Positions 1-64,000 of a stretch of DNA of 64,000 bases are shown here, one piece after another. The translations under genes and the position numbers were made by a program. Under the pieces are notes generated by a model. The model had not been told where the DNA came from, ran no database searches, and saw only the letters and a program-made list of their open reading frames with translations. The stretch covers positions 1,674,001 to 1,738,000 of the forward strand of contig CP134492.1 of NCBI GenBank assembly GCA_031761875.1, read 5' to 3'. This stretch comes from Bacillaceae bacterium IKA-2 (lineage in GTDB: Bacteria > Bacillota > Bacilli > Bacillales > Anaerobacillaceae). Each line of letters starts with the position of its first letter. Positions within the stretch are counted from its first letter, which is position 1.

Positions 1-4
1 ACTG

Positions 5-35
5 AGGAACCCTGTTTTAAGGGTTCCTTTTTTTT
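5..35. terminator. Rho-independent terminator of a gene left of the window
   Basis: An 8-bp perfect stem (AGGAACCC/GGGTTCCT) with a TGTTTTAA loop is followed by eight T residues on the + strand. It probably ends a gene lying upstream of this window. Confidence 0.8.
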
Positions 36-56
36 AGGGGTAAGAAAACATAAAAT

Positions 57-333
57 GATACGAGGGGACGGTTCTCTTGTTTCATAATATCATTTTGTAA
101 TTTTAAGGAAGTCCTATGGGTGAAATATTGCTGTAGGATTTTTTTATTTTCTCTAACTTGTTCATTCTAATATCCCGAAAATCTTTATTATCGAGAACGG
201 TACTTGTCAAGATAGTTGCCGCTTTTTACTTTTTAATAGGATAGTTGATTTGTAGTGCAGGGGTTAGGAGTCCCTCTATAAATTAAACTATTATCTGATG
301 TTAGGGGAAACGTGAGAACCGTCCCCGCATTTC
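57..333 (+). repeat. REP-like element, full-length copy 1
   Basis: About 277 bp bounded by imperfect inverted ends: left GGGGACGGTTCTCTTGTTTC, right the inverse of GGGGACGGTTCTCACGTTTC. The interior carries a small hairpin followed by a T-run (TCCTA...TAGGA then T7), so the element could also act as a terminator. The same interior recurs at 1643, 14073, 17043, 21641 and 22780, always in this orientation. Confidence 0.9.
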
Positions 334-343
334 ACCGATATAT

Positions 344-490
344 TCAAACTAATCTCAATGACGCATCGCTATTGGGATTAGCTGCATCGATCGCCACCAT
401 TAATAGATTCTCAGACCCCGTTTCTCTTATAAATTGTGCCCACCGACTTCCGTTTTTTCCTTGAATATGGTTCAATAAATTATAAGCCAT
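344..490 (-). CDS. Small hypothetical protein (48 aa)
   Basis: This short reading frame on the minus strand begins at an ATG nine bases after a clear AAGGAG ribosome site. A second in-frame ATG three codons upstream touches the AAGGAG and is less likely. The product starts MAYNLLNHIQ and is mildly basic at the N-terminus, with no membrane segment or recognised motif. It ends close to the right end of the first REP copy. I do not recognise a family. The good ribosome site and uninterrupted frame are the only support. Confidence 0.45.
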   Translation of the reverse strand: MAYNLLNHIQGKNGSRWAQFIRETGSENLLMVAIDAANPNSDASLRLV

Positions 491-611
491 TGTTTTCATC
501 TCCTTTTGTAAGGGTTGTATTTAGAAGTACTGTGGTAGGTCCTTCTATTTTACAATGAAAGCGATGGTCTTTTTAATTAACTTGAACTATTTTCTATACT
601 AGGCACTTTTT

Positions 612-851
612 ACTAGAAATACAACGGAAATTTCTGAACTGTGTCACCAGAGTCAGGGACCGATTTTCATCACAAAGAATGGTTATGGAGATTTGGTTGT
701 CATGAGTATGGAAACTTATGAGAAGTCTTTAGCGAAGTTAGAGTTATACCAAAAGTTAGCTGAAGCAGAAGCGCAAATTAAAAATGGGGAAGAACTTTTA
801 GATGGAGAAGAGGTCTTTAATGATCTAAAGAAAAAATATCGAAGAAAATAA
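612..851 (+). pseudogene. Phd/YefM antitoxin remnant lacking its N-terminus
   Basis: The open frame from 612 to the TAA at 849-851 reads RNTTEISELCHQSQGPIFIT and continues KNGYGDLVVMSMETYEK. It aligns closely with the intact antitoxin at 37629-37886 (LRNKYSEISEFCHKYSEPVY then ITKNGQGDLAVMSIETYEK). The first ten or so residues, including the start codon, are missing: the frame is closed by a TAG just upstream of 612. No toxin gene follows; instead a pRiA4b-type gene starts at 853. I infer a toxin-antitoxin operon that lost its promoter, antitoxin N-terminus and toxin. Confidence 0.75.
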
Positions 852-852
852 A

Positions 853-1605
853 ATGTTGGAGGTGCAGACCAAATTGAAATCATATATTGTTAAAATTAAA
901 CTAGAAAAATCTGATCCAGTAATATGGAGAAGAGTTGTTATGCCAGCAGGAGCTACATTTAACCGGCTTCATGATATCATCCAAACTGTGACCAATTTTC
1001 AGAGCGGTTATCCTCATGGAGCATATCATCTATTTGAATTTGATTTGACCAAAGAAGACAAGAGTGTCACCAATGATGAAGAATCTTATTTGGAGCATCA
1101 GCACTATAAGAAAAACAAAAAAATGTACGAAGAGCGCTTAAAGAGAATGCCACCTGAAATGCTTGAGTTTGAGAAGCCATATCAGGAAAGGCTGAAAAGA
1201 GAGGTGCGTAAGCCCACCACGCTTAAAGTGGATGAGTATCTTGAGAAGTACAGAGATATAAAATATGCTTATGACTTTGGTGACGATTGGCATTTCATTG
1301 TGAAGCTTGAGCAAATTGTTCATGATTATTATTTTGGTTATCCAACCCTGTTAGACGGAGCGGAGACAGCACCACCTGAAGATGTAGGTGGGATACATAG
1401 TTTTTATGAATTTCTGGAAGCCTATCGTGATGAAAAGCATCCTGAACATGAAGATATGAAGACATGGGCTGAATCACTTTATTTCAGAGAGTATGACCCG
1501 GATTGGATTAACGACAGACTGAAGGGTATTAACTATAAGAAAACCGAGTGGGATAAAATTAATCACGATCAATACCAGATTATTGAAGATAAGTATCGGA
1601 AGTGA
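853..1605 (+). CDS. pRiA4b ORF-3-like / IS1096 TnpR-like family protein
   Basis: The 250-residue protein has the family's typical blocks: an N-terminal KIKLEKSDPVIWRRVVMPAG with F..LH..IQ, a central YAYDFGDDWHFIVKLE, then PPEDVGGIHSFYEFLEAYRD. The family (plasmid pRiA4b ORF-3, PF07929) is common on plasmids and in accessory regions and has no settled biochemical role. The reading frame opens at ATG 853, but a GGAGGTG at 857-863 sits nine bases before an in-frame TTG at 874, which is the likelier start. It directly follows the antitoxin remnant and is followed 37 bases later by another REP copy. An insert of charged residues (about 80-130) separates the first two blocks. Confidence 0.85.
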   Translation: MLEVQTKLKSYIVKIKLEKSDPVIWRRVVMPAGATFNRLHDIIQTVTNFQSGYPHGAYHLFEFDLTKEDKSVTNDEESYLEHQHYKKNKKMYEERLKRMPPEMLEFEKPYQERLKREVRKPTTLKVDEYLEKYRDIKYAYDFGDDWHFIVKLEQIVHDYYFGYPTLLDGAETAPPEDVGGIHSFYEFLEAYRDEKHPEHEDMKTWAESLYFREYDPDWINDRLKGINYKKTEWDKINHDQYQIIEDKYRK

Positions 1606-1642
1606 TTCCGCGTCCCACGTGAGTGCCCGGTTAAGAGAACAG

Positions 1643-1914
1643 AGGGGACGGTTCTCTTGTTTCATAATATCACTTTGTAATTTTAAGGAAGTCCTATGGG
1701 TGAAATATTGCTGTAGGATTTTTTTATTTTCTCTAACTTGTTCATTCTAATATCCCGAAATTCTTTATTTTCGAGAACGGTACTTGTCAAGATACTTGCC
1801 GATTTTTCCTTTTTAATAGGATAATTGATTTGTTGTGCAGGGGTTAGGAGTCCATCTATAAATTAAACTATTATCTGATGAAACTCGAAAACGTGAGAAC
1901 CGTCCCCGCGTTTC
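1643..1914 (+). repeat. REP-like element, full-length copy 2
   Basis: Same family, length and orientation as copy 1, starting GGGGACGGTTCTCTTGTTTC and ending GTGAGAACCGTCCCCGCGTTTC in two parts. It lies just 3' of the gene ending at 1605. Confidence 0.9.
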
Positions 1915-2070
1915 CACCGCGCTCTCTCTGAGCAAATCCCTGACTATGATAGTTTTTTTATAATTCCAAAAAAAGTAGTGTTGAATATATCTTATCTTAG
2001 TAATATGATGGATATAATCTTTTTCTAGCAAGGACTTGACTTCCCCATACATAGTAACGGAGGGCAATAA

Positions 2071-4257
2071 ATGATAAATAAATTGAAAGCGCTTTATTCA
2101 AATGTGACGGAACCTATTAGGAGTAGTATTACAAAGAAATATGTGATCCTATTTGCGTTGACTTTTATTATTCCTAGCCTGCTAATATATCAGTTGATTG
2201 TTGGTTATGCAGAGCGAATGATAGAGAACGATATTATTGAAACAAATGTTTCTATTACTGATAGTATTGTAAAAAGAATCAATAAAGAAGTTAGCGATAT
2301 TGTCCTACAACTACATTTAATTTCTGGGAATGTTATAGATAATGAACTAGATGTAGATATAATTTTTGAACGCTCAAAAATAGCAATCTCTCAAAGTCCA
2401 ATCGTCCATACGATCTATTTTCTTAACGAAAATCAAAAAATGATCTTTGAAGCTCCTTTTGAACCCGAAATAGAGCCTTCTATCTATTATGACTACCCTA
2501 TGTTCGAGCAAGTTAAAAGGAGTCTTAACTATGCGGTATCAGACTTTGCTCCTAATTCCCGTGGTGATACCGTTGTATCAGTGGCAATTCCAGTACTAAA
2601 TAAAAAACATGAATTTAAAGGTGTTTTAATTGCTGAACTTGGGAAGGATTATCTCTCATCTGTGTTAAAAAGTTTTATTGGAACAAAAGGTCATTTTAGT
2701 TTTATCGTTGATAATCATGGAAAAGTCCTTTCCTCTACCAATGGAAATGAAATAGGATTGGACTATTCCTCAGAATTAATTGTTAAAAAGTTATTTCAAG
2801 ATTCATTTGGTGTTATGAAGGAGACGTATCTTGATGAAAAAAGTGTAATTGCCTACCAAACGATGCGTGATGGTTGGGCCTTAGCATATGGAGTACCAGA
2901 AAGCATAGCATTTGAACCGATTCGCAAGCTATCGTTCCTTTTTACAATTAGTTTTTTAGGGGTTTTTGCTCTTTCAATCCTTTTTATATGGATGGGGATG
3001 CGTAATATTGTTTATCCAATTGTTCGGCTAACAAATTATGCGAAGGAATATCGCAAAAAGATGTACTATGAGCCTATAGGTAAACATCAGCGCTATCAAA
3101 ATGATGAATTAGGAGTACTGAGAAAAACGATTATTTCAGTAGGAAACAGTAATTATCAAAAACAAAAAATGTTGGAGGAAAAGGAAAGATATCTTCATGA
3201 TGTTATTGAGGGAATACCCTATGCAATTGTAACGGTAAATAAAAATGCTGTGATCACATATGTTAATCAGCAGTTTGAAAATATGGTAGGTTTTTCTCGT
3301 GATGAATTGATAGACGTACTTTTATCAGAACTCCCAATAAAAAACGATAAAAACGACTTCAGGTTACTACATTCTTTAGTATCTAAAAATACCTCAAGTG
3401 AATGTGAGAGTTATATTATTAATGCAGATGGTCAAAAGCATATTGTCAAAATAGCAACCGCAAAATTATATAATGAGCAAAAAGAGGCAATTGGTAGTAT
3501 TGCTGTTTTACAAGATATTTCTCAAATGAAATTGTTAGAATCACGCCTAAAGCAAAATGATAAGCTTGCAATTATCGGACAAATTACTACAGGAATTGCC
3601 CATGAGATAAAGAATCCTTTAGCTATTTTATCGGGGTCCGCTGAGTTATTAGTAGAAGAAGTAGAGGAAGAAAACAGTTCTTCTGAAATAGTGGAATTAT
3701 CAAAAGATATTCATCAAGTAGTCCGTAGGATGAATGATATTGTAAATAACTTTCTCAATTTTGCAAAAATAAATAAAAAGGACGCTGAGTCACTTGATGT
3801 TTCGATGGTGATGGAAGAAGTATTGCATCTTGTCCGTTTAAAAACTAGTGAGTCGAGAATAGAAGTGATTCGACAGTATGAACCTACGTCCGAAATAATA
3901 GGCCTTCATGATCAATTAATACAAGCTTTTTTAAACTTGATTCTAAATGCAATTGAGGCAATGCCTACTGAAGGGACATTAACTGTATCAATTTTTGAGG
4001 TAATACAAGCAAAACAGGGAAGATGTGTAATTGTAGCTATAGATGATACTGGACCGGGTATTCCTGAAAAAGATGTGGAGTGGTTATTTGATCCATTTTT
4101 TTCTACAAAAGAAACAGGTAATGGACTGGGGTTAACCATCGCTAGAGATATAGTCAGAGAGCATAACGGTGAATTGAAAATAGAAAGTTCAAGTGAGGGA
4201 ACATCGTTTCAGTGTTGTTTTTTAGTAAATACGGGGGTGGAAGTGGAGAATGAATAA
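2071..4257 (+). CDS. Sensor histidine kinase (Cache-HAMP-PAS-HisKA-HATPase)
   Basis: This 728-residue membrane kinase is the sensor of the adjacent NtrC-type regulator. Two transmembrane segments (about residues 25-47 and 292-312) enclose a roughly 240-residue extracellular region of double-Cache type, the usual site for small-molecule sensing. A HAMP-like linker, one PAS domain (about 375-480), a HisKA dimerisation helix with His511 in AHEIKNPLAIL, and a HATPase domain with N, DDTGPGIP and GLGLTIA boxes follow. The start has GGAGGG eight bases upstream. Its stop overlaps the next gene by eight bases, implying translational coupling. A cre-like box (2084-2100) lies inside codons 5-10. The ligand is inferred from neighbours to be betaine- or choline-like; this is not shown by the sequence. 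Confidence 0.93.
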   Translation: MINKLKALYSNVTEPIRSSITKKYVILFALTFIIPSLLIYQLIVGYAERMIENDIIETNVSITDSIVKRINKEVSDIVLQLHLISGNVIDNELDVDIIFERSKIAISQSPIVHTIYFLNENQKMIFEAPFEPEIEPSIYYDYPMFEQVKRSLNYAVSDFAPNSRGDTVVSVAIPVLNKKHEFKGVLIAELGKDYLSSVLKSFIGTKGHFSFIVDNHGKVLSSTNGNEIGLDYSSELIVKKLFQDSFGVMKETYLDEKSVIAYQTMRDGWALAYGVPESIAFEPIRKLSFLFTISFLGVFALSILFIWMGMRNIVYPIVRLTNYAKEYRKKMYYEPIGKHQRYQNDELGVLRKTIISVGNSNYQKQKMLEEKERYLHDVIEGIPYAIVTVNKNAVITYVNQQFENMVGFSRDELIDVLLSELPIKNDKNDFRLLHSLVSKNTSSECESYIINADGQKHIVKIATAKLYNEQKEAIGSIAVLQDISQMKLLESRLKQNDKLAIIGQITTGIAHEIKNPLAILSGSAELLVEEVEEENSSSEIVELSKDIHQVVRRMNDIVNNFLNFAKINKKDAESLDVSMVMEEVLHLVRLKTSESRIEVIRQYEPTSEIIGLHDQLIQAFLNLILNAIEAMPTEGTLTVSIFEVIQAKQGRCVIVAIDDTGPGIPEKDVEWLFDPFFSTKETGNGLGLTIARDIVREHNGELKIESSSEGTSFQCCFLVNTGVEVENE
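2084..2100. promoter_or_regulatory. Candidate cre box (CcpA site) inside the kinase start
   Basis: TGAAAGCGCTTTATTCA contains the AAAGCGCTTT core of CcpA operators but differs from the 16-base consensus at two right-arm positions. It sits just after the start codon, where CcpA binding would act as a roadblock. Confidence 0.45.
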
Positions 4258-5614
4258 ACAATTATCAGTATTAGTAGTAGATGATGAAGTGCAACTATGC
4301 AAATTAGTCGCCCGTAAATTGAAAAAATCAGGTATTCTATCCCACCTTGCCCATGATGGAGCTGGTGCATTATCAGTATTAAATAATAAACAAATTGATG
4401 CGGTTATTTTAGATTATATGCTACCTGATATGACCGGATTGGATGTACTAAAAGAAATCCAAAACAGAGGTGGAAATATTCCAGTTATCATGTTAACAGC
4501 GTACGCAAACGTAGAAAGTGCTGTTTCTGCAATGAAGTTAGGGGCTACTGATTATCTAAATAAACCGATAGAATTAGAGGAGTTAAAAAATATCGTAGTA
4601 AAGAGTTGTTACCATAAGGTTAAAGAACCTAAAAAGGGTGAAAAATTAGGAGAAGATATATTCGCTTTTCAAAACAAAAAAATAAAACAGGTGATGGAGC
4701 TTTTAACTCAAGTGAAGGAAACCGACGCCAGTATTTTAATTTCAGGTGAAAGTGGCGTTGGAAAGACAGTTCTTGCTCGATGGGTTCATGAACAAAGTAG
4801 TCGTAGTAAAAAACCTTTTTTTTCCATCAACTGTGCTGCGATCCCAGAGTTATTATTGGAAAGTGAGTTGTTTGGCTATCAAAAAGGAGCATTTAATGGC
4901 GCAACAACTTCAAAGGTTGGAAAACTTGTGTCGTCAGATGGAGGGACGATTTTATTAGATGAGATTGGAGATATCTCACCGAACATGCAGGCGAAATTAT
5001 TACATCTACTTGAAGATAAGCGTGTCATGCAGTTAGGTAGTAATGATTTTCAAACTGTAGATGTAAGAATTATTACGGCCACAAATAAGGACGTAAAAGA
5101 ATTAGTAAGAAAAGGTGATTTTAGAGAAGACTTGTATTATCGCTTAAATTTGATTGAAGTAGAGGTCCCACCATTACGAGAACGGAGGGAGGATATTCCG
5201 CTTTTAATTAAACAGCAGCTTATAAAATTAAATGATAAATACAAAAAGAAAATAGAAATTGATCCGCGTAGTGTAACCATTTTTACAAACTACCAATGGC
5301 CAGGAAACATAAGAGAATTACTTAATACCCTTGAAAGAGCTCATATCTTAAAGCGTTTCGGTACGATTGTTCCAGAGGATTTAGTTAAAGCTTCATTTCA
5401 AATTGAGGAATTACAACACGAGTTATTGACAGGGAAAATAAATAAAGATTTCTTTTCTGGAAATCTTCCAGAAGTATTAGAAGAAGTTGAAGAACAAATG
5501 ATTAAGAAAGCTCTAATAGAGACGAACGGTAACCAAACGAAAGCTGCAGAAAAACTAGGAATTGCAAGGCATACACTAATCTACAAAATAAAAAAATTCA
5601 GTTTAAAACTATAA
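4250..5614 (+). CDS. NtrC/AtoC-type response regulator, sigma-54 activator family
   Basis: The 454-residue regulator has a receiver domain (phospho-acceptor Asp55 in VILDYM, Lys105), a central AAA+ domain and a C-terminal Fis-type helix-turn-helix (NQTKAAEKLGIARHTLIYKI). Walker A is GESGVGKT (166-173) and Walker B is GGTILLDEIGDI; the arginine-finger region is normal. The sigma-54 contact loop reads GAFNGA (213-218) in place of the near-invariant GAFTGA, an unusual Thr-to-Asn change. It overlaps the kinase gene and is followed within ten bases by the binding-protein gene, so the three are probably one transcript. Its targets are inferred to be the lyase-aldehyde dehydrogenase-alcohol dehydrogenase operon, through the paired operators at 6794-6833. 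Confidence 0.93.
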   Translation: MNKQLSVLVVDDEVQLCKLVARKLKKSGILSHLAHDGAGALSVLNNKQIDAVILDYMLPDMTGLDVLKEIQNRGGNIPVIMLTAYANVESAVSAMKLGATDYLNKPIELEELKNIVVKSCYHKVKEPKKGEKLGEDIFAFQNKKIKQVMELLTQVKETDASILISGESGVGKTVLARWVHEQSSRSKKPFFSINCAAIPELLLESELFGYQKGAFNGATTSKVGKLVSSDGGTILLDEIGDISPNMQAKLLHLLEDKRVMQLGSNDFQTVDVRIITATNKDVKELVRKGDFREDLYYRLNLIEVEVPPLRERREDIPLLIKQQLIKLNDKYKKKIEIDPRSVTIFTNYQWPGNIRELLNTLERAHILKRFGTIVPEDLVKASFQIEELQHELLTGKINKDFFSGNLPEVLEEVEEQMIKKALIETNGNQTKAAEKLGIARHTLIYKIKKFSLKL

Positions 5615-5624
5615 GGTGGTTATA

Positions 5625-6569
5625 ATGCAAAAGAAGTCATTCTACATCGTAGGGAACATTCTTATTTTCGTATGTATGATATTACTAGTCTCCTGCAGCT
5701 CTAAAACAAAAATATTAGAAGAAATACCGACCAATACTTCGGATCTGCCAACGATAACTATTGGATCTAAACTGTTTACAGAACAGTATATTTTAATGAC
5801 GATGACATCGTTACTTTTACGAGATAATAGCTATAAAGTCAATGAAATACGTTTTTTAGATAGTCCTACTATCCGTAACGCGATTGAACAACAAGTAATT
5901 GATATATATTGGGAATATACGAGTACAGCTAGGATTATCTTTCATAAGCAACCGGTAATCTATGACTTTGACGAAGTATATAATGCGGTGAAGGAATATG
6001 ATGAAATCGATAATTTAATTTGGCTTGAAAGAAGTGACTTTAATAGCAGCTGGGGAGTAATTGTAAGGAATTTGTTTGCCGATAAACATCAATTGGTGAC
6101 GATTAGTGACTTGATAGGTTATATGAAGGAAAATGATGCTCCATTAAAGTTTGCAACAAATGATGAATTTCTAATTCGAGAGGATGGGCTAGGTCATTTA
6201 CAACAAGTGTATGATTTATCTTTAAATGATCATCAAGTACTTCCAGTAGATACGAGCTTATTGACACTTGCCGTAAAAGAGGGTAGAGTAGGCGTTTCAA
6301 TTGGAATGATTTCAGACAGTCGGATTAGTGAATACGACTTAATTGTACTCCATGATGATCAACAAGCCTTTCCGTCGTATCACGCAACACCAGTCGCTAC
6401 TCAGGAATTAGTAGAGGAACATCCTACTGTAAAAATACTACTAAATCAACTCTCTAAAAGTATTACACATCAAGATATGATCGAGCTAAATTATCAAGTA
6501 GATGTACTCCAAAATGATGTAATAAAAGTTGCAAAAGCATTTCTCATTGAGAAGGGTTTATTAAATTAA
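5625..6569 (+). CDS. OpuAC/ProX-type glycine betaine/choline-binding lipoprotein, no cognate permease
   Basis: The protein starts with a lipoprotein signal peptide ending in the lipobox LLVSC. It continues with the hallmark of type II osmoprotectant-binding proteins: GSKLFTEQYIL, then AIEQQVIDIYWEYTSTA. Family members bind glycine betaine, choline, carnitine or proline betaine. I chose ATG 5625 because AAGGTGG lies five bases upstream; a GTG three codons earlier overlaps that site. The gene starts ten bases after the regulator stop and is followed by two hairpins. No permease or ATPase gene lies nearby, so it may be a ligand-presenting partner of the Cache kinase, or it may feed a transporter encoded elsewhere. 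The first is inference. Confidence 0.88.
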   Translation: MQKKSFYIVGNILIFVCMILLVSCSSKTKILEEIPTNTSDLPTITIGSKLFTEQYILMTMTSLLLRDNSYKVNEIRFLDSPTIRNAIEQQVIDIYWEYTSTARIIFHKQPVIYDFDEVYNAVKEYDEIDNLIWLERSDFNSSWGVIVRNLFADKHQLVTISDLIGYMKENDAPLKFATNDEFLIREDGLGHLQQVYDLSLNDHQVLPVDTSLLTLAVKEGRVGVSIGMISDSRISEYDLIVLHDDQQAFPSYHATPVATQELVEEHPTVKILLNQLSKSITHQDMIELNYQVDVLQNDVIKVAKAFLIEKGLLN

Positions 6570-6607
6570 ATTTATAACCGAGCATATACTAAAAATGAAT
6601 GTAATTA

Positions 6608-6633
6608 GAAGACCAGTTGAAAAATTGGTCTTC
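6608..6633 (+). terminator. Hairpin after the binding-protein gene
   Basis: GAAGACCAGTT...AATTGGTCTTC forms a near-perfect stem 39 bases after the stop codon, followed by ATTTT. It probably terminates the kinase-regulator-binding protein transcript. Confidence 0.7.
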
Positions 6634-6650
6634 ATTTTCCTGTTCCTGAA

Positions 6651-6690
6651 AAAAACATGGGCACTCTTTTGAGAGAGCCCATGTTTTTTT
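6651..6690 (+). terminator. Second terminator with T-run
   Basis: ACATGGGC and GCCCATGT form an 8-bp stem around a loop containing CTC/GAG pairs, followed by seven T residues. It backs up the hairpin at 6608 and isolates the lyase operon from upstream transcription. Confidence 0.85.
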
Positions 6691-6793
6691 ATTTAAGTTG
6701 GTTCAATTAATTGTAGGTATTTTATTCATCTTTATAACTAAATTTTTTTTGAATTGCTTGAATGTTAAGAATAAGTGAAAAATTAACCTAGAT

Positions 6794-6833
6794 TGTAGAA
6801 ATTATCTACAGTTAAGTGAAGAAAATTTCTACA
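6794..6833. promoter_or_regulatory. Tandem 17-bp dyad operators (candidate NtrC-type enhancer sites)
   Basis: TGTAGAAATTATCTACA (6794-6810) and TGAAGAAAATTTCTACA (6817-6833) agree at 14 of 17 positions, and the first has perfect 6-bp arms. Their centres are 23 bp apart, so both lie on about the same face of the helix. They are about 195 bp upstream of the lyase start. This fits paired sites for a dimeric activator such as the regulator at 4250, but the protein-site link is inferred. I found no convincing GG-N10-GC sigma-54 promoter between here and 7027. Confidence 0.6.
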
Positions 6834-6902
6834 AACCTGATAGAAAAAAAGGTGCTAACATACATTTAAATCATTCTTTTGAATTTTTAAAAATATATTG
6901 AG

Positions 6903-6918
6903 TGAAAGCGCTTTAAAC
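6903..6918. promoter_or_regulatory. Candidate cre box upstream of the lyase operon
   Basis: TGAAAGCGCTTTAAACA carries the AAAGCGCTTT core, matching the CcpA consensus at most positions. It lies between the paired operators and the lyase start, a position suited to carbon catabolite repression. Confidence 0.55.
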
Positions 6919-7026
6919 AGAAAGGGGGGTAAATATAAAAATTACTGAATTGAAATTAAACAACAATTATTATCGTTCTCTTAATGTATTATTCGAGATT
7001 AATTGAAAAGAGAAGAAGGTGTTGGA

Positions 7027-8373
7027 TTGAAAGAGATAAGGATGGAAGAAGACTCATTCGGATCGATGGCACTTCCAGTAGATGCACTGTACGGAATTAA
7101 TACGTATAGAGCAATTGAAAATCTATCATTCTCAGATAAAATTTTACAAGGTTACCCCGAATATATTTCAGCTCTAGTTGTTGTCAAAAAAGCTGCGGCA
7201 AAAGCAAACATGGAAGCTATGGTGTTATCAGAAAAAATCGGTAATGCTATTATATCAGCTTGTGATGAGCTTTTAGCAGGAGGGTATCACCAACATTTCC
7301 TAATAGATATGTTACATGGTGGCGGTGGAATTGCTACAAATATGAACATCAATGAAGTGATTTCTAATCTTACAAATAAAAAGTTAGGTAGTGCGATTGG
7401 TGATTATTCACCCGTACATCCAATTGACCATGTAAATGCATCACAGTCAACATCTGATGTGTGTCATACCGCAAGTAGAATAGCATTAATTAAAAGTTTT
7501 AAGCCATTGCAGAATGAAATAGAAGCTGTTATTGGTAGCTTGGCTGAAAAAATAGCGGATTTTGGAGAGATTACAACCATTTCTCGAACTTGCTTACAAG
7601 ACGCAATGCGCGTAAAGCTAGGTGAAACGTTTAGCGGGTATGAGGCTATGTTGAAGCGGCGTCTTGACTCAGTAAATGAAGCAGTAGAAAAGCTCCATCA
7701 GATAAACCTTGGTGGTACTGTTATCGGTTCGGGCATTGGTGCACCAAAGGAATATCGTGATGTTGTCGTTCAAAAGCTTTGCGAGGCTTCTAATTTACGA
7801 CTTTATCATCGTGAAAATTTGTTTGATGCAGCACAAAATATTGATGACATTGCAAACGTTTCAACTCAATTACGTCTATTAGCTTCAGGTCTAATCAAAT
7901 TAGCAAAAGATTTACGACTTCTTTCATCAGGTCCTGAGGCCGGTTTTTCAGAGATAGTACTACCATCAGTTCAGGCGGGGTCGTCATTTTTCCCTGGTAA
8001 AGTAAATCCGGTTATACCAGAAACATTAATTCAATGTTGTTTTCAAATCATTGGCATTGATCAAACTGTCCAAGCGGCACTTGAGCATGGAGAGTTAAAT
8101 TTAAACGTTTTTGAAGGTGCAGCAGTTACAAATAGTTTTGATGCCATGAATATGCTTGAAAAAGCACTTAGGACCTTTCGGAAAAATTGTCTGAATGGGA
8201 TAAAAGCAAATCTAGAAAGATGTGAGGAACTGTCAAACAGTTATATTCCACTAGTTGTGGAATTGAAGGAAATACTTGGATATTCAGTTACCTCCTCAAT
8301 GATTAAAGAAAAAGGTAAAGAAGGAATAAAAAAATATTTTAATGGAGGCGTTGAAATTGACAAAAATAAATGA
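7027..8373 (+). CDS. Aspartase/fumarase-superfamily lyase
   Basis: About 448 residues matching class II fumarase/aspartate ammonia-lyase architecture. The N-terminus resembles aspartase (DSFGSMALPVDALYGINTYRAIEN); a substrate-binding block VNASQSTSDV and the signature loop GSSFFPGKVNPVIPE (usually GSSIMPGKVNP) are present. Known members eliminate ammonia, amines or water from carboxylic acids to give an alkene. The two-residue change in the signature loop and the neighbours suggest a substrate other than aspartate, perhaps a betaine losing an amine. The start is taken as TTG 7027 after AAGGTG; TTG 7003 and ATG 7042 are alternatives. Its last codons overlap the aldehyde dehydrogenase start, so the genes are coupled. 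Confidence 0.85.
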   Translation: MKEIRMEEDSFGSMALPVDALYGINTYRAIENLSFSDKILQGYPEYISALVVVKKAAAKANMEAMVLSEKIGNAIISACDELLAGGYHQHFLIDMLHGGGGIATNMNINEVISNLTNKKLGSAIGDYSPVHPIDHVNASQSTSDVCHTASRIALIKSFKPLQNEIEAVIGSLAEKIADFGEITTISRTCLQDAMRVKLGETFSGYEAMLKRRLDSVNEAVEKLHQINLGGTVIGSGIGAPKEYRDVVVQKLCEASNLRLYHRENLFDAAQNIDDIANVSTQLRLLASGLIKLAKDLRLLSSGPEAGFSEIVLPSVQAGSSFFPGKVNPVIPETLIQCCFQIIGIDQTVQAALEHGELNLNVFEGAAVTNSFDAMNMLEKALRTFRKNCLNGIKANLERCEELSNSYIPLVVELKEILGYSVTSSMIKEKGKEGIKKYFNGGVEIDKNK

Positions 8374-9883
8374 AGTAATTGTTTTTGAAGGAATTGCTCA
8401 ACCAAAACTAGCATGGGCAAAAGAATGGCTAAAAGAACCGAAGAAACTCTATATCAATGGCCAATGGGTAAAAAGTTCAGCTAATGAAACCATTGAATCT
8501 ATTAATCCAGCAAATGGGCAAGTAACAGGATCGATCCACGCATCAACAGAGGAAGACATTAACAAGGCTGTTCAAGCTGCACGAGCTGCTTTTGACAATG
8601 GGCCGTGGCGCGATGTAACGCGAAAAGAGCGTGCCAAAAAGCTTCGTCAAATTAGTGCACTCATTAAAGAACACCAAGCAGAGCTAGCGACACTCGAATC
8701 GTTAGATAATGGAAAACTATATACAGAGGCCTATAACGATGACGTACAAGAAGCATCTGATCTATTTGAATATTATGCAGGTTGGACAGATAAATACTAC
8801 GGTGAGAGCAATCCAGTAGAAGGTGACTTTTTAAGCTATACAACCCGTGATCCTATTGGGGTATGTGGTCAAATCGTACCATTTAATTTTCCGATAGGAA
8901 TGGCTGTTTGGAAGCTTTCACCTGCCCTTGCAATGGGTAATACAGTTGTCTTGAAGCCTTCAAGCACTACATCGTATTCGGCTATTCGTTTAGTCGAGCT
9001 TATTGATGAAGCAGGGATTTTCCCTCCTGGAGTGTTGAATTTAATTCTTGGCAAAGGTTCGATTGGCTCTCACATTAGTCGCCATATGGATGTTGACAAA
9101 ATTTCATTTACCGGTAGTACTCAAGTGGGCAAGAAATTGGTCCATGACTCAGCTGACTCTAACTTAAAACCTTTAACATTAGAGCTTGGAGGTAAATCAC
9201 CGAATATTATTTTCAGTGACGCCCCTGACTTAGAAGCAGCAATTGAACGATCTTTCTACGGATTATTTACCCATAAAGGAGAAAAATGTTCTGCACCTAC
9301 TCGGCTCATCGCACAACGAGATATTTACGATAGAGTTGTAGAAAAGCTTGGTGAATTTGCAAATAACTATAAGTGTGGTGATCCATTTGACCCTGAGAGT
9401 GATCAAGGAGCACAAGTTTCTAAAGCTCATATGGAATCAATCTTAAACTATATTGAAATTGGTAAAAGTGAAGGAGCTCGTCTTGTTGCAGGAGGAGAAC
9501 GTGACATAACTGGTGAAAATGCAAATGGGTATTTTGTCCGACCGACGATTTTTGCTGATGTTGATAACAAAATGACGATTGCACAGGAAGAAATTTTTGG
9601 GCCGGTATTGTGTGTGATCCCTTTTGATACTGAGGAAGAAGCCGTTACGATGGCAAATGACACCATTTATGGGTTAGCTGCGGGGCTTTGGACAAGTGAT
9701 GTGTCCCGTGCTAATCGTGTAGCTAGAAAGCTAGAAGCTGGAATGGTCTTTGTTAATAAATATGGTTGTTATGACTTTGCTAGTCCATTTGGTGGCTGGA
9801 AACAAAGTGGCTGGGGTAAAGAATATGCTGTTCACTCACTACAATCGTATACAAAAACAAAAGCGATATGGATAGCCTTTTAA
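8357..9883 (+). CDS. NAD(P)-dependent aldehyde dehydrogenase, betaine-aldehyde-dehydrogenase-like
   Basis: A full-length (about 508 aa) aldehyde dehydrogenase. It has the cofactor motif FTGSTQVGK, the catalytic Glu in LTLELGGKSPN, the catalytic Cys in GEKCSAPTRL and the C-terminal PFGGWKQSGWG. It oxidises an aldehyde to a carboxylate in the cytoplasm. The probable start is TTG 8357, eight bases after GGAGG; the upstream ATG at 8342 overlaps that ribosome site. It overlaps the end of the lyase gene and precedes the alcohol dehydrogenase by about 30 bases. Together these could convert an alcohol through an aldehyde to an acid, as choline to glycine betaine. The exact substrate is not visible. 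Confidence 0.92.
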   Translation: MTKINEVIVFEGIAQPKLAWAKEWLKEPKKLYINGQWVKSSANETIESINPANGQVTGSIHASTEEDINKAVQAARAAFDNGPWRDVTRKERAKKLRQISALIKEHQAELATLESLDNGKLYTEAYNDDVQEASDLFEYYAGWTDKYYGESNPVEGDFLSYTTRDPIGVCGQIVPFNFPIGMAVWKLSPALAMGNTVVLKPSSTTSYSAIRLVELIDEAGIFPPGVLNLILGKGSIGSHISRHMDVDKISFTGSTQVGKKLVHDSADSNLKPLTLELGGKSPNIIFSDAPDLEAAIERSFYGLFTHKGEKCSAPTRLIAQRDIYDRVVEKLGEFANNYKCGDPFDPESDQGAQVSKAHMESILNYIEIGKSEGARLVAGGERDITGENANGYFVRPTIFADVDNKMTIAQEEIFGPVLCVIPFDTEEEAVTMANDTIYGLAAGLWTSDVSRANRVARKLEAGMVFVNKYGCYDFASPFGGWKQSGWGKEYAVHSLQSYTKTKAIWIAF

Positions 9884-9914
9884 TAAAAATCAGGGAGAAT
9901 TGAGGGGACTAACG

Positions 9915-11081
9915 ATGATAATGAAAGCTGCAGTTATGACAGGTGTAGGAAAACCTCTTGAAATTATGGCGGTCGATCTTGCGGAACCAAAGGCAAATGA
10001 AGTACTAGTGAAAATTGTAGCAACCGGTGTATGCCATAGTGATTTAAATGCATTAAACGATGAAACAACTCCAACTCCAACAATTTTGGGTCATGAAGGA
10101 GCTGGCGTTGTTGCAGCGATTGGTCCGAATGTGTCAAAAGTAAAAGTTGGAGATAAAGTTGCTTTAAGCTGGGTTCCTTATTGCGGAACTTGTGAGTTTT
10201 GTGTTACAGGTGCCGTTCATTTATGTGAATCAGCTTTTGGACCAATGTTTGCTGGTACGCTATTAGATGGAACATGTCGATTAAGTAAAGAAGGAAAAAC
10301 GATTTATCATAATTCCTTGTTATCTACATTTGCAGAATTTGCCGTGGTTCCAGAAATGTCATGTGTTAAGTTGCCAGATGAAATGCCACTCGCACAAGCT
10401 TCATTAATTGGTTGTGGTGTTGCTACTGGTTACGGGGCAGCGGTACATGCAGCAAAAGTGACTCCAGGGTCGACTGTGGCAGTATTTGGTATCGGTGGTG
10501 TTGGAGTTAATGCCATTCAAGGCGCTCGTATTGCGGGTGCTTCAAAAATTATTGCATGTGACGTAAAACCAGCAAATCTAGAAATTGCAAAAAAATTCGG
10601 GGCTACCCATACAGTTAATGTGGCCGAAGAAAATGTTGAAGCAGTCTTGAAAGTGTTAACAAATGGCTTCGGTGTCCATTTTGCGATTGACTGTTCTGGT
10701 CATACAGGTGCAACAGAAACAGCTTGGAAATCAATACGGAAAGGTGGAACCGTTGTCGCTGTTGGTGCCTTTAATTCAACAATGTCATTAAGTATTCCAG
10801 CAGGCGGGTTTCACAGAGTCGGAAAAGTACTAAAAGGAAGTTTCTATGGTGATACACAGCCATTCCGTGATTTCCCAGCGATTGCACAACTATATCTTGA
10901 CGGGAAATTTATGTTAGATGAACTTGTTCTTGATCGGATTAAATTGGAAGACATTAATAATGCATTTGATGCCTTTCAAGATTGCAGCTGTATAAATGTT
11001 GGTCGGTCGGTAATTGAACTATCTGAAGAAGTAGCTGCAAATGTTATTGATGAAGATGAAGAGTTTGATGTTGTTTCATAA
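9915..11081 (+). CDS. Zinc-dependent alcohol dehydrogenase (MDR superfamily)
   Basis: 388 residues of the class III-like zinc alcohol dehydrogenase group. The catalytic zinc ligands are in GVCHSD and LGHEGAG, the structural-zinc Cys cluster is CGTCEFCVTGAVHLC, and the Rossmann motif is VFGIGGVGVNAI. It likely interconverts an alcohol and the aldehyde handled by the upstream dehydrogenase. ATG 9915 is preferred, seven bases after GAGGGG, over the earlier in-frame TTG 9900. A stable hairpin at 11112-11141 follows. It is the last gene of the lyase-aldehyde dehydrogenase-alcohol dehydrogenase run. Confidence 0.92.
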   Translation: MIMKAAVMTGVGKPLEIMAVDLAEPKANEVLVKIVATGVCHSDLNALNDETTPTPTILGHEGAGVVAAIGPNVSKVKVGDKVALSWVPYCGTCEFCVTGAVHLCESAFGPMFAGTLLDGTCRLSKEGKTIYHNSLLSTFAEFAVVPEMSCVKLPDEMPLAQASLIGCGVATGYGAAVHAAKVTPGSTVAVFGIGGVGVNAIQGARIAGASKIIACDVKPANLEIAKKFGATHTVNVAEENVEAVLKVLTNGFGVHFAIDCSGHTGATETAWKSIRKGGTVVAVGAFNSTMSLSIPAGGFHRVGKVLKGSFYGDTQPFRDFPAIAQLYLDGKFMLDELVLDRIKLEDINNAFDAFQDCSCINVGRSVIELSEEVAANVIDEDEEFDVVS

Positions 11082-11111
11082 AGATAAGGAAGCTTTAATT
11101 ATTTCAATAAA

Positions 11112-11141
11112 ATTCGACTACTCCAATGTGAGTAGTCGAAT
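11112..11141 (+). terminator. Stable hairpin after the alcohol dehydrogenase gene
   Basis: A perfect 12-bp stem (ATTCGACTACTC/GAGTAGTCGAAT) with a 6-base loop. The T content after it is weak, so it may attenuate or protect RNA rather than fully terminate before the transporter gene. Confidence 0.7.
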
Positions 11142-11202
11142 ACTAAATATTTTATAACGGTTAGGTTAGATCACAGTATGGATTCATGAAATCTAAATTT
11201 TT

Positions 11203-11216
11203 TGTAAGCGTTAACA
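11203..11216. promoter_or_regulatory. cre box (CcpA operator) before the BCCT gene
   Basis: TGTAAGCGTTAACA with its flanks matches the 16-base CcpA consensus at every position. It lies 24 bases upstream of ATG 11240 and would fall inside the gene if the earlier ATG (11186) were used, which supports the later start. Confidence 0.75.
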
Positions 11217-11239
11217 ATGAGAATAATGGAGGGAATATA

Positions 11240-12802
11240 ATGAAAAATATTAGACATACTGTGTTTTGGCCGCCTTTCCTTTTACTGATTGGAGCAGCTA
11301 TCCTAAGCTTTGCGAGTAAAGATACTTTTGTAAAAGGAACAACAGACGCAAATAATTGGGTTATCGCTAACATGGGATGGTTATTTAGCTTAACAGGATT
11401 ATTGATGGTTGGTGCTTGTGTTGCAGTTTATTTTTCTCCGTTAGGAAATGTCCGTATCGGAGGGGCTAAAGCTAAACCAATGTTAGGTTATGTAAGTTGG
11501 TTTGCGATTACATTAACAACTACGATTGCTACGCTTACGTTTTGGGCATTGGTAGAGCCAGTTTATCATGTGTCATCGCCTCCACTATCATTAGGTATTG
11601 AACCGAATAGTGCTGAAGCTGCCTTGTTTTCAATGTCCACGTTATTTCTACACTGGACTATAACGCCTTATGCAATCTACACTGTTCCTACCATTGTATT
11701 TGCATTTGCCTATTATAATATGCGGAAACCTTATAGCTTGAGCTCCGCCCTGGCACCTCTTCTTGGTGATAAAATGAATAGCAGAACCGGTGCTATCGTC
11801 GATGGAGTTTCTCTCTATACATTGGCCCTTGGTATGGCAGCCTCGATGGGAACAAGTATTTTAAACCTTTCTGGAGGAATTAATCATATTACCGGTATAA
11901 AAAGTACTCCTCTCCTTTGGGGGATCGTCGCTGCTGTAGTTACAGCTACCTTTGTGATTTCGGCTTCAACCGGACTGATGAAGGGAATAAGGGTTCTTTC
12001 TAATATCAACATGAGAGTATTTGTAATTATTACCATATTTGTATTTATAGTTGGTCCTACTACTTATATCTTAAATTTAAGTACAGAATCATTGGGAGTT
12101 TATCTAAGCAACTTTTTCGAGAAAAGTTTATTTACTGGTGGGGCATCAGGAGACCTATGGCCGCAGTGGTGGACAACTTTTTATTGGGCTAGTTGGTTTG
12201 CTTGGGCTCTTGTCATATCACTGTTTTTAGGAAGAATTGCTTATGGTTATAAAGTGAAAACGGTTATATTGGTTAATTTTGTTTTACCTGCAGCATTTGG
12301 AGTGATTTGGATGTCTGTGTTTGGTGGAACTGCTATTTCTATGCAAATGGCAGGAGGAGCTCTTTCCGAGGTAATGGCAAACAATGGACCGGAAGCTGTT
12401 ATCTATGCCGTGTTTGCAGCCTTGCCTTTGTCAAAAATAGTAATTCCATTCTTTATATTTATTGTCTTTATCACTTTTGTAACGGCTTGCGATTCCAATA
12501 TTGCAGCTATGAGTGGAATAAGTTCAACTGGAATTACTCCAGAAAGCCCTGAACCTGGAATCATGATTAAAGTCATTTGGGGTGTTACCGTCAGTATCAT
12601 CTCTTGGACTATGATCAGTTTTGCAAATATCGACGGTGTCAAAATGCTGAACAATCTTGGCGGGGTACCAGCCTTATTTCTATCGTTTCTAGTATTTGGA
12701 TCTTTAATCAAGATCATGATAGCTCCTCATAAATATGATAAAACAGAACAAGAAGACAAAACTGACGATTCTTTATCGCGTGGGAACCAATCTGCATCCT
12801 AA
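11240..12802 (+). CDS. BCCT family betaine/carnitine/choline-type transporter, divergent
   Basis: About 520 residues with roughly 12 hydrophobic segments and BCCT landmarks: FWALVEPVYH, FLHWTITPYAIY, YTLALGMAASMGTSIL, WTTFYWASWFAW with SLFLGRIAYGY, and VTACDSNIAAMSG. The glycine-rich stretch normally just before FW.xxEP in sodium-coupled betaine carriers is replaced by LTTTIATLT, as in the subgroup of exchangers and atypical members. ATG 11240 follows GGAGGG by six bases and lies downstream of a perfect cre box. It probably imports the compound degraded by the three enzymes upstream. Substrate and coupling ion cannot be read from the sequence. Confidence 0.9.
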   Translation: MKNIRHTVFWPPFLLLIGAAILSFASKDTFVKGTTDANNWVIANMGWLFSLTGLLMVGACVAVYFSPLGNVRIGGAKAKPMLGYVSWFAITLTTTIATLTFWALVEPVYHVSSPPLSLGIEPNSAEAALFSMSTLFLHWTITPYAIYTVPTIVFAFAYYNMRKPYSLSSALAPLLGDKMNSRTGAIVDGVSLYTLALGMAASMGTSILNLSGGINHITGIKSTPLLWGIVAAVVTATFVISASTGLMKGIRVLSNINMRVFVIITIFVFIVGPTTYILNLSTESLGVYLSNFFEKSLFTGGASGDLWPQWWTTFYWASWFAWALVISLFLGRIAYGYKVKTVILVNFVLPAAFGVIWMSVFGGTAISMQMAGGALSEVMANNGPEAVIYAVFAALPLSKIVIPFFIFIVFITFVTACDSNIAAMSGISSTGITPESPEPGIMIKVIWGVTVSIISWTMISFANIDGVKMLNNLGGVPALFLSFLVFGSLIKIMIAPHKYDKTEQEDKTDDSLSRGNQSAS

Positions 12803-12820
12803 CCATTTATTCGACGATAC

Positions 12821-12908
12821 GAGGGGACGGTTCTCTTGTTTCATAATATCATTTTGTAATTTTAAGGAAGTCCTATGGGTGAAATATTGCTGTAGGATTT
12901 TTTTTATT
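12821..12908 (+). repeat. REP-like element, truncated copy 3 (left part only)
   Basis: It begins GAGGGGACGGTTCTCTTG and follows the full-length element to its internal hairpin and T-run, then stops. The right two thirds are missing; the junction abuts a small membrane-protein gene remnant. Confidence 0.85.
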
Positions 12909-12926
12909 TCCTTTAAGTGGGAAATA

Positions 12927-13010
12927 ATGGCTGAAGTCTCCTTTAAACTCACATTGCTATTATTTGTCATATTAGCAATAATAAATATCTTCTTTGTTTC
13001 ATTTTTTTAG
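12927..13010 (+). pseudogene. C-terminal remnant of a small membrane-protein gene
   Basis: The 27 codons MAEVSFKLTLLLFVILAIIN and beyond to the TAG at 13008-13010 are nearly identical to the end of the intact small membrane protein at 15779-16060 (MVEAAFKHTILLFVILAIIN). The DNA following the stop also starts alike. The upstream part has been replaced by the truncated REP copy, which marks the breakpoint. Confidence 0.75.
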
Positions 13011-13047
13011 TTAGTGATATTGCATTGAGATCCTAAAAGTAGAAGTA

Positions 13048-13093
13048 CGCCCTGAAGTTCGCTAGATTTCGTCGAAAGATTGCTAGTTAGCAA
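13048..13093. repeat. Dispersed repeat, third family, copy A
   Basis: The stretch CCTGAAG..CGCTAGATTT..CGAAAGATTGCTAGTTAGC is closely matched at 15610-15654 (CCCAAAG..TCTAGATTT..CGAAAGATTACTAGTTAGC), with a shorter relative at 27240-27275. The function is unknown. Confidence 0.55.
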
Positions 13094-13099
13094 TCAACC

Positions 13100-13282
13100 T
13101 TAGCGTGTTAGATAGTTATAAAAACTTTGATTTCGTGTATAAACAAAACCGCCTTCATCCTCTAGTGCGGCTTCTTCTGGCTCATAGAATTGTTGGGCGA
13201 ATTTATTATCAATATCGGTATAGAAATAAGCAATCGGATTTTTGGCGGTTGCTTTTTTGATATGCAAAGAAAGTAAAAGCAA
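13100..13282 (-). pseudogene. Unidentified gene remnant, also present near 27.3 kb
   Basis: A minus-strand frame reads IKKATAKNPIAYFYTDIDNK then FAQQFYEPEEAALEDEGGFV. A second, more decayed copy of the same protein segment lies at 27305-27432. No ribosome site is seen. I do not recognise the family; the two loci look like parallel leftovers of a duplicated accessory gene. Confidence 0.5.
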
Positions 13283-13385
13283 CGCGTCAAAAAGGCAAAC
13301 CTATTCAGTTGTGCTAAGATTATTAAAAACGCAGCTACTATATACGAACAAACTAAATTATTAAAGAATATTGATGGAGGTTATT

Positions 13386-13949
13386 ATGAGTAAAAAAAGG
13401 AAATTGGTATTGTTTATTGCTACAAGCTTAGATGGCTACATAGCTACAGAAAAAGAGTCTTTAGAGTGGTTATTTAATGTTGAGGGTGAAGGGGATAATG
13501 GCTATTCAGAGTTTTATGAAACTGTAGATACAATTTTAATGGGTAAAAAAACATATGATTGGGTATTAAAAAATGTAGATGGCGATTTCCCCTATAAAAA
13601 TAAAGAATGTTACGTATTTACAAGATCTTCTATTAAGGATACTGAAAATGTAAAATTTGTAAATGAAGATGTAGGTAGTTTTACTAATAGTCTAAAAGAT
13701 CAAGAAGGTAAAAATATTTGGATTGTTGGTGGAGGGGATTTACTACACTCTTTTATACAAGAAAAATTAGTTGATGAGTTTATCCTAACGGTTGCCCCAA
13801 CTATAATTGGAAATGGCATTCGGTTATTTAAGGAGGCGAATCATCAATTAGAGCTGTCATTAAAAGGGACAAGACGTTTTAATCAATTTGTTGAATTACA
13901 TTATGTTAAAAAAGGTAGTGAGCCAATTGTACATACAAAAATTAGATAA
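13386..13949 (+). CDS. Dihydrofolate reductase / RibD C-terminal family protein
   Basis: A 187-residue protein with the RibD C-terminal reductase fold: LFIATSLDGYIAT near the start, DTILMGKKTYDW, then NIWIVGGGDLLHSFIQEKLVDEFILTVAPTIIGNGIRLF. Proteins of this group (YyaP/YwjB type) use NADPH, but their substrate is usually unknown. ATG 13386 follows GGAGG by six bases; the preceding ATG overlaps the ribosome site. It is flanked by gene remnants and a REP copy, so it seems to stand alone. Confidence 0.88.
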   Translation: MSKKRKLVLFIATSLDGYIATEKESLEWLFNVEGEGDNGYSEFYETVDTILMGKKTYDWVLKNVDGDFPYKNKECYVFTRSSIKDTENVKFVNEDVGSFTNSLKDQEGKNIWIVGGGDLLHSFIQEKLVDEFILTVAPTIIGNGIRLFKEANHQLELSLKGTRRFNQFVELHYVKKGSEPIVHTKIR

Positions 13950-14064
13950 ACTTGTGACACAGCTTGAAACCCTCCAAAATTCAGAAATAGCAGAAAAAAA
14001 ACTACCAAGTGGCTACCGGCGCAATGACGCTTTAAAGCGCTGGGGGTCAGGCGCTTTTTACTAA
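13939..14064 (+). other. Coding-like remnant after the reductase gene
   Basis: In the frame offset from the reductase the DNA reads LDKLVTQLETLQNSEIAEKK then LPSGYRRNDALKRWGSGAFY and stops. It has no start codon or ribosome site of its own. It looks like the tail of another gene; I do not recognise it. Confidence 0.35.
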
Positions 14065-14072
14065 AATGATAC

Positions 14073-14345
14073 GAGGGGACGGTTCTCTTGTTTCATAATA
14101 TCACTTTGTAATTTTAAGGAAGTCCTATGGGTGAAATATTGCTGTAGGATTTTTTTATTTTCTCTAACTTGTTCATTCTAATATCCCGAAATTCTTTATT
14201 CTCGAGAACGGTACTTGTCAAGATACTTGCCGCTTTTTCCTTTTCAATAGGATAGTTGATTTGTTGTGCAGGGGTTGGGAATCCCTCTATAAATTAAACT
14301 ATTATCTGATGAAATGCGGAAACGCGAGAACCGTCCCCGCGTTTC
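14073..14345 (+). repeat. REP-like element, full-length copy 4
   Basis: Full-length copy with both inverted ends, in the same orientation as all others. It ends about 100 bases before the NERD-domain gene. Confidence 0.9.
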
Positions 14346-14442
14346 ACACGCATTTCAATAAAAGTCGAATTATGGTAAAATTAATGTAAATTATTTACTA
14401 TATTAGTAATTAAATGACTACATATTATTGAGGAGATATTAA

Positions 14443-15498
14443 ATGTTAAAGCATATTATGCAATCCTTTACCGATAAACGTGACATAACTGCACCGATAT
14501 TTAAGAAAGAGTTTGATAATACTCCAGCCTATTTAATCGAACTAGAGAGTTTATTAGGTGACAGTAGTAAGTATTTTAATAATACTCTTGTATCAAAGCA
14601 TATTGATCTTTTTAAACAGGGTTTATTTGGCGAGTCGGCAGTAAATTATGAATTAAAAAATTCAATGCTACCATTTATCGGTTTTCATGATGTCAGCATA
14701 GTTGATGGAGATCTCTCAGCTCAGATAGATTTTATCGTCGTTAGTCATAGTGTCATTTATATTATTGAAACAAAAAAACTATATGGAGATATTGAGATCA
14801 ATTCAAGTGGCGAATTTATCCGTAAGTTTAAAAATAGAAACGGCAGGGTTGTTAAAAGTGAGGGAATGTATAGCCCAATCACGCAAAGCGCCAGACACGT
14901 TAGAATCTTATCTGAATATTTGAAGAAAAATGGTCTTATCCAAACCTTATCGGTGAAATCAATCGTTGTCTTAGCTAATCCGAAATCAATTGTTAATAAA
15001 TCCAAGGCACCAAACGATATCCAAAATTCAATTATTAAAGTAGACCAACTTGTTAGTTTTTTAACAAAAGAATTTGCTACATTAAAAAAGAAAAATTTTA
15101 TGCTTGATAAACAAGTTTATCAAATAGCGGACTTTTTGTCAGAAAATCATAAACCAAAACCATTAGATGTAGATAAATATAAAGTGAAGACAGATGAGGT
15201 TGCAGCTACAGTTGAATCAATACCTGAACCTGAACTAAAACCTGAGCTAGAAGTAGCGGTAATTAAACAATCACATTCAGATGAGGATCTGAGTATTGAG
15301 TTAAAAGCCTACAGATTATCTCAATCAAAAAAAGAACTTGTTAAGGCGTATTTAATCTTCTATAACTCTACCTTAGATGAAATCGTTGCTGAAAAGCCGT
15401 CTAATGCAGTGGAATTATTAAAGATCAGTGGTTTTGGAAAAGTAAAGGTTGAGAAATATGGAGCGGAAATTATAGAAATTGTAAGGAAATATGTTTAG
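14443..15498 (+). CDS. NERD domain protein with C-terminal HRDC domain
   Basis: 351 residues. The N-terminal half has a nuclease-related domain: GLFGESAVNYELK, then SAQIDFIVVSHSVIYIIETKKLYGDIE, where D and the E-x-K pair fit the NERD active-site pattern. A variable, acidic, proline-containing linker (about 240-275) joins a C-terminal HRDC domain (YRLSQSKKELVKAYLIFYNS and LLKISGFGKVKVEKYGAEII), a nucleic-acid-binding module seen in RecQ. The start ATG follows GAGGAG by seven bases. It probably acts on DNA or RNA; no partner gene adjoins it, and REP sequence lies upstream. NERD proteins are often plasmid- or defence-associated, but a role here is only inference. Confidence 0.88.
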   Translation: MLKHIMQSFTDKRDITAPIFKKEFDNTPAYLIELESLLGDSSKYFNNTLVSKHIDLFKQGLFGESAVNYELKNSMLPFIGFHDVSIVDGDLSAQIDFIVVSHSVIYIIETKKLYGDIEINSSGEFIRKFKNRNGRVVKSEGMYSPITQSARHVRILSEYLKKNGLIQTLSVKSIVVLANPKSIVNKSKAPNDIQNSIIKVDQLVSFLTKEFATLKKKNFMLDKQVYQIADFLSENHKPKPLDVDKYKVKTDEVAATVESIPEPELKPELEVAVIKQSHSDEDLSIELKAYRLSQSKKELVKAYLIFYNSTLDEIVAEKPSNAVELLKISGFGKVKVEKYGAEIIEIVRKYV

Positions 15499-15528
15499 AC
15501 TTTAATGTTATATCGTTGAATAAGACAA

Positions 15529-15552
15529 GGGGACAGGTCCCTTTTCCCAGAA
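15529..15552 (+). repeat. Second REP-like family, left end only
   Basis: GGGGACAGGTCCCTTTTCCC is the same end sequence found at 58618 and, inverted, at 53983 and 58971. Only the left end is visible here. Confidence 0.6.
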
Positions 15553-15609
15553 GAATAGTAGGTCAAAGATTTTCTGGTTTGCAAATAAGACCCTGTCACA
15601 CTTAAGGAT

Positions 15610-15702
15610 TCCCCAAAGCTTTCTAGATTTTGCCGAAAGATTACTAGTTAGCGACTATTAAATCTTGTTAGGAACGAAACTTCACTGTGACACCCCGAAG
15701 TT
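15610..15702. repeat. Dispersed repeat, third family, copy B
   Basis: It matches 13048-13093 and continues with CGAAACTTCACTGTGACA and CCCCGAAG, a string that recurs in part near 27236, 38345, 51470 and 58600. No gene is seen in it. Confidence 0.5.
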
Positions 15703-15778
15703 AAAGGAGTATTTCCGATAATGAGATATCTTAAGATATTCAGATAAAATATAAATTTTATAGTGGGAGAGTTTTAGG

Positions 15779-16060
15779 GTGAAAAACAAAAAAAACTTTG
15801 GTTTAATAATTTTATTTCTTTTTTCAATGATGAGCTATCTATTATTTACTAGAAATGAAATGCTAAGTCCCACGGATGCGTTGTTGGGTGCATTAAAATC
15901 ATTTATTATTATTTGGATTTTTAATTTTATTATTGTACTTATACAAAATAAAATGATTGAAAGAACCTGGATAAAAATGGTTGAGGCTGCCTTTAAACAC
16001 ACAATACTATTATTTGTCATATTAGCAATAATAAATATCTTCATTGTTTCATTTTTTTAG
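15779..16060 (+). CDS. Small three-helix membrane protein
   Basis: A 93-residue, very hydrophobic protein from a GTG start preceded by GGGAGAG. Three membrane segments are evident: residues about 7-25, 42-60 and 72-92, with short charged loops. I do not recognise a named family. The 3' end is duplicated as a remnant at 12927-13010, so this gene or a relative once existed at both sites. The gene precedes the nucleotidase by about 50 bases and may share its transcript. Confidence 0.75.
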   Translation: MKNKKNFGLIILFLFSMMSYLLFTRNEMLSPTDALLGALKSFIIIWIFNFIIVLIQNKMIERTWIKMVEAAFKHTILLFVILAIINIFIVSFF

Positions 16061-16112
16061 TTAAATCTAGTTATATTTGTGCGAATAATTAAATAGAAAG
16101 AGGGTTATACAT

Positions 16113-17036
16113 TTGGGATATAAAATAGATGATAAATTTGTTGTTGGAATTGCTTCTAGTGCCTTGTTTGAACTAACGGATTGTGATTCGGTTTTTAGAG
16201 AAAAGGGCGAAGACGAATATAGGAAGTATCAAAGGGAAAATGAAAAAGTGGTACTAGGTAAAGGAGTGGCTTTCCCACTAATAAAGAGATTACTCAGTAT
16301 GAATGGACCGGAAGCTAGTGATCAGCCTGTTGAAGTTGTTTTATTATCACGGAATGACCCTGATACTGGACTTCGAGTAATGAAGTCAATTGAATTTTAT
16401 AAACTCTCTATTAGTCGCGCAATTTTTGTGACTGGTAATGATCCTTTTATTTATATGAATGCATTTAATGCCTGTTTATTTTTATCAGGAAATATAGCTG
16501 ATGTTAAACAGGCTGTTGCTCAAGGACTTCCGGCAGGGTGTGTATTTCCAACAGATTTTATTGATGATGAAGAAGATGATGAACTTAGAATAGCGTTTGA
16601 TTTTGATGGAATTATTGCTGATGATTCAGCTGAAGCTGTATATAAGCAAGGTGCAATAGATCTATTTCATCAACATGAACAATTAAAGGCAGGCGAACCA
16701 TTGCCCGAGGGACCGTTGTTACGTTTTTTTATCGAAATTTCAAAGCTTCAAAAAAGAGAGTTAGATAAAAAAATAGAAAACCAAGCTTATCGACCAAAAA
16801 TAAGAGTAGCTATCGCAACAGCAAGAAATGCTCCTGCACATGAACGGGTAATTTCTACGCTGAGAAAACTAGATATTCGAATTGATGAGGCATTTTTCTT
16901 AGGAGGTATTGATAAAGAAAGGGTATTGAAGATTTTCAAACCACATATATTCTTCGATGACCAGGAAGGGCATATTGAAGGGGTTGCAAGAATTGCTCCT
17001 TCTGTTCATGTACCATTTGGAGTTAGGAATACGTAA
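16113..17036 (+). CDS. Cytosolic 5'-nucleotidase family protein (PF06189)
   Basis: 307 residues resembling the 5'-nucleotidase family of mammalian NT5C1. The N-terminal block is VVGIASSALFELTDCDSVF, followed by EVVLLSRNDPDTGLRVMKSI, VTGNDPFIYMNAFNACLFLS, the HAD-type motif AFDFDGIIADDSAE and IFFDDQEGH near the C-terminus. It would dephosphorylate nucleoside monophosphates in the cytoplasm. The start is TTG 16113 after AGAGGG. It is followed directly by a REP copy that begins seven bases after the stop. Confidence 0.9.
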   Translation: MGYKIDDKFVVGIASSALFELTDCDSVFREKGEDEYRKYQRENEKVVLGKGVAFPLIKRLLSMNGPEASDQPVEVVLLSRNDPDTGLRVMKSIEFYKLSISRAIFVTGNDPFIYMNAFNACLFLSGNIADVKQAVAQGLPAGCVFPTDFIDDEEDDELRIAFDFDGIIADDSAEAVYKQGAIDLFHQHEQLKAGEPLPEGPLLRFFIEISKLQKRELDKKIENQAYRPKIRVAIATARNAPAHERVISTLRKLDIRIDEAFFLGGIDKERVLKIFKPHIFFDDQEGHIEGVARIAPSVHVPFGVRNT

Positions 17037-17042
17037 GATACG

Positions 17043-17315
17043 TGGGGACGGTTCTCTTGTTTCATAATATCACTTTGTAATTTTAAGGAAGTCCTATGGG
17101 TGAAATATTGCTTTAAGACTTCTTTTGTTTTCTCTAACTTGTTCATTCTCATAGCCCGAAAATCTTTATTCTCGAGAACGGTACTTGTCAAGATAATTGC
17201 CGCTTTTTCCTTTTTAATAGGATAATTGATTTGTTGTGCAGGGGTTAAGAAGTCCCGCTATAAATTAAACTTTTATCTGATGTTAGCGGAAACGTGAGAA
17301 CCGTCCCCGCGTTTC
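17043..17315 (+). repeat. REP-like element, full-length copy 5
   Basis: Full-length copy with both ends, lying between the convergent genes that end at 17036 and 17330. Same orientation as the others. Confidence 0.9.
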
Positions 17316-17329
17316 GTTGTTTTGGTTGA

Positions 17330-17968
17330 CTATTTCGTTATTAACTTTTGGAAATATTTACTTCCATTCTCTTCTTTTTTTTCAAAGCCCATTTTTCTTA
17401 AATAATCGATATGTTTATCGTTTGATGAATAGCTAATTAACCTGTTATAGCCTTTATCTAAGAAGTGATCCTTACTTTCTTCGTATATAAAGCGTCCAAT
17501 TTTAAAATCTCTATATTCTGGAATAACAAAATCGAGTTCTACCTTTAAAGTATTCTCATCGTGCTTAGAACCTAAAAAAAGACCCGCTGGCACCATGTTT
17601 CTTAAAACAAAAAAGCTAACTTCGTTTGTGTTTGCTTTTAGCTTAGAAGGATCTGCAAACTTTTTGAGTCCTTCTTTATAGAAATTTAGGAAATGGTTAA
17701 AATACTCGGAATCCTTTTCAATTGAGAGAATCTTAAAGTATTCATTCTTAGCACTATATATCTTTACTAGATAGTATATGTTAATGATGACGATACCTAA
17801 GTTCATTAACCCAACAGGTAAAGCACCTATAAAAAATCCATATAGTGAAAACAAGCTTGACCCTAATAAATTGATCCATCTTAGCTTAATAATTGAACTC
17901 ATTAATAAAGAAATAAGGACAATAAGGGAAGCTAAATAACCTAACCATTCTAACCAATTAAAATCCAT
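17330..17968 (-). CDS. YgjV-like membrane domain fused to a GNAT-like domain
   Basis: 212 residues from ATG 17968, which has AAGGGG upstream; the longer frame upstream runs into a TnpB remnant and is not credible. Residues 1-75 form three membrane helices of YgjV type (WLEWLGYLASLIVLISLLMS, LRWINLLGSSLFSLYGFFIG). The C-terminal half (about 90-212) resembles an acetyltransferase fold, with VELDFVIPEYRDFKIGRFIY and YLRKMGFEKKEENGSKYFQK. Such fusions are sparsely described; the substrate and role are unknown. Confidence 0.75.
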   Translation of the reverse strand: MDFNWLEWLGYLASLIVLISLLMSSIIKLRWINLLGSSLFSLYGFFIGALPVGLMNLGIVIINIYYLVKIYSAKNEYFKILSIEKDSEYFNHFLNFYKEGLKKFADPSKLKANTNEVSFFVLRNMVPAGLFLGSKHDENTLKVELDFVIPEYRDFKIGRFIYEESKDHFLDKGYNRLISYSSNDKHIDYLRKMGFEKKEENGSKYFQKLITK

Positions 17969-18032
17969 TCTTCTTAAAACCCCTTTCATATTACGAAAAT
18001 TATTATAACACAGTATGAACACGTATGAACCT

Positions 18033-18060
18033 CCCACGAATGAAGTCACGGGTTTCAGGG
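18033..18060 (-). ncRNA. Right-end/omega-RNA hairpin of a decayed TnpB element
   Basis: On the minus strand just after the TnpB remnant, CCCGTGACTTCATTCGTGGG can fold with two wobble pairs. This is the typical right-end hairpin of IS200/IS605-type tnpB elements and forms the 3' scaffold of the guide RNA in active elements. Here the transposon body is mostly gone. Confidence 0.5.
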
Positions 18061-18066
18061 TTAGTG

Positions 18067-18429
18067 CTAAAGCACATTGACCACTTGAGGCTGGGAACAC
18101 ACAGCCGCTAAACCATCGGCAAAAGCTCTTGGTACTACTTTTCTCAGAATATTTCCATTTCCTGAGCCGTTAACATCGGCATTAAGAAGGAATTTATTTT
18201 TTGAACGGTAAAGCCCTCGAAAGATTCGTTTTCCGCTGAAGATGTAGTTTTCATTATTCCCCGATGTGTAGGTTGGAATATTATCTTCATCAATGAAACT
18301 TGCTTTTGAGGTGTAACTTTCTTCAATCATTTCCACTGTAATGCCTTTGGCGTTCGCCTTATACTTGATTAGTTCAATAAGCATAGCGTGTGGGATTTGA
18401 ACGAAGTTTTGATTATTTTTCTTACCCAT
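18067..18429 (-). pseudogene. C-terminal remnant of TnpB (IS200/IS605 family)
   Basis: The 120-residue frame corresponds to the C-terminal quarter of TnpB. It keeps the RuvC-II Glu in VEMIEESYTSKASFID, the strongly conserved RIFRGLYRSKNKFLLNADVN and the RuvC-III Asp followed by ILRKVVPRAFADG. Everything upstream (helix-turn-helix, RuvC-I Asp) is absent: the frame begins 40 bases from the neighbouring hydrolase gene. It therefore cannot be an active RNA-guided nuclease. This TnpB subtype lacks the four-Cys zinc ribbon seen in others. The right-end hairpin survives immediately downstream. Confidence 0.85.
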
Positions 18430-18469
18430 GTGTCAAGCAGTAGATCTCTAGGATAAAGGGGGAGATTTT

Positions 18470-19432
18470 ATGAAATCAAAGAAAAGTTGGATTATGAAAG
18501 TAATAGCAATCATTTTTGTTTTATCAGTTAGTATTACCTTCGCTATCAATACAGTCATAGCAAACAATGTCATATCCTCAATGGCAGATGTTAGAGTTGA
18601 AATCAATGATAAAATGTTTGAAGAGTACGAATTAATCGGCGAACAAATTGAAGTTATTAGTAATGATGGCCTGAAAATTAACGCATATATTTTCCCGAAT
18701 AATCATTCAAAAGGAAATGTTCTTATTCTTCATGGCATGCATGGAATGGACGCTTCATCTCTTTTTGATTATGCAAAGTTTATTTATGATGCTGGATTTA
18801 CTCCAGTGAATATTGACATGCGAGCACATGGTAAAAGTGAAGGTGAAAGTTTATCCTTTGGTTACAATGAGGTATATGATGTAGACGCAGTGATTACGTA
18901 CCTTAAAGAAGATCAGAGATTTAAAGAAGTCCCTATTATCTTATATGGATTATCTATGGGTGGAAGTACGGCGATAAATACAGCAGCTAACTCAGAACAT
19001 GTAGATGGAGTAATTGCTGTTAGTCCGTTTATGTCGATCCAAAATCAAGTCGCAGATTATATGGCAAGGGACGGAATGCCAGCTATATTCATTAAGGTGT
19101 TTCAACCATCTGTTAATCTAGTGTTGTCGCACAAATTCGATGTCAGTCCTAAAAAAGAAACTCCAGTGAATTCTATCAGGAATTTACCGAACATGCCGAT
19201 CCTTATCATTCATGGCGATGAAGATACCCAGACTGCCGTTTATCAGGCAAAATCGTTATATGAAAGTTCGAGTAGTGATAAAACTGAGATTTGGATTGTA
19301 GAAGGTAAAGACCATTTAATTGTTGAAGATGTACTAGATGATAAAAGCGGATTTTATCGAGAAAAGATTATTAATTTTTTAGAATTGATCCAGGAAAAAG
19401 TAATCGTTAATTATTCTATCATTGAGTTTTAA
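18470..19432 (+). CDS. Alpha/beta hydrolase with N-terminal membrane anchor
   Basis: 320 residues with one N-terminal transmembrane or uncleaved signal segment (about 8-32) and an extracytoplasmic hydrolase domain. The oxyanion region is LILHGMHGMDASS, the nucleophile elbow is GLSMGGS, and acid and His residues are in IIHGDEDTQ and GKDHLI. It resembles serine aminopeptidase/YfhR-type hydrolases; the substrate is unknown. The start ATG has GGGGGAG seven bases upstream. A right-end REP fragment follows within ten bases of the stop. Confidence 0.9.
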   Translation: MKSKKSWIMKVIAIIFVLSVSITFAINTVIANNVISSMADVRVEINDKMFEEYELIGEQIEVISNDGLKINAYIFPNNHSKGNVLILHGMHGMDASSLFDYAKFIYDAGFTPVNIDMRAHGKSEGESLSFGYNEVYDVDAVITYLKEDQRFKEVPIILYGLSMGGSTAINTAANSEHVDGVIAVSPFMSIQNQVADYMARDGMPAIFIKVFQPSVNLVLSHKFDVSPKKETPVNSIRNLPNMPILIIHGDEDTQTAVYQAKSLYESSSSDKTEIWIVEGKDHLIVEDVLDDKSGFYREKIINFLELIQEKVIVNYSIIEF

Positions 19433-19439
19433 TGAGTTG

Positions 19440-19510
19440 TTGTGCAGGGGTTACGGTGTTTAGAAGACCCACTAGATCTTATATAAAACAGGAGAACCGT
19501 CCCCATGTTG
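19440..19510 (+). repeat. REP-like element, right-end fragment
   Basis: It contains TTGTTGTGCAGGGGTTA and AAACAGGAGAACCGTCCCC, the right third of the family. The left end is not present. Confidence 0.7.
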
Positions 19511-19537
19511 CAAAACATTTTAATAATGGAGGTTGGT

Positions 19538-20236
19538 ATGAAGTTAAAAAAACTATTTTTTTCGCTGTTTTGTTTTTTTCTCATCGGAGCTATGATCTTT
19601 GTTCTCTTTTATAAAAATGGCGTGTTTCTTGATACGTTAAATATTACGATTGAAAACCCATTTGTGAGTAGTCTCGAAATTCCTGAAGATTACTCACAAA
19701 TTGACAGTAACAATAATGGCATTCCTGACCCTCTTGATATCGTCAACGCAGCTCGAAAGGAAGTTGAGCAACGAACAAGATATGAAAGTAATTACTATGC
19801 TGGTGGCTATCCGCCTGAAGAAGAAGGGGTTTGTACAGATGTAATTTGGCGAGCTTTATTTGCAATCGATGTTAATTTAAAAGATATAATGGATGAAGAT
19901 ATTTATCATTTCACTAAATTATATCCAAGAGTCAATGGAACTCCTGAACCAAACATCGATTTTAGAAGAGTACCTAATCAATATGTATTTTTCGAAAGAC
20001 ACGTTGATTCACTGACAACAGAACTAATACCTGGGAATGTTGAGAATTTAAGACAGTGGCAACCGGGTGATATTGTCTTATTTCTTGAAGGCTTTCATCA
20101 TGTAGCGATCATTTCTGATAAAAGAGCAAAGGACGGCACACCTTATATTATCCATAATAATCCACCATTTGCTGCCGAAATTAAGTTAACATCAATATCG
20201 ACTCCAATAGCAGGACATTACCGTTGGCGTTATTGA
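19538..20236 (+). CDS. DUF1287 family secreted protein
   Basis: 232 residues from ATG 19538, six bases after TGGAGG. An N-terminal membrane segment (about 5-24) is followed by the DUF1287 domain: NNGIPDPLDIVNAARKEVEQ, GGYPPEEEGVCTDVIWRALF with the candidate catalytic Cys, then WQPGDIVLFLEGFHHVAIIS with His and a final IIHNNPPFAAE. The Cys-His arrangement resembles NlpC/P60-like cell-wall peptidases, so a peptidoglycan role outside the membrane is plausible but unproven. It is flanked by REP fragments on both sides. Confidence 0.88.
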   Translation: MKLKKLFFSLFCFFLIGAMIFVLFYKNGVFLDTLNITIENPFVSSLEIPEDYSQIDSNNNGIPDPLDIVNAARKEVEQRTRYESNYYAGGYPPEEEGVCTDVIWRALFAIDVNLKDIMDEDIYHFTKLYPRVNGTPEPNIDFRRVPNQYVFFERHVDSLTTELIPGNVENLRQWQPGDIVLFLEGFHHVAIISDKRAKDGTPYIIHNNPPFAAEIKLTSISTPIAGHYRWRY

Positions 20237-20252
20237 AACAGAGGGTGAAACA

Positions 20253-20331
20253 GAGGGGACGGTTCTCTTGTTTCAGGGGTTAGAAGTCCCTCTAGATCAT
20301 ATCTCAAACAGGAGAACCGTCCCCATTTTTC
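20253..20331 (+). repeat. REP-like element, short form (both ends)
   Basis: A 79-bp version: the left end GGGGACGGTTCTCTTGTTTC is joined directly to the GGGGTTAGAAGTCCCTCTAG part and the right end GGAGAACCGTCCCC. About 200 bp of interior is missing. It can fold into one long hairpin. Confidence 0.9.
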
Positions 20332-20458
20332 AAGGGTTATGTTATTAAATAAAGGATTTTACATTTTTGTGTCGAAAAAGTAAAAAATAGAAAGTCCAAG
20401 CACCTGATGCTCGGTACGACAAAGATTCTGTCTATAATTTTTTTTAGGAGGGAAAGCA

Positions 20459-21637
20459 GTGGGAAAATATTATACGCCTTCAAAAGGGAAAAAAACATGG
20501 AAAAAATTATTAGCTAACTCGGATAAGCAATGGAAAACTGGATATTCCGCTATGGAACTAGCAACTAGTTGGGAGGATGCGAAAGGGTTTCCAGCTTCTG
20601 TTGTACGCGTTTTCAAGGAAAGTCAGTTTAGCCTTTTTGATAATGTAGAATTTTTATTTGGATTTCCAGAATACAAGGTATCTTTACCAGGTGGTTCAAC
20701 AAGTTCACAAAATGACCTCTATGTTTTAGCAAAAGCAGATAATGAGCTTATTACTATCATGGTAGAAGGAAAAGTTTCTGAACCTTTTGGAGATACAGTC
20801 GAAATCTGGAGAGGAAGTAATCCAAGTAGTGGCAAAACAGAAAGGCTTGCTTATTTACTAAATACGTTAAATATAGAAGAACAAGATGTATTAAATAAAA
20901 AATATCAATTATTGCATCGTACTGCTTCCGCTCTTATTGAAGCCAATAGAGTTGAAGCTAAAAATGCACTCATGCTTGTCCATTCTTTTAGTGAAACAGG
21001 AAAACGGTTTGAGGATTACGCTGAATTTATAGAACTGTTTCATTTAACTGCTAGTAAAGACAAGATAATTGGGCCGATTTCAATAAACGGGGTAAACCTA
21101 TATTTTGGCTGGGCTAATGAAATAAACCTCGAAATTGAAGGTGATGCCATACTCTTACCAAATAAACTGAGAGGTAGAAGCATTGACGGAAACATTATAC
21201 CTACAGTGTGCAATTTAAAAAATATGTTAAAGAAACTTATAAAAGTTAATGGAGATGTAGATCAGCTTAAAAAAGGGGAAAAAAGAAGCTATCAAGCGTA
21301 TCAAATAGAAAAGATTAAGAGCGAAATCTTGGAATCAAGTCCAGCTGACCAAATTAAGCTGATTAGAAATCATATTTTAAATGGAGATTCAGCAGACTTT
21401 GGTGCGAGTTGTATCGACATTTATTTAGTAGCCTTTGTGGCAGAAAATTATAAAGTAGGGAAACAAACATTTTTTGACTATATAAAGACTAATGATATCT
21501 CTGAAAAAGATAATTCTGCCCAAGCAATTTGGCAAGTTGGAAAAGGCGATGGTGTATTTCTGAACATACTAAATGAAGATGGTTCTGTAAAGGATTGGAA
21601 TTTCATCGAAAAATGGGTCAATGGAGGAGAAGAGTGA
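20459..21637 (+). CDS. Nuclease-like protein of DUF6946 type, PD-(D/E)XK-like
   Basis: 392 residues from GTG 20459 after GGAGGG. The N-terminus WKKLLANSDKQWKTGYSAME with LATSWEDAKGFPASV resembles the DUF6946 signature. Residues about 75-105 contain QNDLYVLAKADNELITIMVE followed by GKVSEPFG, in which Asp and the E-G-K triad fit a PD-(D/E)XK nuclease core. The middle (ALMLVHSF, FHLTASKD) and C-terminus (SADFGASCIDIYLVAF) are unassigned. It stands alone between REP copies, a setting common for restriction-like or defence genes. Both family name and activity are tentative. Confidence 0.65.
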   Translation: MGKYYTPSKGKKTWKKLLANSDKQWKTGYSAMELATSWEDAKGFPASVVRVFKESQFSLFDNVEFLFGFPEYKVSLPGGSTSSQNDLYVLAKADNELITIMVEGKVSEPFGDTVEIWRGSNPSSGKTERLAYLLNTLNIEEQDVLNKKYQLLHRTASALIEANRVEAKNALMLVHSFSETGKRFEDYAEFIELFHLTASKDKIIGPISINGVNLYFGWANEINLEIEGDAILLPNKLRGRSIDGNIIPTVCNLKNMLKKLIKVNGDVDQLKKGEKRSYQAYQIEKIKSEILESSPADQIKLIRNHILNGDSADFGASCIDIYLVAFVAENYKVGKQTFFDYIKTNDISEKDNSAQAIWQVGKGDGVFLNILNEDGSVKDWNFIEKWVNGGEE

Positions 21638-21640
21638 TAC

Positions 21641-21916
21641 GAGGGGACGGTTCTCTTGTTTCATAATATCACTTTGTAAATTTAAGGAAGTCCTATGGGT
21701 GAAATATTGCTTTTTAGGACTTCTTTTATTTTCTCTAACTTGTTCATTCTAATATCCAGAAAATCTTTATTCTCGAGAATTGTACTTGTAAAGATAACTG
21801 CCGTTTTTTCCTTTTTAAAGGATAATTGATTTGTTGTGCAGGGGTTAAGAAGTCCCTCTATAAATTAAACTTTTATCTGATGTTAGCGGAAACGTGAGAA
21901 CCGTCCCCATGTTTCA
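21641..21916 (+). repeat. REP-like element, full-length copy 7
   Basis: Full-length copy with both ends, three bases after the stop of the nuclease-like gene, in the common orientation. Confidence 0.9.
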
Positions 21917-21954
21917 AAGGATTAAATAAGAGTATAGAGAGGAGAAATATTCCT

Positions 21955-22725
21955 ATGAGTAAAAAATTGAAATTCATCAATATCGTTGCTTTGTTGGCAG
22001 TAATTTTTGTGAATTTTTTAGCAAACGGGCTACCTATTAACAATCAGAGTACGGGAGAAATTTCTGCTAAATATCCAGTACTTTTTACTCCGGCTGGTTA
22101 TGTGTTTTCGATTTGGGGTCTAATATATTTGTTGCTTATCGGTTTTGTCATCTATCAAGCACTTCCTGGGCAGGCTAAGAATACAACTGTCCTAAATACT
22201 AGCTATTTCTTTCTTTTAAGCTCTATATTTAACATACTTTGGATATTTGCATGGCACTTTGACTTTATTGGTTTGTCGTTGATAATTATGCTTGCACTCC
22301 TCTTTACCTTAATTGTCATATATCTTAGGGTCAATACTAGAAGCAACAATCTTTCTTTTGCTGACAAGCTGTTTGTCAAGCTTCCATTTAGTGTTTATTT
22401 AGGCTGGATTAGTGTGGCCACAATCGCTAACTTCAGTGTGTTTCTCTATAATATCAATTGGAATGGCTGGGGGATTGGAGCTGTTACTTGGACTGTCATC
22501 GTAATATTTATAGGAACTACTTTGGCAATTATCAATATATTAACTAGGTATGATATAGCTTTTACATTGGTTTTTGTTTGGGCTTTTGTAGGTATTGGTG
22601 TTCGACATGGTAGTGATCTGCTCCAAATAACAGCGGTTGCACTGTTTGGTTCAGCGACGATCATTTTTATGCTGCTCTGGACAAAATTCTCAAGAAAGAC
22701 TAGGATTAATACGCAATTTAAGTGA
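21955..22725 (+). CDS. TspO/MBR-like tryptophan-rich membrane protein
   Basis: 256 residues with seven hydrophobic segments. The block FTPAGYVFSIWGLIYLLLIG near residue 42 and later Trp-rich helices (LWIFAWHFDF, INWNGWGIGAVTW) resemble the larger, YfkM-like relatives of TspO tryptophan-rich sensory proteins found in Bacillota. TspO homologues bind tetrapyrroles; whether this larger form does so is unknown. The start ATG has AGAGAGGAG upstream. It has REP copies on both sides and no obvious partner. Confidence 0.75.
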   Translation: MSKKLKFINIVALLAVIFVNFLANGLPINNQSTGEISAKYPVLFTPAGYVFSIWGLIYLLLIGFVIYQALPGQAKNTTVLNTSYFFLLSSIFNILWIFAWHFDFIGLSLIIMLALLFTLIVIYLRVNTRSNNLSFADKLFVKLPFSVYLGWISVATIANFSVFLYNINWNGWGIGAVTWTVIVIFIGTTLAIINILTRYDIAFTLVFVWAFVGIGVRHGSDLLQITAVALFGSATIIFMLLWTKFSRKTRINTQFK

Positions 22726-22779
22726 AAAACAGTCAACCGATATAAGGGAAGTCTCGTTGATGATGCGAGGGGATGATGC

Positions 22780-23097
22780 GAGGGGACGGTTCTCTTGTTT
22801 CATAATATCAATTTGAAAGATACATCACTTTGTAATTTTAAGGAAGTCCTATGGGTGAATTTAAATTGTACCCTATAGGTAGACTTTTTTTAAGTGTCTA
22901 CTCTATAGGGTACAGTTTAACTATTGCTTTAGGACTTCTTTTATTTTCAATAAATTGTTCATTCTAATATCCCGAAAATCTTTATTCTCGAGAGAGGAAC
23001 TTGTCAAGATAATTGCCGTTTTTTCCTTTTTAAGTCCTTCTATAATTTAAACTTTTATCTGATGTTAGCTGAAACGAGAGAACCGTCCCCGCGTTTC
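22780..23097 (+). repeat. REP-like element, copy 8 with nested inverted repeat
   Basis: It has both ends of the family. The interior is interrupted at 22863-22918 by a second inverted repeat, TTGTACCCTATAGGTAGAC facing GTCTACTCTATAGGGTACA around a T-run loop. The same nested hairpin, with changes, sits in the partial copy at 24119. Confidence 0.85.
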
Positions 23098-23105
23098 TCG
23101 ATTCG

Positions 23106-23948
23106 TTATTTTTTTGTCCAACCGATCCCTAAGCTTCCTTCTCCTAAATGGGTTCCAATAACCGGACCAAAATAACTCACTGAAACACTGCTGTTCGGAT
23201 ATTTTTCCCTTAGGCTATTGGCAAGGAGCTCTCCCTTTTCCAAGCGGTTAGCGTGGATGACTGTTATGTTTAACGGTACATCTTTTGCTTCATCATCCAA
23301 TAAATCTAAAATTAAATTTATTGCTTTTTTCTCCGTCCTTACCTTCTTGTATGGAACGATAACTTTATTCGTAAAGTGAAGGACAGGTTTGATTTTAAGT
23401 AAGCTTCCTACGAATAATTGGGCATCATTTAATCGGCCACCGCGATGAAGGTGACTTAAATCATCTACCATAAAATAGGCGCGTGTACTTTTCTTCATTT
23501 CATGCAATGTTTTCATAATATCACTACATTCTGCATCCTTACTTATCATTTCAGCAGCCTTTAAGACATAAAACCCTTGAACAATACAGCTAACTTCAGA
23601 ATCAAAAACATGGATCTTTACGTCTTCAACCATCGTCGCGGCAGTCACTGCCGTTTGATAGGTCCCGCTTATCCCACTTGAGAGGGTTATAACAATAATT
23701 TCATCGTAATCTTTAGATAGTTTTGTGTATATTTCTTCAAACAATCCAATAGCAGGTTGTGATGTTTTCGGGAGTTCTTCTCTTTTTTTCATTTCCTCGT
23801 AAAATTCCTCAGTAGTTATGTCCAATTCTTCCTGATAGGATTCCTGGCCAAACACAACATTAAGGGGAATCATAAAAATATTTTTTTCTTCTCTTAACTC
23901 TTTTGGAATATAAGCAGTACTATCAGTGATAAGTGCAACTTTCCCCAT
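23106..23948 (-). CDS. DegV family fatty-acid-binding protein (FakB type)
   Basis: About 280 residues from ATG 23948 with GAGAGG upstream. DegV/FakB landmarks are present: VALITDSTAYIPKEL, TSQPAIGLFEEIY, ITLSSGISGTYQTA, DSEVSCIVQGFYV, then DDLSHLHRGGRLNDAQ and the C-terminal GPVIGTHLGEGSLGIGW. FakB proteins present fatty acids to the kinase FakA for phosphorylation and incorporation into phospholipid. No fakA lies nearby. Two tandem palindromes at 24029-24064 suggest dedicated control, plausibly tied to membrane lipid status. Confidence 0.93.
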   Translation of the reverse strand: MGKVALITDSTAYIPKELREEKNIFMIPLNVVFGQESYQEELDITTEEFYEEMKKREELPKTSQPAIGLFEEIYTKLSKDYDEIIVITLSSGISGTYQTAVTAATMVEDVKIHVFDSEVSCIVQGFYVLKAAEMISKDAECSDIMKTLHEMKKSTRAYFMVDDLSHLHRGGRLNDAQLFVGSLLKIKPVLHFTNKVIVPYKKVRTEKKAINLILDLLDDEAKDVPLNITVIHANRLEKGELLANSLREKYPNSSVSVSYFGPVIGTHLGEGSLGIGWTKK

Positions 23949-24028
23949 ATTTGTAGCCTCTCTTCTAATATCGTGTGTAAAACTAAAAATCATATCATAC
24001 AAGGTTATAACAGGTTTAAATATTTATA

Positions 24029-24064
24029 ATGACATTTGTCATTTTTGTATATGACATTTGTCAT
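24029..24064. promoter_or_regulatory. Tandem palindromic operators upstream of degV
   Basis: ATGACATTTGTCAT occurs twice (24029-24042 and 24051-24064), each a perfect 6-bp dyad with a two-base spacer, 22 bp apart. They lie 80-115 bases upstream of the degV start. The cognate regulator is not identified. Confidence 0.65.
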
Positions 24065-24118
24065 ATATCCTTTCTGTAATAGTAACAACAAAACTATAGA
24101 TTTGTCTATACTTGAACT

Positions 24119-24243
24119 AGGGGACGGTTCTCTCGTTTCATAATATAACTTTGTAATTTTATGGAAGTCCTATGGGTGAAATTAAACTATATCCTATAGG
24201 TAGACTTTTTTTAAGTTTCTACTCTATAGGGTAAAGGTTAAAT
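24119..24243 (+). repeat. REP-like element, truncated copy 9 with nested hairpin
   Basis: Left end GGGGACGGTTCTCTCGTTTC, then the interior as far as a nested inverted repeat (24184-24238) like that in copy 8. The right end is missing. Confidence 0.8.
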
Positions 24244-24446
24244 AGTGCCTGGAAAATCATGCCCGAAAGAGAACGTTCTTTAGTTGATCGGAAGTCATTT
24301 AATGGCGAAAAACCCTACGTGTGTTATAACTTTTCACGCACCGAAGGTCAGCGTCCCAAATAACAGAAATACTAGTATATAGGATGAAATGCTTGTATAA
24401 TTGTTAAAGAGAAGGTGATAAAAAAATTAAATGGAGGTGAATAAAA

Positions 24447-24632
24447 ATGGAAAAACAAATCCTTGAACTACTTACAAAAATGAACGATGAAATGCAAGAA
24501 ATAAAGTCTGAAATGCGAGGAATGAAGTCGGAGGTTAATGAATTAAAATCTGAAATGCACTTTCGTTTTGATACCGTTGATGCAAAACTTGAAAGACGAG
24601 GGGGCGGTTCTCCTGTTTCATCATGTTCTTAG
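24447..24632 (+). pseudogene. Coiled-coil protein gene cut by the RAYT element
   Basis: The first 50 residues (MEKQILELLTKMNDEMQEIK onward) form a heptad-like coiled coil, and GGAGGTG precedes the ATG. After VDAKLE the frame runs into the left end of the Y1 transposase element at 24598, adding a foreign tail before the stop. No continuation of the coiled coil is seen beyond the element's right end at 26148, so the 3' part has been lost or has decayed. Confidence 0.75.
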
Positions 24633-26148
24633 GCGACTTTAAGGAAACCCAATGGAGTGAAAATAGTTCTATTGAGCTATCCTTTTTTCGAGAAGGTGTT
24701 TGAGATATTTTTGTTGAATAATTTTAAGAAGGTTTTTTCCCTTTCTTTAGATTGTGGTGGACACTCAAAAAGGTTTCATTCTTCTTCAGATACAATGCGT
24801 TCACATAGATCTAAACAATGTATATTGCGGTGCTTGTCAACTGATTTTCAAATGGTGTTTTGTGGTCTAACCATATTATATATTTACTACTTTTTTGTTT
24901 CATTTTGCTTCGGCAATTGTAATTCCTCGTTTATATATATTTACCCTCACCTCCAATTGTTTTACAAACTCTTCCAAATATTTCACAGCAATATTAATAT
25001 TTGATCTGTTACACAAGCTGTTAGAGTCAGATAAAGTTACCATCAGTTTGGCGAATGGCACACTCTAATTTTACTTATCCCGTTTTTTACCTTCTATTGC
25101 AGCAATGTTCGATGATGAATAGCTACATTGAATACACCACTTTGCACTAATTCCTCCACAATTTCTCCTTTAGACATTGGATATTTCCTATACTTTTACA
25201 GCCCTTTATGCACGTTATAAAACTAGAAGATTCTCTTTTTTTACATGAGTTTTATTTGACTTTTCTGAAAAGAAGGTCGGTTTTGACTAAATATTATTGA
25301 AAAATTTATGATAAAGGGGAGGGATGATATATTGCCTCGTAAATCTAGATTGAAAAGTAAAAGTGGTATATATCATATTATGTTTAGAGGTGCAAACAGA
25401 CAAGAAATATTTCATGATGATGATGACAGTAAGAGATTTCTTGATACCATTGAAAGATATAAAAAGAAATCGGACATGAAGGTTTTTGCGTGGTGTTTAA
25501 TGAGTAATCACATCCATTTACTTATAAAGGAAGGTAATGAAGAGCTATCTTTAACAATGAAACGCATAGGTGTGAGCTTTGTCCATTATTATAATTGTAA
25601 GTACAGAACAACAGGCCATCTTTTCCAAGATCGTTTTAAAAGTGAAAATGTAGAAACAAAAAAATATTTACTAACTGTAGTTAGATATATTCACCAAAAT
25701 CCAGTAAAAGCTGGAATTGTTAATCGAGTTGATAAATGGAATTGGAGTAGCTGCGATGGATATTACGGAGAAGAAGGTAGTTATCTAAGGGAGTTGCTTG
25801 ATCGTGATTTAGTTTTAAGAATGTTTTCAAATGATACTACAATTGCAATAAAAAGATTTAAAGAATTTAATGAAAGAAAAAATAATGATGCTTGTTTAGA
25901 GGATCCAGTAAATAAAACGAATAGATTAACAGATGAGGAAGCAAGGTTAAAAATAAAAGATATTCTCGGTATTATTGAAATTGCACAAGTAAAAAGCTTA
26001 TCAAAGCCAGAAAAAAAGGAGGTGTTACGAAGAGTGAAGGGAATAAAAGGAGTATCACAACGCCAAGGCGCAAGAATTTTAGGGGTTTCAATTAGCCTAA
26101 TACACAGGTCTTAGGTTAGGAGAAACAGGAGAACCGTCCCCATGTTTC
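24598..26148 (+). mobile_element. Autonomous RAYT element with REP-type ends
   Basis: About 1.55 kb bounded by GGCGGTTCTCCTGTTTC on the left and the inverse of GGGGACGGTTCTCCTGTTTC on the right. These ends match the short repeats scattered over 0-37.5 kb. It carries the Y1 transposase gene at 25332-26114. The first 700 bp (24660-25305) hold no intact gene; on the minus strand a decayed coding stretch reads SNINIAVKYLEEFVKQLEVR. Part of this left region is repeated at 36950-37265 in the deletion derivative. Confidence 0.85.
25332..26114 (+). CDS. REP-associated tyrosine transposase (RAYT, Y1/HUH family)
   Basis: About 260 residues of the IS200-like Y1 superfamily. N-terminal PRKSRLKSKSGIYHIMFRGANRQ, the HUH pair in WCLMSNHIHLLI, the catalytic-Tyr region VSFVHYYNCKYRTTGHLFQDRFKS and YIHQNPVKAG are diagnostic. 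A C-terminal helix-turn-helix-like tail (GVSQRQGARILGVSISLIHR) is present. TTG 25332, eight bases after GGGAGGG, gives the usual start; the earlier ATG 25308 overlaps that site. RAYTs cut and join single-stranded REP hairpins. Shared ends with the repeats imply that this protein, or a relative, mobilised them. Confidence 0.93.
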   Translation: MPRKSRLKSKSGIYHIMFRGANRQEIFHDDDDSKRFLDTIERYKKKSDMKVFAWCLMSNHIHLLIKEGNEELSLTMKRIGVSFVHYYNCKYRTTGHLFQDRFKSENVETKKYLLTVVRYIHQNPVKAGIVNRVDKWNWSSCDGYYGEEGSYLRELLDRDLVLRMFSNDTTIAIKRFKEFNERKNNDACLEDPVNKTNRLTDEEARLKIKDILGIIEIAQVKSLSKPEKKEVLRRVKGIKGVSQRQGARILGVSISLIHRS

Positions 26149-26228
26149 GACATTTTTCATTGAGGTTTAAAATAGCAAGGTGTATACTTGCTAAATAAAT
26201 TCTTTTTACAAAATCAGGGGGAATAGTA

Positions 26229-27083
26229 GTGGTATTGAATCCTAAGGCAATTTTCTTAGACATGGATGGTACAATCTTAAATCATCAAAATAAGGTAAGT
26301 ATCCATACTAAAGAAATCATTGATGAATTACGAAATCAGGGAATATTCGTTTTTATAGCTACAGGTAGATCTGTAGATGAAATAGAAGAAGTTGTACCTC
26401 AAGGTTTTCAAGTGGATGGGGTAATTACTTCAAATGGTATGGCTGGATATATTGGGAAAGAAGTAGTATTTGAACATTCACTTGCGCTTGAGTTGGTGGA
26501 AACTATTATTGAAAAAGCAAGAAAAAACAAGGTGTATTATGAACTTTTTCCATATGAAGCATCTCGACTTACATTAAAGCAAGATAAGCAATATGTTGAA
26601 GATGAAATTAGAGATCCAAAGCCAGACAGTGTTGGAATTAATGAATGGCTTTCGCGTAAGCTAGCAATCAAAGAAGAAATTGATTGGAGGGATAACATAG
26701 CTGGAACTGGATTTTCAAAACTTTATTTCTTTGCTAGAACAACAGAACATATCAATAAATGGAAAAATGAGCTGGATCAATTAAAGAAAGAAATCAACTT
26801 TACTACTTCTATATCTTCTGTCCACAATGTAGAAGTGATGGTTGCGAACGTGAACAAGGCAACAGGAATTAAACAGATGTTAAAGCGGTTTGGTTTGTCT
26901 GAGAGTGAAACCCTGGCTATTGGCGATAGTAACAATGATTTGCCAATGTTACAATTTGTTAATTACTCTGTCGCTATGAAAAATGCAACAGATGACATTA
27001 AAGAAGTAGTTGACGACATAACGGAATTCACTTGTGATGAAGACGGAGTATACCATTACCTTAAATCTAAATTCAAACTGTAA
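26229..27083 (+). CDS. Cof-type HAD hydrolase
   Basis: 284 residues from GTG 26229 after AGGGGGA. HAD motifs: IFLDMDGTIL (nucleophile Asp), FIATGRS, the cap domain, then IKQMLKRFGL and AIGDSNNDLPML. Such enzymes dephosphorylate sugar phosphates, nucleotides or flavin precursors; the specific substrate cannot be told. It is a single gene, just downstream of the RAYT element. Confidence 0.92.
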   Translation: MVLNPKAIFLDMDGTILNHQNKVSIHTKEIIDELRNQGIFVFIATGRSVDEIEEVVPQGFQVDGVITSNGMAGYIGKEVVFEHSLALELVETIIEKARKNKVYYELFPYEASRLTLKQDKQYVEDEIRDPKPDSVGINEWLSRKLAIKEEIDWRDNIAGTGFSKLYFFARTTEHINKWKNELDQLKKEINFTTSISSVHNVEVMVANVNKATGIKQMLKRFGLSESETLAIGDSNNDLPMLQFVNYSVAMKNATDDIKEVVDDITEFTCDEDGVYHYLKSKFKL

Positions 27084-27229
27084 AATTTTAGCGGTAAATT
27101 GTAAATTAATATATTGTTTGTAAATTAAGAAACCAATTAACTATTATTACTTTAAAATCACTTTTCGATAGTAAAGCGGGAATAATTATCGGGTGGCGAC
27201 AGTGCAAAAAATCTTGTAGCCGGATTCCT

Positions 27230-27275
27230 AACGAAACTTCACTAGAACTCCGAAATATTGCTAGTATGCAACCAA
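27230..27275. repeat. Dispersed repeat, third family, copy C
   Basis: CTAACGAAACTTCACTAGAA and CTCCGAAATATTGCTAGT resemble parts of copies A and B. The adjoining minus-strand remnant is shared with copy A. Confidence 0.45.
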
Positions 27276-27304
27276 TCTAAGTTTGTTTAATAGTTATAAA
27301 ATAT

Positions 27305-27432
27305 TCGTTACGTGTATAACAAAACAGCCTTCATCCTCTGGTGCTGCTTCTTTTGGCTCATAGAATTGTTGGGCGAATTTATTATTAATAACTTGATAGA
27401 AATAAGCAATCGTTTTTTTGACGGTTGCTTTT
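27305..27432 (-). pseudogene. Unidentified gene remnant, second copy
   Basis: Minus-strand reading gives KKATVKKTIAYFYQVINNKF then AQQFYEPKEAAPEDEGCFV before a frameshift, clearly the same segment as at 13100-13282. The reading frame is broken. The family is not recognised. Confidence 0.5.
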
Positions 27433-27572
27433 TTGATCTGTGTTCATTTTACTTCCAAAGTTACGAGCTGTGTATAGCTCAAGCTTGAGAGGTTGGGACA
27501 AAGCCCACTTTTTATTCAGTGGACCGATGCTAATATTTTTAATAATTAAAAAAGATCAGGTAATCTTAAGGA

Positions 27573-27618
27573 TTGACAGCAAAAGAAAATATCTATATTA
27601 TATACCTATAGGGGTATA
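27573..27618 (+). promoter_or_regulatory. SigA promoter overlapped by a CsoR/CstR-type operator
   Basis: TTGACA (27573-27578) and TATTAT (27596-27601) are exactly 17 bp apart. TATACCTATAGGGGTATA (27601-27618) immediately overlaps the -10/start region and has the TACC-tata-GGGGTA pattern of CsoR-family repressors, including the persulfide sensor CstR. The gene it would serve starts at 27809 and encodes a sulfur-metabolism enzyme, which supports a CstR-type assignment. Confidence 0.7.
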
Positions 27619-27808
27619 TTGTTGGAGGCGTAGTCGGTAACGATATACAATTCATAGTAAATAAAACAGATATGCAAAATTTTTGCCAACACATAAGTAT
27701 TTGATAACTTTTGTGCATTCAGAAAATAGATTTCAAAAATCTAATTTGATTATTTTTTGAAGGTATCGGCAGAAATCCTACTAATTATACTATTTGGAGG
27801 CTATAAAG

Positions 27809-29830
27809 ATGGAGAAAATTGTTATTATTGGCGGCGTAGCGGCAGGAGCTACAGCGGCAGCAAAAGTTAGAAGACTTTCAGCAGAAGCTCAAATTACAAT
27901 TCTTGAAGCTGGACCCGATATCTCATTTGCAAACTGCGGACTTCCATACTACATCGGAAGAGATATAGAAAGTAGATCAAAGCTTATACTTCAAAGTCCT
28001 GAAAGTTTTAATGACCAATATCAGACAGCGGTTAATATATATACAACTGCAACAGAGATTGACAGAAAAAACAAAATTGTAAATGCTGTTGATTCACTTA
28101 CTGGAGAAAAGAAAACATTTGAATATACCAAGCTGATTCTGGCTCAAGGGGGAAGACCTATTGCTCCGCCGATTCCAGGCGCAAAACAGGATCATGTCTT
28201 CCAGCTTTGGACTCTTGAAGACATGGATAAGATCAATTCATTTATAGAAAATAGAAAGCCTAAGACAGCGGTAGTTGTAGGCGGTGGATTTATAGGCCTT
28301 GAAATGGTTGAAGCACTTGTTAAGAGGGGAATAAAGATCTCTGTGGTTGAGATGATGCCACATGTAATGGCTATTATGGAAGCCGAAATAGCTGGGTTTA
28401 TCCAGCAAGAAATGTTGTCATACGGAGTAGATATTCTGACAAATAAAGCAGTTTCCGATATAGGAAGAAAAAATGTGACTCTTAAGGATGGATGTAAAGT
28501 TGATGCAGATATGGTTCTGTTATCTATAGGTGTACGCCCTACCCTTAAACTTGCTGAGCAGGCAGGTCTTGCTATCGGTGAAGCGGGCGGCTTACTGGTC
28601 GACTCAACATTGAAAACCAGCGACGATAATATTTATGCAGCAGGGGATATGGTTGAACTTGAACACCGAGTTCATGGAAAGAAAGTACGTATTCCTCTTG
28701 CCGGCCCTGCAAATCGTCAAGGACGAATAGCAGCAGAAAATGCCCTTGGTAAAAGACATGAATACAAAGGCTCATTAGGTACATCTATTGTCAGAGTTTT
28801 TGAAGCAGTTGCAGGAACCACCGGACTCTCTTTAAAAGGTGCAAGAGATGCAGGACTTAATGCAGATGCAATTGTCATTCATAAAGAACACCATACTTCT
28901 TATTATCCGGGCGCAGAGCAGGTTACTGTTCTTGTAGTTTATGACAGAGAAACCGGAGTAGTGCTTGGCGGACAGACAGCAGGTTATGCAGGCGCTGACA
29001 GAAGACTAGATGTTCTAGCCGCCGCAGCCGCAGCAAAGCTCACAGTTTCTGATCTTGCTGATATGGATTTTGCATACTCGCCACCTCTTGGAACAGCAAA
29101 TGATGCCATGAATATGGCGGCATATGTAGCAGAAAACCGAATTTCAGGGTACTCTCCTGCTTTGACAGTTTCTGAAATAGAGCCTTTTTTAGATGGCAAA
29201 GAATCACTCTGGATTGATGTAAGGGATGTATTTTCATTTGAAAAATCTCATGTAGAAGGAGCAGTAAATATACCTCTTGAAATTCTTCCATCAAATTTAA
29301 ATGAGCTTGCCCAGAATAAACTAATCTTTGTCTATGACCAAACTGGAAAGAAAGGACATCAGGCATTACGAACTCTCGTTGGAAAAGGATTTACAAATGT
29401 ATTTAATGTAAGCGGAGGATTTGCAAGTCTTTCGAGCTATGTAAGGGCAGCAACTCCTTCAAATTTCCGGTTAGAACTGCCTGCTCCAGAACCAAAAAAA
29501 ATCGGAGAGAAAAGCGAAGTGGAAGAGAAAAGTGCTCCAACAGTTGAAATAAAAAAGGATCATTCAAATGAACCTCTGATTGTTGATGTACGTACTGCCG
29601 GGGAATTTGCATACGGTGCCTATCCTGGCGCGATAAATATCCCTCTAGATGAATTAGAGACTAGAGTAGAAAAGCTTGGAAAGAAGGATAGAAAAATAAA
29701 TCTTTACTGTGAGTCTGGCGCAAGAAGTGCTTATGCAGTAAAATTTCTCAAAACATATGGTTTCACCAACCTTGAAAACGGCGGAGGACTTGCGAAAATG
29801 ATGGCTCGTACAAGAGTAGCCGGCAGTTAG
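27809..29830 (+). CDS. Coenzyme A disulfide reductase with two rhodanese domains
   Basis: About 673 residues from ATG 27809, after TTGGAGG. Residues 1-445 form a FAD/NAD(P)H disulfide reductase (VIIGGVAAGATAA, VVVGGGFIGLEM, IYAAGDMVE) with redox Cys43 in SFANCGLPYY, as in CoA disulfide and persulfide reductases. Two rhodanese-like domains follow. The first (about 465-545) has VYDQTGKKGHQALR where the catalytic Cys loop should be and looks inactive; the second keeps Cys634 in YCESGARSAY. Related enzymes usually carry one such domain or none. A linker with charged repeats (about 550-575) joins them. Codon use seems richer in CTT, ATA and GC-rich alanine runs than its neighbours, hinting at transfer. 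The predicted role is persulfide or polysulfide reduction. Confidence 0.93.
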   Translation: MEKIVIIGGVAAGATAAAKVRRLSAEAQITILEAGPDISFANCGLPYYIGRDIESRSKLILQSPESFNDQYQTAVNIYTTATEIDRKNKIVNAVDSLTGEKKTFEYTKLILAQGGRPIAPPIPGAKQDHVFQLWTLEDMDKINSFIENRKPKTAVVVGGGFIGLEMVEALVKRGIKISVVEMMPHVMAIMEAEIAGFIQQEMLSYGVDILTNKAVSDIGRKNVTLKDGCKVDADMVLLSIGVRPTLKLAEQAGLAIGEAGGLLVDSTLKTSDDNIYAAGDMVELEHRVHGKKVRIPLAGPANRQGRIAAENALGKRHEYKGSLGTSIVRVFEAVAGTTGLSLKGARDAGLNADAIVIHKEHHTSYYPGAEQVTVLVVYDRETGVVLGGQTAGYAGADRRLDVLAAAAAAKLTVSDLADMDFAYSPPLGTANDAMNMAAYVAENRISGYSPALTVSEIEPFLDGKESLWIDVRDVFSFEKSHVEGAVNIPLEILPSNLNELAQNKLIFVYDQTGKKGHQALRTLVGKGFTNVFNVSGGFASLSSYVRAATPSNFRLELPAPEPKKIGEKSEVEEKSAPTVEIKKDHSNEPLIVDVRTAGEFAYGAYPGAINIPLDELETRVEKLGKKDRKINLYCESGARSAYAVKFLKTYGFTNLENGGGLAKMMARTRVAGS

Positions 29831-29860
29831 CAGCATGATCTCACTTCCGAGCAGTTACAA

Positions 29861-29883
29861 GCCCGTCACTTTAGTGATAGGTC
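29861..29883 (+). other. IS200/IS605-type right-end-like hairpin remnant
   Basis: GCCCGTCACTTTAGTGATAGG resembles the right-end hairpin following tnpB genes. No tnpB frame is left nearby. Confidence 0.4.
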
Positions 29884-30018
29884 GTTGATGAAGTCGGTTA
29901 AAGTAACAATTTTAATTTTAATTTATAATAGTAGAGTCTTGAGTAGAGCGTTAAAAATTAATTATGAAAAGCACTTACAAAAATGGTAACAGATTTACAC
30001 AACTATCCGAACGGGAAA

Positions 30019-30039
30019 CCCCACTCCTTTAGGTGTGGG
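30019..30039 (+). other. Second IS200/IS605-type right-end-like hairpin remnant
   Basis: CCCCACTCCTTTAGGTGTGGG, preceded by GGGAAA, again resembles a tnpB right end. The flanks GCACTTACAAA and ACAAGTGC are partly complementary. Confidence 0.4.
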
Positions 30040-30106
30040 AGTATCAGTTGTGAGATGCTAACAAGTGCTTCACACGCGAAAAAACAATAGAAATTACAAT
30101 GTAATT

Positions 30107-30139
30107 AACAGGCATGTTCACACTGCCTGTTTTTTTTTT
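30107..30139 (+). terminator. Rho-independent terminator
   Basis: ACAGGCA/TGCCTGT stem with a nine-base loop followed by about ten T residues. It lies in the gene-free stretch 29831-30376, isolating the ParA-like operon. A further 13-bp inverted repeat (TTTCTTCAAATAA) lies at 30168-30212. Confidence 0.85.
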
Positions 30140-30376
30140 ATAATTGAAACCATTTTCTATCGCAGCGTTTCTTCAAATAAGAAGGGCGTTTTTTTGTCTT
30201 TATTTGAAGAAAGTTGGAAGCTTGTTCCTATAATATCTTGAGCTATACTTCTACAGATCTGAGTTTGTTCGGCGCTGATGTTGAGTTGTTTCTAAAGAAA
30301 TTAATACTATTGAATGATTCCAATTGCTGGTGAATATTTATTAATTAAAGTATTTACAAAAGTTTGGAGGAATTTA

Positions 30377-31318
30377 ATGATTTTTTCAGTGATTAATTAT
30401 AAAGGTGGGGTAGGGAAAACAACGGTAACAGCCAATCTTGCAGCAGAGTTGGCTTATCAAGGGATGAAGGTACTAGTAATTGATCTGGATCCGCAAACGA
30501 ATCTAACTTTTTCTTTTATAAAAGTCGATGAATGGAAGCGGGACTTTCAAGAACGAACAATTAAAAAGTGGTACGATGCCTTCATTGATAGTGATCTAGA
30601 GTTAAATTTAAATGACCTTATTATCCGGCCACATCGTGTTAACGAACGTTTAAGAGACTTGAATAGTTTAGGCAGCATTGATTTAATTTCTTCGCACTTA
30701 GGACTTATTAATGTTGATTTGGAACTTAGTGCAAAGCTTTGGGGTGGAAGTGAGCGAGCGAATCGCAGGAATTTCTTATTTGTTTACTCTCGGTTAAAAG
30801 CTGGGATAAATCAGCTGGCGCATCAAAACTATGATCATATTTTCATCGATTGCCCACCTAATTTCAATATTGTCACGAAAACGGCGATTGTTTCAAGTGA
30901 TAGATTAGTAGTCCCAGCAAGGCCTGATTTTCTCTCTACCATAGGTATTGAACAGCTTCAAAATCATGTAAAAGAGCTAGTTTCTGATTACAACAATAAA
31001 TCAGAGTATGATGATTTAATTAATGAATTTGGTCGGATTGATCCCTTATTAGAAGGCATCATCTTTACAATGGTTGAATTGCGCAATAATGAACCAATCT
31101 CGGCGTTGAAACAATATATTCAACAAGTGAATGATTTCAACATTCCAACATTTGAGACGATTATTAGAGAAAATAAAACACTTTATGCAGATGCTCCTGA
31201 AGCAGGAATTCCAGTTGTACTCCAACGCGTAAGTGGAGAAACTTATCGAAGAATTCAAAAAGAGCTTAAAGAGTTAACGAAAGAACTACAAAAGCGAATT
31301 AGTGGAGGAAGACGATGA
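30377..31318 (+). CDS. ParA-like ATPase
   Basis: 313 residues from ATG 30377, seven bases after TTTGGAGG. The deviant Walker A YKGGVGKTTVTANLA, the switch region VIDLDPQTNLTFS and the HIFIDCPPNFNIVTKTAIVS box put it in the MinD/ParA family. It lacks an N-terminal DNA-binding extension. ParA proteins move plasmids, chromosomes or protein clusters by ATP-dependent nucleoid binding. It is not next to parB, rep genes or a recognisable origin; instead the stop overlaps the start of a small basic protein. I infer a two-gene module of plasmid or phage ancestry with an unknown cargo. Confidence 0.88.
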   Translation: MIFSVINYKGGVGKTTVTANLAAELAYQGMKVLVIDLDPQTNLTFSFIKVDEWKRDFQERTIKKWYDAFIDSDLELNLNDLIIRPHRVNERLRDLNSLGSIDLISSHLGLINVDLELSAKLWGGSERANRRNFLFVYSRLKAGINQLAHQNYDHIFIDCPPNFNIVTKTAIVSSDRLVVPARPDFLSTIGIEQLQNHVKELVSDYNNKSEYDDLINEFGRIDPLLEGIIFTMVELRNNEPISALKQYIQQVNDFNIPTFETIIRENKTLYADAPEAGIPVVLQRVSGETYRRIQKELKELTKELQKRISGGRR

Positions 31319-31707
31319 GAACGGAAATTTCGAAGGTGTTTAAAATGATAGCCGATACACTAGCAAAATTAAACGATGATGAATTTGAAAAGTTAGTAAA
31401 AGATGAGGGGAAATTAGTATTTTCTGAAAAACAGTTAGTCGATAAAGCGAAAGTAGTTGAAAATCGACCTAATCAACCTGTTATGACGCAGCTAAGGGCG
31501 GTCGATACTAGGGAGGATGCTACTAAATTATTATCCGAAAAAACAATTTTAAAAAAAGACCTGATTACCATTGCCGCGTCTTTCAAAGTACATATTAATA
31601 AAAGTGATAACAAAGCAAAAATTATTGAAAAAATTGTTGAAGCAACTGTTGGAGCAACATTGCGTTCAAAAGCAATCAGAGAAACACCTTTAAAAAAATT
31701 AAACTAA
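31315..31707 (+). CDS. Small partner protein of the ParA-like ATPase, SAP-like C-terminus
   Basis: 130 residues, start overlapping the ParA-like stop (ATGA). The N-terminal half is helical and charged (VFKMIADTLAKLNDDEFEKL). The C-terminal half (about 75-120, LSEKTILKKDLITIAASFKV then NKSDNKAKIIEKIVEATVG) has the helix-loop-helix pattern of SAP or Rho-N-like nucleic-acid-binding modules. I do not recognise the full protein. Position and overlap suggest it is the DNA- or cargo-binding partner, playing the role of ParB without resembling it. Confidence 0.72.
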   Translation: MRTEISKVFKMIADTLAKLNDDEFEKLVKDEGKLVFSEKQLVDKAKVVENRPNQPVMTQLRAVDTREDATKLLSEKTILKKDLITIAASFKVHINKSDNKAKIIEKIVEATVGATLRSKAIRETPLKKLN

Positions 31708-31795
31708 GTTCTATGTCACCTCGTAGGGTTATTAATGCAGTCTAAACCATTTACATCCATATCAGTATTCTCAGCTAGGAGGAAAACACTTCGTA

Positions 31796-31830
31796 AAACA
31801 ACACAGGTCCATTGTCCCCGTGTTGTTTTA
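31796..31830 (+). terminator. Terminator after the ParA-like operon
   Basis: AAAACAACAC and GTGTTGTTTT form a stem with GG/CC pairs inside, followed by TTTTATT. It lies about 90 bases after the partner gene. Confidence 0.75.
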
Positions 31831-31902
31831 TTACATTAAAAAGGAATAGTGTATAGAAAAGTCGAATTAAACCGTAGTGATATCTCAAACTTTAGATGAA
31901 CT

Positions 31903-31938
31903 AATCAATCAATCAATCAATCAACCAATCAATGAATC
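31903..31938. repeat. AATC tetranucleotide repeat
   Basis: About nine near-perfect AATC units in tandem, with two substituted units (AACC, AATG). It lies about 100 bases upstream of the cysteine hydrolase gene, within its leader or promoter region. Confidence 0.8.
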
Positions 31939-32041
31939 TTAAAAAATGTGGAAATAATTTATAAAACCGAATAACGAATATATCTGAACGAATAAATGCT
32001 ATAGAAAAACTGTGATTTTAAAATACTAATGATGGAGTTGA

Positions 32042-32590
32042 ATGAAAATGAAAAATGAAGCTTTATTAATTGTTGATATGAGTAATGATTTTGTAGCTGA
32101 TAATGGAACATTAACTGTTGGTAAGCCAGCACAAAAACTAGTACCTTATATTAAAGAACTGGCGACAAGATTTTTAGCAGAGGGAAATGTAGTTGTCGTA
32201 GCAATGGATGCACATCAACCTAATGACCCACACTTTAAGTTATGGGCACCCCACAATATTGTAGAGACAGAAGGGCAACAATTGTACGGAGATTTATATG
32301 ATTGGTTTCAAAACAATAAAGATAATGAAAGTTTAATTTATACGCCTAAAACGAACTATAATGCATTCTTTAAAACAGATTTGGCAGATACATTAAGAAA
32401 TTTAGGAGTAGAAAAGGTTCATACTGTTGGGGTAACTACGGATATTTGTGACTTTTTAACAGTTGCTGGAGCAGACGCTGAAGGATTCAAAACAGCAATT
32501 CATATACGCGGTGTAGCTACATTTACTGACCTTGGAGAAAAAATGGTAAATCATATGAAACGTTGCTTTCATACTGACATTATTGAATAA
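32042..32590 (+). CDS. Nicotinamidase/isochorismatase family cysteine hydrolase
   Basis: 182 residues. The catalytic triad pattern is visible: Asp in LLIVDMSNDFV, Lys in YTPKTNYNAFF and Cys in VGVTTDICDFLTVAGADAEG; metal-site residues are in AMDAHQPNDPH. This matches PncA-like nicotinamidases, which convert nicotinamide to nicotinate, though related isochorismatase-fold hydrolases are possible. The start at ATG 32042 (GGAG five bases upstream) or at the next ATG, 32048, cannot be separated. A tetranucleotide repeat sits upstream and a short REP fragment follows. Confidence 0.88.
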   Translation: MKMKNEALLIVDMSNDFVADNGTLTVGKPAQKLVPYIKELATRFLAEGNVVVVAMDAHQPNDPHFKLWAPHNIVETEGQQLYGDLYDWFQNNKDNESLIYTPKTNYNAFFKTDLADTLRNLGVEKVHTVGVTTDICDFLTVAGADAEGFKTAIHIRGVATFTDLGEKMVNHMKRCFHTDIIE

Positions 32591-32596
32591 AGAAAC

Positions 32597-32660
32597 AGAG
32601 GGGACGGTTCTCTTGTTTCAGGGGTTAGAAGTCCCTCTAGATCATATCTCAAACGGGAGT
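32597..32660 (+). repeat. REP-like element, short form without right end
   Basis: It matches the short form at 20253 (left end plus GGGGTTAGAAGTCCCTCTAG) but breaks off after AAACGGGAG. Confidence 0.8.
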
Positions 32661-32729
32661 TTTACTTGTTTTCTTTACTATTTCTATAGTAGCATATGAA
32701 GATAAGGAAAAATGAAGGAGGTTTTATCC

Positions 32730-33101
32730 ATGCCTTATGAAGCTTTTTACCATCCACATGCCTACTCTTGGGTACTTCTAGTAATTCTTTTTGTCGTTAG
32801 TTTTATGCTGTATCGCAAACAAGCAGCAAAACCAGCAAAAATAACTCATATGATCTTAAGGCTATTTTATGTGATCATGCTGTCTACTGGTATTGCCCTG
32901 CTCATCTTAAATGAGTTTCCAATCATTACTTTTGTCAAAGCAATTTTTGCGATTTTTTTAATTTATTTAATGGAGCAAATTTTAGCTAGGACGAAAAAGC
33001 ATGGTAACGATTACGATGAAAATACATCAAGACAATGGTTCTTCCTAGGCACAACATTAATTGTCATAGTATTAATTGGTTATGAAGTTATCTCTTTTTA
33101 G
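32730..33101 (+). CDS. yisL: YisL family membrane protein (DUF1516)
   Basis: 123 residues from ATG 32730, six bases after AAGGAGG. Four hydrophobic segments and the YisL pattern are present: an N-terminal HPHAYSWVLLVILFVVSFML and HMILRLFYVIMLSTGIALLI, ending QWFFLGTTLIVIVLIGYEVI. The family is widespread in Bacillus and its function is unknown. REP fragments lie on both sides. Confidence 0.85.
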   Translation: MPYEAFYHPHAYSWVLLVILFVVSFMLYRKQAAKPAKITHMILRLFYVIMLSTGIALLILNEFPIITFVKAIFAIFLIYLMEQILARTKKHGNDYDENTSRQWFFLGTTLIVIVLIGYEVISF

Positions 33102-33118
33102 ATACTAGGGTAGATACT

Positions 33119-33240
33119 AGGGGACGGTTCTCCTGTTTCAGCATGTTCTTATGTGACTTTAAGGAAACTCAATAGAGAAATAGTTCTATTGGGCTATCCT
33201 TTCTACAAATTATCAGCATGAAGGCGCAATGCAAGGCTAT
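33119..33240 (+). repeat. RAYT-element left-end fragment
   Basis: GGGGACGGTTCTCCTGTTTC followed by the hairpin CTCAATAGA...TCTATTGGG matches the left end of the Y1 element at 24598 rather than the 280-bp REP type. A second bare left end follows at 33250-33275. Confidence 0.75.
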
Positions 33241-33249
33241 CAGGATACT

Positions 33250-33275
33250 AGGGACGGTTCTCCTGTTTCATTATG
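33250..33275 (+). repeat. Isolated REP left end
   Basis: GGGACGGTTCTCCTGTTTCA without any interior, directly after the previous fragment and 85 bases before the aldo/keto reductase start. Confidence 0.65.
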
Positions 33276-33292
33276 TTTTTATTACACAAATA

Positions 33293-33306
33293 CGAAAGCG
33301 CTTTCG
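33293..33306. promoter_or_regulatory. cre-like palindrome before the aldo/keto reductase
   Basis: CGAAAGCGCTTTCG is a perfect 14-bp palindrome with the LacI/GalR-family GCGC core, 55 bases upstream of the start codon. It deviates from the CcpA consensus in its outer bases, so another LacI-family repressor is also possible. Confidence 0.55.
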
Positions 33307-33360
33307 GTAAATTTAGACAAAGGTTAATGAAAAGGTATTCACAACGAGGAGGAAGAATAA

Positions 33361-33912
33361 ATGAAACAGCGTCCATTTGGAAGTACTGGTCATTTCGTAT
33401 CTGAAATTGGATTAGGTACGTGGCAACTTGGCAATGAAAAAGATTGGGGTGCAATGACTGAAATTGAAGCGATAAAGATTGTTGATAAAGCTTTGGATTT
33501 AGGATGTAATTTCTTCGATACAGCTCCAAATTATGGATTAGGAAAAAGTGAGGAAATCATCGGTAAGGCATTAAGAGGGAAGAGAGATAAGGTGATTATA
33601 AGTAGTAAATTTGGTCATCACGATAATGGCGTGATTAACTTTGATCCAAATGAGATAGAAAAATCAATTGATAAAAGTTTAAAACGACTTCAAACTGACT
33701 ATCTTGATTCCGTTCTTTTGCATAATCCACCATTTGAAATCTTGAATGGCGATAGCCCTCATTTTGAGGTGCTTGAGAAACTGAAATGTGAAGGTAAAAT
33801 CGGAGCTTATGGCGCCTCTGTTGATTCAAGTAAAGAGATGTGTGAGTTAATCGAGACAACAAACAGTCAAGTAATTGAAGTCATGTTTAATATTTTTCAT
33901 CAAGAGACAGCT
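33361..33912 (+). pseudogene. Aldo/keto reductase, N-terminal part, split by IS21
   Basis: The 184 codons before the insertion encode the start of an aldo/keto reductase: FGSTGHFVSEIGLGTWQLG, then CNFFDTAPNYGLGKSEEIIG with the catalytic Asp and Tyr, and KVIISSKFGHH with Lys. The start ATG has GGAGGA ten bases upstream. At 33912 an IS21-type element enters; the frame runs on into the element and stops at 34017. Removing the element and one CAGCT copy joins this part in frame to 36510-36893, giving a 311-residue protein of normal length. Confidence 0.92.
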
Positions 33913-33948
33913 TGTGACCGTCAAGTAGAAATGAACACTTTTCGCCAA

Positions 33949-34716
33949 TTAACTTTGAACACTTTCTCCACCAAAAATGGAAGATCGGTGCTTCATTCGA
34001 TAACTGTCATTATCTAAGTGAATAACTTCAGCTCGGTGAATGATCCTATCTAAAATGGCTGCTGTAATACTTGAATCGCCCATCAACTCGCCCCAATCAC
34101 TTGGGGCCTTATTTGATGTGAGTATAATAGAAGCATTATTATATAAATAGTTTATTAAATGGAAAAATAGGTTGGCTTCACGTTGATCCATTGCCATAAA
34201 CATAAGATCATCAATAATCACTAAATTTGAATTTCTAATTCTGCTCATTCTAGTCTGTGACTTTCGAGTGATTTCTTCTGTTTTTAACGTATGGATTAAA
34301 TCACCCATAGAAATAAACGAAACTTTATATCCGCGGTTGATTGCCTCAATCCCTAATCCTATTGCTAATAAAGTTTTCCCTGCACCTGGCGGTCCCAATA
34401 AAATAATGTTGTACAGCTGCTCTACCCATGTTAGCTCTTTTAATTGATTAAACTGTTTTTTACTTAATGATCTCTGTTCATCAAGATTAAAGTCGATCAT
34501 CGTTTTATGATACGGAAATGTAGCCCATTTTAAGCGTTTTTCTGTTTGTTTTTCTTCCCGGCGCTTTTGTTCAAATGTTAATATCGTTAGTAGAAATGAT
34601 GTATAGGAAACTTCGTTTGATTCTGCTTCTTTAATTAGTCTTGTTATACTAGTAGATGTTTCCGATAATCGGAGTGTCTTTAATAACTCCTGCACTTGTG
34701 CAAACTGACTCATCAA
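33949..34716 (-). CDS. istB: IS21 helper ATPase IstB
   Basis: 255 residues. AAA+ motifs: Walker A LGPPGAGKTLLAIGLG, Walker B LVIIDDLMFM, and sensor IILTSNKAPSDWGE. The N-terminus (LLKTLRLSETSTSITRLIKE) is typical of IstB. It assembles on target DNA and directs the IstA transposase. Its ATG overlaps the istA stop by four bases, the usual IS21 arrangement. Full length, so likely functional. Confidence 0.95.
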   Translation of the reverse strand: MMSQFAQVQELLKTLRLSETSTSITRLIKEAESNEVSYTSFLLTILTFEQKRREEKQTEKRLKWATFPYHKTMIDFNLDEQRSLSKKQFNQLKELTWVEQLYNIILLGPPGAGKTLLAIGLGIEAINRGYKVSFISMGDLIHTLKTEEITRKSQTRMSRIRNSNLVIIDDLMFMAMDQREANLFFHLINYLYNNASIILTSNKAPSDWGELMGDSSITAAILDRIIHRAEVIHLDNDSYRMKHRSSIFGGESVQS

Positions 34717-36311
34717 ACATCACCTGCCAATACTGACAAATAATCATTTATATCTCTGGTTGCTGGTTTCGTATTCACTAACGATTGGTTGTTTTCATGA
34801 AGTATTTTAGTTGTTTCATCGTTATCAGTTGGAGGTGTAACAATCATTTGTCGTTGTCGGTCAAGGTACTGAACCATATCGATAAAATCTGTTGCACAAA
34901 ATAGTTTCCGGTTAACACATTCTTTTAAAGCTTCATTAATAATTGACTGCTCATGACATTTTATTTCTTTTGATATCAGCTGGAGTTGATCCCTAATGTA
35001 TCGCGGAAACGCTGATTTAATCGTTTCTAGAAAAGAGAGTGCCATATCTGTATTTTCGAATTTTTCTGCTACTGACTGTATATAAGCTGTAACCCCTTTT
35101 GTTCGATCACGCGTATGTTGTCGATCTTGAATTAATTCTCCTTTTGCAACAGACAGTTTATGTTTCGCAAATATTTCCCCTGTGTCAACTTCAACGATCA
35201 TTAAATAGGCATCGTCGACTTCAGATATTGCTACTTCTGGATACTTTTCAAATGTTCCGAGAGGAACTGAGTAGCGATTAGATTTATACCAAATCGTATT
35301 GTCCTTTCGAACCGTCCTTGTTATAATAGATTGGAGTTTAGTTTGACTACCTGCAGGTAAACTGCCAGTAGCCGTTGAGACTGGTCGTAAGTGTTGCTTT
35401 TCAAGGAGAAACACTTCGCACGGTCTTTTTTTTGTTGTGTTATGAATCTTATAATTACCCGTACGCTTCAGCCACGCTAACCCATCTTCATTCCATTTAT
35501 CAATATTTTGAAATATCCGATGTTTGGAAAAGTTCACTTTCACAAAACCTACCATATTTTCAATTTTTCCCTTTGTCTCTGGATCTGCTTTACGACAAAC
35601 CCAAATCGTTAACTTCCGATCTTCTTTGTACGCTTGAAACTCTTTTGTTAGAATTAAATCACCTCCATTTTCGCTAACGACAAGAAGCGCATCTTGATCA
35701 TAAACGAGTTCCCTAGGAATTCCAGCAAAATATTGAAAGGCATTTTCATGGGTACGTATAACATCTTTGGTGGTGAAAGGCCGATCCACCCATTCTTTGT
35801 ATTTGTATCTAGAGTGGGATAGAACAAAAGCTATGAAATAAAGTCTGACCGTTTTTCCCACGATTGTCTTTTGAACTGTTTGTCCAAAATCTACTTGAAT
35901 TTGTTCGCCCATCGGTAACTCTGCCACGGCTTCATAATCACGCATAGTTGTTTCTTTAGAAATATCATATGATAGTCGTAACTCTCTTACATAGGCTCTT
36001 ACTGTACTTTCAGAAACATCTTTTACCTGTTTCTTTTCTTGTAGCCAATCATAAACCTGGGCAGCTGTCATATCAGGATGTGAATACAACCACGAAAGGA
36101 TCAATTCTTTGAATGGGTCTAGCTTTTTTCTTCTACTTTCAAGTTGAACCACCCATTCACTCATGTCACTTGGCGTACTTTTTAAATAGCGATAAACCGT
36201 TGTTCTTGAAACCCCTAACTTTCCAGCTACTTTCGATTTACTGAATCCTTGCTTTAGTAATTGCTGAATTTCCATATACATTTGCCACTTATCCACCTTT
36301 TTCCTCCACAC
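34713..36311 (-). CDS. istA: IS21 transposase IstA
   Basis: 532 residues. An N-terminal helix-turn-helix (LLKQGFSKSKVAGKLGVSRT), then an rve/DDE integrase core with Asp in GEQIQVDFGQT, Asp in RELVYDQDAL and Glu in ADPETKGKIENMVGFVK, and a C-terminal beta-barrel region (SNRYSVPLGTFEKYPEVAIS). It catalyses strand transfer with IstB. The frame is intact throughout. Confidence 0.95.
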   Translation of the reverse strand: MWRKKVDKWQMYMEIQQLLKQGFSKSKVAGKLGVSRTTVYRYLKSTPSDMSEWVVQLESRRKKLDPFKELILSWLYSHPDMTAAQVYDWLQEKKQVKDVSESTVRAYVRELRLSYDISKETTMRDYEAVAELPMGEQIQVDFGQTVQKTIVGKTVRLYFIAFVLSHSRYKYKEWVDRPFTTKDVIRTHENAFQYFAGIPRELVYDQDALLVVSENGGDLILTKEFQAYKEDRKLTIWVCRKADPETKGKIENMVGFVKVNFSKHRIFQNIDKWNEDGLAWLKRTGNYKIHNTTKKRPCEVFLLEKQHLRPVSTATGSLPAGSQTKLQSIITRTVRKDNTIWYKSNRYSVPLGTFEKYPEVAISEVDDAYLMIVEVDTGEIFAKHKLSVAKGELIQDRQHTRDRTKGVTAYIQSVAEKFENTDMALSFLETIKSAFPRYIRDQLQLISKEIKCHEQSIINEALKECVNRKLFCATDFIDMVQYLDRQRQMIVTPPTDNDETTKILHENNQSLVNTKPATRDINDYLSVLAGDV

Positions 36312-36509
36312 TGTTGAAAATCTAAGAAACTACTTATCATCATACAGTGTCTTGGTCTTATTTTAAATTTATAGAGAAAAGGAAATTGTTTCTATAGGTG
36401 ATGGCCCTACGGTCCATCACCTATAGAAGTGCTACCCTTCCTCCTGGAAAATAAGTGTTCATTCTTATCTGGCGGAAACTGTCCAATTTAGTTTATCACT
36501 CACACAGCT

Positions 36510-36893
36510 ATTGCTTTCCAAGCTGCTCATGAAAAAAATGTAGCAATTATTATCAAAGTTCCATTAGATTCTGGCTGGTTATCAGGTAAATATAATGCAG
36601 AGAGTACCTTTACAGATATTAGGAGACGATGGGGTGCGGACATCATTAATAGAAGAACAATGATGTTAGAAAAAATCAAGAGCATAGTAGACCCAAATCA
36701 AAGTCTTGCAATAAGTGCCTTACAATTTATCTTAGCCCATCCACAAGTATCAACGATCATTCCTGGTGCTAAAAATATTCGACAACTAGAAAAAAATGTA
36801 TCAGCAAGTCAGGGCACCATGGATGAAAAGACAGTAGAGGACCTACAATTAATTTGGCAAAAACATCTCAAAGATAACAACCTTCCATGGTGA
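36510..36893 (+). pseudogene. Aldo/keto reductase, C-terminal part, split by IS21
   Basis: From 36510 the frame reads IAFQAAHEKNVAIIIKVPLD and ends QKHLKDNNLPW at the TGA 36891-36893, including the cofactor-binding AHPQVSTIIPGAKNIRQLEK typical of aldo/keto reductases. It continues the protein cut at 33912 without loss of a codon. It has no start of its own, although an internal ATG at 36660 opens a shorter frame. Confidence 0.92.
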
Positions 36894-36911
36894 GTAGTTA
36901 CTGATAACTAT

Positions 36912-37557
36912 GTTATTAGGTGACTTTGAGAAAACCCTATGAAGTGAAATAATTTCTGCTGGGCTATCCTTTCTCTAACTTATCAGCAAGAAGTTGCAAT
37001 GAAAGGCTATCACTCGAAAATTGCCGAAATATAACAAAGTTTTCGAGAATTTGTTTAAGATATTTTTGTTGAATAATTTTTTTGAAGGTTTTTCCCTTTC
37101 TTTAAATTGTGGCGGACACACAAAAAGGTTGTCAGTCGTCTTTAGATACAATGTGTTCACTTAGATCTAAACAATCTATATTGTGATGCTTGTCAACTGA
37201 TTTTCTATATGGGGCTTTTTGTGGTCTAACCAAATTATATATTTACTACTTTTTTGTTTCATTTTTCTATTAAAGAATTTAACGAAAGAAAAATTAATGA
37301 TGCATGTTTAAAGGGCCAGTAAATAAAACGAGTAGATTAACAGATGAGGAAGCAAGGGTAAAAAATAAAAGATATTCTCGGTATTATTGAAATTTCACAA
37401 GTAAAAAGCTTACCAAAGTCAGAAAAAAATTAGGTGTTACGACGAGTAAAGGGAATAACAGGAGTATCACGCCAAGGAAGAAGAATTTTAGGGATTTCAA
37501 TTAGCCTTATACACAGGTCCTAGGATTGTTGAAACAGGAGAACCGTCCCCATATTTC
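36912..37557 (+). mobile_element. Deletion derivative of the RAYT element
   Basis: It matches the left 300 bp of the element at 24598 (hairpin region and the TTTAGATACAATG-TGTTCAC stretch), then jumps at about 37270 to the last 240 bp of the transposase gene (KEFNERK, TSRLTDEEARV). It ends with the right end GAAACAGGAGAACCGTCCCC. About 950 bp, including the HUH and Tyr motifs, is missing. The left terminal repeat is eroded. Confidence 0.85.
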
Positions 37558-37576
37558 TGTTCACATCACAAAATTG

Positions 37577-37604
37577 ATATTATATCGTTTAAACGATATA
37601 ATAT
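37577..37604. promoter_or_regulatory. 28-bp perfect palindrome, toxin-antitoxin operator
   Basis: A perfect inverted repeat centred on CGTTTAAACG extends 14 bases on each side, 25 bases before the antitoxin ATG and overlapping AT-rich promoter-like sequence. Antitoxins of this type bind such sites to repress their own operon. Confidence 0.8.
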
Positions 37605-37628
37605 AGATATATTATAGGGGGTGTTTTT

Positions 37629-37886
37629 ATGCCATCAATTCGTCCGAGTTCAGATCTTAGAAACAAATACAGTGAAATATCAGAGTTTTGCCATAAATAT
37701 AGTGAGCCTGTGTACATTACGAAAAATGGTCAAGGTGACTTAGCTGTAATGAGTATTGAAACGTATGAAAAGCTTGTAGGAAAATTTGAGCTGTATAAGT
37801 TGATTGATGAAGGCGTGGATGCCATGAAAGTGAATAAGGTGCGTCCATTTAAAGAAGCCTTGGCAGACATTCAAAAGGATTTGTAA
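37629..37886 (+). CDS. Phd/YefM family antitoxin
   Basis: 85 residues with AGGGGG eight bases upstream. The N-terminal PSIRPSSDLRNKYSEISEFC and VYITKNGQGDLAVMSIETYE form the Phd/YefM DNA-binding fold; the C-terminal 30 residues would wrap the toxin. It neutralises the RelE-type toxin encoded two bases downstream and, with it, represses the operon through the palindrome at 37577-37604. A truncated paralogue lies at 612-851. Confidence 0.93.
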   Translation: MPSIRPSSDLRNKYSEISEFCHKYSEPVYITKNGQGDLAVMSIETYEKLVGKFELYKLIDEGVDAMKVNKVRPFKEALADIQKDL

Positions 37887-37888
37887 GT

Positions 37889-38203
37889 ATGGATACCTAT
37901 GACATTGTCATAACAAAGCCTGCTGAACATGATTTATTTGAAATTGGCCGGTATATTTTCACAGAGTTGCTAGAACCTGAAACAGCCAAAAGGGTTATTT
38001 CTAGAATTGCAGCTGAAATTAACACGCTAGAAAACATGCCGCTTAGAAATACACTAGTTAATGATCTTCGGCTAGCTCATATGGGAATTAGATATTTGTT
38101 AGTCGATAATTATATTGTGTTTTATAATGTATCTAAGACAAGGAAAACAGTTACAATAATCAGAATGCTTTATAGCAGAAGAAATTGGCAGAATTTATTA
38201 TAA
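37889..38203 (+). CDS. RelE/ParE superfamily toxin
   Basis: 104 residues. DIVITKPAEHDLFEIGRYIF, then ENMPLRNTLVNDLRLAHMGI with RYLLVDNYIVFYNVSKTRKT and the final VTIIRMLYSRRNWQNLL fit the RelE/ParE fold. Arg residues in RYLLVDN and RMLYSRRNW fall where RelE-type RNases have theirs, but ParE-like gyrase inhibition cannot be excluded. It follows the antitoxin stop by two bases. Confidence 0.92.
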   Translation: MDTYDIVITKPAEHDLFEIGRYIFTELLEPETAKRVISRIAAEINTLENMPLRNTLVNDLRLAHMGIRYLLVDNYIVFYNVSKTRKTVTIIRMLYSRRNWQNLL

Positions 38204-38242
38204 AAAATGGGGGTGATTTATCTAACTCCGAGTTTAAAAGAC

Positions 38243-38307
38243 AAAAAGGAGAACATGTCCACTGGTGGCGGACATGTTCTCCTTTTTGTGGTTCAAGGGC
38301 GCATCAC
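38243..38307. repeat. Hairpin repeat of a fourth family, copy A
   Basis: AAAAAGGAGAACATGTCC and its inverse flank a TGGTGGC loop, followed by GTGGTTCAAGGGCGCATCAC. The same 65 bases recur at 46446-46511. The stem followed by T5 could terminate transcription from either side. The following stretch to 38640 holds no intact gene; CACTGTGACGCCCTGAAG at 38345-38362 belongs to the third repeat family. Confidence 0.85.
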
Positions 38308-38786
38308 GTGATTTTATGATTGGTCAACTCAAGACGAATCATCACTGTGACGCCCTGAAGATCGCTAAGAAGTTTATCCTATAAAGCAAATAGACTCTAA
38401 TACCTTGAAACTTCGAAATTGGGCTGTTAACTTATTAACTATTTATTCATCACTCATCCAACTGAAGTAACCATGTCCTATGAATCAGAAAGAGTTACAT
38501 TTTAGTTGATGGGGATCACGTAAATGAGGATGCGGTATTGTAAATAAGATAAACTTGATAGATCCCGTAACAGTGAGTGCGGCCTAAGTGTCAAAAATTT
38601 TCACCAAAGTTTTATTAGAAGGCGTTTCACTATGCGTTGCGATTCTCAAAGTATTACGACCCGCCAGAAAAAAGTAGACCACAAGGAGCATATTATATGC
38701 ATCTACAGGGTATGATAAATTCTAGCATGCAGATGAATAGTTGTTTGCAAAGCTTATACAACTATATTATAAAGGGAGGTTTTACG

Positions 38787-39398
38787 ATGAGTAAAACAAA
38801 ATTATTTATTGTATCGTTAGTTATGTTGGTGTTAATGCCTATGAGTGGGGTATTAGCGGATAACCATGAAGGAGTCGACATCGTTGATACAGCAATTGCT
38901 GCTGATGATTTCGAAACTTTAGTGGCTGCAGTTAAAGCTGCTGATTTAGTAGACGCACTAAAAGGTGACGGTCCGTTTACAGTATTTGCACCTACCGATG
39001 AGGCATTTGCTGACTTGTTAAGTGAGTTAGGAGTTACTGCTGAAGAGTTACTACAAAATGATGATTTAGCTGACATTCTTTTATATCATGTTGTTGAAGG
39101 AAAAGTAATGTCTACGGATCTAGAAGATGGAATGGAAGCTACTACACTAAATGGACAAAAAGTAACAATCTCATTAGACCCAGTGCAAGTGAATAATGCT
39201 AATGTAGTTACTGCAGATATCGAGGCTTCTAATGGAGTCATTCACATAATAGATGCAGTATTGCTGCCTACAGGAGAAGAAGCACCAGCAATTCCACAAA
39301 CTGGTGATAGCTCAATACTTATGTATGTTCTTTTAGCTGTAACCGCTGGTTCGGCCTTAGTTTTCTTTGTAAGAAAGCAAAAAGTATCTAACATATAA
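38787..39398 (+). CDS. Fasciclin (FAS1) domain surface protein with IPQTG sorting signal
   Basis: 203 residues from ATG 38787, after AAAGGGAGG. A signal peptide (about 1-24) is followed by a single FAS1 domain with its H1 box [17 protein letters not shown] and H2 box [12 protein letters not shown]. The C-terminus is a cell-wall sorting signal: IPQTG, a hydrophobic helix and the tail VRKQKVSNI. It should be anchored to peptidoglycan by sortase, and a class B sortase gene follows within 80 bases. FAS1 domains mediate adhesion. The longer frame upstream has no ribosome site. Confidence 0.92.
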
Positions 39399-39403
39399 TA
39401 GTA

Positions 39404-39440
39404 GAAAGGGGGAGCATTTTATGATCTCCCTTTTCTTTTA
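39404..39440 (+). terminator. Terminator between FAS1 and sortase genes
   Basis: GAAAGGGGGAG pairs with CTCCCTTTTC around an 11-base loop, followed by TTTTA. Partial read-through would give less sortase than surface protein. Confidence 0.75.
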
Positions 39441-39475
39441 TCATCAAGTCTATAAGGATAGATAGGTGTTTTTCT

Positions 39476-40225
39476 ATGATGCGTAACCGCCTGTTAATAT
39501 TGATTTTCTCAATTGTGATACTCTTCTCTTTTCTAAAAATTGGTGAATCCATTTATGAGAGTTACCAAAACAAACAGATGTATACTTCGCTTCAAAATAC
39601 TTTTATAATGGCTCCTACACCTGAAATAATAAAGGAAACGACAGATTCAAATGATCGTGATGTAAAGCGTATTGGAGAAAAATTTCTACCATTAGTAGAA
39701 ATCAACGATGAGACGGTAGGATGGGTTACACTTTCTAACTCCTCCATTGATTATCCAATCGTGCAAACAAGTGATAACGAGTTTTATTTGGACTATAGTT
39801 TTGAACGAAATAAATCTAAATCAGGATCGATATTCATGGATTATCGAAATAATCAGGACTTGTTCAACCGTCATACGATACTATATGGACATCATATGAG
39901 GAATCAGTCTATGTTTAGTGATTTATTAAAATATCAAGATGAAAATCACTTTATAGAAAATCGGTATATTACGCTTCAGACTTTATATGAAGACACAAAA
40001 TGGGAAATCTTCTCTGCCTATGTAACGGGTACAGACTTTTATTATATTATTACTGATTTTGGGACAGATGATGAGTATGTTAAATTTCTTCAGAAGATCC
40101 AATCTAAATCTACTTATGAAAGTGAAATGACAATAACGGAGGAAGATCGTATCTTAACTCTATCAACATGTGCTTATGATTTTGATGACGCACGATTTGT
40201 TGTTCATGCGCGAAGAATTCAATAA
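39476..40225 (+). CDS. srtB: Class B sortase
   Basis: 249 residues. An N-terminal membrane anchor (about 5-25), then sortase B motifs: VGWVTLSNSSIDYPIVQTSD, FNRHTILYGHHMRNQSMFSD with the catalytic His, and TLSTCAYDFDDARFVVHARR with catalytic Cys and Arg. Class B enzymes classically process NPQTN-type signals in haem uptake; here the adjacent substrate carries IPQTG. The two ATGs at 39476 and 39479 cannot be told apart. Confidence 0.92.
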   Translation: MMRNRLLILIFSIVILFSFLKIGESIYESYQNKQMYTSLQNTFIMAPTPEIIKETTDSNDRDVKRIGEKFLPLVEINDETVGWVTLSNSSIDYPIVQTSDNEFYLDYSFERNKSKSGSIFMDYRNNQDLFNRHTILYGHHMRNQSMFSDLLKYQDENHFIENRYITLQTLYEDTKWEIFSAYVTGTDFYYIITDFGTDDEYVKFLQKIQSKSTYESEMTITEEDRILTLSTCAYDFDDARFVVHARRIQ

Positions 40226-40332
40226 TCTTATCAAAAAAAATTCCGTCTCAATCCTCAACAATGTGGAACTTTTATCGAATTAGGCAAGCAAGTTGCTATT
40301 ATTTGTAAAAAATTTAAATACGTTTTGACTTA

Positions 40333-41013
40333 CTATAAAGGTTGCCTGCTACATGGAGTTTTGTATGGTGTTGTTTTTAAAATAAATCTTAAGGCTATTA
40401 TGCAAAAGTAAAACCATGAGATTGATATCGTTACTGCTGCTATAATATCAGATGGGAAATGAGCTCCAACAATGATCCGACTAAAAGAAACCATGAGTAT
40501 CATCAAAGAAAAAACCGTAGTCAAACTGAATTTTGTTACTCTATTTTTGGCGAAATAATATGTTAAATAGATTAGAAAAGAAAAGAAAATTACGCTTCTC
40601 ATAGTATGCCCACTTGGAAAACTATAAGAAGATATCTCAAGAGAATATCCAAACACTTCAATCAAGCTCATTTCTCCAGGTCTTTGTCTTTGAAATAATA
40701 TTTTGAGTAAGAAATTTAAAGCAATTCCCCCGAATGTCAGCGTAAGTAAAAAAATAATAGAAGACCACATTTTCCTAAATGAAAGAAATATAGCAACGAC
40801 AATTGAAGATAAAATAATCATTTCTCCAGAACCGAATTTGGTGATACTCTCCATTGCTGTAACAATAAAAGGAGAGGAGCCATCGCTCAAAAAATTAATA
40901 AGTTTATGGTCTAATACTGTCAATTTATTTCGTAAGGAAAGAAGAGAGATAAGAATAAAGAGGATGAAACAACTAATTACTATATACACATTTCTATTGT
41001 TAGTCAAAAACAT
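40333..41013 (-). CDS. PAP2 family lipid phosphatase
   Basis: 226 residues with about six membrane helices. The phosphatase signature is complete: KILFQRQRP, SYSFPSGHT and SRIIVGAHFPSDII. Such enzymes dephosphorylate undecaprenyl pyrophosphate, phosphatidate or phosphatidylglycerol phosphate at the outer face of the membrane. It is transcribed away from the mgtE leader and stands alone. Confidence 0.93.
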   Translation of the reverse strand: MFLTNNRNVYIVISCFILFILISLLSLRNKLTVLDHKLINFLSDGSSPFIVTAMESITKFGSGEMIILSSIVVAIFLSFRKMWSSIIFLLTLTFGGIALNFLLKILFQRQRPGEMSLIEVFGYSLEISSYSFPSGHTMRSVIFFSFLIYLTYYFAKNRVTKFSLTTVFSLMILMVSFSRIIVGAHFPSDIIAAVTISISWFYFCIIALRFILKTTPYKTPCSRQPL

Positions 41014-41164
41014 AGGTACACAACCCTTTTTTTAGATGTAATTGGCAATTATAACATCGCTTACTTTTCTTTTAAAGAAGTATATTGTTTGATATATGGT
41101 TGAGCTCCAGTGGGAAAAAACGCGATTGACAAAAAGTAATGATTGCGATAATGTCATACTAATA

Positions 41165-41325
41165 ATTAAATACCTCGTTAGGTGAGGCTCCTGTGCTGGA
41201 GATATGCTGCTGCCCAAAAATGTCCAAAGACGCCAATGGGTCAACAGGAACCATCGAATTAAGGTGGTTTTTAACGCAGCTGGAAAATGTTCCTATGCCG
41301 CACAGTGCTAAAACTCTACGAATGG
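41165..41325 (+). ncRNA. M-box (ykoK) magnesium riboswitch
   Basis: Conserved M-box blocks are readable: CTCGTTAGGTGAGGCTCCTG, GCTGCCCAAAAATGTCCAAA, GACGCCAATGGGTCAACAGG, AACGCAGCTGGAAAATGTTC and CAGTGCTAAAACTCTACGAA. Followed by an intrinsic terminator at 41390-41417 and mgtE. Bound Mg2+ is expected to favour the terminator and switch off the transporter. Confidence 0.92.
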
Positions 41326-41389
41326 AGGGAAATGAATGATCTTTTGTTTTACCTATTTGGTAATACATAATATTTTTGTTGTGCTTAAG

Positions 41390-41417
41390 ACACCTTCATT
41401 CGTGATGGTGTTTTTTT
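41390..41417 (+). terminator. Riboswitch-controlled terminator
   Basis: ACACCTTCA and TGATGGTGT form the stem, followed by seven T residues, 65 bases after the M-box and 170 bases before mgtE. Confidence 0.85.
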
Positions 41418-41590
41418 ACGTTTAAATTTTAATTGGGGGTGGGGAATTGGACAGCGACTCAGATAGTAGAACAGAAAATAGATTACACATAATACAAACA
41501 CATTTAATCCAAGCTACAAATAAGAAAATGAGGAATTCAATTTCTACATCTTTGTTAGATGTGCTGAATTCCGAATAGGAGGAAAGCGCT

Positions 41591-42961
41591 ATGGTGAAAT
41601 TAGACAAACAAAATCGTGAAACATATAAAAATCAAATCATCCAAACATTGATTGATCAAAACATCGTTGATTTCAAAGAATTATTTGTTGAATTACATCC
41701 AACAGATCAAATTGATATTTTAAATGCAGTAACAAAAAAGCAACGGGCTATTATTTATAAAAATGTAAATCCAGAAGCATTTGCGGAAATATTTCAGGAT
41801 CTAGAAATTAATAAACAAAAATTATATATCTCAGAGCTTCAACAAAACTACGCCATCGAAGTTATTAATAATATGCCATACGATGACATTGCTGATTTTT
41901 TTGCGGAATTACCAGTAACAACGAAAGACTTATATTTAAGCTTAATGGAAAAGGAAGAAGCAGAGGAAGTTATTCACTTATTAAAGTATGACGATCAAAC
42001 AGCTGGGGCAATTATGACAACGGAATATATTTCGGTGTCATCGTCAGACACCGTTGGTAACGTCATGGATCGTCTTCGTATAGAAGCGCCTGAAGCTGAA
42101 ACCATTTATTATCTCTACGTTATTGATGAACAGTTGAAATTAGCAGGAGTTGTTTCGTTAAGAGATTTAATTATTTCGTCACTTGATCAAAAAATTGAAG
42201 AAATGATGCTATCAAGAGTAAAATCAGTGGAAACACATACAGATCAAGAAGACGTGGCAAAGATTATGAGAAAATACGATTTTTTAGCGATCCCAGTGAC
42301 ATCTCAAGGAAAACTTGTCGGAATTATCACTGTTGATGATATTATGGACGTTGTCGAAGAAGAAACTGAAGAAGATTTTGGTGAAATTTCTGCAGTTAAA
42401 GGCTCCCTAGATGCGAACATCTCTAGTTTTTCAGCAGCAAAAAAACGCTCTCCATGGATTATTATGTTAATGTTTTTAGGTCTAGTTACAGCTGGAGTTA
42501 TCGGGGAGTTTGAAGAAACCCTTGAACAAGTCATTATCCTTGCGGTGTTTATCCCGTTAATTATGGATTCAGCAGGAAACACTGGTACTCAAGCGTTAGC
42601 GGTTGTTGTCCGTGCTCTAGCTTTAGGGAAACTTAAAGATTCTTCTATTAAAAAGATGATAAAACGTGAATTTGGAACTGGTATTATGCTTGGACTAATT
42701 TGTGCGATCACACTATTAATCATTGTTCCTATCATATATCCTGAAGGCGGTATCGTCCTAGCTGGAATTGTGGGTGTGTCTTTATTTTTTACACTCAGTC
42801 TTTCAACAATGGTGGGAGCAATAGTTCCTTTAATAATAAATAAGTTAAAAATTGATCCAGCAGTTGCATCAGGTCCATTTATTACAACAATTAACGATAT
42901 TATGGGCTTAATCATCTTTTTCTCAATTGCAACAGCGTTACTAGACTATTTGCCACAATAA
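41591..42961 (+). CDS. mgtE: Magnesium transporter MgtE
   Basis: 456 residues: an N-terminal MgtE superhelical domain (LHPTDQIDIL, DIADFFAELP), two CBS domains (DDQTAGAIMTTEYISVSSSD and FLAIPVTSQGKLVGIITVDD), and a C-terminal five-helix channel with PLIMDSAGNTGTQALAVVVR and GPFITTINDIMGLIIFF. The cytosolic domains sense Mg2+ and gate the pore. It is preceded by GGAGG and by the M-box, which matches the expected control of Mg2+ uptake. Confidence 0.96.
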   Translation: MVKLDKQNRETYKNQIIQTLIDQNIVDFKELFVELHPTDQIDILNAVTKKQRAIIYKNVNPEAFAEIFQDLEINKQKLYISELQQNYAIEVINNMPYDDIADFFAELPVTTKDLYLSLMEKEEAEEVIHLLKYDDQTAGAIMTTEYISVSSSDTVGNVMDRLRIEAPEAETIYYLYVIDEQLKLAGVVSLRDLIISSLDQKIEEMMLSRVKSVETHTDQEDVAKIMRKYDFLAIPVTSQGKLVGIITVDDIMDVVEEETEEDFGEISAVKGSLDANISSFSAAKKRSPWIIMLMFLGLVTAGVIGEFEETLEQVIILAVFIPLIMDSAGNTGTQALAVVVRALALGKLKDSSIKKMIKREFGTGIMLGLICAITLLIIVPIIYPEGGIVLAGIVGVSLFFTLSLSTMVGAIVPLIINKLKIDPAVASGPFITTINDIMGLIIFFSIATALLDYLPQ

Positions 42962-42994
42962 CTTATGGTAGTAGGACTTACGTAAACTAAAAAG

Positions 42995-43020
42995 TGACTG
43001 AGCGTGGGAATGCTCAGTCA
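42995..43020. terminator. Hairpin downstream of mgtE
   Basis: TGACTGAGC/GCTCAGTCA is a perfect 9-bp stem 34 bases after the mgtE stop, with no T-run. It may stabilise the 3' end or work together with the T-rich hairpin at 43078. Confidence 0.6.
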
Positions 43021-43077
43021 ACGAAACTACAAGCGGCAATCAGTGCGGCTGATCTTTTTTAAGATTAACTATAGAAG

Positions 43078-43118
43078 TAGTCACCTTACTTAGTCGAGCA
43101 GAGGTGGCTATTTTTTTT
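43078..43118 (+). terminator. T-rich terminator between mgtE and the acetyltransferase gene
   Basis: TAGTCACCT pairs with AGGTGGCTA (one wobble) and is followed by eight T residues on the + strand. Confidence 0.75.
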
Positions 43119-43147
43119 GTTTAGATAGACGACAAAGGTAAAACTGA

Positions 43148-43699
43148 TTAATAATCTTTTTTTAATAAACCAAATAGTAAAACATCTTCATACGTACCAT
43201 CTAATAATTGGTGTTCCCGTAATCTGCCTTCTTCTTGAAAACCAAATTTATTCATCAATTTAATAGCAGGAATATTTTTGTGATTTGTTTTTCCATATAT
43301 TTTATGAAGTTCCATATCCTGAAAGGCGTAATTTAACAATGCTATTAGTATTTCTTTTGCATATCCTTTCCCCCAAAATTGACTTGATAAATTTCCGCCA
43401 AGTTCTGCATGCTGATTATGTCGGTTCCAATTGTTGAATCCGCAAGTTGCTATGATTTTATTTATTTGTTTTGATTCTACACCCCAAATCATATAATGAG
43501 GGCTCCGATTCAATTCTGTAACAGTCTTAATATAATCCTCAATTTCCTTCACACTTTTCACTGGATTACTTTCGTCTAATTTCATTACATTTTCGTCTGA
43601 AAAAAAGTGATAAACATCGTACTTATCACTTTTTTTTAATGCTCGAAATATAAAGTTTTTTGATTCAAAGATTTTTATACCCATTAACCTCTCGTTCAT
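43148..43699 (-). CDS. GNAT acetyltransferase, RimJ/RimL type
   Basis: About 183 residues. NFIFRALKKSDKYDVYHFFS near the start, the acetyl-CoA region ELGGNLSSQFWGKGYAKEIL and KIYGKTNHKNIPAIKLMNKF then GFQEEGRLREHQLLDGTYED are characteristic of RimJ/RimL acetyltransferases acting on protein N-termini or small amines. The start is uncertain: ATG 43699 has GGGTG upstream and ATG 43684 has GAGAGG very close; the longer frame overlaps the gene above. Confidence 0.9.
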   Translation of the reverse strand: MNERLMGIKIFESKNFIFRALKKSDKYDVYHFFSDENVMKLDESNPVKSVKEIEDYIKTVTELNRSPHYMIWGVESKQINKIIATCGFNNWNRHNQHAELGGNLSSQFWGKGYAKEILIALLNYAFQDMELHKIYGKTNHKNIPAIKLMNKFGFQEEGRLREHQLLDGTYEDVLLFGLLKKDY

Positions 43700-43712
43700 T
43701 GGAATGCACCCA

Positions 43713-43964
43713 TTAATATCTATATGGTCTAGCGAAAGCGATCGCTCCAAAAGGTATTCCTATTAAAAATCCTGCAGCAAAAGGTAGGAAAAATAATCCC
43801 GGTCCGCTATGGCCAGTTGAGGGTCTTGCTGCTTCTCGAATATATACCTTTTCTTGATCGACTCTCTCAATTGTTCCTAAATATACCTTACCATGATGGT
43901 CTCGTATTTCTACCTCTCTCTGCATATGATGTAAACAAAATTTATAATAATAATCGACAGACAT
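43713..43964 (-). CDS. Small protein with an Lsm-like domain and hydrophobic tail
   Basis: 83 residues with GGAGGA upstream of the ATG. The N-terminal REVEIRDHHGKVYLGTIERV with DQEKVYIRE has the strand pattern of Lsm/Sm-like folds. A Gly/Pro-rich hydrophobic segment, FFLPFAAGFLIGIPFGAIAF, follows, ending in RPYRY. Similar small proteins occur in Bacillaceae without known function. It lies just upstream of the acetyltransferase and may be cotranscribed. The 250 bases upstream of it (43965-44215) contain no gene apart from a terminator. Confidence 0.75.
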   Translation of the reverse strand: MSVDYYYKFCLHHMQREVEIRDHHGKVYLGTIERVDQEKVYIREAARPSTGHSGPGLFFLPFAAGFLIGIPFGAIAFARPYRY

Positions 43965-44160
43965 ATTAAAAAATCCTCCTCATTGAAATATTTAAAGTTT
44001 AATACAACTAAACCTTCTAATAATTAAGGTATGTTCCAATACCGTACTTCGTTTTAGTTAGATGCCTGTTTTATTTAAAATAGGCGAAGACTATTTCACT
44101 GACGTTAATGAGCTAATACTGGGGCGTGAGGGGGGAGTTTGTTTTATTTAAAATAATCAG

Positions 44161-44202
44161 CACAAAAAAACAGCAGAGAACCTAGCGAATCTGCTGTTTT
44201 GT
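44161..44202 (-). terminator. Terminator of the ZIP transporter gene
   Basis: AAACAGCAGA/TCTGCTGTTT stem. Read on the minus strand it is followed by a T-run, 15 bases after the ZIP gene stop. Confidence 0.8.
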
Positions 44203-44217
44203 GTCGAGCCCACTTTA

Positions 44218-44970
44218 TTATATATAATGAAGCCATAATGCGATAAAAACACCAATCGATGTGACGAACCCGACAGTTGGACCGCCTTCTTTATACGCTT
44301 CTGGCATCATTGTCGATGCAATCATCGCGATAATCGCTCCTCCGGCAAAGCAGCTGACAATCGCTTTAATACTATTAGATGCATTATCTAACAATGTAGC
44401 TCCTGCCAAGGCACTCAATGCGGAGAAAAAGACAACGAGCGACCACATAATCAGAATTTTCTTTTTGGAAAATCCACTTTTTCGTAAACCAACGGTACTG
44501 GATAAGCCTTCTGGGATATTACTGATAAAAACAGAAACAACTAGTGCTAAGCTAACCTTTCCACCGCCGCTCAAGCTCATACCAATCATCGCGGTCTCTG
44601 GTATTGTATCCATGACACTTCCAATGAAGATCCCCATCCCCGAAGTTTTCTGAGCATCTTGCTGCTCAGGATCTTTGATCGTTGAACGATCAGCTTCTTT
44701 TCTTTGATGGCCACCTTTATGCGAAATCAAATAGTCCAAAATCGTGAAAATTAATGCCCCACCTAAAAATCCAATCGCTACTTCTGTAAATCCACTTATT
44801 TCTAAAGATTCTTGTAACAACTCATAAGTCGTCGCGCCAATTAAGGCACCTGTCCCTAAGGCCATAATATAACCAATCATTCGTTTTGGTATGGCAACCT
44901 GCAGAGCTAAAACTGCTCCAAACAAAGTAGCTGAAGCAGCAAACGTCCCCCAAAAAAGGGCATTCCACAT
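44218..44970 (-). CDS. ZIP family metal transporter
   Basis: 250 residues with about eight membrane helices. The ZIP signature is present: SGMGIFIGSVMDTIPETAMI in helix 4 and VVSVFISNIPEGLSSTVGLR in helix 5, with the Asn-x-x-Pro-Glu-Gly metal site. A His-rich cytoplasmic loop (ISHKGGHQRKEAD) precedes them. ZIP proteins move zinc, iron or manganese into the cytoplasm. The ATG follows AGGAGG-like sequence (GTAGGAGGCG) and the gene stands alone. Confidence 0.92.
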   Translation of the reverse strand: MWNALFWGTFAASATLFGAVLALQVAIPKRMIGYIMALGTGALIGATTYELLQESLEISGFTEVAIGFLGGALIFTILDYLISHKGGHQRKEADRSTIKDPEQQDAQKTSGMGIFIGSVMDTIPETAMIGMSLSGGGKVSLALVVSVFISNIPEGLSSTVGLRKSGFSKKKILIMWSLVVFFSALSALAGATLLDNASNSIKAIVSCFAGGAIIAMIASTMMPEAYKEGGPTVGFVTSIGVFIALWLHYI

Positions 44971-45278
44971 ACGGAAGCGCCTCCTACAAAAATCAATATT
45001 TAATCAAAGACATTTCTGACATTTCTTAATAAACCTTCTTAGTTTGAGTGTTTTTCAGTAAAATATACTTCACCAAAAAGTCTGGCCTCCTAAATACGCA
45101 TGGTTCTGTTTTTACCTTTCAAATAAATTTTTAACTTCATGTCATGTGCTATTCATTTTTTGTATATTTTCATTGGTTAGCATAACTTTGTTACATTAGT
45201 CACATACAAGAGAACGCTAGAGTGTTACGCTTTCTATAGTTGTAAATATTATTTTTCAAACAAGGGAGAAAATACTAT

Positions 45279-46367
45279 ATGAAAAAACTTTACTTTTGCT
45301 TTTTAATTGCAATTGCAAGTCTTATAGGATGTTCATCGAGTGGGGAGAAGAATGTAAGTTTGGCTAATTCTACTACTCAAATTTCTGACGATCAAATGGA
45401 AGTCAGTTCGGAGTTCGATGAAGCTGTTAAAACGTTAATGAGTAATGGCACTCTAGTTCCTTTAGGGGGTGTGCCCATTCCGGAAGATAGTCCAATGACA
45501 GAAGAAGTGCTTGAACTAGGACAAATTTTATTTTTTGACCCGCGTTTATCAGGAAATAATGAAGTGAGCTGTGCCACTTGTCATGATCCTGAACTAGGGT
45601 ATGGCGACGCGCGCGCGACATTTGAAACCATAACGGGTGAGGATGGGGCGAGAAACTCACAAACAATTATTAATTCAGGGTATTACACATCATTTTTCTG
45701 GGATGGTCGCGCGGCTTCACTGGAAGAGCAAGCGCTAGGACCGATCGAAGATCCTCATGAAATGAATCAACCATTAGATGAGCTTATTGATAAGTTAAAA
45801 GAGATCGAAGGCTATGAAGATCTATTTTTAGCAGCTTTTGATGATGGAATCACCGTTGATAATATTGGCAAATCACTAGCTGCCTTTCAACGATTAATCG
45901 TCGTTAATAACACCCCATTCGATCGTTACTTAGAAGGGGATAAGGACGCATTATCAATAGAAGAAACTCGTGGCCTAGAGCTATTTGTTGGCAAAGCGTT
46001 TTGCAGTACTTGTCACAATGGAGAAAATTTATCTGATAACGAGTTTTACAACACTGGACTATTAACCGAAGACAAAGGTCGCTATAATGTGACGGAGGTT
46101 GAGGGGGATATCGGAAGATTCCGAACGCCGAGTTTATATGGAATTACTCATACAGGACCTTACATGCATAATGGCAACTTTGAGACACTAGAAGAAGTGA
46201 TTGAATTTTATAATCGTGGTGGGGATGGACATCCAAATACAAGTATCTTTATGGACATGTTTATGAGTGAGATCAACTTATCGGCTGAAGAAAAAGCTGA
46301 ATTATTAGCATTTTTAAAAGTATTAGGTGGCGAAGTTCCGATGTTTGAGAAGCCAAGCCTTCCTTAG
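45279..46367 (+). CDS. Di-haem cytochrome c peroxidase (CCP/MauG family) lipoprotein
   Basis: 362 residues. A lipoprotein signal with lipobox LIGC, then two c-type haem sites: CATCH (SCATCHDPELGYGDAR) and CSTCH (FCSTCHNGENLSDNEF). TPSLYGITHTGPYMHNGNFE holds the conserved His/Met region. The N-terminal GVPIPEDSPMTEEVLELGQI with LFFDPRLSGNNEVSC is typical. It reduces hydrogen peroxide with electrons from the respiratory chain on the outer side of the membrane. The start ATG follows GGGAGA. The 46368-46445 spacer has no gene. Confidence 0.95.
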   Translation: MKKLYFCFLIAIASLIGCSSSGEKNVSLANSTTQISDDQMEVSSEFDEAVKTLMSNGTLVPLGGVPIPEDSPMTEEVLELGQILFFDPRLSGNNEVSCATCHDPELGYGDARATFETITGEDGARNSQTIINSGYYTSFFWDGRAASLEEQALGPIEDPHEMNQPLDELIDKLKEIEGYEDLFLAAFDDGITVDNIGKSLAAFQRLIVVNNTPFDRYLEGDKDALSIEETRGLELFVGKAFCSTCHNGENLSDNEFYNTGLLTEDKGRYNVTEVEGDIGRFRTPSLYGITHTGPYMHNGNFETLEEVIEFYNRGGDGHPNTSIFMDMFMSEINLSAEEKAELLAFLKVLGGEVPMFEKPSLP

Positions 46368-46445
46368 ATCATAGAGATAGGAAGTAAAGAGAGGGTTTGG
46401 CTGTTTGTGCTAATTTTTCACAAAGGGACCAGATCCACTAAAAAA

Positions 46446-46511
46446 CAAAAAGGAGAACATGTCCAGTGGTGGCGGACATGTTCTCCTTTTTGTGGTTCAA
46501 GGGCGCATCAC
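46446..46511. repeat. Hairpin repeat of a fourth family, copy B
   Basis: Nearly identical to 38243-38307 (one base change in the loop). Here it lies between the convergent peroxidase and patatin genes and is a probable bidirectional terminator. Confidence 0.88.
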
Positions 46512-46521
46512 TTTGATTTAA

Positions 46522-47370
46522 CTATTCATCACTCATCCATCCAAGCAAAGCAGTATAGCTGTTTTTTGCATCCTCATAGCCTTGATCATAAAGCAGTTCA
46601 AGCTTAGTTATATTTCTTTCTATCGTCCTAATGGGGATGTCCCTTGTTGGACGGATGACAAACACTTTATTTATTGCTTCAAGCTGTTTAATCTGCAAAA
46701 GAGCAGTTTTGTATACTTCATGGTGATCAATTAACGCTTTAACTAAATGGCCATATTGACTATATATTTTCTGAGCTAGCCATTTAAGATTTAAGGGCCT
46801 GACGTTTTGATTAGTGTTAGTTAATATAATGACATTTTTATCGTGTCCATCAGAAATCGATTTGTTAATAGGGATCGGTGCGGTAATTCCTCCGTCTAAT
46901 AGCTTTAATCCATCGAAATCAACGATATGGGAAATAAATGGGAGACTGCAGGAAGCACGAATGGCCATAAAAATATGATCACTTATTTTGTTATCAAAAT
47001 AACAGCATTCTCCTTTCTCGCAATCGGTAGCTGCTACCACTAAATGTTCAGTTGCGTCATTAAATCGCTTAAAATCAAATGGGTGTATCGTTTTTGGAAT
47101 TTCATCGAAGATAAAATCCATACCTAACAAGCTCCGATGTTTGAAAAGGTTCCTAATACTTATGTATCGGGGATCACGAAGAAAATTGATGTGCATAATC
47201 TTACCTAGCCCATGCTGTCTTGATAAATAGGCTGATGCATTACATGCCCCCGCCGAAACTGCCGATATATAAGGAAAATAAAGTTCCTGTTCCATAAAGA
47301 AATCTAAGACACCAGAAGTATAAACACCACGCATGCCCCCGCCTTGTAAAACTAAACCAATGTTTTTCAT
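46522..47370 (-). CDS. Patatin-like phospholipase
   Basis: 282 residues from ATG 47370, which has AGAGGAG upstream. The patatin fold is shown by GLVLQGGGMRGVYTSGVLDF (oxyanion), the nucleophile Ser in SAVSAGACNASA and the Asp in LLDGGITAPIP. The first Gly of the usual G-x-S-x-G is replaced by Ala (AVSAG). It is expected to hydrolyse acyl lipids in the cytoplasm or at the membrane. The C-terminus ends YTALLGWMSDE. A short sequence resembling its last codons is also found near 38440-38460. Confidence 0.92.
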   Translation of the reverse strand: MKNIGLVLQGGGMRGVYTSGVLDFFMEQELYFPYISAVSAGACNASAYLSRQHGLGKIMHINFLRDPRYISIRNLFKHRSLLGMDFIFDEIPKTIHPFDFKRFNDATEHLVVAATDCEKGECCYFDNKISDHIFMAIRASCSLPFISHIVDFDGLKLLDGGITAPIPINKSISDGHDKNVIILTNTNQNVRPLNLKWLAQKIYSQYGHLVKALIDHHEVYKTALLQIKQLEAINKVFVIRPTRDIPIRTIERNITKLELLYDQGYEDAKNSYTALLGWMSDE

Positions 47371-47510
47371 ATTGCTCCTCTTTTTAGATATTATAAATTC
47401 TAATGCGTTCCTTAGAATTCCAATATAGTGAGGAGAATATACCTTCATATAGCAACTGATTTTCTCATCAAAGACGAAAAATTCACTTAACAACTTTAGA
47501 GAAAAATTAT

Positions 47511-47612
47511 TTTTCTTCAGGTAATGGAATTGTTTTAGATGACAGTAAATTAGGTATAATAGGTCTAATGATTTGTTGGGATCTAGCTTCTTCTGAATTA
47601 GCCAGGAGTTGA
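47511..47612 (+). pseudogene. Nitrilase-family remnant
   Basis: The plus-strand frame reads FSSGNGIVLDDSKLGIIGLM then ICWDLASSELARS and a stop. GLMICWDL...ELAR is the catalytic-Cys block of carbon-nitrogen hydrolases (ICYD..FPE.AR). It has no start and about 30 codons only, so it is a relic. Confidence 0.65.
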
Positions 47613-47676
47613 AAGAACCCTTCTAGTCTAAGCTTTTTGAAAGAAGAACAAATATTGGTAAAGTGAGGCGATTTAT

Positions 47677-48327
47677 ATGAAAATAAAAAAAGTAGTAGAT
47701 TTATCAATGCCGATAACTATTGATACTCCAATTTACCCTGGGGAACCTAAACCAGTGATTTATCCAGCGGCTACGATTGAGTCCGATGGTTTTAATGTGA
47801 GTCAATTGAATATCGGTTCGCACACGGGCACACATGTTGATGCGCCCTATCATTTCAATAAAATGGGGTTAAAAATTGATGAAGTAGGAATAACTTCTTT
47901 CCTCGGAACAGGATTGGTTCTCAATGTTACAGGGAAAGAACCAGGTGCTCCCATTACACTAGATGATATTCGCCCTTATCTTGATCAATTAACCCCAGGT
48001 ATAATTGCGCTGTTTCATACAGGCTGGTCTAACTTTGCTAAAGAAGAGTTGTATTATACTCACCCTTACGTGAGTATTGAGGTAATCGAAGAAATGCTTG
48101 CTCGTGGTATTCGAACTTTTTTAATTGACACCTTAAATATTGATCCACCTGATGCAACTAGTTTTGCTGGACATGACGCCATTACAAAAATAAATGGAAT
48201 TATTGGTGAGAATATAACTAATATAGAAGCTATCGATTTCGCGAACCCATTTATCATCACTCTGCCTTTGAGATTACAAGGTTTAGATGGCTCTCCTGTA
48301 AGAGCTGTAGCAGTAGAGTTTGAATAA
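47677..48327 (+). CDS. Cyclase / kynurenine formamidase-like metal hydrolase
   Basis: 216 residues. VVDLSMPITIDTPIYPGEPK and the metal-binding signature SHTGTHVDAPYHF identify the cyclase family (PF04199), which includes KynB. LFHTGWSNFA and FLIDTLNIDPPDA are further conserved parts. It probably hydrolyses an N-formyl or cyclic amide. No tryptophan-catabolism genes adjoin it. The ATG has GTGAGG ten bases upstream and a strong terminator follows the stop. Confidence 0.9.
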   Translation: MKIKKVVDLSMPITIDTPIYPGEPKPVIYPAATIESDGFNVSQLNIGSHTGTHVDAPYHFNKMGLKIDEVGITSFLGTGLVLNVTGKEPGAPITLDDIRPYLDQLTPGIIALFHTGWSNFAKEELYYTHPYVSIEVIEEMLARGIRTFLIDTLNIDPPDATSFAGHDAITKINGIIGENITNIEAIDFANPFIITLPLRLQGLDGSPVRAVAVEFE

Positions 48328-48328
48328 A

Positions 48329-48369
48329 AAACAGTTAAAACGCTAATTTGGCGTTTTAACTGTTTTTTT
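48329..48369 (+). terminator. Terminator of the cyclase gene
   Basis: AACAGTTAAAACGC/GCGTTTTAACTGTT, a perfect 14-bp stem, followed by seven T residues directly after the stop codon. Confidence 0.92.
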
Positions 48370-48444
48370 CAAGGAGTTTTTAGCGGGACAAATAGTTACA
48401 AAAGGGGAGGCACCTATCCCAGTGCTTTACAGCTTAATATGCTC

Positions 48445-49113
48445 CTACTGGAGTCGTAACTGCCCATCCGTAATATTATACACTTGATCACAGTAATCAA
48501 TTAACCTTATATCATGCGTAACGACTATCGTCGTTTTTCCATTATTGGTTGTAGCATTCTTTAACATTTCCATAACCTCGAATGCACGGTCTGAATCAAG
48601 AGAGGCAGTTGGTTCATCTGCTAAAATAATACTTGGATCAGTGTACATTGCTTTTGCGATAGCAACACGTTGACGTTCTCCACCTGATAACTCGGCTGGA
48701 AAGCTTTTTAATAAATTACTTATTCCTAACGATTCATATAAGTGCTGTAATTTATCAGCTGAAAGGTTATTCTTTTTGACTTTATCAAGTAGTTGAATTT
48801 GTTGCTGAACGTTGAGAAAAGGAACTAAAGTAGACGCTTGGAGAACAAAACCGATTTCTTCTAAGCGAAGTTCTGCCCGTTTCTTTTCTTTTAAGTGAGT
48901 TAAATTTTTACCATTTATCATAACTTCCCCACCGCTCGGTGATTGAAGTCCACCTGCAATTGTTAAAAATGTACTTTTACCAGATCCAGAAGGTCCAATA
49001 ACTGCAATCAACTTCCCTTGTTCAGCTTTAAAATTAGTTGCTTTTAAAGCTTCTATTTCTGAATTTCCTGATTTGAATTTTTTATTTACATTTTTCAATT
49101 CAAGTAATACCAT
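48445..49113 (-). CDS. ABC transporter ATP-binding protein (MacB/LolD type)
   Basis: 222 residues with Walker A IGPSGSGKSTF, signature LSGGERQRVAIAKA, Walker B IILADEPTASLDS and the switch His in VVTHD. The protein belongs to the MacB/LolD/FtsE class, working with FtsX-like permeases. It is encoded three bases after the permease gene and is part of that operon. Such systems usually move lipoproteins, peptides or drugs, or act as mechanotransmitters; the substrate is unknown. Confidence 0.95.
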   Translation of the reverse strand: MVLLELKNVNKKFKSGNSEIEALKATNFKAEQGKLIAVIGPSGSGKSTFLTIAGGLQSPSGGEVMINGKNLTHLKEKKRAELRLEEIGFVLQASTLVPFLNVQQQIQLLDKVKKNNLSADKLQHLYESLGISNLLKSFPAELSGGERQRVAIAKAMYTDPSIILADEPTASLDSDRAFEVMEMLKNATTNNGKTTIVVTHDIRLIDYCDQVYNITDGQLRLQ

Positions 49114-49116
49114 TTG

Positions 49117-50184
49117 TTAACCTCCTATCGCTTTTAAAGGATCAATTTTTACAATCGTTTGAATAGAAAAAAGTGCACCTAGTATTGAAACGAATACAAG
49201 GACGATTCCATAAATCAGCATATCAAGATAATCAAATGAAACTGGTACGGCAGACGGAAGAAAATATCCTGTAATAATGGTTAGCAGAAAACCTATGACG
49301 ACCCCTGCAAAAGATAAGAGAAAGGTTTGAGCAATAACTGAATTTGCCAAATAAGAGCTAGAAATTCCTTGTACTTTCATGACACCAAAAATACTAATCT
49401 TCTGGATCGTCAGAACATATAGAAAAATCGCTAATATTACCGAAGAAATGACAAATAAGAAATAAATCATTAAAGTTAACGTCAAGCTTTGTTCTGAATA
49501 TCCTGGCATACTTTCAATAAAAGTCTTCGTATCAATTACTTGAAGTTCCTCATTGACTGATATATTTTCGATACTATCTGTACGAATAACAAAACCATTT
49601 ATTTGAAGATCGCCTGTTTCAGCAGCTGCACTAAAGCGTATCGTTTGCAGCGTATCTAAACTGCCATATAAAACCGGCGACGCATTAAACTTGGCGTTGT
49701 CAGTAAATCCTACAATCGTTAAGATTTCGTCAACGGAGGACAGCTGTAGCACATCACCAATTTCGAAACCGACAGCCTTTAAAGAATCATCAGCAATTAC
49801 TTCGCCTAGGTTTATAAACGGCTCGCCTTCGGTCACTTCAGGCATAATAAATTCATCTTCACGAATGCCGAAAATAGACACATTTGATTTACTTTCGCCC
49901 GAAGTCGCAATTAAATAAATTTGACCTAAAACAGCATACTCATTTGCGCCGTTTCCATCATAGTCATCTAGCGTCATACTTGACTGTGGTAGACTAACAT
50001 CGGCTTCTGCTTTTAAAATAATTGCATCGCCATCCCATTTATCAACCGCTTCTCTATTTAGGTTTTCAAGTCCATTTGCTAGTCCCGATAAGAAAAAGAC
50101 AAGATACGAGACTAGTGTTAAAACACCAATGATTAATATAAACCGCAACTTATTATTTTTTATTTCATTCCAAGCTAGAAACAT
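49117..50184 (-). CDS. FtsX-like ABC transporter permease
   Basis: 355 residues. Topology is one N-terminal helix (about 12-32), a large extracytoplasmic domain (about 33-225), then three helices with the FtsX pattern (LMIYFLFVISSVILAIFLYV, IFGVMKVQGISSSYLANSVI, IVLVFVSILGALFSIQTIVK) and the ending DPLKAIGG. It resembles DevC/MacB-type permeases. It lies 17 bases from the glutathione peroxidase gene, so the three genes below the OhrR-like regulator may form one unit. Confidence 0.92.
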   Translation of the reverse strand: MFLAWNEIKNNKLRFILIIGVLTLVSYLVFFLSGLANGLENLNREAVDKWDGDAIILKAEADVSLPQSSMTLDDYDGNGANEYAVLGQIYLIATSGESKSNVSIFGIREDEFIMPEVTEGEPFINLGEVIADDSLKAVGFEIGDVLQLSSVDEILTIVGFTDNAKFNASPVLYGSLDTLQTIRFSAAAETGDLQINGFVIRTDSIENISVNEELQVIDTKTFIESMPGYSEQSLTLTLMIYFLFVISSVILAIFLYVLTIQKISIFGVMKVQGISSSYLANSVIAQTFLLSFAGVVIGFLLTIITGYFLPSAVPVSFDYLDMLIYGIVLVFVSILGALFSIQTIVKIDPLKAIGG

Positions 50185-50201
50185 AGAGCCACTTCCTTCC
50201 T

Positions 50202-50681
50202 TTATATCTTTAACAATTTTTCGATATCATTTTTCATTTTCAAAGGAGTTGTTGTAGGAGCATATCTTTTTATTACATTTCCGTTAGCATCTATTAAAAA
50301 CTTAGTAAAGTTCCATTTTATTTCCTTACTGAGGATTGATTTTGCTTGACTTTTTAAATACTTATATAAAGGGTGGGCATTTTCGCCATTGACATTGATC
50401 TTTTCAAACATCGTAAACGTGACTCCATAATTGATTTGACAAAACTGTTCTATCTCTTCATTGTTACCCGACTCTTGTTTTGCAAATTGATTGCAAGGAA
50501 AACCAAGTATTTCTAAGCCATTGTCTTTATATTGTTGATAGACTTCTTCTAACCCTTTAAACTGTGGAGTCAGCCCGCATTTACTTGCTGTATTAACAAC
50601 CAAAACGACCTTTCCCTTATATTCGTTCATACTTACTTCTTCGCCGCGGATATTTTTAGCTGAAAAATCATTAAAATTCAT
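50202..50681 (-). CDS. Glutathione peroxidase family thiol peroxidase
   Basis: 159 residues. The peroxidatic Cys lies in [20 protein letters not shown], the second family block is [19 protein letters not shown], and [20 protein letters not shown] closes the active site. Bacillota members generally use thioredoxin and not glutathione. It reduces hydroperoxides in the cytoplasm. The preceding MarR-type gene carries the Cys expected of a peroxide sensor. Confidence 0.95.
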
Positions 50682-50776
50682 CGGAAAATCCCCTCGCTAA
50701 CATTGATTTTTTTAAATCTAATTTTGTCAACTGACCAATGAAAAAATACTGATCCAGCTTCCAGAATATAAGACAA

Positions 50777-51208
50777 TTAATTTGTTTCCTTTAGTAATTC
50801 ATCTAAGCATTTTTTTAACGTTATCAGCGTTTCTGGATTTCCTTTAAATTGGCAGTATAGTTTTTCAGGAACTACAACTATATCATCTTTTAGAAGCCTT
50901 CCTTTTTCTGTTAATTCCACAATGACGACTCGATCATCTTCTTTCGTTCGATACTTAATAATCAGACCCATTGACTCTAATTTTTTTAAGACTGGCGTAA
51001 GTGTTCCTGAATCTAAGTGTAGCTCTTGACCCAAATCCTTAAAGGTAATTTTTTCTGCTTCCCAAATTACTAGCATTGTTACATATTGTGTGTACGTTAA
51101 ATTAAATTGATCAAGTATAGGTTTATATAACTTGATAATTTCCCTTGATAGGGCATACAGCGGAAAACAAATTTGATTTTCTAATTTTATTATTTCGTAT
51201 TTATCCAT
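50777..51208 (-). CDS. MarR family regulator, OhrR-like
   Basis: About 143 residues from ATG 51208 (AGGTGG upstream). The N-terminal LENQICFPLYALSREI holds the Cys of OhrR-type peroxide sensors; YTQYVTMLVIWE, LHLDSGTLTPVLKKLESMGL and YRTKEDDRVVIVELTEKG form the winged helix. In OhrR, oxidation of that Cys releases DNA. It likely represses itself and perhaps the glutathione peroxidase-ABC genes downstream. A candidate operator, TAAATTAAATTTA, lies about 35 bases upstream of the start. The start at 51223 is possible too. Confidence 0.9.
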   Translation of the reverse strand: MDKYEIIKLENQICFPLYALSREIIKLYKPILDQFNLTYTQYVTMLVIWEAEKITFKDLGQELHLDSGTLTPVLKKLESMGLIIKYRTKEDDRVVIVELTEKGRLLKDDIVVVPEKLYCQFKGNPETLITLKKCLDELLKETN

Positions 51209-51242
51209 GTCCACCTGCTCCATATTATTAATTGATCTAAAT

Positions 51243-51255
51243 TAAATTTAACTAA
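51243..51255. promoter_or_regulatory. Candidate operator of the OhrR-like gene
   Basis: TAAATTAAATTTA is a perfect palindrome about a central A, within an AT-rich stretch upstream of the regulator. It resembles AT-rich OhrR sites in general form only. Confidence 0.4.
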
Positions 51256-51551
51256 ACTGTTTTTTAAAATATATCTCAAATTTTTTCTATTGTCAACAAG
51301 GGGCAGAGGGTATAGTTTAAAACTGGCAAACTAGCAACAGAAAGCTACATCTAGTAAAACAAATTTGATTAAATTAGATGCAGCACCTTAGTGGCGCCGA
51401 AACTGCATTATGAAGTTCATTTTAGTAAGAAGAAACAAGATCTCAGGAGGTTCAATGCACTGTGAATCCCCGAAGTTCTGAGCAAATATTTCTTGATAGA
51501 AAACGCCAAATCATAATTCAGCTAGTAAACAAGTTAAACACAATAATTACC

Positions 51552-51581
51552 TTGACAAAAAACAAAAATCTTTTTTATAAT
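51552..51581 (+). promoter_or_regulatory. SigA promoter of the GDSL esterase gene
   Basis: TTGACA (51552-51557) and TATAAT (51576-51581), both perfect, are separated by 18 bp, about 35 bases before the start codon. The preceding 51300-51550 contains no gene; GCACTGTGAATCCCCGAAG belongs to the third repeat family. Confidence 0.82.
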
Positions 51582-51616
51582 AAATTGGAGGGTTTGTCAA
51601 AAATAGGAGGTAAAAT

Positions 51617-52375
51617 ATGAAAATTTTAATTAGATCATTGATTTTACTATTGACAGTTTCACTCTTATTTTCTACTAATGTTTTAGCAAAAAACGAGAAT
51701 GCAAAAAAATCCTATGTATCTATAGGAGATTCCATTCCTTACGGCTACAATCTGGGTAATAACGGCAATAACTCTACCTCAAAACAAGCCTTTCCATACT
51801 TAATAGGAAACGATGCAGATTTTCGAGTTCGAAATCTCGCTGTTCCCGGTTGGGAAACTGTGGAGATGCTGAACGCTCTTAAAACTGATCAAAAATATCG
51901 TCAAGCTCTAAAACAAGCTGATTACATTACATTAAATATAGGCAATAACGACTTACTAAAGGTGCTGATTGCTGCTTCAGAAGCAAGTGGGGGAGATCCG
52001 CAGTTGTTGCAGTTTTATTTAAATCAAATACTTTCCGAGAGCAATGTATTCGCTAATCTTGGTGCTGTTATGGTAGAAATTCGATCGCTTACAACGGCAC
52101 CAATCGTTGTTTACAATGTTTATAACCCGTTCCAGGTAAACGATCCACGGTTTCTGCATCAAATAAGTAATCAATTTTTACCAGCAATTAATTTTCAGCT
52201 TTCTAATCTAGTATTTGGCCTAGGCGATCCCACTATTAGGATCGCAGACGCCTACGGTGCGTTTGGCACAAACCAAGCGGAATATGTTATTGTTGGTGAT
52301 ATTCATCCTACAGTAGCCGGACAAAGGGAACTTGCAAACTTGGGACTTGAAACGTTTGGGCTAACTAATAATTAA
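51617..52375 (+). CDS. Secreted SGNH/GDSL lipase-esterase
   Basis: 252 residues. A signal peptide (about 1-24, ending VLAK), then SGNH blocks: YVSIGDSIPYG (Ser), RNLAVPGWET (Gly), TLNIGNNDLLK (Asn) and VGDIHPTVAGQ (Asp-His). It is exported and hydrolyses esters. A strong SigA promoter lies just upstream and AGGAGG precedes the ATG. Confidence 0.94.
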   Translation: MKILIRSLILLLTVSLLFSTNVLAKNENAKKSYVSIGDSIPYGYNLGNNGNNSTSKQAFPYLIGNDADFRVRNLAVPGWETVEMLNALKTDQKYRQALKQADYITLNIGNNDLLKVLIAASEASGGDPQLLQFYLNQILSESNVFANLGAVMVEIRSLTTAPIVVYNVYNPFQVNDPRFLHQISNQFLPAINFQLSNLVFGLGDPTIRIADAYGAFGTNQAEYVIVGDIHPTVAGQRELANLGLETFGLTNN

Positions 52376-52518
52376 ATTGTAAAAAACTTAAATTTCAAGA
52401 TAAGAGCTGAAGATCTGGTGCCTGTGCAATGAACTGACAGCCCTCGAAATTTCTCGTTCGACAGGAGTACATCACCGGAGTAATGTTGATAAAGGGACGA
52501 AGGCAAATAATGAGGCAT

Positions 52519-52561
52519 AGCTCAGTGGGGAGTTCATAAACCGCTGGGCTTCTTTTTTTTG
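52519..52561 (+). terminator. Terminator in the gene-free stretch 52376-53022
   Basis: AGCTCAGTGG pairs with CCGCTGGGCT (wobbles) and is followed by eight T residues after TTC. The rest of the 640-bp interval shows no convincing gene; a minus-strand frame at 52621-52836 lacks a ribosome site. Confidence 0.65.
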
Positions 52562-53022
52562 TTGGTAACGCAGAGTAGCTTCAGCGTATAAAAGAAGCAG
52601 GTTGATAAAGGCCTTAGCCGTTATTTAGGGCGAGATCGTGCCCTTCGATTGGGTTTTCTATGGCAGAAGGTAATGATACGTATATATGTCTCTTTAAGTA
52701 ACGGGTAAGTTTTTATTGGAATAAGCCAATGCTCAATCCTCTCATAGCCCTTTTTAAAATCAGCGATCATCGAGTGGAGTGGCAATCGCTGGTAAAAAAC
52801 ATGACAGAAGTGGTACATTCTTATGGTAGTAATCATTAGTTAGCGAAAAGCGGTAGTATCCTCGATAGGATAGACATAAATAGTCAGCAATATGATCGAA
52901 TGTAGCTTAGGAGCTAAGAAACTATGTAGGCAACAATGATTATGTGAATAGAGAAAATGCCAATTAGTAATAGTCGAATTATTACTTTTTAATAAAAATG
53001 GACAAGGAGAATAAAACGCATT

Positions 53023-53781
53023 ATGAAACTAATTTCTTGGAATGTAAATGGAATTCGAGCTTGTGTAAAGAAAGGTTTTTTAGCTTATTTTGAAGCGATG
53101 GATGCGGATATTTTTTGTATTCAAGAGACAAAATTGCAAGAGGGACAAATAGATCTTCAGTTAAAAGACTATCATCAATATTGGAATTATGCCGTAAGAA
53201 AAGGTTATTCTGGTACAGCAATATTTACAAGAGAAAAACCAGTATCAGTTAAATACGGTGGTGTTGGGAACGAGCAACATGAACAAGAAGGTAGATTAAT
53301 AACATTAGAGTTTGATAATTTTTACCTAATCAATGTGTATACACCAAACTCCCAAAGAGACCTTGCCCGACTTAATTATCGTTTAGAGTGGGAGGAGAGT
53401 TTCAGAGCCTATTTAATGGAGCTAGACGAGATCAAACCAGTCATCATATGCGGTGATATGAATGTGGCCCATCAAGAAATTGATTTGAAAAATTTTAAAT
53501 CAAACCGTAAAAATTCAGGTTTTACAGTAGAAGAGCGAAGTAAGATGTCTCGATTGCTTGATTCTAGATTTATAGATAGTTTTAGGTATTTGTATCCTGA
53601 AAAAGCTGAGGCGTATACGTGGTGGTCTTATATGAGTAGTGTCAGGGAAAGAAATATTGGCTGGAGAATTGACTATTTTTTATTATCTGAAAAATTGAAG
53701 ACCTCATTAAAGGAAGCTGAGATCCACTCAGACATCATGGGTAGTGATCATTGCCCAGTTGTCGTCCAGGTAGACCTTTAA
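53023..53781 (+). CDS. exoA: Exodeoxyribonuclease III (AP endonuclease)
   Basis: 252 residues of the ExoA/XthA family: MKLISWNVNGIRACVKKGFL, IFCIQETKLQEGQ (metal-binding Glu), NVYTPNSQRDLARLNYR, VIICGDMNVAHQEIDLKN, AYTWWSY and MGSDHCPVVVQVDL (catalytic Asp-His). It cleaves DNA at abasic sites and degrades 3' ends in base-excision repair. GGAG lies 15 bases upstream of the ATG. It is a single gene. Confidence 0.96.
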   Translation: MKLISWNVNGIRACVKKGFLAYFEAMDADIFCIQETKLQEGQIDLQLKDYHQYWNYAVRKGYSGTAIFTREKPVSVKYGGVGNEQHEQEGRLITLEFDNFYLINVYTPNSQRDLARLNYRLEWEESFRAYLMELDEIKPVIICGDMNVAHQEIDLKNFKSNRKNSGFTVEERSKMSRLLDSRFIDSFRYLYPEKAEAYTWWSYMSSVRERNIGWRIDYFLLSEKLKTSLKEAEIHSDIMGSDHCPVVVQVDL

Positions 53782-53978
53782 GGAATCTTATGAGATTCCG
53801 ACAAAAGCGATAATTGAGATTGAAGATAGACAATTTAATTTTACAACGGGTGTTTCTAAAAATGCTTTTTCCAGGTTCGAAGGCAGACTGGGATGGCATT
53901 TCAAAGTTATAACTTATGAGTGTACATATGAGTTTACAATTAGTTGTCAAGGGAAGATAAAAGTATCACCAATATTTT

Positions 53979-54010
53979 GGGACAAGGGACCTGTCCTCAT
54001 GTTGTCCCCC
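53979..54010 (+). repeat. Second REP-like family, right end only
   Basis: GGGACAAGGGACCTGTCCTC is an altered right end of the family seen whole at 58618-58998, followed by ATGTTGTCCCCCC. Confidence 0.6.
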
Positions 54011-54072
54011 CTGGCTAGTACATGCTACACTATCATTTGAAGATGAAATCGTGAAATGGGAGGACATAAAAG

Positions 54073-54654
54073 ATGACATTTACACTACAGTTAGGTGAGC
54101 GAGCACCAGAATTTTCATTACCAGCTACGGATGGAAAAACATATTCTTTACGAGATTTTTCAGAAGCAAAAACTTTAGTCGTATTTTTCACATGTAATCA
54201 CTGTCCGTTTGTTACAGGATCAGATGAAATTACTAGGAACACAGTTGAAAACTTTTCCGATAAAGGGGTTCAATTTCTCGGGATAAACTCTAATAGCGTA
54301 AAGATAAATGAAAGCGATTCCTTTGAGGACATGGTAGAACGAATGAACGAACTTAAATTTCCATGGACTTATCTAAGAGATGAATCCCAGGAAGTAGCAA
54401 AAGCATATGGTGGACTTAGAACACCACATTTTTATGTATTTGATCAAGACCGTAAACTTGTTTACACAGGTCGAGCTGTAGATAATCCAAGAGAAACTAA
54501 TAAAATGACAGTAAATGACTTAGATAATGCACTCACGCAACACGTAGCAGGACAAAAAGTTACCGTTCCAATCACAAATCCAATCGGATGTAATGTCAAG
54601 TGGAATGGCAAAGATGAGCATTGGATGCCTGCTGAAGCATGTGACCTAGTTTAA
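54073..54654 (+). CDS. Thioredoxin-fold redoxin protein (AhpC/TSA-like)
   Basis: 193 residues. [20 protein letters not shown] is the redoxin start; [19 protein letters not shown] contains a CxxC pair; the cis-Pro lies in [11 protein letters not shown]; the C-terminal [11 protein letters not shown] is typical of the thioredoxin family proteins related to resA-like redoxins without signal peptide. It should be a cytoplasmic thiol reductase or peroxidase with unknown partner. GGAGGA precedes the ATG, and a perfect terminator follows. Confidence 0.9.
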
Positions 54655-54665
54655 TTAAGCATCCG

Positions 54666-54699
54666 AAAAAACGTCTCTTTCTTGAAAGAGACGTTTTTT
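54666..54699. terminator. Bidirectional terminator
   Basis: AAAAAACGTCTCTTT/AAAGAGACGTTTTTT, near-perfect, between the convergent redoxin and cardiolipin synthase genes. Confidence 0.92.
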
Positions 54700-54712
54700 C
54701 ATTCATTAACAT

Positions 54713-56212
54713 TCATAAAATACCCGAAAATAGTCGGGTAAATGATTCCTTTATTCGTATCGCAAGTCCTCTTTTATTAAATTCAATAGGATCAATTCTC
54801 AGGCACTCGTTTAGGTCTTCCTGATAATGTGTAACCAGATCTTGGATCGAATCAGTCTCTGTTAAAAACAAATTGACTTCAAAGTTCAAATGAAAACTGC
54901 GCATATCCATATTGGCTGTCCCAATCGATGCCATGTTGCCATCGACGATAATGATTTTTTTATGTAAAAACCCTTTTTGGTAGGAATAGATTTCGATTCC
55001 GAAGCCCAATAGTTCAGGGAAATAGGACTGAGCTGCATATTGAGTGAGAAAACCGTCATTTGTTTCAGGGACCATCAGACGAACTTGAATTCCTTTGCGG
55101 GCCGCCACCCTGAGTGCTGTCTGGATCGCTTTATCTGGAATAAAGTATGGTGTAGCGATCCAAATTGATTTGGTTGCACAGGAGATCAAGGCATAATAAT
55201 GATCTTTCATGCCCTCCGTTTCCGGACCAGTTGGAACGACATGAACCAAGCCGTTTCCAGAGACCGATATCGGCTTGATATAGCGATCATTGTCAAACAA
55301 TTTTTCCCCGCACACATAGCTCCAATCCAATAAAAAAACGGCATGTAATGATTGGACTGCCTCCCCTTCAAGAACGACATGGGTATCGCACCAAAATCCA
55401 ATCTTATCATCTTCACCAAGGTATTCCACCCCAACGTTTAGTCCGCCAACAAATCCAATTTCTCCGTCAATGACAATGATTTTTCGATGATTACGAAAGT
55501 TAAACTTTTGATTAATAAAACCTTTTTTTATTGGTGAAAAAAAGTGGATGATGATACCGGCCTTCTCCATTTTATTAATTTCGGAATCTGTAAGTGAGAA
55601 ACTTCCAACCGCATCGAACATAAACCGTACTTCTATCCCTGCTTGTACTTTATCGATTAAGATGTCAATTAGCTCTTTTCCTAATCGGTCATAGCGGAAA
55701 ATATAATATTCCAAATGGATAAAGTCTTTCGCTTCAATTAATCGGCGTTTAATTTCCTGAAATGTTTCCTGCCCATTTTTTAAAATTTGTGTTTTGGTAT
55801 GCATGTCTATATTAGTTAGGGGTACCTGCTCCAAATAGCGAGCAAAACCAAGCTGGTGTTCATTAAGCTTAGAAACATCGGGCGTCTCTTTTCGCTTACT
55901 CAGTGTTTCGAATAGCAAGTGATCGCTGCTGCGCTTACTTTTAAAGATATAACTTTTTATTAATAATTGACCAGAATACACATAGAAGATATATCCTAAT
56001 ACAGGTAAGAGTACCAAAATGTAAATCCATAAAAGCGTGTTTTGAGACGTGCGATTTTGGAGCATTAAGTAGATAATCGTCTTCAAAATTATCAGCGCAT
56101 AAAGAACGATACAGAAAGATTTCCAAAGTACAGGGATTTCTGTATAAAAAACTAAATATACCGAATAAATCATTATGATGACAAAGATAAATTCTATTCT
56201 TCCTTTATACAT
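54713..56212 (-). CDS. cls: Cardiolipin synthase (phospholipase D family)
   Basis: 499 residues. Two N-terminal membrane helices (about 5-52, with a third weak segment near 60-82), then two phospholipase D HxK motifs: NHRKIIVIDGEIGFVGGLNV and LHKKIIIVDGNMASIGTANM. The N-terminal NTLLWIYILVLLPVLGYIFY is typical of Bacillus ClsA. It condenses two phosphatidylglycerol molecules into cardiolipin. The gene is single. Confidence 0.96.
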   Translation of the reverse strand: MYKGRIEFIFVIIMIYSVYLVFYTEIPVLWKSFCIVLYALIILKTIIYLMLQNRTSQNTLLWIYILVLLPVLGYIFYVYSGQLLIKSYIFKSKRSSDHLLFETLSKRKETPDVSKLNEHQLGFARYLEQVPLTNIDMHTKTQILKNGQETFQEIKRRLIEAKDFIHLEYYIFRYDRLGKELIDILIDKVQAGIEVRFMFDAVGSFSLTDSEINKMEKAGIIIHFFSPIKKGFINQKFNFRNHRKIIVIDGEIGFVGGLNVGVEYLGEDDKIGFWCDTHVVLEGEAVQSLHAVFLLDWSYVCGEKLFDNDRYIKPISVSGNGLVHVVPTGPETEGMKDHYYALISCATKSIWIATPYFIPDKAIQTALRVAARKGIQVRLMVPETNDGFLTQYAAQSYFPELLGFGIEIYSYQKGFLHKKIIIVDGNMASIGTANMDMRSFHLNFEVNLFLTETDSIQDLVTHYQEDLNECLRIDPIEFNKRGLAIRIKESFTRLFSGIL

Positions 56213-56449
56213 AGCTAGATTCTCCTAATTTCTAAAATGAAATGGCCTTTCCATAAAAGGTTAAGATTAATAAAACCGAGATGCCAAACATGTTGCTTTG
56301 TTGAATTAAATCTATTTGAATTCCACTTAAGTATTCTAACTTTAAATAACAGATTAGGGAAATGTATGATACCTGAAAGGTTTAAAAAATTTCCTGATGG
56401 GGAAATGATTAACTAGTAACAGGAGCAATTACAAGGAGGAATAAACAAA

Positions 56450-56644
56450 ATGAGTAATGATAAATTAACAGGAAAAGTGGATAAAGTGAAAGGTAATGTA
56501 AAAGAGCAGTGGGGTAAAACAACAAAAAATCAATCATTAGAACAGGAAGGGAAAAATGATCAACTAAAAGGTAAGGTAAAGATAGGAATCGGGAAAATAA
56601 AGGAAACGATCAATAAAATTAGTAAGAAAACAAAGCATAAATAA
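56450..56644 (+). CDS. CsbD family stress protein
   Basis: 64 residues, strongly basic, with the CsbD pattern LTGKVDKVKGNVKEQWGKTT repeated in shorter form (DQLKGKVKIGIGKIKETINK). Family members are induced by the general stress sigma factor SigB; function unknown. GGAGGA lies eight bases before the ATG. I did not identify a convincing SigB promoter upstream. Confidence 0.9.
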   Translation: MSNDKLTGKVDKVKGNVKEQWGKTTKNQSLEQEGKNDQLKGKVKIGIGKIKETINKISKKTKHK

Positions 56645-57005
56645 TTGTGACGTAGTGGAAACGAAAAGTATAAAGATACAATTAAGTAAAAAAAGGGTAC
56701 TTTAGATGGTGCGAAGCAATGTCTCAACCCGAAAAACTGTTTCATTGAGATGTTTGACTGACTATTATTAAAATAATCTACTAGCTGTCACTATAACTGC
56801 TAGTAGATTAATAGATATTCTCATAGAAAAATAGAGTTTTTACCGAAAAATCAACGTTACTGACTACTTTTACAAATTAAGATAAAACAAAGCGGTCTTG
56901 ATTCCTCGTTTAAACCTGAGGGATTAATTTGTTTTTCCGATTCGTTAGTGTCTCGTTATCGGGTTCTTTATGACACTTCGATTATACAGATGAAGCGAGA
57001 CTAAT

Positions 57006-57077
57006 TTAAGTTAAATAATTCCAAATAAAACTTATTACTACGATTGCACCGATAACCATTAATATAGTTCGTATCAT
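57006..57077 (-). CDS. Very small single-helix membrane protein (23 aa)
   Basis: On the minus strand an AAGGAG lies nine bases before an ATG that opens a 23-codon frame encoding MIRTILMVIGAIVVISFIWN and three more residues. This is one hydrophobic helix with a positive N-terminal end. Such proteins are easily missed and common in Bacillus membranes and spore coats. Support is limited to the ribosome site and the amphipathic design. The rest of 56645-57470 holds no other evident gene. Confidence 0.5.
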   Translation of the reverse strand: MIRTILMVIGAIVVISFIWNYLT

Positions 57078-57474
57078 TCTTATCAGCTCCTTTTATTACT
57101 ATCATTGTGATAATTTCCTTGATTATATATTTTTTCTACATGGGTGAACTTCTAATTTTACTGTATTTTGTCGATTTACTGATATAAAGCTTATCATACT
57201 TTCCCAGAGAGTCTATACACAAACAACTTCAGATGCAAAATCTTATAATATAGTTCACTATAACACCCCACAAGAAGAGATTAAAGGAAGATTAGAATAA
57301 TAAGTATGTTAATAATTGGTAAAATATGATCATATTGGTATGAGATTAAAACTGCTATCCCTATAAGGGCAGCTACACTTTATGAGAACTCGTTCTAAAA
57401 GACCAAAAAAGACTATGGTTTTGGGAAAAGTTATATTTTCCTTACGCATCCTACAAATAGAGAGGTGGTACATC

Positions 57475-58599
57475 TTGGAGGGGAATAAATTCATTGGCTA
57501 TGTAGTTCGAGTCTTTATAGTTGTTGTTTTGGTTGTTTTAGGGTTAATGGCCTTATATTATTCCTTTAATTTAACGTATCCTTTTTTAATTGCCTTCGCC
57601 TTAGCGTTCATCATTAATCCTTTAGTAAATTTTTTGGAGAAAAAGGGAAAGCTTCCGCGCAGTCTATCTGTTTTGCTAAGTATATTATTCTTATTTGGTG
57701 TTGTAGGTAGTATTATCACATTTATTATTTTAAAGATAATTGATAGGTTTAATTATTTTTCGCAAAAATTACCCAATTATATTGAAATGTTTTTTTTGCA
57801 ACTGCAATCTTTTTTTATCAACTCGATTCTTCCCTTTTGGGAGACTGTGTTAGGTTTGTTCAATGAACTCGACGAACCTCAAAAAAAGGCTATTCAAGAT
57901 AATACACAACAAATAGGACTGCAATTCGGTACTATTCTTGGTAGGTTTGGTGAAACAGTAGCTAACATTTTGTCACAGTTTGTAGGGGCACTGCCAATAA
58001 CATTAACAGCTTTAGTTTTTATCATCATTGCCTTATTTTTTATTAGTAAGGATTGGTATAAGTTAGGAAAGCTTGCACGAAAACGAATTCCTAATACCTT
58101 TTTTGAAATAAGTTCCGTTATTAGTAAAGACTTAAAATCGAAATTAGTAGGATATTTGTTTGCCCAATTAATTCTAATTAGTATGACAGCGACTATTACA
58201 TTTATAGGTTTACTAATTCTTCGAGTTGAACAGCCTTTTACAATTGCACTTATTGCTGGTATGGTCGATATAGTACCGTATTTAGGTACAGGTATAATAT
58301 TTGTTCCGTGGCTTATTTATTGTTTTATTACGGGCAATTATTTTCTTGGTATAGGTTTAAGCGTTTTATATACAGTAACAATTATTCAAAGACAGTTAGC
58401 CGAACCAAAGGTATTATCTTCAAAACTTGGTTTAAATCCACTTGCGATGCTAATTTCATTATTTGTCGGAATTCAGCTTTTCGGAGTTATCGGGCTTATG
58501 ATTGGACCAGTATTACTTGTAATCTTAGTATCGTTATATCATGCCGGTGTATTTAGTAATATATGGATGTTTATTAAAGCTGAAAAAGCATCGATTTAA
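57475..58599 (+). CDS. AI-2E family permease (YtvI/YubA-like)
   Basis: About 374 residues from TTG 57475, after GAGGTGG; the upstream part of the frame lacks membrane character. Eight hydrophobic segments, a soluble helical insert (about 105-175), and family blocks LIAFALAFIINPLVNFLEKK, GMVDIVPYLGTGIIFVPWLI and GLNPLAMLISLFVGIQLFGV then GLMIGPVLLVIL are present. Members export autoinducer-2, ions or unknown solutes; the length fits sporulation protein YtvI. No sporulation promoter was recognised. Confidence 0.9.
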   Translation: MEGNKFIGYVVRVFIVVVLVVLGLMALYYSFNLTYPFLIAFALAFIINPLVNFLEKKGKLPRSLSVLLSILFLFGVVGSIITFIILKIIDRFNYFSQKLPNYIEMFFLQLQSFFINSILPFWETVLGLFNELDEPQKKAIQDNTQQIGLQFGTILGRFGETVANILSQFVGALPITLTALVFIIIALFFISKDWYKLGKLARKRIPNTFFEISSVISKDLKSKLVGYLFAQLILISMTATITFIGLLILRVEQPFTIALIAGMVDIVPYLGTGIIFVPWLIYCFITGNYFLGIGLSVLYTVTIIQRQLAEPKVLSSKLGLNPLAMLISLFVGIQLFGVIGLMIGPVLLVILVSLYHAGVFSNIWMFIKAEKASI

Positions 58600-58617
58600 A
58601 CTTCACTGTGACAACTC

Positions 58618-58998
58618 GGGGACAGGTCCCTTTTCCCCAAAGAATTAAGAAAAAGTAACTGTAACAACCTGAAAAACCTTGTTTCACGAGAATGAAGTGG
58701 ATATAAAATTGTGAAAATGTTAGCAAGGGAAAGCTCTGTGGAGAAAAAATCTGCGGAGCTTTTTTTTGCGTTTTATTAGAGCCGATTGTACGTCGTTTTT
58801 CGAACTTCTGCAACGGGCATACCTGCTAAAGTTTTGTTTTGATTTAAATTATTTTAAGTGATTTTATCTGAAGAGCAGTTACCAAGTTGGAAATAGCTGT
58901 CTCAAATCTATCTGGAATGCCACATCATTAATCTGCCTAGCACAGATTCAGATCCACTTACTTTTGGGAAAAGGGACCTGTCCCCATGTTGTTCTCCC
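58618..58998 (+). repeat. Second REP-like family, complete copy with inverted ends
   Basis: About 380 bp bounded by GGGGACAGGTCCCTTTTCCC and its exact inverse GGGAAAAGGGACCTGTCCCC (58971-58990). It encloses a terminator at 58731-58768 (AGCTC/GAGCT stem then T8) and no reading frame. Ends of this kind are typical of a different Y1-transposase-mobilised family; no cognate transposase gene is in the window. Confidence 0.8.
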
Positions 58999-59155
58999 CA
59001 TGTTGTTCAGCAGTTGGCAAACGAGTAGTGATTTTCATGAGAGATATTAGTATAATATTATGGGGAAGTTTGATATATTTAGTAAGTTCATAAAAGAGAT
59101 ATTAAGATTGTGAAGGATTACACTTAAAATAACCGTAGCAACGAGGTATAAAACG

Positions 59156-60709
59156 ATGAAAAAAACATTACGTTTCTGGATATTACTACTTACTATTTTC
59201 GTTATAATAGGTATTTTATGTAGTACTCTATTCTCAGCTTATCTTGTAACAAAGCAAAATGTAATTAATCAGTCACTTGAGATTAATCGTGTATATTCTG
59301 AAAAACTTGCACAAATAACTGGAGAAGTATTTACATCAATGAAACAGCATTTAGAATCTAGACAGGATGATATTGCGATCGATCTAGATAATGCTGAAAT
59401 GATAGACAAAAAATTAGAGCGATTATTACATAGTAGTCACGATTTTAATTCATTAACTGTGGTTAATAATGAAGGGATTATTCTAAGTACCGCGCCTGAT
59501 TTATCAATCGCGGGAAAAGAACTAACTTCTATAGGTGCCAAAGAATCATTAGAACAAAAAAGAACACTTGTATCAGTTCCTTATACAGCAGTCACAAATC
59601 GACTTATTATCATGGTTTCCACTCCGTTATGGGGAGAAGACAGTGAATATTTAGTTTTTTTAGCTGGTACGATTTATTTAGAAGAAGAAAATATTTTATC
59701 GTCTATACTAGGAAAGCATTTTGCCGAGGACGGATCGTATGTATATGTTGTCGATAATAGTGGTACGTTAATTTATCATCCAGAAATAAACCGAATTGGA
59801 GAAATTGTCGAAAATAATGAAGTGATTGAAAAGTTGAAAACTGGTCAAAATGGGTCTCAGTTTATCACTAATTCAAAGGGGATCGACTTTCTTGCTGGAT
59901 ATACAAACGTTGATTTAAGTCAGTGGGGAGTTGTATCACAAACACCTTATAATGTTGCAATTAGCCCTGTAATAGATATAATTAAAAAAATGTTTTTGTA
60001 CTCTATTCCTTTTGTTACTTTGTTTATTATTATTACAATTTTTTTAACAGAAAAATTGGCATCGCCGCTTCGAAAGTTAGCGCTATGTGCTGCTAATTAT
60101 AATGATAATAGTAAAATGAAGGATATGTTCGTTATTCCTTCATGGTATTTTGAAGCGGAACAATTAACGAAAACGATAAAAGACTTTGCAAATAAACAAG
60201 ATAATAGTATTAATAACTATAAAAATAAGTCTTTAACAGACTCGCTTACAGGGTTAGCTAACCGCAGGTATGTAGAAGATATATTAGAAATCTGGAAGTA
60301 CGACAAAGATGTTTTCTCCCTGATAATTATTGATATTGATTACTTTAAGAAAGTTAACGATCAATTTGGACATCAAACTGGAGATGAAGTACTACTTTTT
60401 TTATCTAATAAAATGAAAGAGTTTGTAAGAAAAGTTGATGTAGTTGCGAGATTTGGCGGAGAAGAATTTGTTATTTTGTTAGTTAATACAAGAGATACTG
60501 AAGCTTTGAGTCTGGCAGAGAGAATTCGTGAAAATGTTAGTAATGCAATTAGTCCTACGGGTGGGAATATTACAATTTCTTTAGGGATAGGCACTTATCA
60601 TAAAAGTGAAGAAATAAAATCATTATTTAAACGCGCAGATGATGCTTTATATCAAGCTAAAAGAGAAGGTCGTAACAAATCAGTGTTGTCTCGACCTTAC
60701 GAAAAATAG
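59156..60709 (+). CDS. Membrane diguanylate cyclase with Cache sensor domain
   Basis: 517 residues. TM1 (about 8-30), an extracellular double-Cache domain (31-280), TM2 (about 281-303), a HAMP-like linker, then a GGDEF domain: DSLTGLANRRYVEDILE, IDIDYFKKVNDQFGHQTGDE and the active-site RFGGEEFVILL. It should make c-di-GMP in response to an external ligand. RxxD is not evident five residues before GGEEF, so product inhibition may be absent. It is transcribed in the same direction as the next two genes. Confidence 0.95.
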   Translation: MKKTLRFWILLLTIFVIIGILCSTLFSAYLVTKQNVINQSLEINRVYSEKLAQITGEVFTSMKQHLESRQDDIAIDLDNAEMIDKKLERLLHSSHDFNSLTVVNNEGIILSTAPDLSIAGKELTSIGAKESLEQKRTLVSVPYTAVTNRLIIMVSTPLWGEDSEYLVFLAGTIYLEEENILSSILGKHFAEDGSYVYVVDNSGTLIYHPEINRIGEIVENNEVIEKLKTGQNGSQFITNSKGIDFLAGYTNVDLSQWGVVSQTPYNVAISPVIDIIKKMFLYSIPFVTLFIIITIFLTEKLASPLRKLALCAANYNDNSKMKDMFVIPSWYFEAEQLTKTIKDFANKQDNSINNYKNKSLTDSLTGLANRRYVEDILEIWKYDKDVFSLIIIDIDYFKKVNDQFGHQTGDEVLLFLSNKMKEFVRKVDVVARFGGEEFVILLVNTRDTEALSLAERIRENVSNAISPTGGNITISLGIGTYHKSEEIKSLFKRADDALYQAKREGRNKSVLSRPYEK

Positions 60710-60894
60710 TTGTTAATAAATGGTTAACGAGAGTCCCTGCTGATTTGCAACACGAATCAACAGGGTATTTGTTATTAGGAATCCTCCGATGTGTTCTAAT
60801 AGATTGATGTTTGTTTGAGAGGAAACTTCTTACAATTAGAGAATTAATAGACTATACTGTGAAGAAGGGCGGTAGCAGTGAGAGGAGACACATT

Positions 60895-61971
60895 ATGAGT
60901 TTATTATTCCAAAATTCAATTGAAAAGATAGATAAACTTGCTCAACTAGCATATGACAGGCTGTTCGAATTAGACCCGAAACTTGAAACGGAATATAACG
61001 ATCGACAGAAAAGATCGATGTATCAAGATATTTTATCAAGTATAGAATATCTTAATTTGGCTATGAAATTTAATGATAACAAAATATTTATTGGCTATGC
61101 AGTGTGGCTTTACCAATCGCTTAGTTATTCGATAAAAAAATTGGGGAACGAGCGCATCAAGGATCAGATGTGTATGCGTTATCAGGTTCTAGAAGAGCTA
61201 ATAGGAGATCATTTATCAGCCGATGAGGCTTCGCAGGCCTATCATCATTTGGATAACGCAATTATGGCTACCGAAAATGAATTTGTTAATTTTCAAATTT
61301 CTTCGCGATTTGAAGCGCCTGAATATCTAAATATTAAAAGAGAATATCTAAGCCTTCTTCTTAAAAATGATGCGAAAGGGGCTTATTATCTGATTGAAAG
61401 ATCTTTTAATTCTGGAGTGAAGTTGGATGATATTTATTTGAAGGTACTTCAAGAGGTCTTGTATGAGCTCGGAAATCTTTGGCATCAAAATATCATTTCG
61501 ATTGATAAAGAGTATTACTGCACATCGACAACACAAATTGTATTGTCCCAATTTTATCCACTTATTTTTAGTCAACCTAAGAACGGATACAAAATCCTCT
61601 CGTGTGCAGTTGGAACATAACTACATGAAATTGGAATTCGGATGGTTTCAGATTTATTTGAATTCCATGGTTGGGATAGTGTGTATTTGGGTGCAGCAGT
61701 TCCAGCAGATGCAATATTAAATGCTATCACTGAGCATAGCCCTCATTTAATTGCCTTGTCAGTTACGATGCCTCAGCATCTTTCTATGTGTTATGAGCTC
61801 GTCAATACGATAAGAAAACAGTTTCCAACTCTTACTATTTCTGTTGGAGGCAGAGCGTTTCAAACTACAGATCAATTATGGAAAAAATGGGATGTCGATA
61901 TATCTACGGAAACAGCTGATCAGTTGGTCGAGTGGGCGAATCTTAATATTGCGAGTAAAGGAGGGATCTAG
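60895..61971 (+). pseudogene. CarH-like cobalamin-binding sensor protein with one in-frame stop
   Basis: Start ATG 60895 follows GAGAGGAG by seven bases. The frame is continuous over 358 codons except for a TAA at 61618-61620 (codon 242). An N-terminal helical region (1-150) precedes a B12 cap domain (LLKNDAKGAYYLIERSF, LYELGNLWHQNIISIDKEYY) and a Rossmann B12-binding domain (LHEIGIRMVSDLFEFHGWDS, VYLGAAVPADAIL, ALSVTMPQHLSMC, ISVGGRAF). The stop replaces the Glu of the E-x-H-x-x-G motif; His244 and Gly247 follow. The cap has W-H and W-x9-E as in CarH, but Tyr207 where CarH has His. There is no MerR DNA-binding domain. The GGDEF gene begins at the next base after its stop. Confidence 0.85.
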
Positions 61972-63015
61972 ATGATTAGTTTTTTGGTACGCGTTGGTAG
62001 ATTAGGTACGATTAAGGAAATTAAATGGTGTAACCCTGCCTATATCATTCCAACTGCTAATGTATCTTTTTCTGAATTAATCGCAGATTCTGATACAGTG
62101 TTGTTGGATCAAATTGTTGAAAGCTGCAATGGTCAGAATTTTTGTCATCATCATTTGCCGTTAAAATTAAAAGAACACAATATAAAAGTATTCTTACACC
62201 TGTTTGTAACTGGCGAAGACATGTTAATTTTAGGAGTCGATCAGCAAGTATCTTACCTTAATAAATCCAGTGATGAATTCAAAGAAATCATTTATAAATT
62301 CATGAGTGTTGTTGGTAAAACTTTCAATGGTGAGGACATGCCGATTTCGGAGAAAGTACTTTTTCAGATTGAAAAAACTCAGGCTCTTAACAATGAATTG
62401 ATTAACACGAAAAGGATGTTAGAAAAAGCAAATGCGCAATTAAATATTTTGAATTTGGATTTAAACAACAAGCTTGAAAAAGATCCCTTGACAGGATTAG
62501 TCAGTAAATACCAGTACAAGACAGAAATTGAGGAGGCTATTTCCAAACACCCTGGGAAGCTAGCTGTTTTTACTTTTATAGATATTGATAATTTTAAAGC
62601 GGTTAATGACAATTATGGACATGCAACAGGAGATAACTATTTAATTGAGTTTGCAGAACGCTTGAAAAGGTTAAGTCCTGAAAATTCCATAATAATGAGA
62701 ATTGGAGGAGATGAATTTGGACTTTTTACTTATGGCTTAGCTCAGGTTGATAAGGAATTTATTAAAATGATATGGGAGGAGCTCAAAACTCATCTGGTAT
62801 CAAATCCGATTGAAGTTGATGGGGTTGATTTAGAAATTAAAATTAGTGCAGGCATGGCGGTATATGGGAGAGATACATATGACATTAATGAACTGATTGA
62901 GCATGCGGACGTTGCAATGTATAAAGCAAAAGACAGTGGAAAAAACAATTTCTGTATTTTTGGAGAGTCTGAAATAAACTCAAAAAAGTCGCAGTTAACT
63001 TATAATGGAAAGTAG
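61972..63015 (+). CDS. Diguanylate cyclase coupled to the cobalamin sensor
   Basis: 347 residues. The N-terminal 150 residues form an uncharacterised sensor-like domain (PAYIIPTANVSFSELIADSD, CHHHLPLKLKEHNIKVFLHL). A coiled coil (about 130-165) then leads to GGDEF: DPLTGLVSKYQYKTEIEEAI, FIDIDNFKAVNDNYGHATGD and active-site MRIGGDEFGLF. It should synthesise c-di-GMP. Its ATG directly abuts the stop of the cobalamin-binding gene, with GGAGG eight to twelve bases upstream inside that gene, so the two are translationally coupled. I infer light- or cobalamin-dependent control of c-di-GMP. Confidence 0.93.
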   Translation: MISFLVRVGRLGTIKEIKWCNPAYIIPTANVSFSELIADSDTVLLDQIVESCNGQNFCHHHLPLKLKEHNIKVFLHLFVTGEDMLILGVDQQVSYLNKSSDEFKEIIYKFMSVVGKTFNGEDMPISEKVLFQIEKTQALNNELINTKRMLEKANAQLNILNLDLNNKLEKDPLTGLVSKYQYKTEIEEAISKHPGKLAVFTFIDIDNFKAVNDNYGHATGDNYLIEFAERLKRLSPENSIIMRIGGDEFGLFTYGLAQVDKEFIKMIWEELKTHLVSNPIEVDGVDLEIKISAGMAVYGRDTYDINELIEHADVAMYKAKDSGKNNFCIFGESEINSKKSQLTYNGK

Positions 63016-63040
63016 TATTTGTTTAAGTGACTGAAATAAT

Positions 63041-63067
63041 AATAACAGTTGATGAACAGCTGTTATT
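63041..63067 (+). terminator. Hairpin after the GGDEF gene
   Basis: AATAACAG/CTGTTATT stem with an 11-base loop, 26 bases after the stop, without a strong T-run. Confidence 0.55.
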
Positions 63068-63100
63068 GGAATTATCTAGAGAGAAAATAATATCATAAAA

Positions 63101-63208
63101 ATGCATCTTGTAGGTGCAGTCATTGTCGAGAATGGAAAATTTTTTTGGCACAAAAGGGGCGAAGTTAGTTGCTTACCTTATCATTTTCACAACACCATTC
63201 TCGTTTAG
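63101..63208 (+). pseudogene. NUDIX hydrolase N-terminal remnant
   Basis: The frame reads MHLVGAVIVENGKFFWHKRG then EVSCLPYHF and stops. VGAVIVENGKFF..KRGE resembles the first strands of MutT/8-oxo-dGTPase proteins. The NUDIX box itself is absent. A relic of about 35 codons. Confidence 0.5.
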
Positions 63209-63342
63209 CTTCTCTTTTACCACCCAGTCATCAAGATTAGATGCAGTAACCGAAACCGAATCTGATTACACATTTAAAGGGTGGTGAAACGGTTTAAGAA
63301 ATAAGTACAGTTAATTATCTGAGTTTGGCTATAAATATTTTT

Positions 63343-64000
63343 TTAGCCTAATGTTACACAATTTTTTCCATTTCCTTTACTTTGAAAAAGTAATCCATCA
63401 ACTCTTTCAAGGGCACCCTGAATGGTATCTTCCTCTTTAAATATGGTCGCTCCAATAGAAATAGTAACAGATAAATTGCTCTCGTTTTTACGAAGTGAAG
63501 AAGCCTCGGTCAGCATTCTAATTTTTTCACAAATATTCAAAAGTTGTTCTTCATTAATGCCGGTTAAAACCGCGACAAACTCCTCGCCCCCCCATCTACC
63601 CACAAGGTCTGAAGATCTTACTACCGATGACATGGTTTTGGCTACAATCTTAAGTACTTCATCACCTGTTAGATGATCAAACTGATTATTAAAATCTCTG
63701 AAATTATCAATATCCATAAAAGCAATACCGAATGGAATACCGAGCATTTTAAATTCATTCATTTTAAAAGATAAAAAATTATTGATATAGTGGCGGTTGG
63801 CGAGCCCCGTCAGCTGATCCTTGAGAGCTAAAACCTTAAGTTCTTCAACCTGTTCAAGCAGCTCGTGCTTTTTAGAATCATCAACAAAAATTTCCACTGC
63901 TCCAAGAATTGTATCACCGTTATAAATAGCAATCGTACGAACCGTAACTGGAACGCGATGCCCGTTTTTGTGATGTAAATAAAGGGAGCCTTCACGCATA
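63343..64000 (-). CDS. PAS-GGDEF diguanylate cyclase, cut by the window edge
   Basis: 218 residues are visible; the N-terminus lies to the right of the window. A PAS-type end (GSLYLHHKNGHRVPVTVRTI then GAVEIFVDDSKKHELLEQVE) leads through a short helix to GGDEF: DQLTGLANRHYINNFLSFKM, AFMDIDNFRDFNNQFDHLTG and active-site RWGGEEFVAVL. It is the third c-di-GMP synthase in 5 kb and is transcribed towards the other two. ATG 63999 is probably internal. Confidence 0.9.
   Translation of the reverse strand, partial: MREGSLYLHHKNGHRVPVTVRTIAIYNGDTILGAVEIFVDDSKKHELLEQVEELKVLALKDQLTGLANRHYINNFLSFKMNEFKMLGIPFGIAFMDIDNFRDFNNQFDHLTGDEVLKIVAKTMSSVVRSSDLVGRWGGEEFVAVLTGINEEQLLNICEKIRMLTEASSLRKNESNLSVTISIGATIFKEEDTIQGALERVDGLLFQSKGNGKNCVTLG

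Follow-up and report, generated by a model that had tools for sequence, protein, structure and literature searches.

We found that positions 60895–63015 of a DNA window from Bacillaceae bacterium IKA-2 hold, with a probability of about 0.75, a two-gene light-signalling module that pairs a photocobilin with an N-terminal globin and its own PAS-GGDEF cyclase, and that the sensor of this copy has been inactivated with loss of light control through B12. The window is the whole stretch of 64,000 nucleotides analyzed (positions 1674001–1738000 of an assembly formed by a single 4.42-Mb contig). This copy most likely belongs to an already known kind of photoreceptor and was broken recently; it does not represent a new class. 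The inactivation rests on an in-frame stop codon, a tyrosine at residue 207, and a modest excess of changes ahead of that codon; the light response, the recency of the damage, and the fate of the cyclase are what we infer.

Sensor gene and its photocobilin descent

The sensor ORF (60895–61620, forward strand) starts with ATG, encodes 241 amino acids, and ends with TAA (61618–61620). A Shine–Dalgarno-like stretch precedes it on the same strand (60880–60889; GAGAGGAGAC), with AGAGGAG just 5′ of the ATG. The TAA is codon 242 and occupies the Glu/Asp position of the motif E/D-x-H-x-x-G, and the same frame is open again from 61621 to the next stop at 61969–61971. With this base composition, 115 codons would stay open by chance with a probability of about 1e-4, and 242 codons with one of about 7e-9. 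In a search of the genome, one PF02310 match spanned the stop with a single TAA inside it (E 2.1e-18). When the parts were compared with Pfam, PF02607 matched the part before the stop (E 1e-7) and PF02310 the part behind it (E 1.9e-17), with no match to a MerR domain, so the CarH-like cobalamin domain lacking MerR that an earlier note had described from the DNA letters was recovered. The four-helix cap (61321–61617, forward strand), delimited by Pfam, alignment, and structure search, reaches up to the stop and carries W196-H197, E206, and Tyr207 in place of His. The open frame behind the stop (61621–61971, forward strand) holds the rest of the Rossmann-type B12-binding domain, in which codon 243 is CTA (Leu), the axial H244 lies two residues after the stop position, and G247 and GG318-319 are kept. 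This part is probably hardly translated. Scans for promoters and terminators gave counts at the shuffle mean.

Relatives were reached through the partner gene. The N-terminal part of the cyclase matched 5 genomes in a 398-genome sample of the phylum, that of the window included, and 3 of the 4 others (L041, L043, and L044) had an intact sensor of 358 or 359 residues directly upstream of the match. A contig scan with the single sensor piece of the window found no relative; a scan with the alignment of these three sensors gave 251 confirmed relatives, of which the best 80 were used. Removal of L092 (frameshift) and L124 (gap of N) left 78 aligned intact sequences. These counts are of rows and not of events, because some rows are nearly identical (L054 and L055 at 98.6%; ten Lachnospiraceae-type rows at 69–94%). 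The nearest relative of the window sensor is 53% identical, a divergence at which silent sites would be saturated and of no use for dating the stop.

Across these 78 sequences from the best 80 of 251, the stop column holds Glu in 70 and Asp in 8, which answers the comparison of orthologues suggested in the earlier note and agrees with its placing of the TAA on the motif Glu. H244, W196, and W71 are invariant in all 78. Position 207 is His in all 78, as that note had read it from CarH, and Tyr in the window. The W...EH motif of the adenosyl pocket is therefore no longer intact here (W196 and E206 are kept, H207 is Tyr), and the E/D-x-H motif is interrupted at its acidic residue, with the codon for the lower axial His behind the stop. 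The exact position of the stop is luck and not itself meaningful, since 142 of the 359 sensor codons (stops included) are one base away from a stop codon.

The earlier note had taken the sensor for a CarH-like protein. The cobalamin part of that claim stood; the identity did not, because the note had missed an N-terminal globin that makes the protein a photocobilin relative. This photoglobin domain, of the phycobiliprotein type, covers about residues 1–142 (60895–61320, forward strand). A profile of 37 such N-terminal domains matched allophycocyanin (E 1.2e-7) and the globin regions of the photocobilins 8j2y, 8j2x, and 8j2w (E 8.4e-6 to 1.2e-5). PF00502 (Phycobilisome) matched 16 of 61 relatives and 12 of 37 of their isolated N-terminal domains. 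The globin part of the window sensor alone gave no Pfam match and was placed through the alignment. The best solved relatives of the window sensor piece were SasPcob structures (8j2x/8j2w, E 5.7e-5), matched via the cap, and the NCBIfam CarH model scored it at 17.5 bits against a cut-off of 400. A structure model of the intact relative L049 (pLDDT 94.5) matched CarH-type B12-domain structures and photocobilins over about 200 columns. The top structural matches span one half of the model, which we take as the cobalamin half and which would be expected with a swapped domain order; the globin assignment thus rests on the sequence profiles.

Asp45 of the window sensor falls on an Asp position of the bilin pocket that is Asp in 73 of the 78 aligned relatives (from the best 80 of 251). 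Its equivalence to SasPcob Asp270 was derived from the alignment of position 45 with a His of AbPcob (8j2y) together with passages of PMC10979010, according to which AbPcob has His where SasPcob has Asp270. The phycobiliprotein cysteine position is Met in the window and in 27 of 28 cyclase-linked relatives. The domain make-up of photocobilins, a globin fused to a cobalamin-binding domain, is thus found in the window with the globin at the N-terminus. Because of this phycobiliprotein-type globin, the sensor, judged by its sequence, is a descendant of photocobilins (receptors for B12 and biliverdin) with an N-terminal globin and not simply of CarH. The bilin partner itself is doubtful, because the genome gave no match to heme oxygenase PF01126; the same search gave a match in 3 of 14 control genomes.

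The known photocobilins (SasPcob, 8J2W/8J2X; AbDPcob/AbPcob, 8J2Y) share with the module a cobalamin domain with a four-helix cap, a phycobiliprotein-like globin, and coupling to a diguanylate cyclase, and the relatives of the window share their E/D-x-H and W...EH motifs. In contrast to SasPcob and AbPcob, whose globin is C-terminal, the window has an N-terminal globin and a cyclase encoded by a separate gene, and its copy carries a stop at the E and a Tyr for the H of EH. Photocobilins with either globin order exist, according to passages of PMC10979010. CarH and LitR, the MerR-type B12 photoreceptors, also combine the cap with a Rossmann cobalamin domain, whereas the window sensor lacks their MerR DNA-binding domain and two separate genes of the genome encode MerR-type B12 proteins. 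Photoglobin, attributed to Schneider et al. 2022, is reportedly a non-heme globin coupled to B12-binding domains in signalling proteins; the window sensor resembles it in both domains, as far as photoglobin is known from citing papers.

Partner cyclase and the conserved gene pair

The cyclase gene (61972–63015, forward strand; 347 residues) begins at the base directly after the old sensor stop, and its Shine–Dalgarno-like GGAGGG (61960–61965, forward strand) lies within the old sensor tail. The open frame on both sides of the TAA and the abutting GGDEF gene are thus as the earlier note had described. Pfam, an alignment with 25 partners, a structure model, and Foldseek together indicate a PAS-like N-terminal domain, a coiled coil, and a GGDEF domain. 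PF00990 was matched with E 3.1e-35 (121.8 bits), and the N-terminal part had no Pfam match. The signature RIGGDEF is intact, the columns invariant across the 26-row family are also kept in the cyclase, and no RxxD I-site was seen in its sequence. The model (pLDDT 86.1, pTM 0.56) had DosP and the PAS-GGDEF-EAL protein PA0861 as its best Foldseek matches. It resembles PAS-GGDEF diguanylate cyclases in its PAS-like sensor fold (by model), coiled coil, and GGDEF domain, but it belongs to a partner-specific subfamily found beside photocobilins and shows no RxxD I-site. Its preserved signature suggests that it is probably still active in making c-di-GMP, no longer under light control through cobalamin. 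Three GGDEF genes lie within about 5 kb (59156–64000 and on to L038:4240), namely a dCache-GGDEF gene, the sensor partner, and an opposite-strand PAS-like-GGDEF gene, and the genome has 23 GGDEF matches.

The downstream gene of each relative was taken as the nearest same-strand ORF, picked by hand in 77 of the 80 loci (L108, L112, and L118 were left out; in L107 a small ORF lies between the sensor and the gene picked). A GGDEF gene follows the sensor in 34 of these 77 loci from the best 80 of 251, which upholds the linkage claimed in the earlier note. Of the 34, 25 entered the cyclase alignment, all with an invariant GDEF core, and formed the 26 rows (alignment A4) with the window; the other 9 were recognized by Pfam among the remaining 52 downstream genes, which also gave matches to EAL (5), the histidine-kinase ATPase (38), and HisKA (36). 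The pairing of a photocobilin with an output gene is common among the relatives.

An intact sensor would bind adenosylcobalamin with His244 as the lower axial ligand and with the adenosyl side capped by Trp196, Glu206, and His207, and its globin domain would probably hold a non-covalently bound bilin. Light would break the Co–C bond and rearrange the sensor dimer, and this rearrangement would change cyclase activity through protein–protein contact. Published work (PMC10979010; also PMC11796333 and PMC10151467) already describes photocobilins and how they control a diguanylate cyclase that is fused to them or added. Passages of PMC10979010 report that light activates the cyclase of AbDPcob more than tenfold and that photocobilins also act on a separate cyclase domain. 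By analogy, the pair of the intact relatives should work between two proteins as AbDPcob does. Of the light- or B12-controlled c-di-GMP switch that had been proposed for this locus, the GGDEF linkage stands, while the idea is not new in view of these passages. Our literature search found no paper joining a B12-binding domain, GGDEF, light, a globin, and a histidine kinase; the original photoglobin paper lay outside that search, and no absence is claimed.

Several relatives have a third module gene for a homologous membrane protein of about 175–207 aa (L049:8071–8607; similar in L050, L052, L058, L059, L069, and L124), which gave no NCBIfam match. BLAST for a remnant of it gave no significant E-value in the window or its downstream stretch, and a search of the window genome, run with no positive control, gave no match. 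A second, independent decay of the module occurs in L042/L047 (G420:C164; 94% complete, 7% contaminated). There, stops and frame changes interrupt the sensor in its N-terminal part, although SELHEMG is kept, and the cyclase has stops and has lost its GGDEF core, with remnants of the membrane-protein gene behind.

When the N-terminal piece was searched across the order, 139 of 397 genomes matched; apart from the match to the window itself, the best had E 6.8e-15 over 92 residues. Among 15 same-order loci read, 12 (L010, L011, L012, L013, L014, L015, L017, L018, L022, L033, L034, and L036) hold a photocobilin split into two genes, with a monooxygenase-like ABM gene (PF03992) in front. A gene judged by eye to be PAS/STAS-like follows in 11 of the 12, and that of L018 matched Pfam STAS at E 0.01, below the cut-off. 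The 122-aa globin-like gene of L015 weakly matched Phycobilisome (E 0.021). The ABM enzyme of the split loci, if heme-degrading, could supply a bilin.

Extent of the damage and competing explanations

In the window, the single-base stop at Glu242 ends the product ahead of the axial His and costs it almost all of the Rossmann domain that binds B12, while Tyr207 alters the adenosyl pocket. Given both changes, the 241-residue product (globin and four-helix cap) should not hold B12, and the cyclase, with its own ribosome site and intact active site, would be made without a B12-binding partner. According to passages of PMC10979010, the corresponding E–H pair of SasPcob belongs to the adenosyl pocket and the dimer interface, which makes Tyr207 the best independent sign of lost function. 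The inactivation suggested in the earlier note is therefore supported as probable.

We measured decay at the columns invariant in 29 near relatives (n = 31; 12 before the stop, 19 behind it; Leu243 not counted). The window departs at 4 of the 12 before the stop (L75S, H95R, M189L, and H207Y) and at none of the 19 behind it, whereas leave-one-out departures of the 29 relatives ranged from 0 to 2. The excess before the stop fades at looser thresholds. At columns conserved in at least 27 of the 29, the window departs at 7 of 32 before the stop and at 2 of 35 behind it (M246I and A316S). At columns conserved to at least 95% in the 29, its 6 departures equal those of the worst relative (L070, 6), and two others have 5. 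At such columns over all 78 relatives (from the best 80 of 251), it has one departure. Additionally, the ratio of identity behind the stop to that before it (C/N) is 1.34, within the 1.10–1.57 of 14 intact relatives. Decay is not clearly stronger behind the stop than before it, which leaves three possibilities: a recent stop, a polymorphic one, or a base error. The sequence pattern would agree with mild relaxation that preceded or accompanied a recent stop, but a base error would look almost the same.

Such a sequencing or assembly error, with the gene intact in the organism and the module working, is unlikely. It would account for the retention of all invariant residues and the normal divergence behind the stop, and for a sensor branch in the tree that is not long, and an MFS transporter about 3 kb downstream that also looks frameshifted could mean base errors. 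However, Tyr207 is a second change, at a position that is His in 78 of 78, and substitution errors are rarer than indel errors in a one-contig genome. Very unlikely is a truncated 241-residue protein that works alone, either as a B12-free bilin sensor of the globin type or as a contact partner of the cyclase. The kept globin domain and bilin-pocket Asp speak for it, as do standalone globin-like genes of about 124 aa in Bacilli of the same order (with weak Pfam support), but the four departures at invariant columns fall within this very product, two in the globin (L75S and H95R) and two in the cap; furthermore, no heme oxygenase was found in the genome and the sensor piece was not found elsewhere in the genus (0 of 6 other species).

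Two further possibilities would bring the sequence behind the stop into use, and we give little credence to either. A restart at the ATG at 61642, where an ORF of 109 aa is open, would yield a second protein, a fragment with the B12 domain, to pair with the truncated sensor; no good ribosome site was seen before this ATG, however, and because it lies behind His244 the lower axial ligand would be lost, which leaves the restart highly improbable. Programmed or leaky read-through of the TAA, as the earlier note had envisaged, would give some full-length sensor from the open and conserved frame, but it is hardly credible. Both release factors recognize TAA, the least leaky of the stop codons. An internal stop is absent from all 78 aligned relatives (from the best 80 of 251), and no Rfam family reached its gathering score within 56000–64000.

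Origin, genome context, and meaning of the module

The sensor piece is thus confined to this species among those of its genus examined, and a search of 376 other genomes of the genus and order gave no match to the N-terminal part of the cyclase. In the sensor tree, the window sequence is sister to Alkalibacter mobilis (support 97/91), with an end branch of 0.48 against a median of 0.52. The pair of A. mobilis is intact (locus L053; sensor at 6001–7077, cyclase at 7074–8096). This placement and the absence from genus and order relatives point to acquisition from an anaerobic Firmicutes-type donor, and we infer that the module was acquired horizontally from such donors. No empty site was found in the same-genus genomes; relatives of the upstream dCache-GGDEF gene occur in G002 and G006, in differing neighbourhoods.

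None of the genome's 7 other B12-domain matches is a photocobilin, and the seventh (L003) is a methionine-synthase-like frame. An adenosyltransferase for adenosylcobalamin (PF01923) is present. A MerR/LitR-like B12 gene lies about 4 kb past the end of the window (L038:8191–12636; G000 1742190–1746635); its motif reads EQHDIP, with Pro replacing the Gly. It is divergent from an FAD amine-oxidase-like gene and from a fused gene with a cyclopropane-synthase-like end, and together these genes resemble a cluster for the response to light. Another CarH-like gene of the MerR type (L006:964–1866; G000 near 1222047) has an intact ETHELG motif. These two MerR-type B12 proteins could still sense light, so loss of the window sensor need not blind the cell.

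At 63038–63154, two short blocks are 82–83% identical to the start region of a NUDIX gene (L038:6224–6646), a decayed partial duplicate. The MFS transporter gene (L038:4793–6079) has its C-terminal part in another frame through an apparent frameshift, which makes it a further damaged gene close to the sensor. At 33361–36311, an aldo/keto-reductase-like gene runs into a two-gene insertion-sequence-like element, which we take to be of the IS21 type.

A broader reading, quite unlikely in our view, is that an unfused photocobilin with its output gene (PAS-GGDEF in anaerobic Firmicutes-, Spirochaetota-, and Mollicutes-type genomes; a histidine kinase elsewhere) is a widespread and spreading two-protein light-signalling cassette, and that the newly arrived window copy is being disarmed at its chromophore but retains the cyclase and perhaps a globin sensor that works free of B12, as a natural switch from B12 and light to another input. 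The preferred reading remains a broken member of a known photoreceptor kind, and the conserved unfused pair of photocobilin and cyclase or kinase is a more useful lead than the window copy; this pair and its decay in L042/L047 are the more interesting observations. Many anaerobes tie the published chromophore pair (B12 and bilin) to c-di-GMP via two neighbouring genes, and these unfused pairs offer compact natural material for experiments on light control in trans. The copy in the window is mainly of note as a natural case of sensor loss, which predicts a cyclase running without B12 light control.
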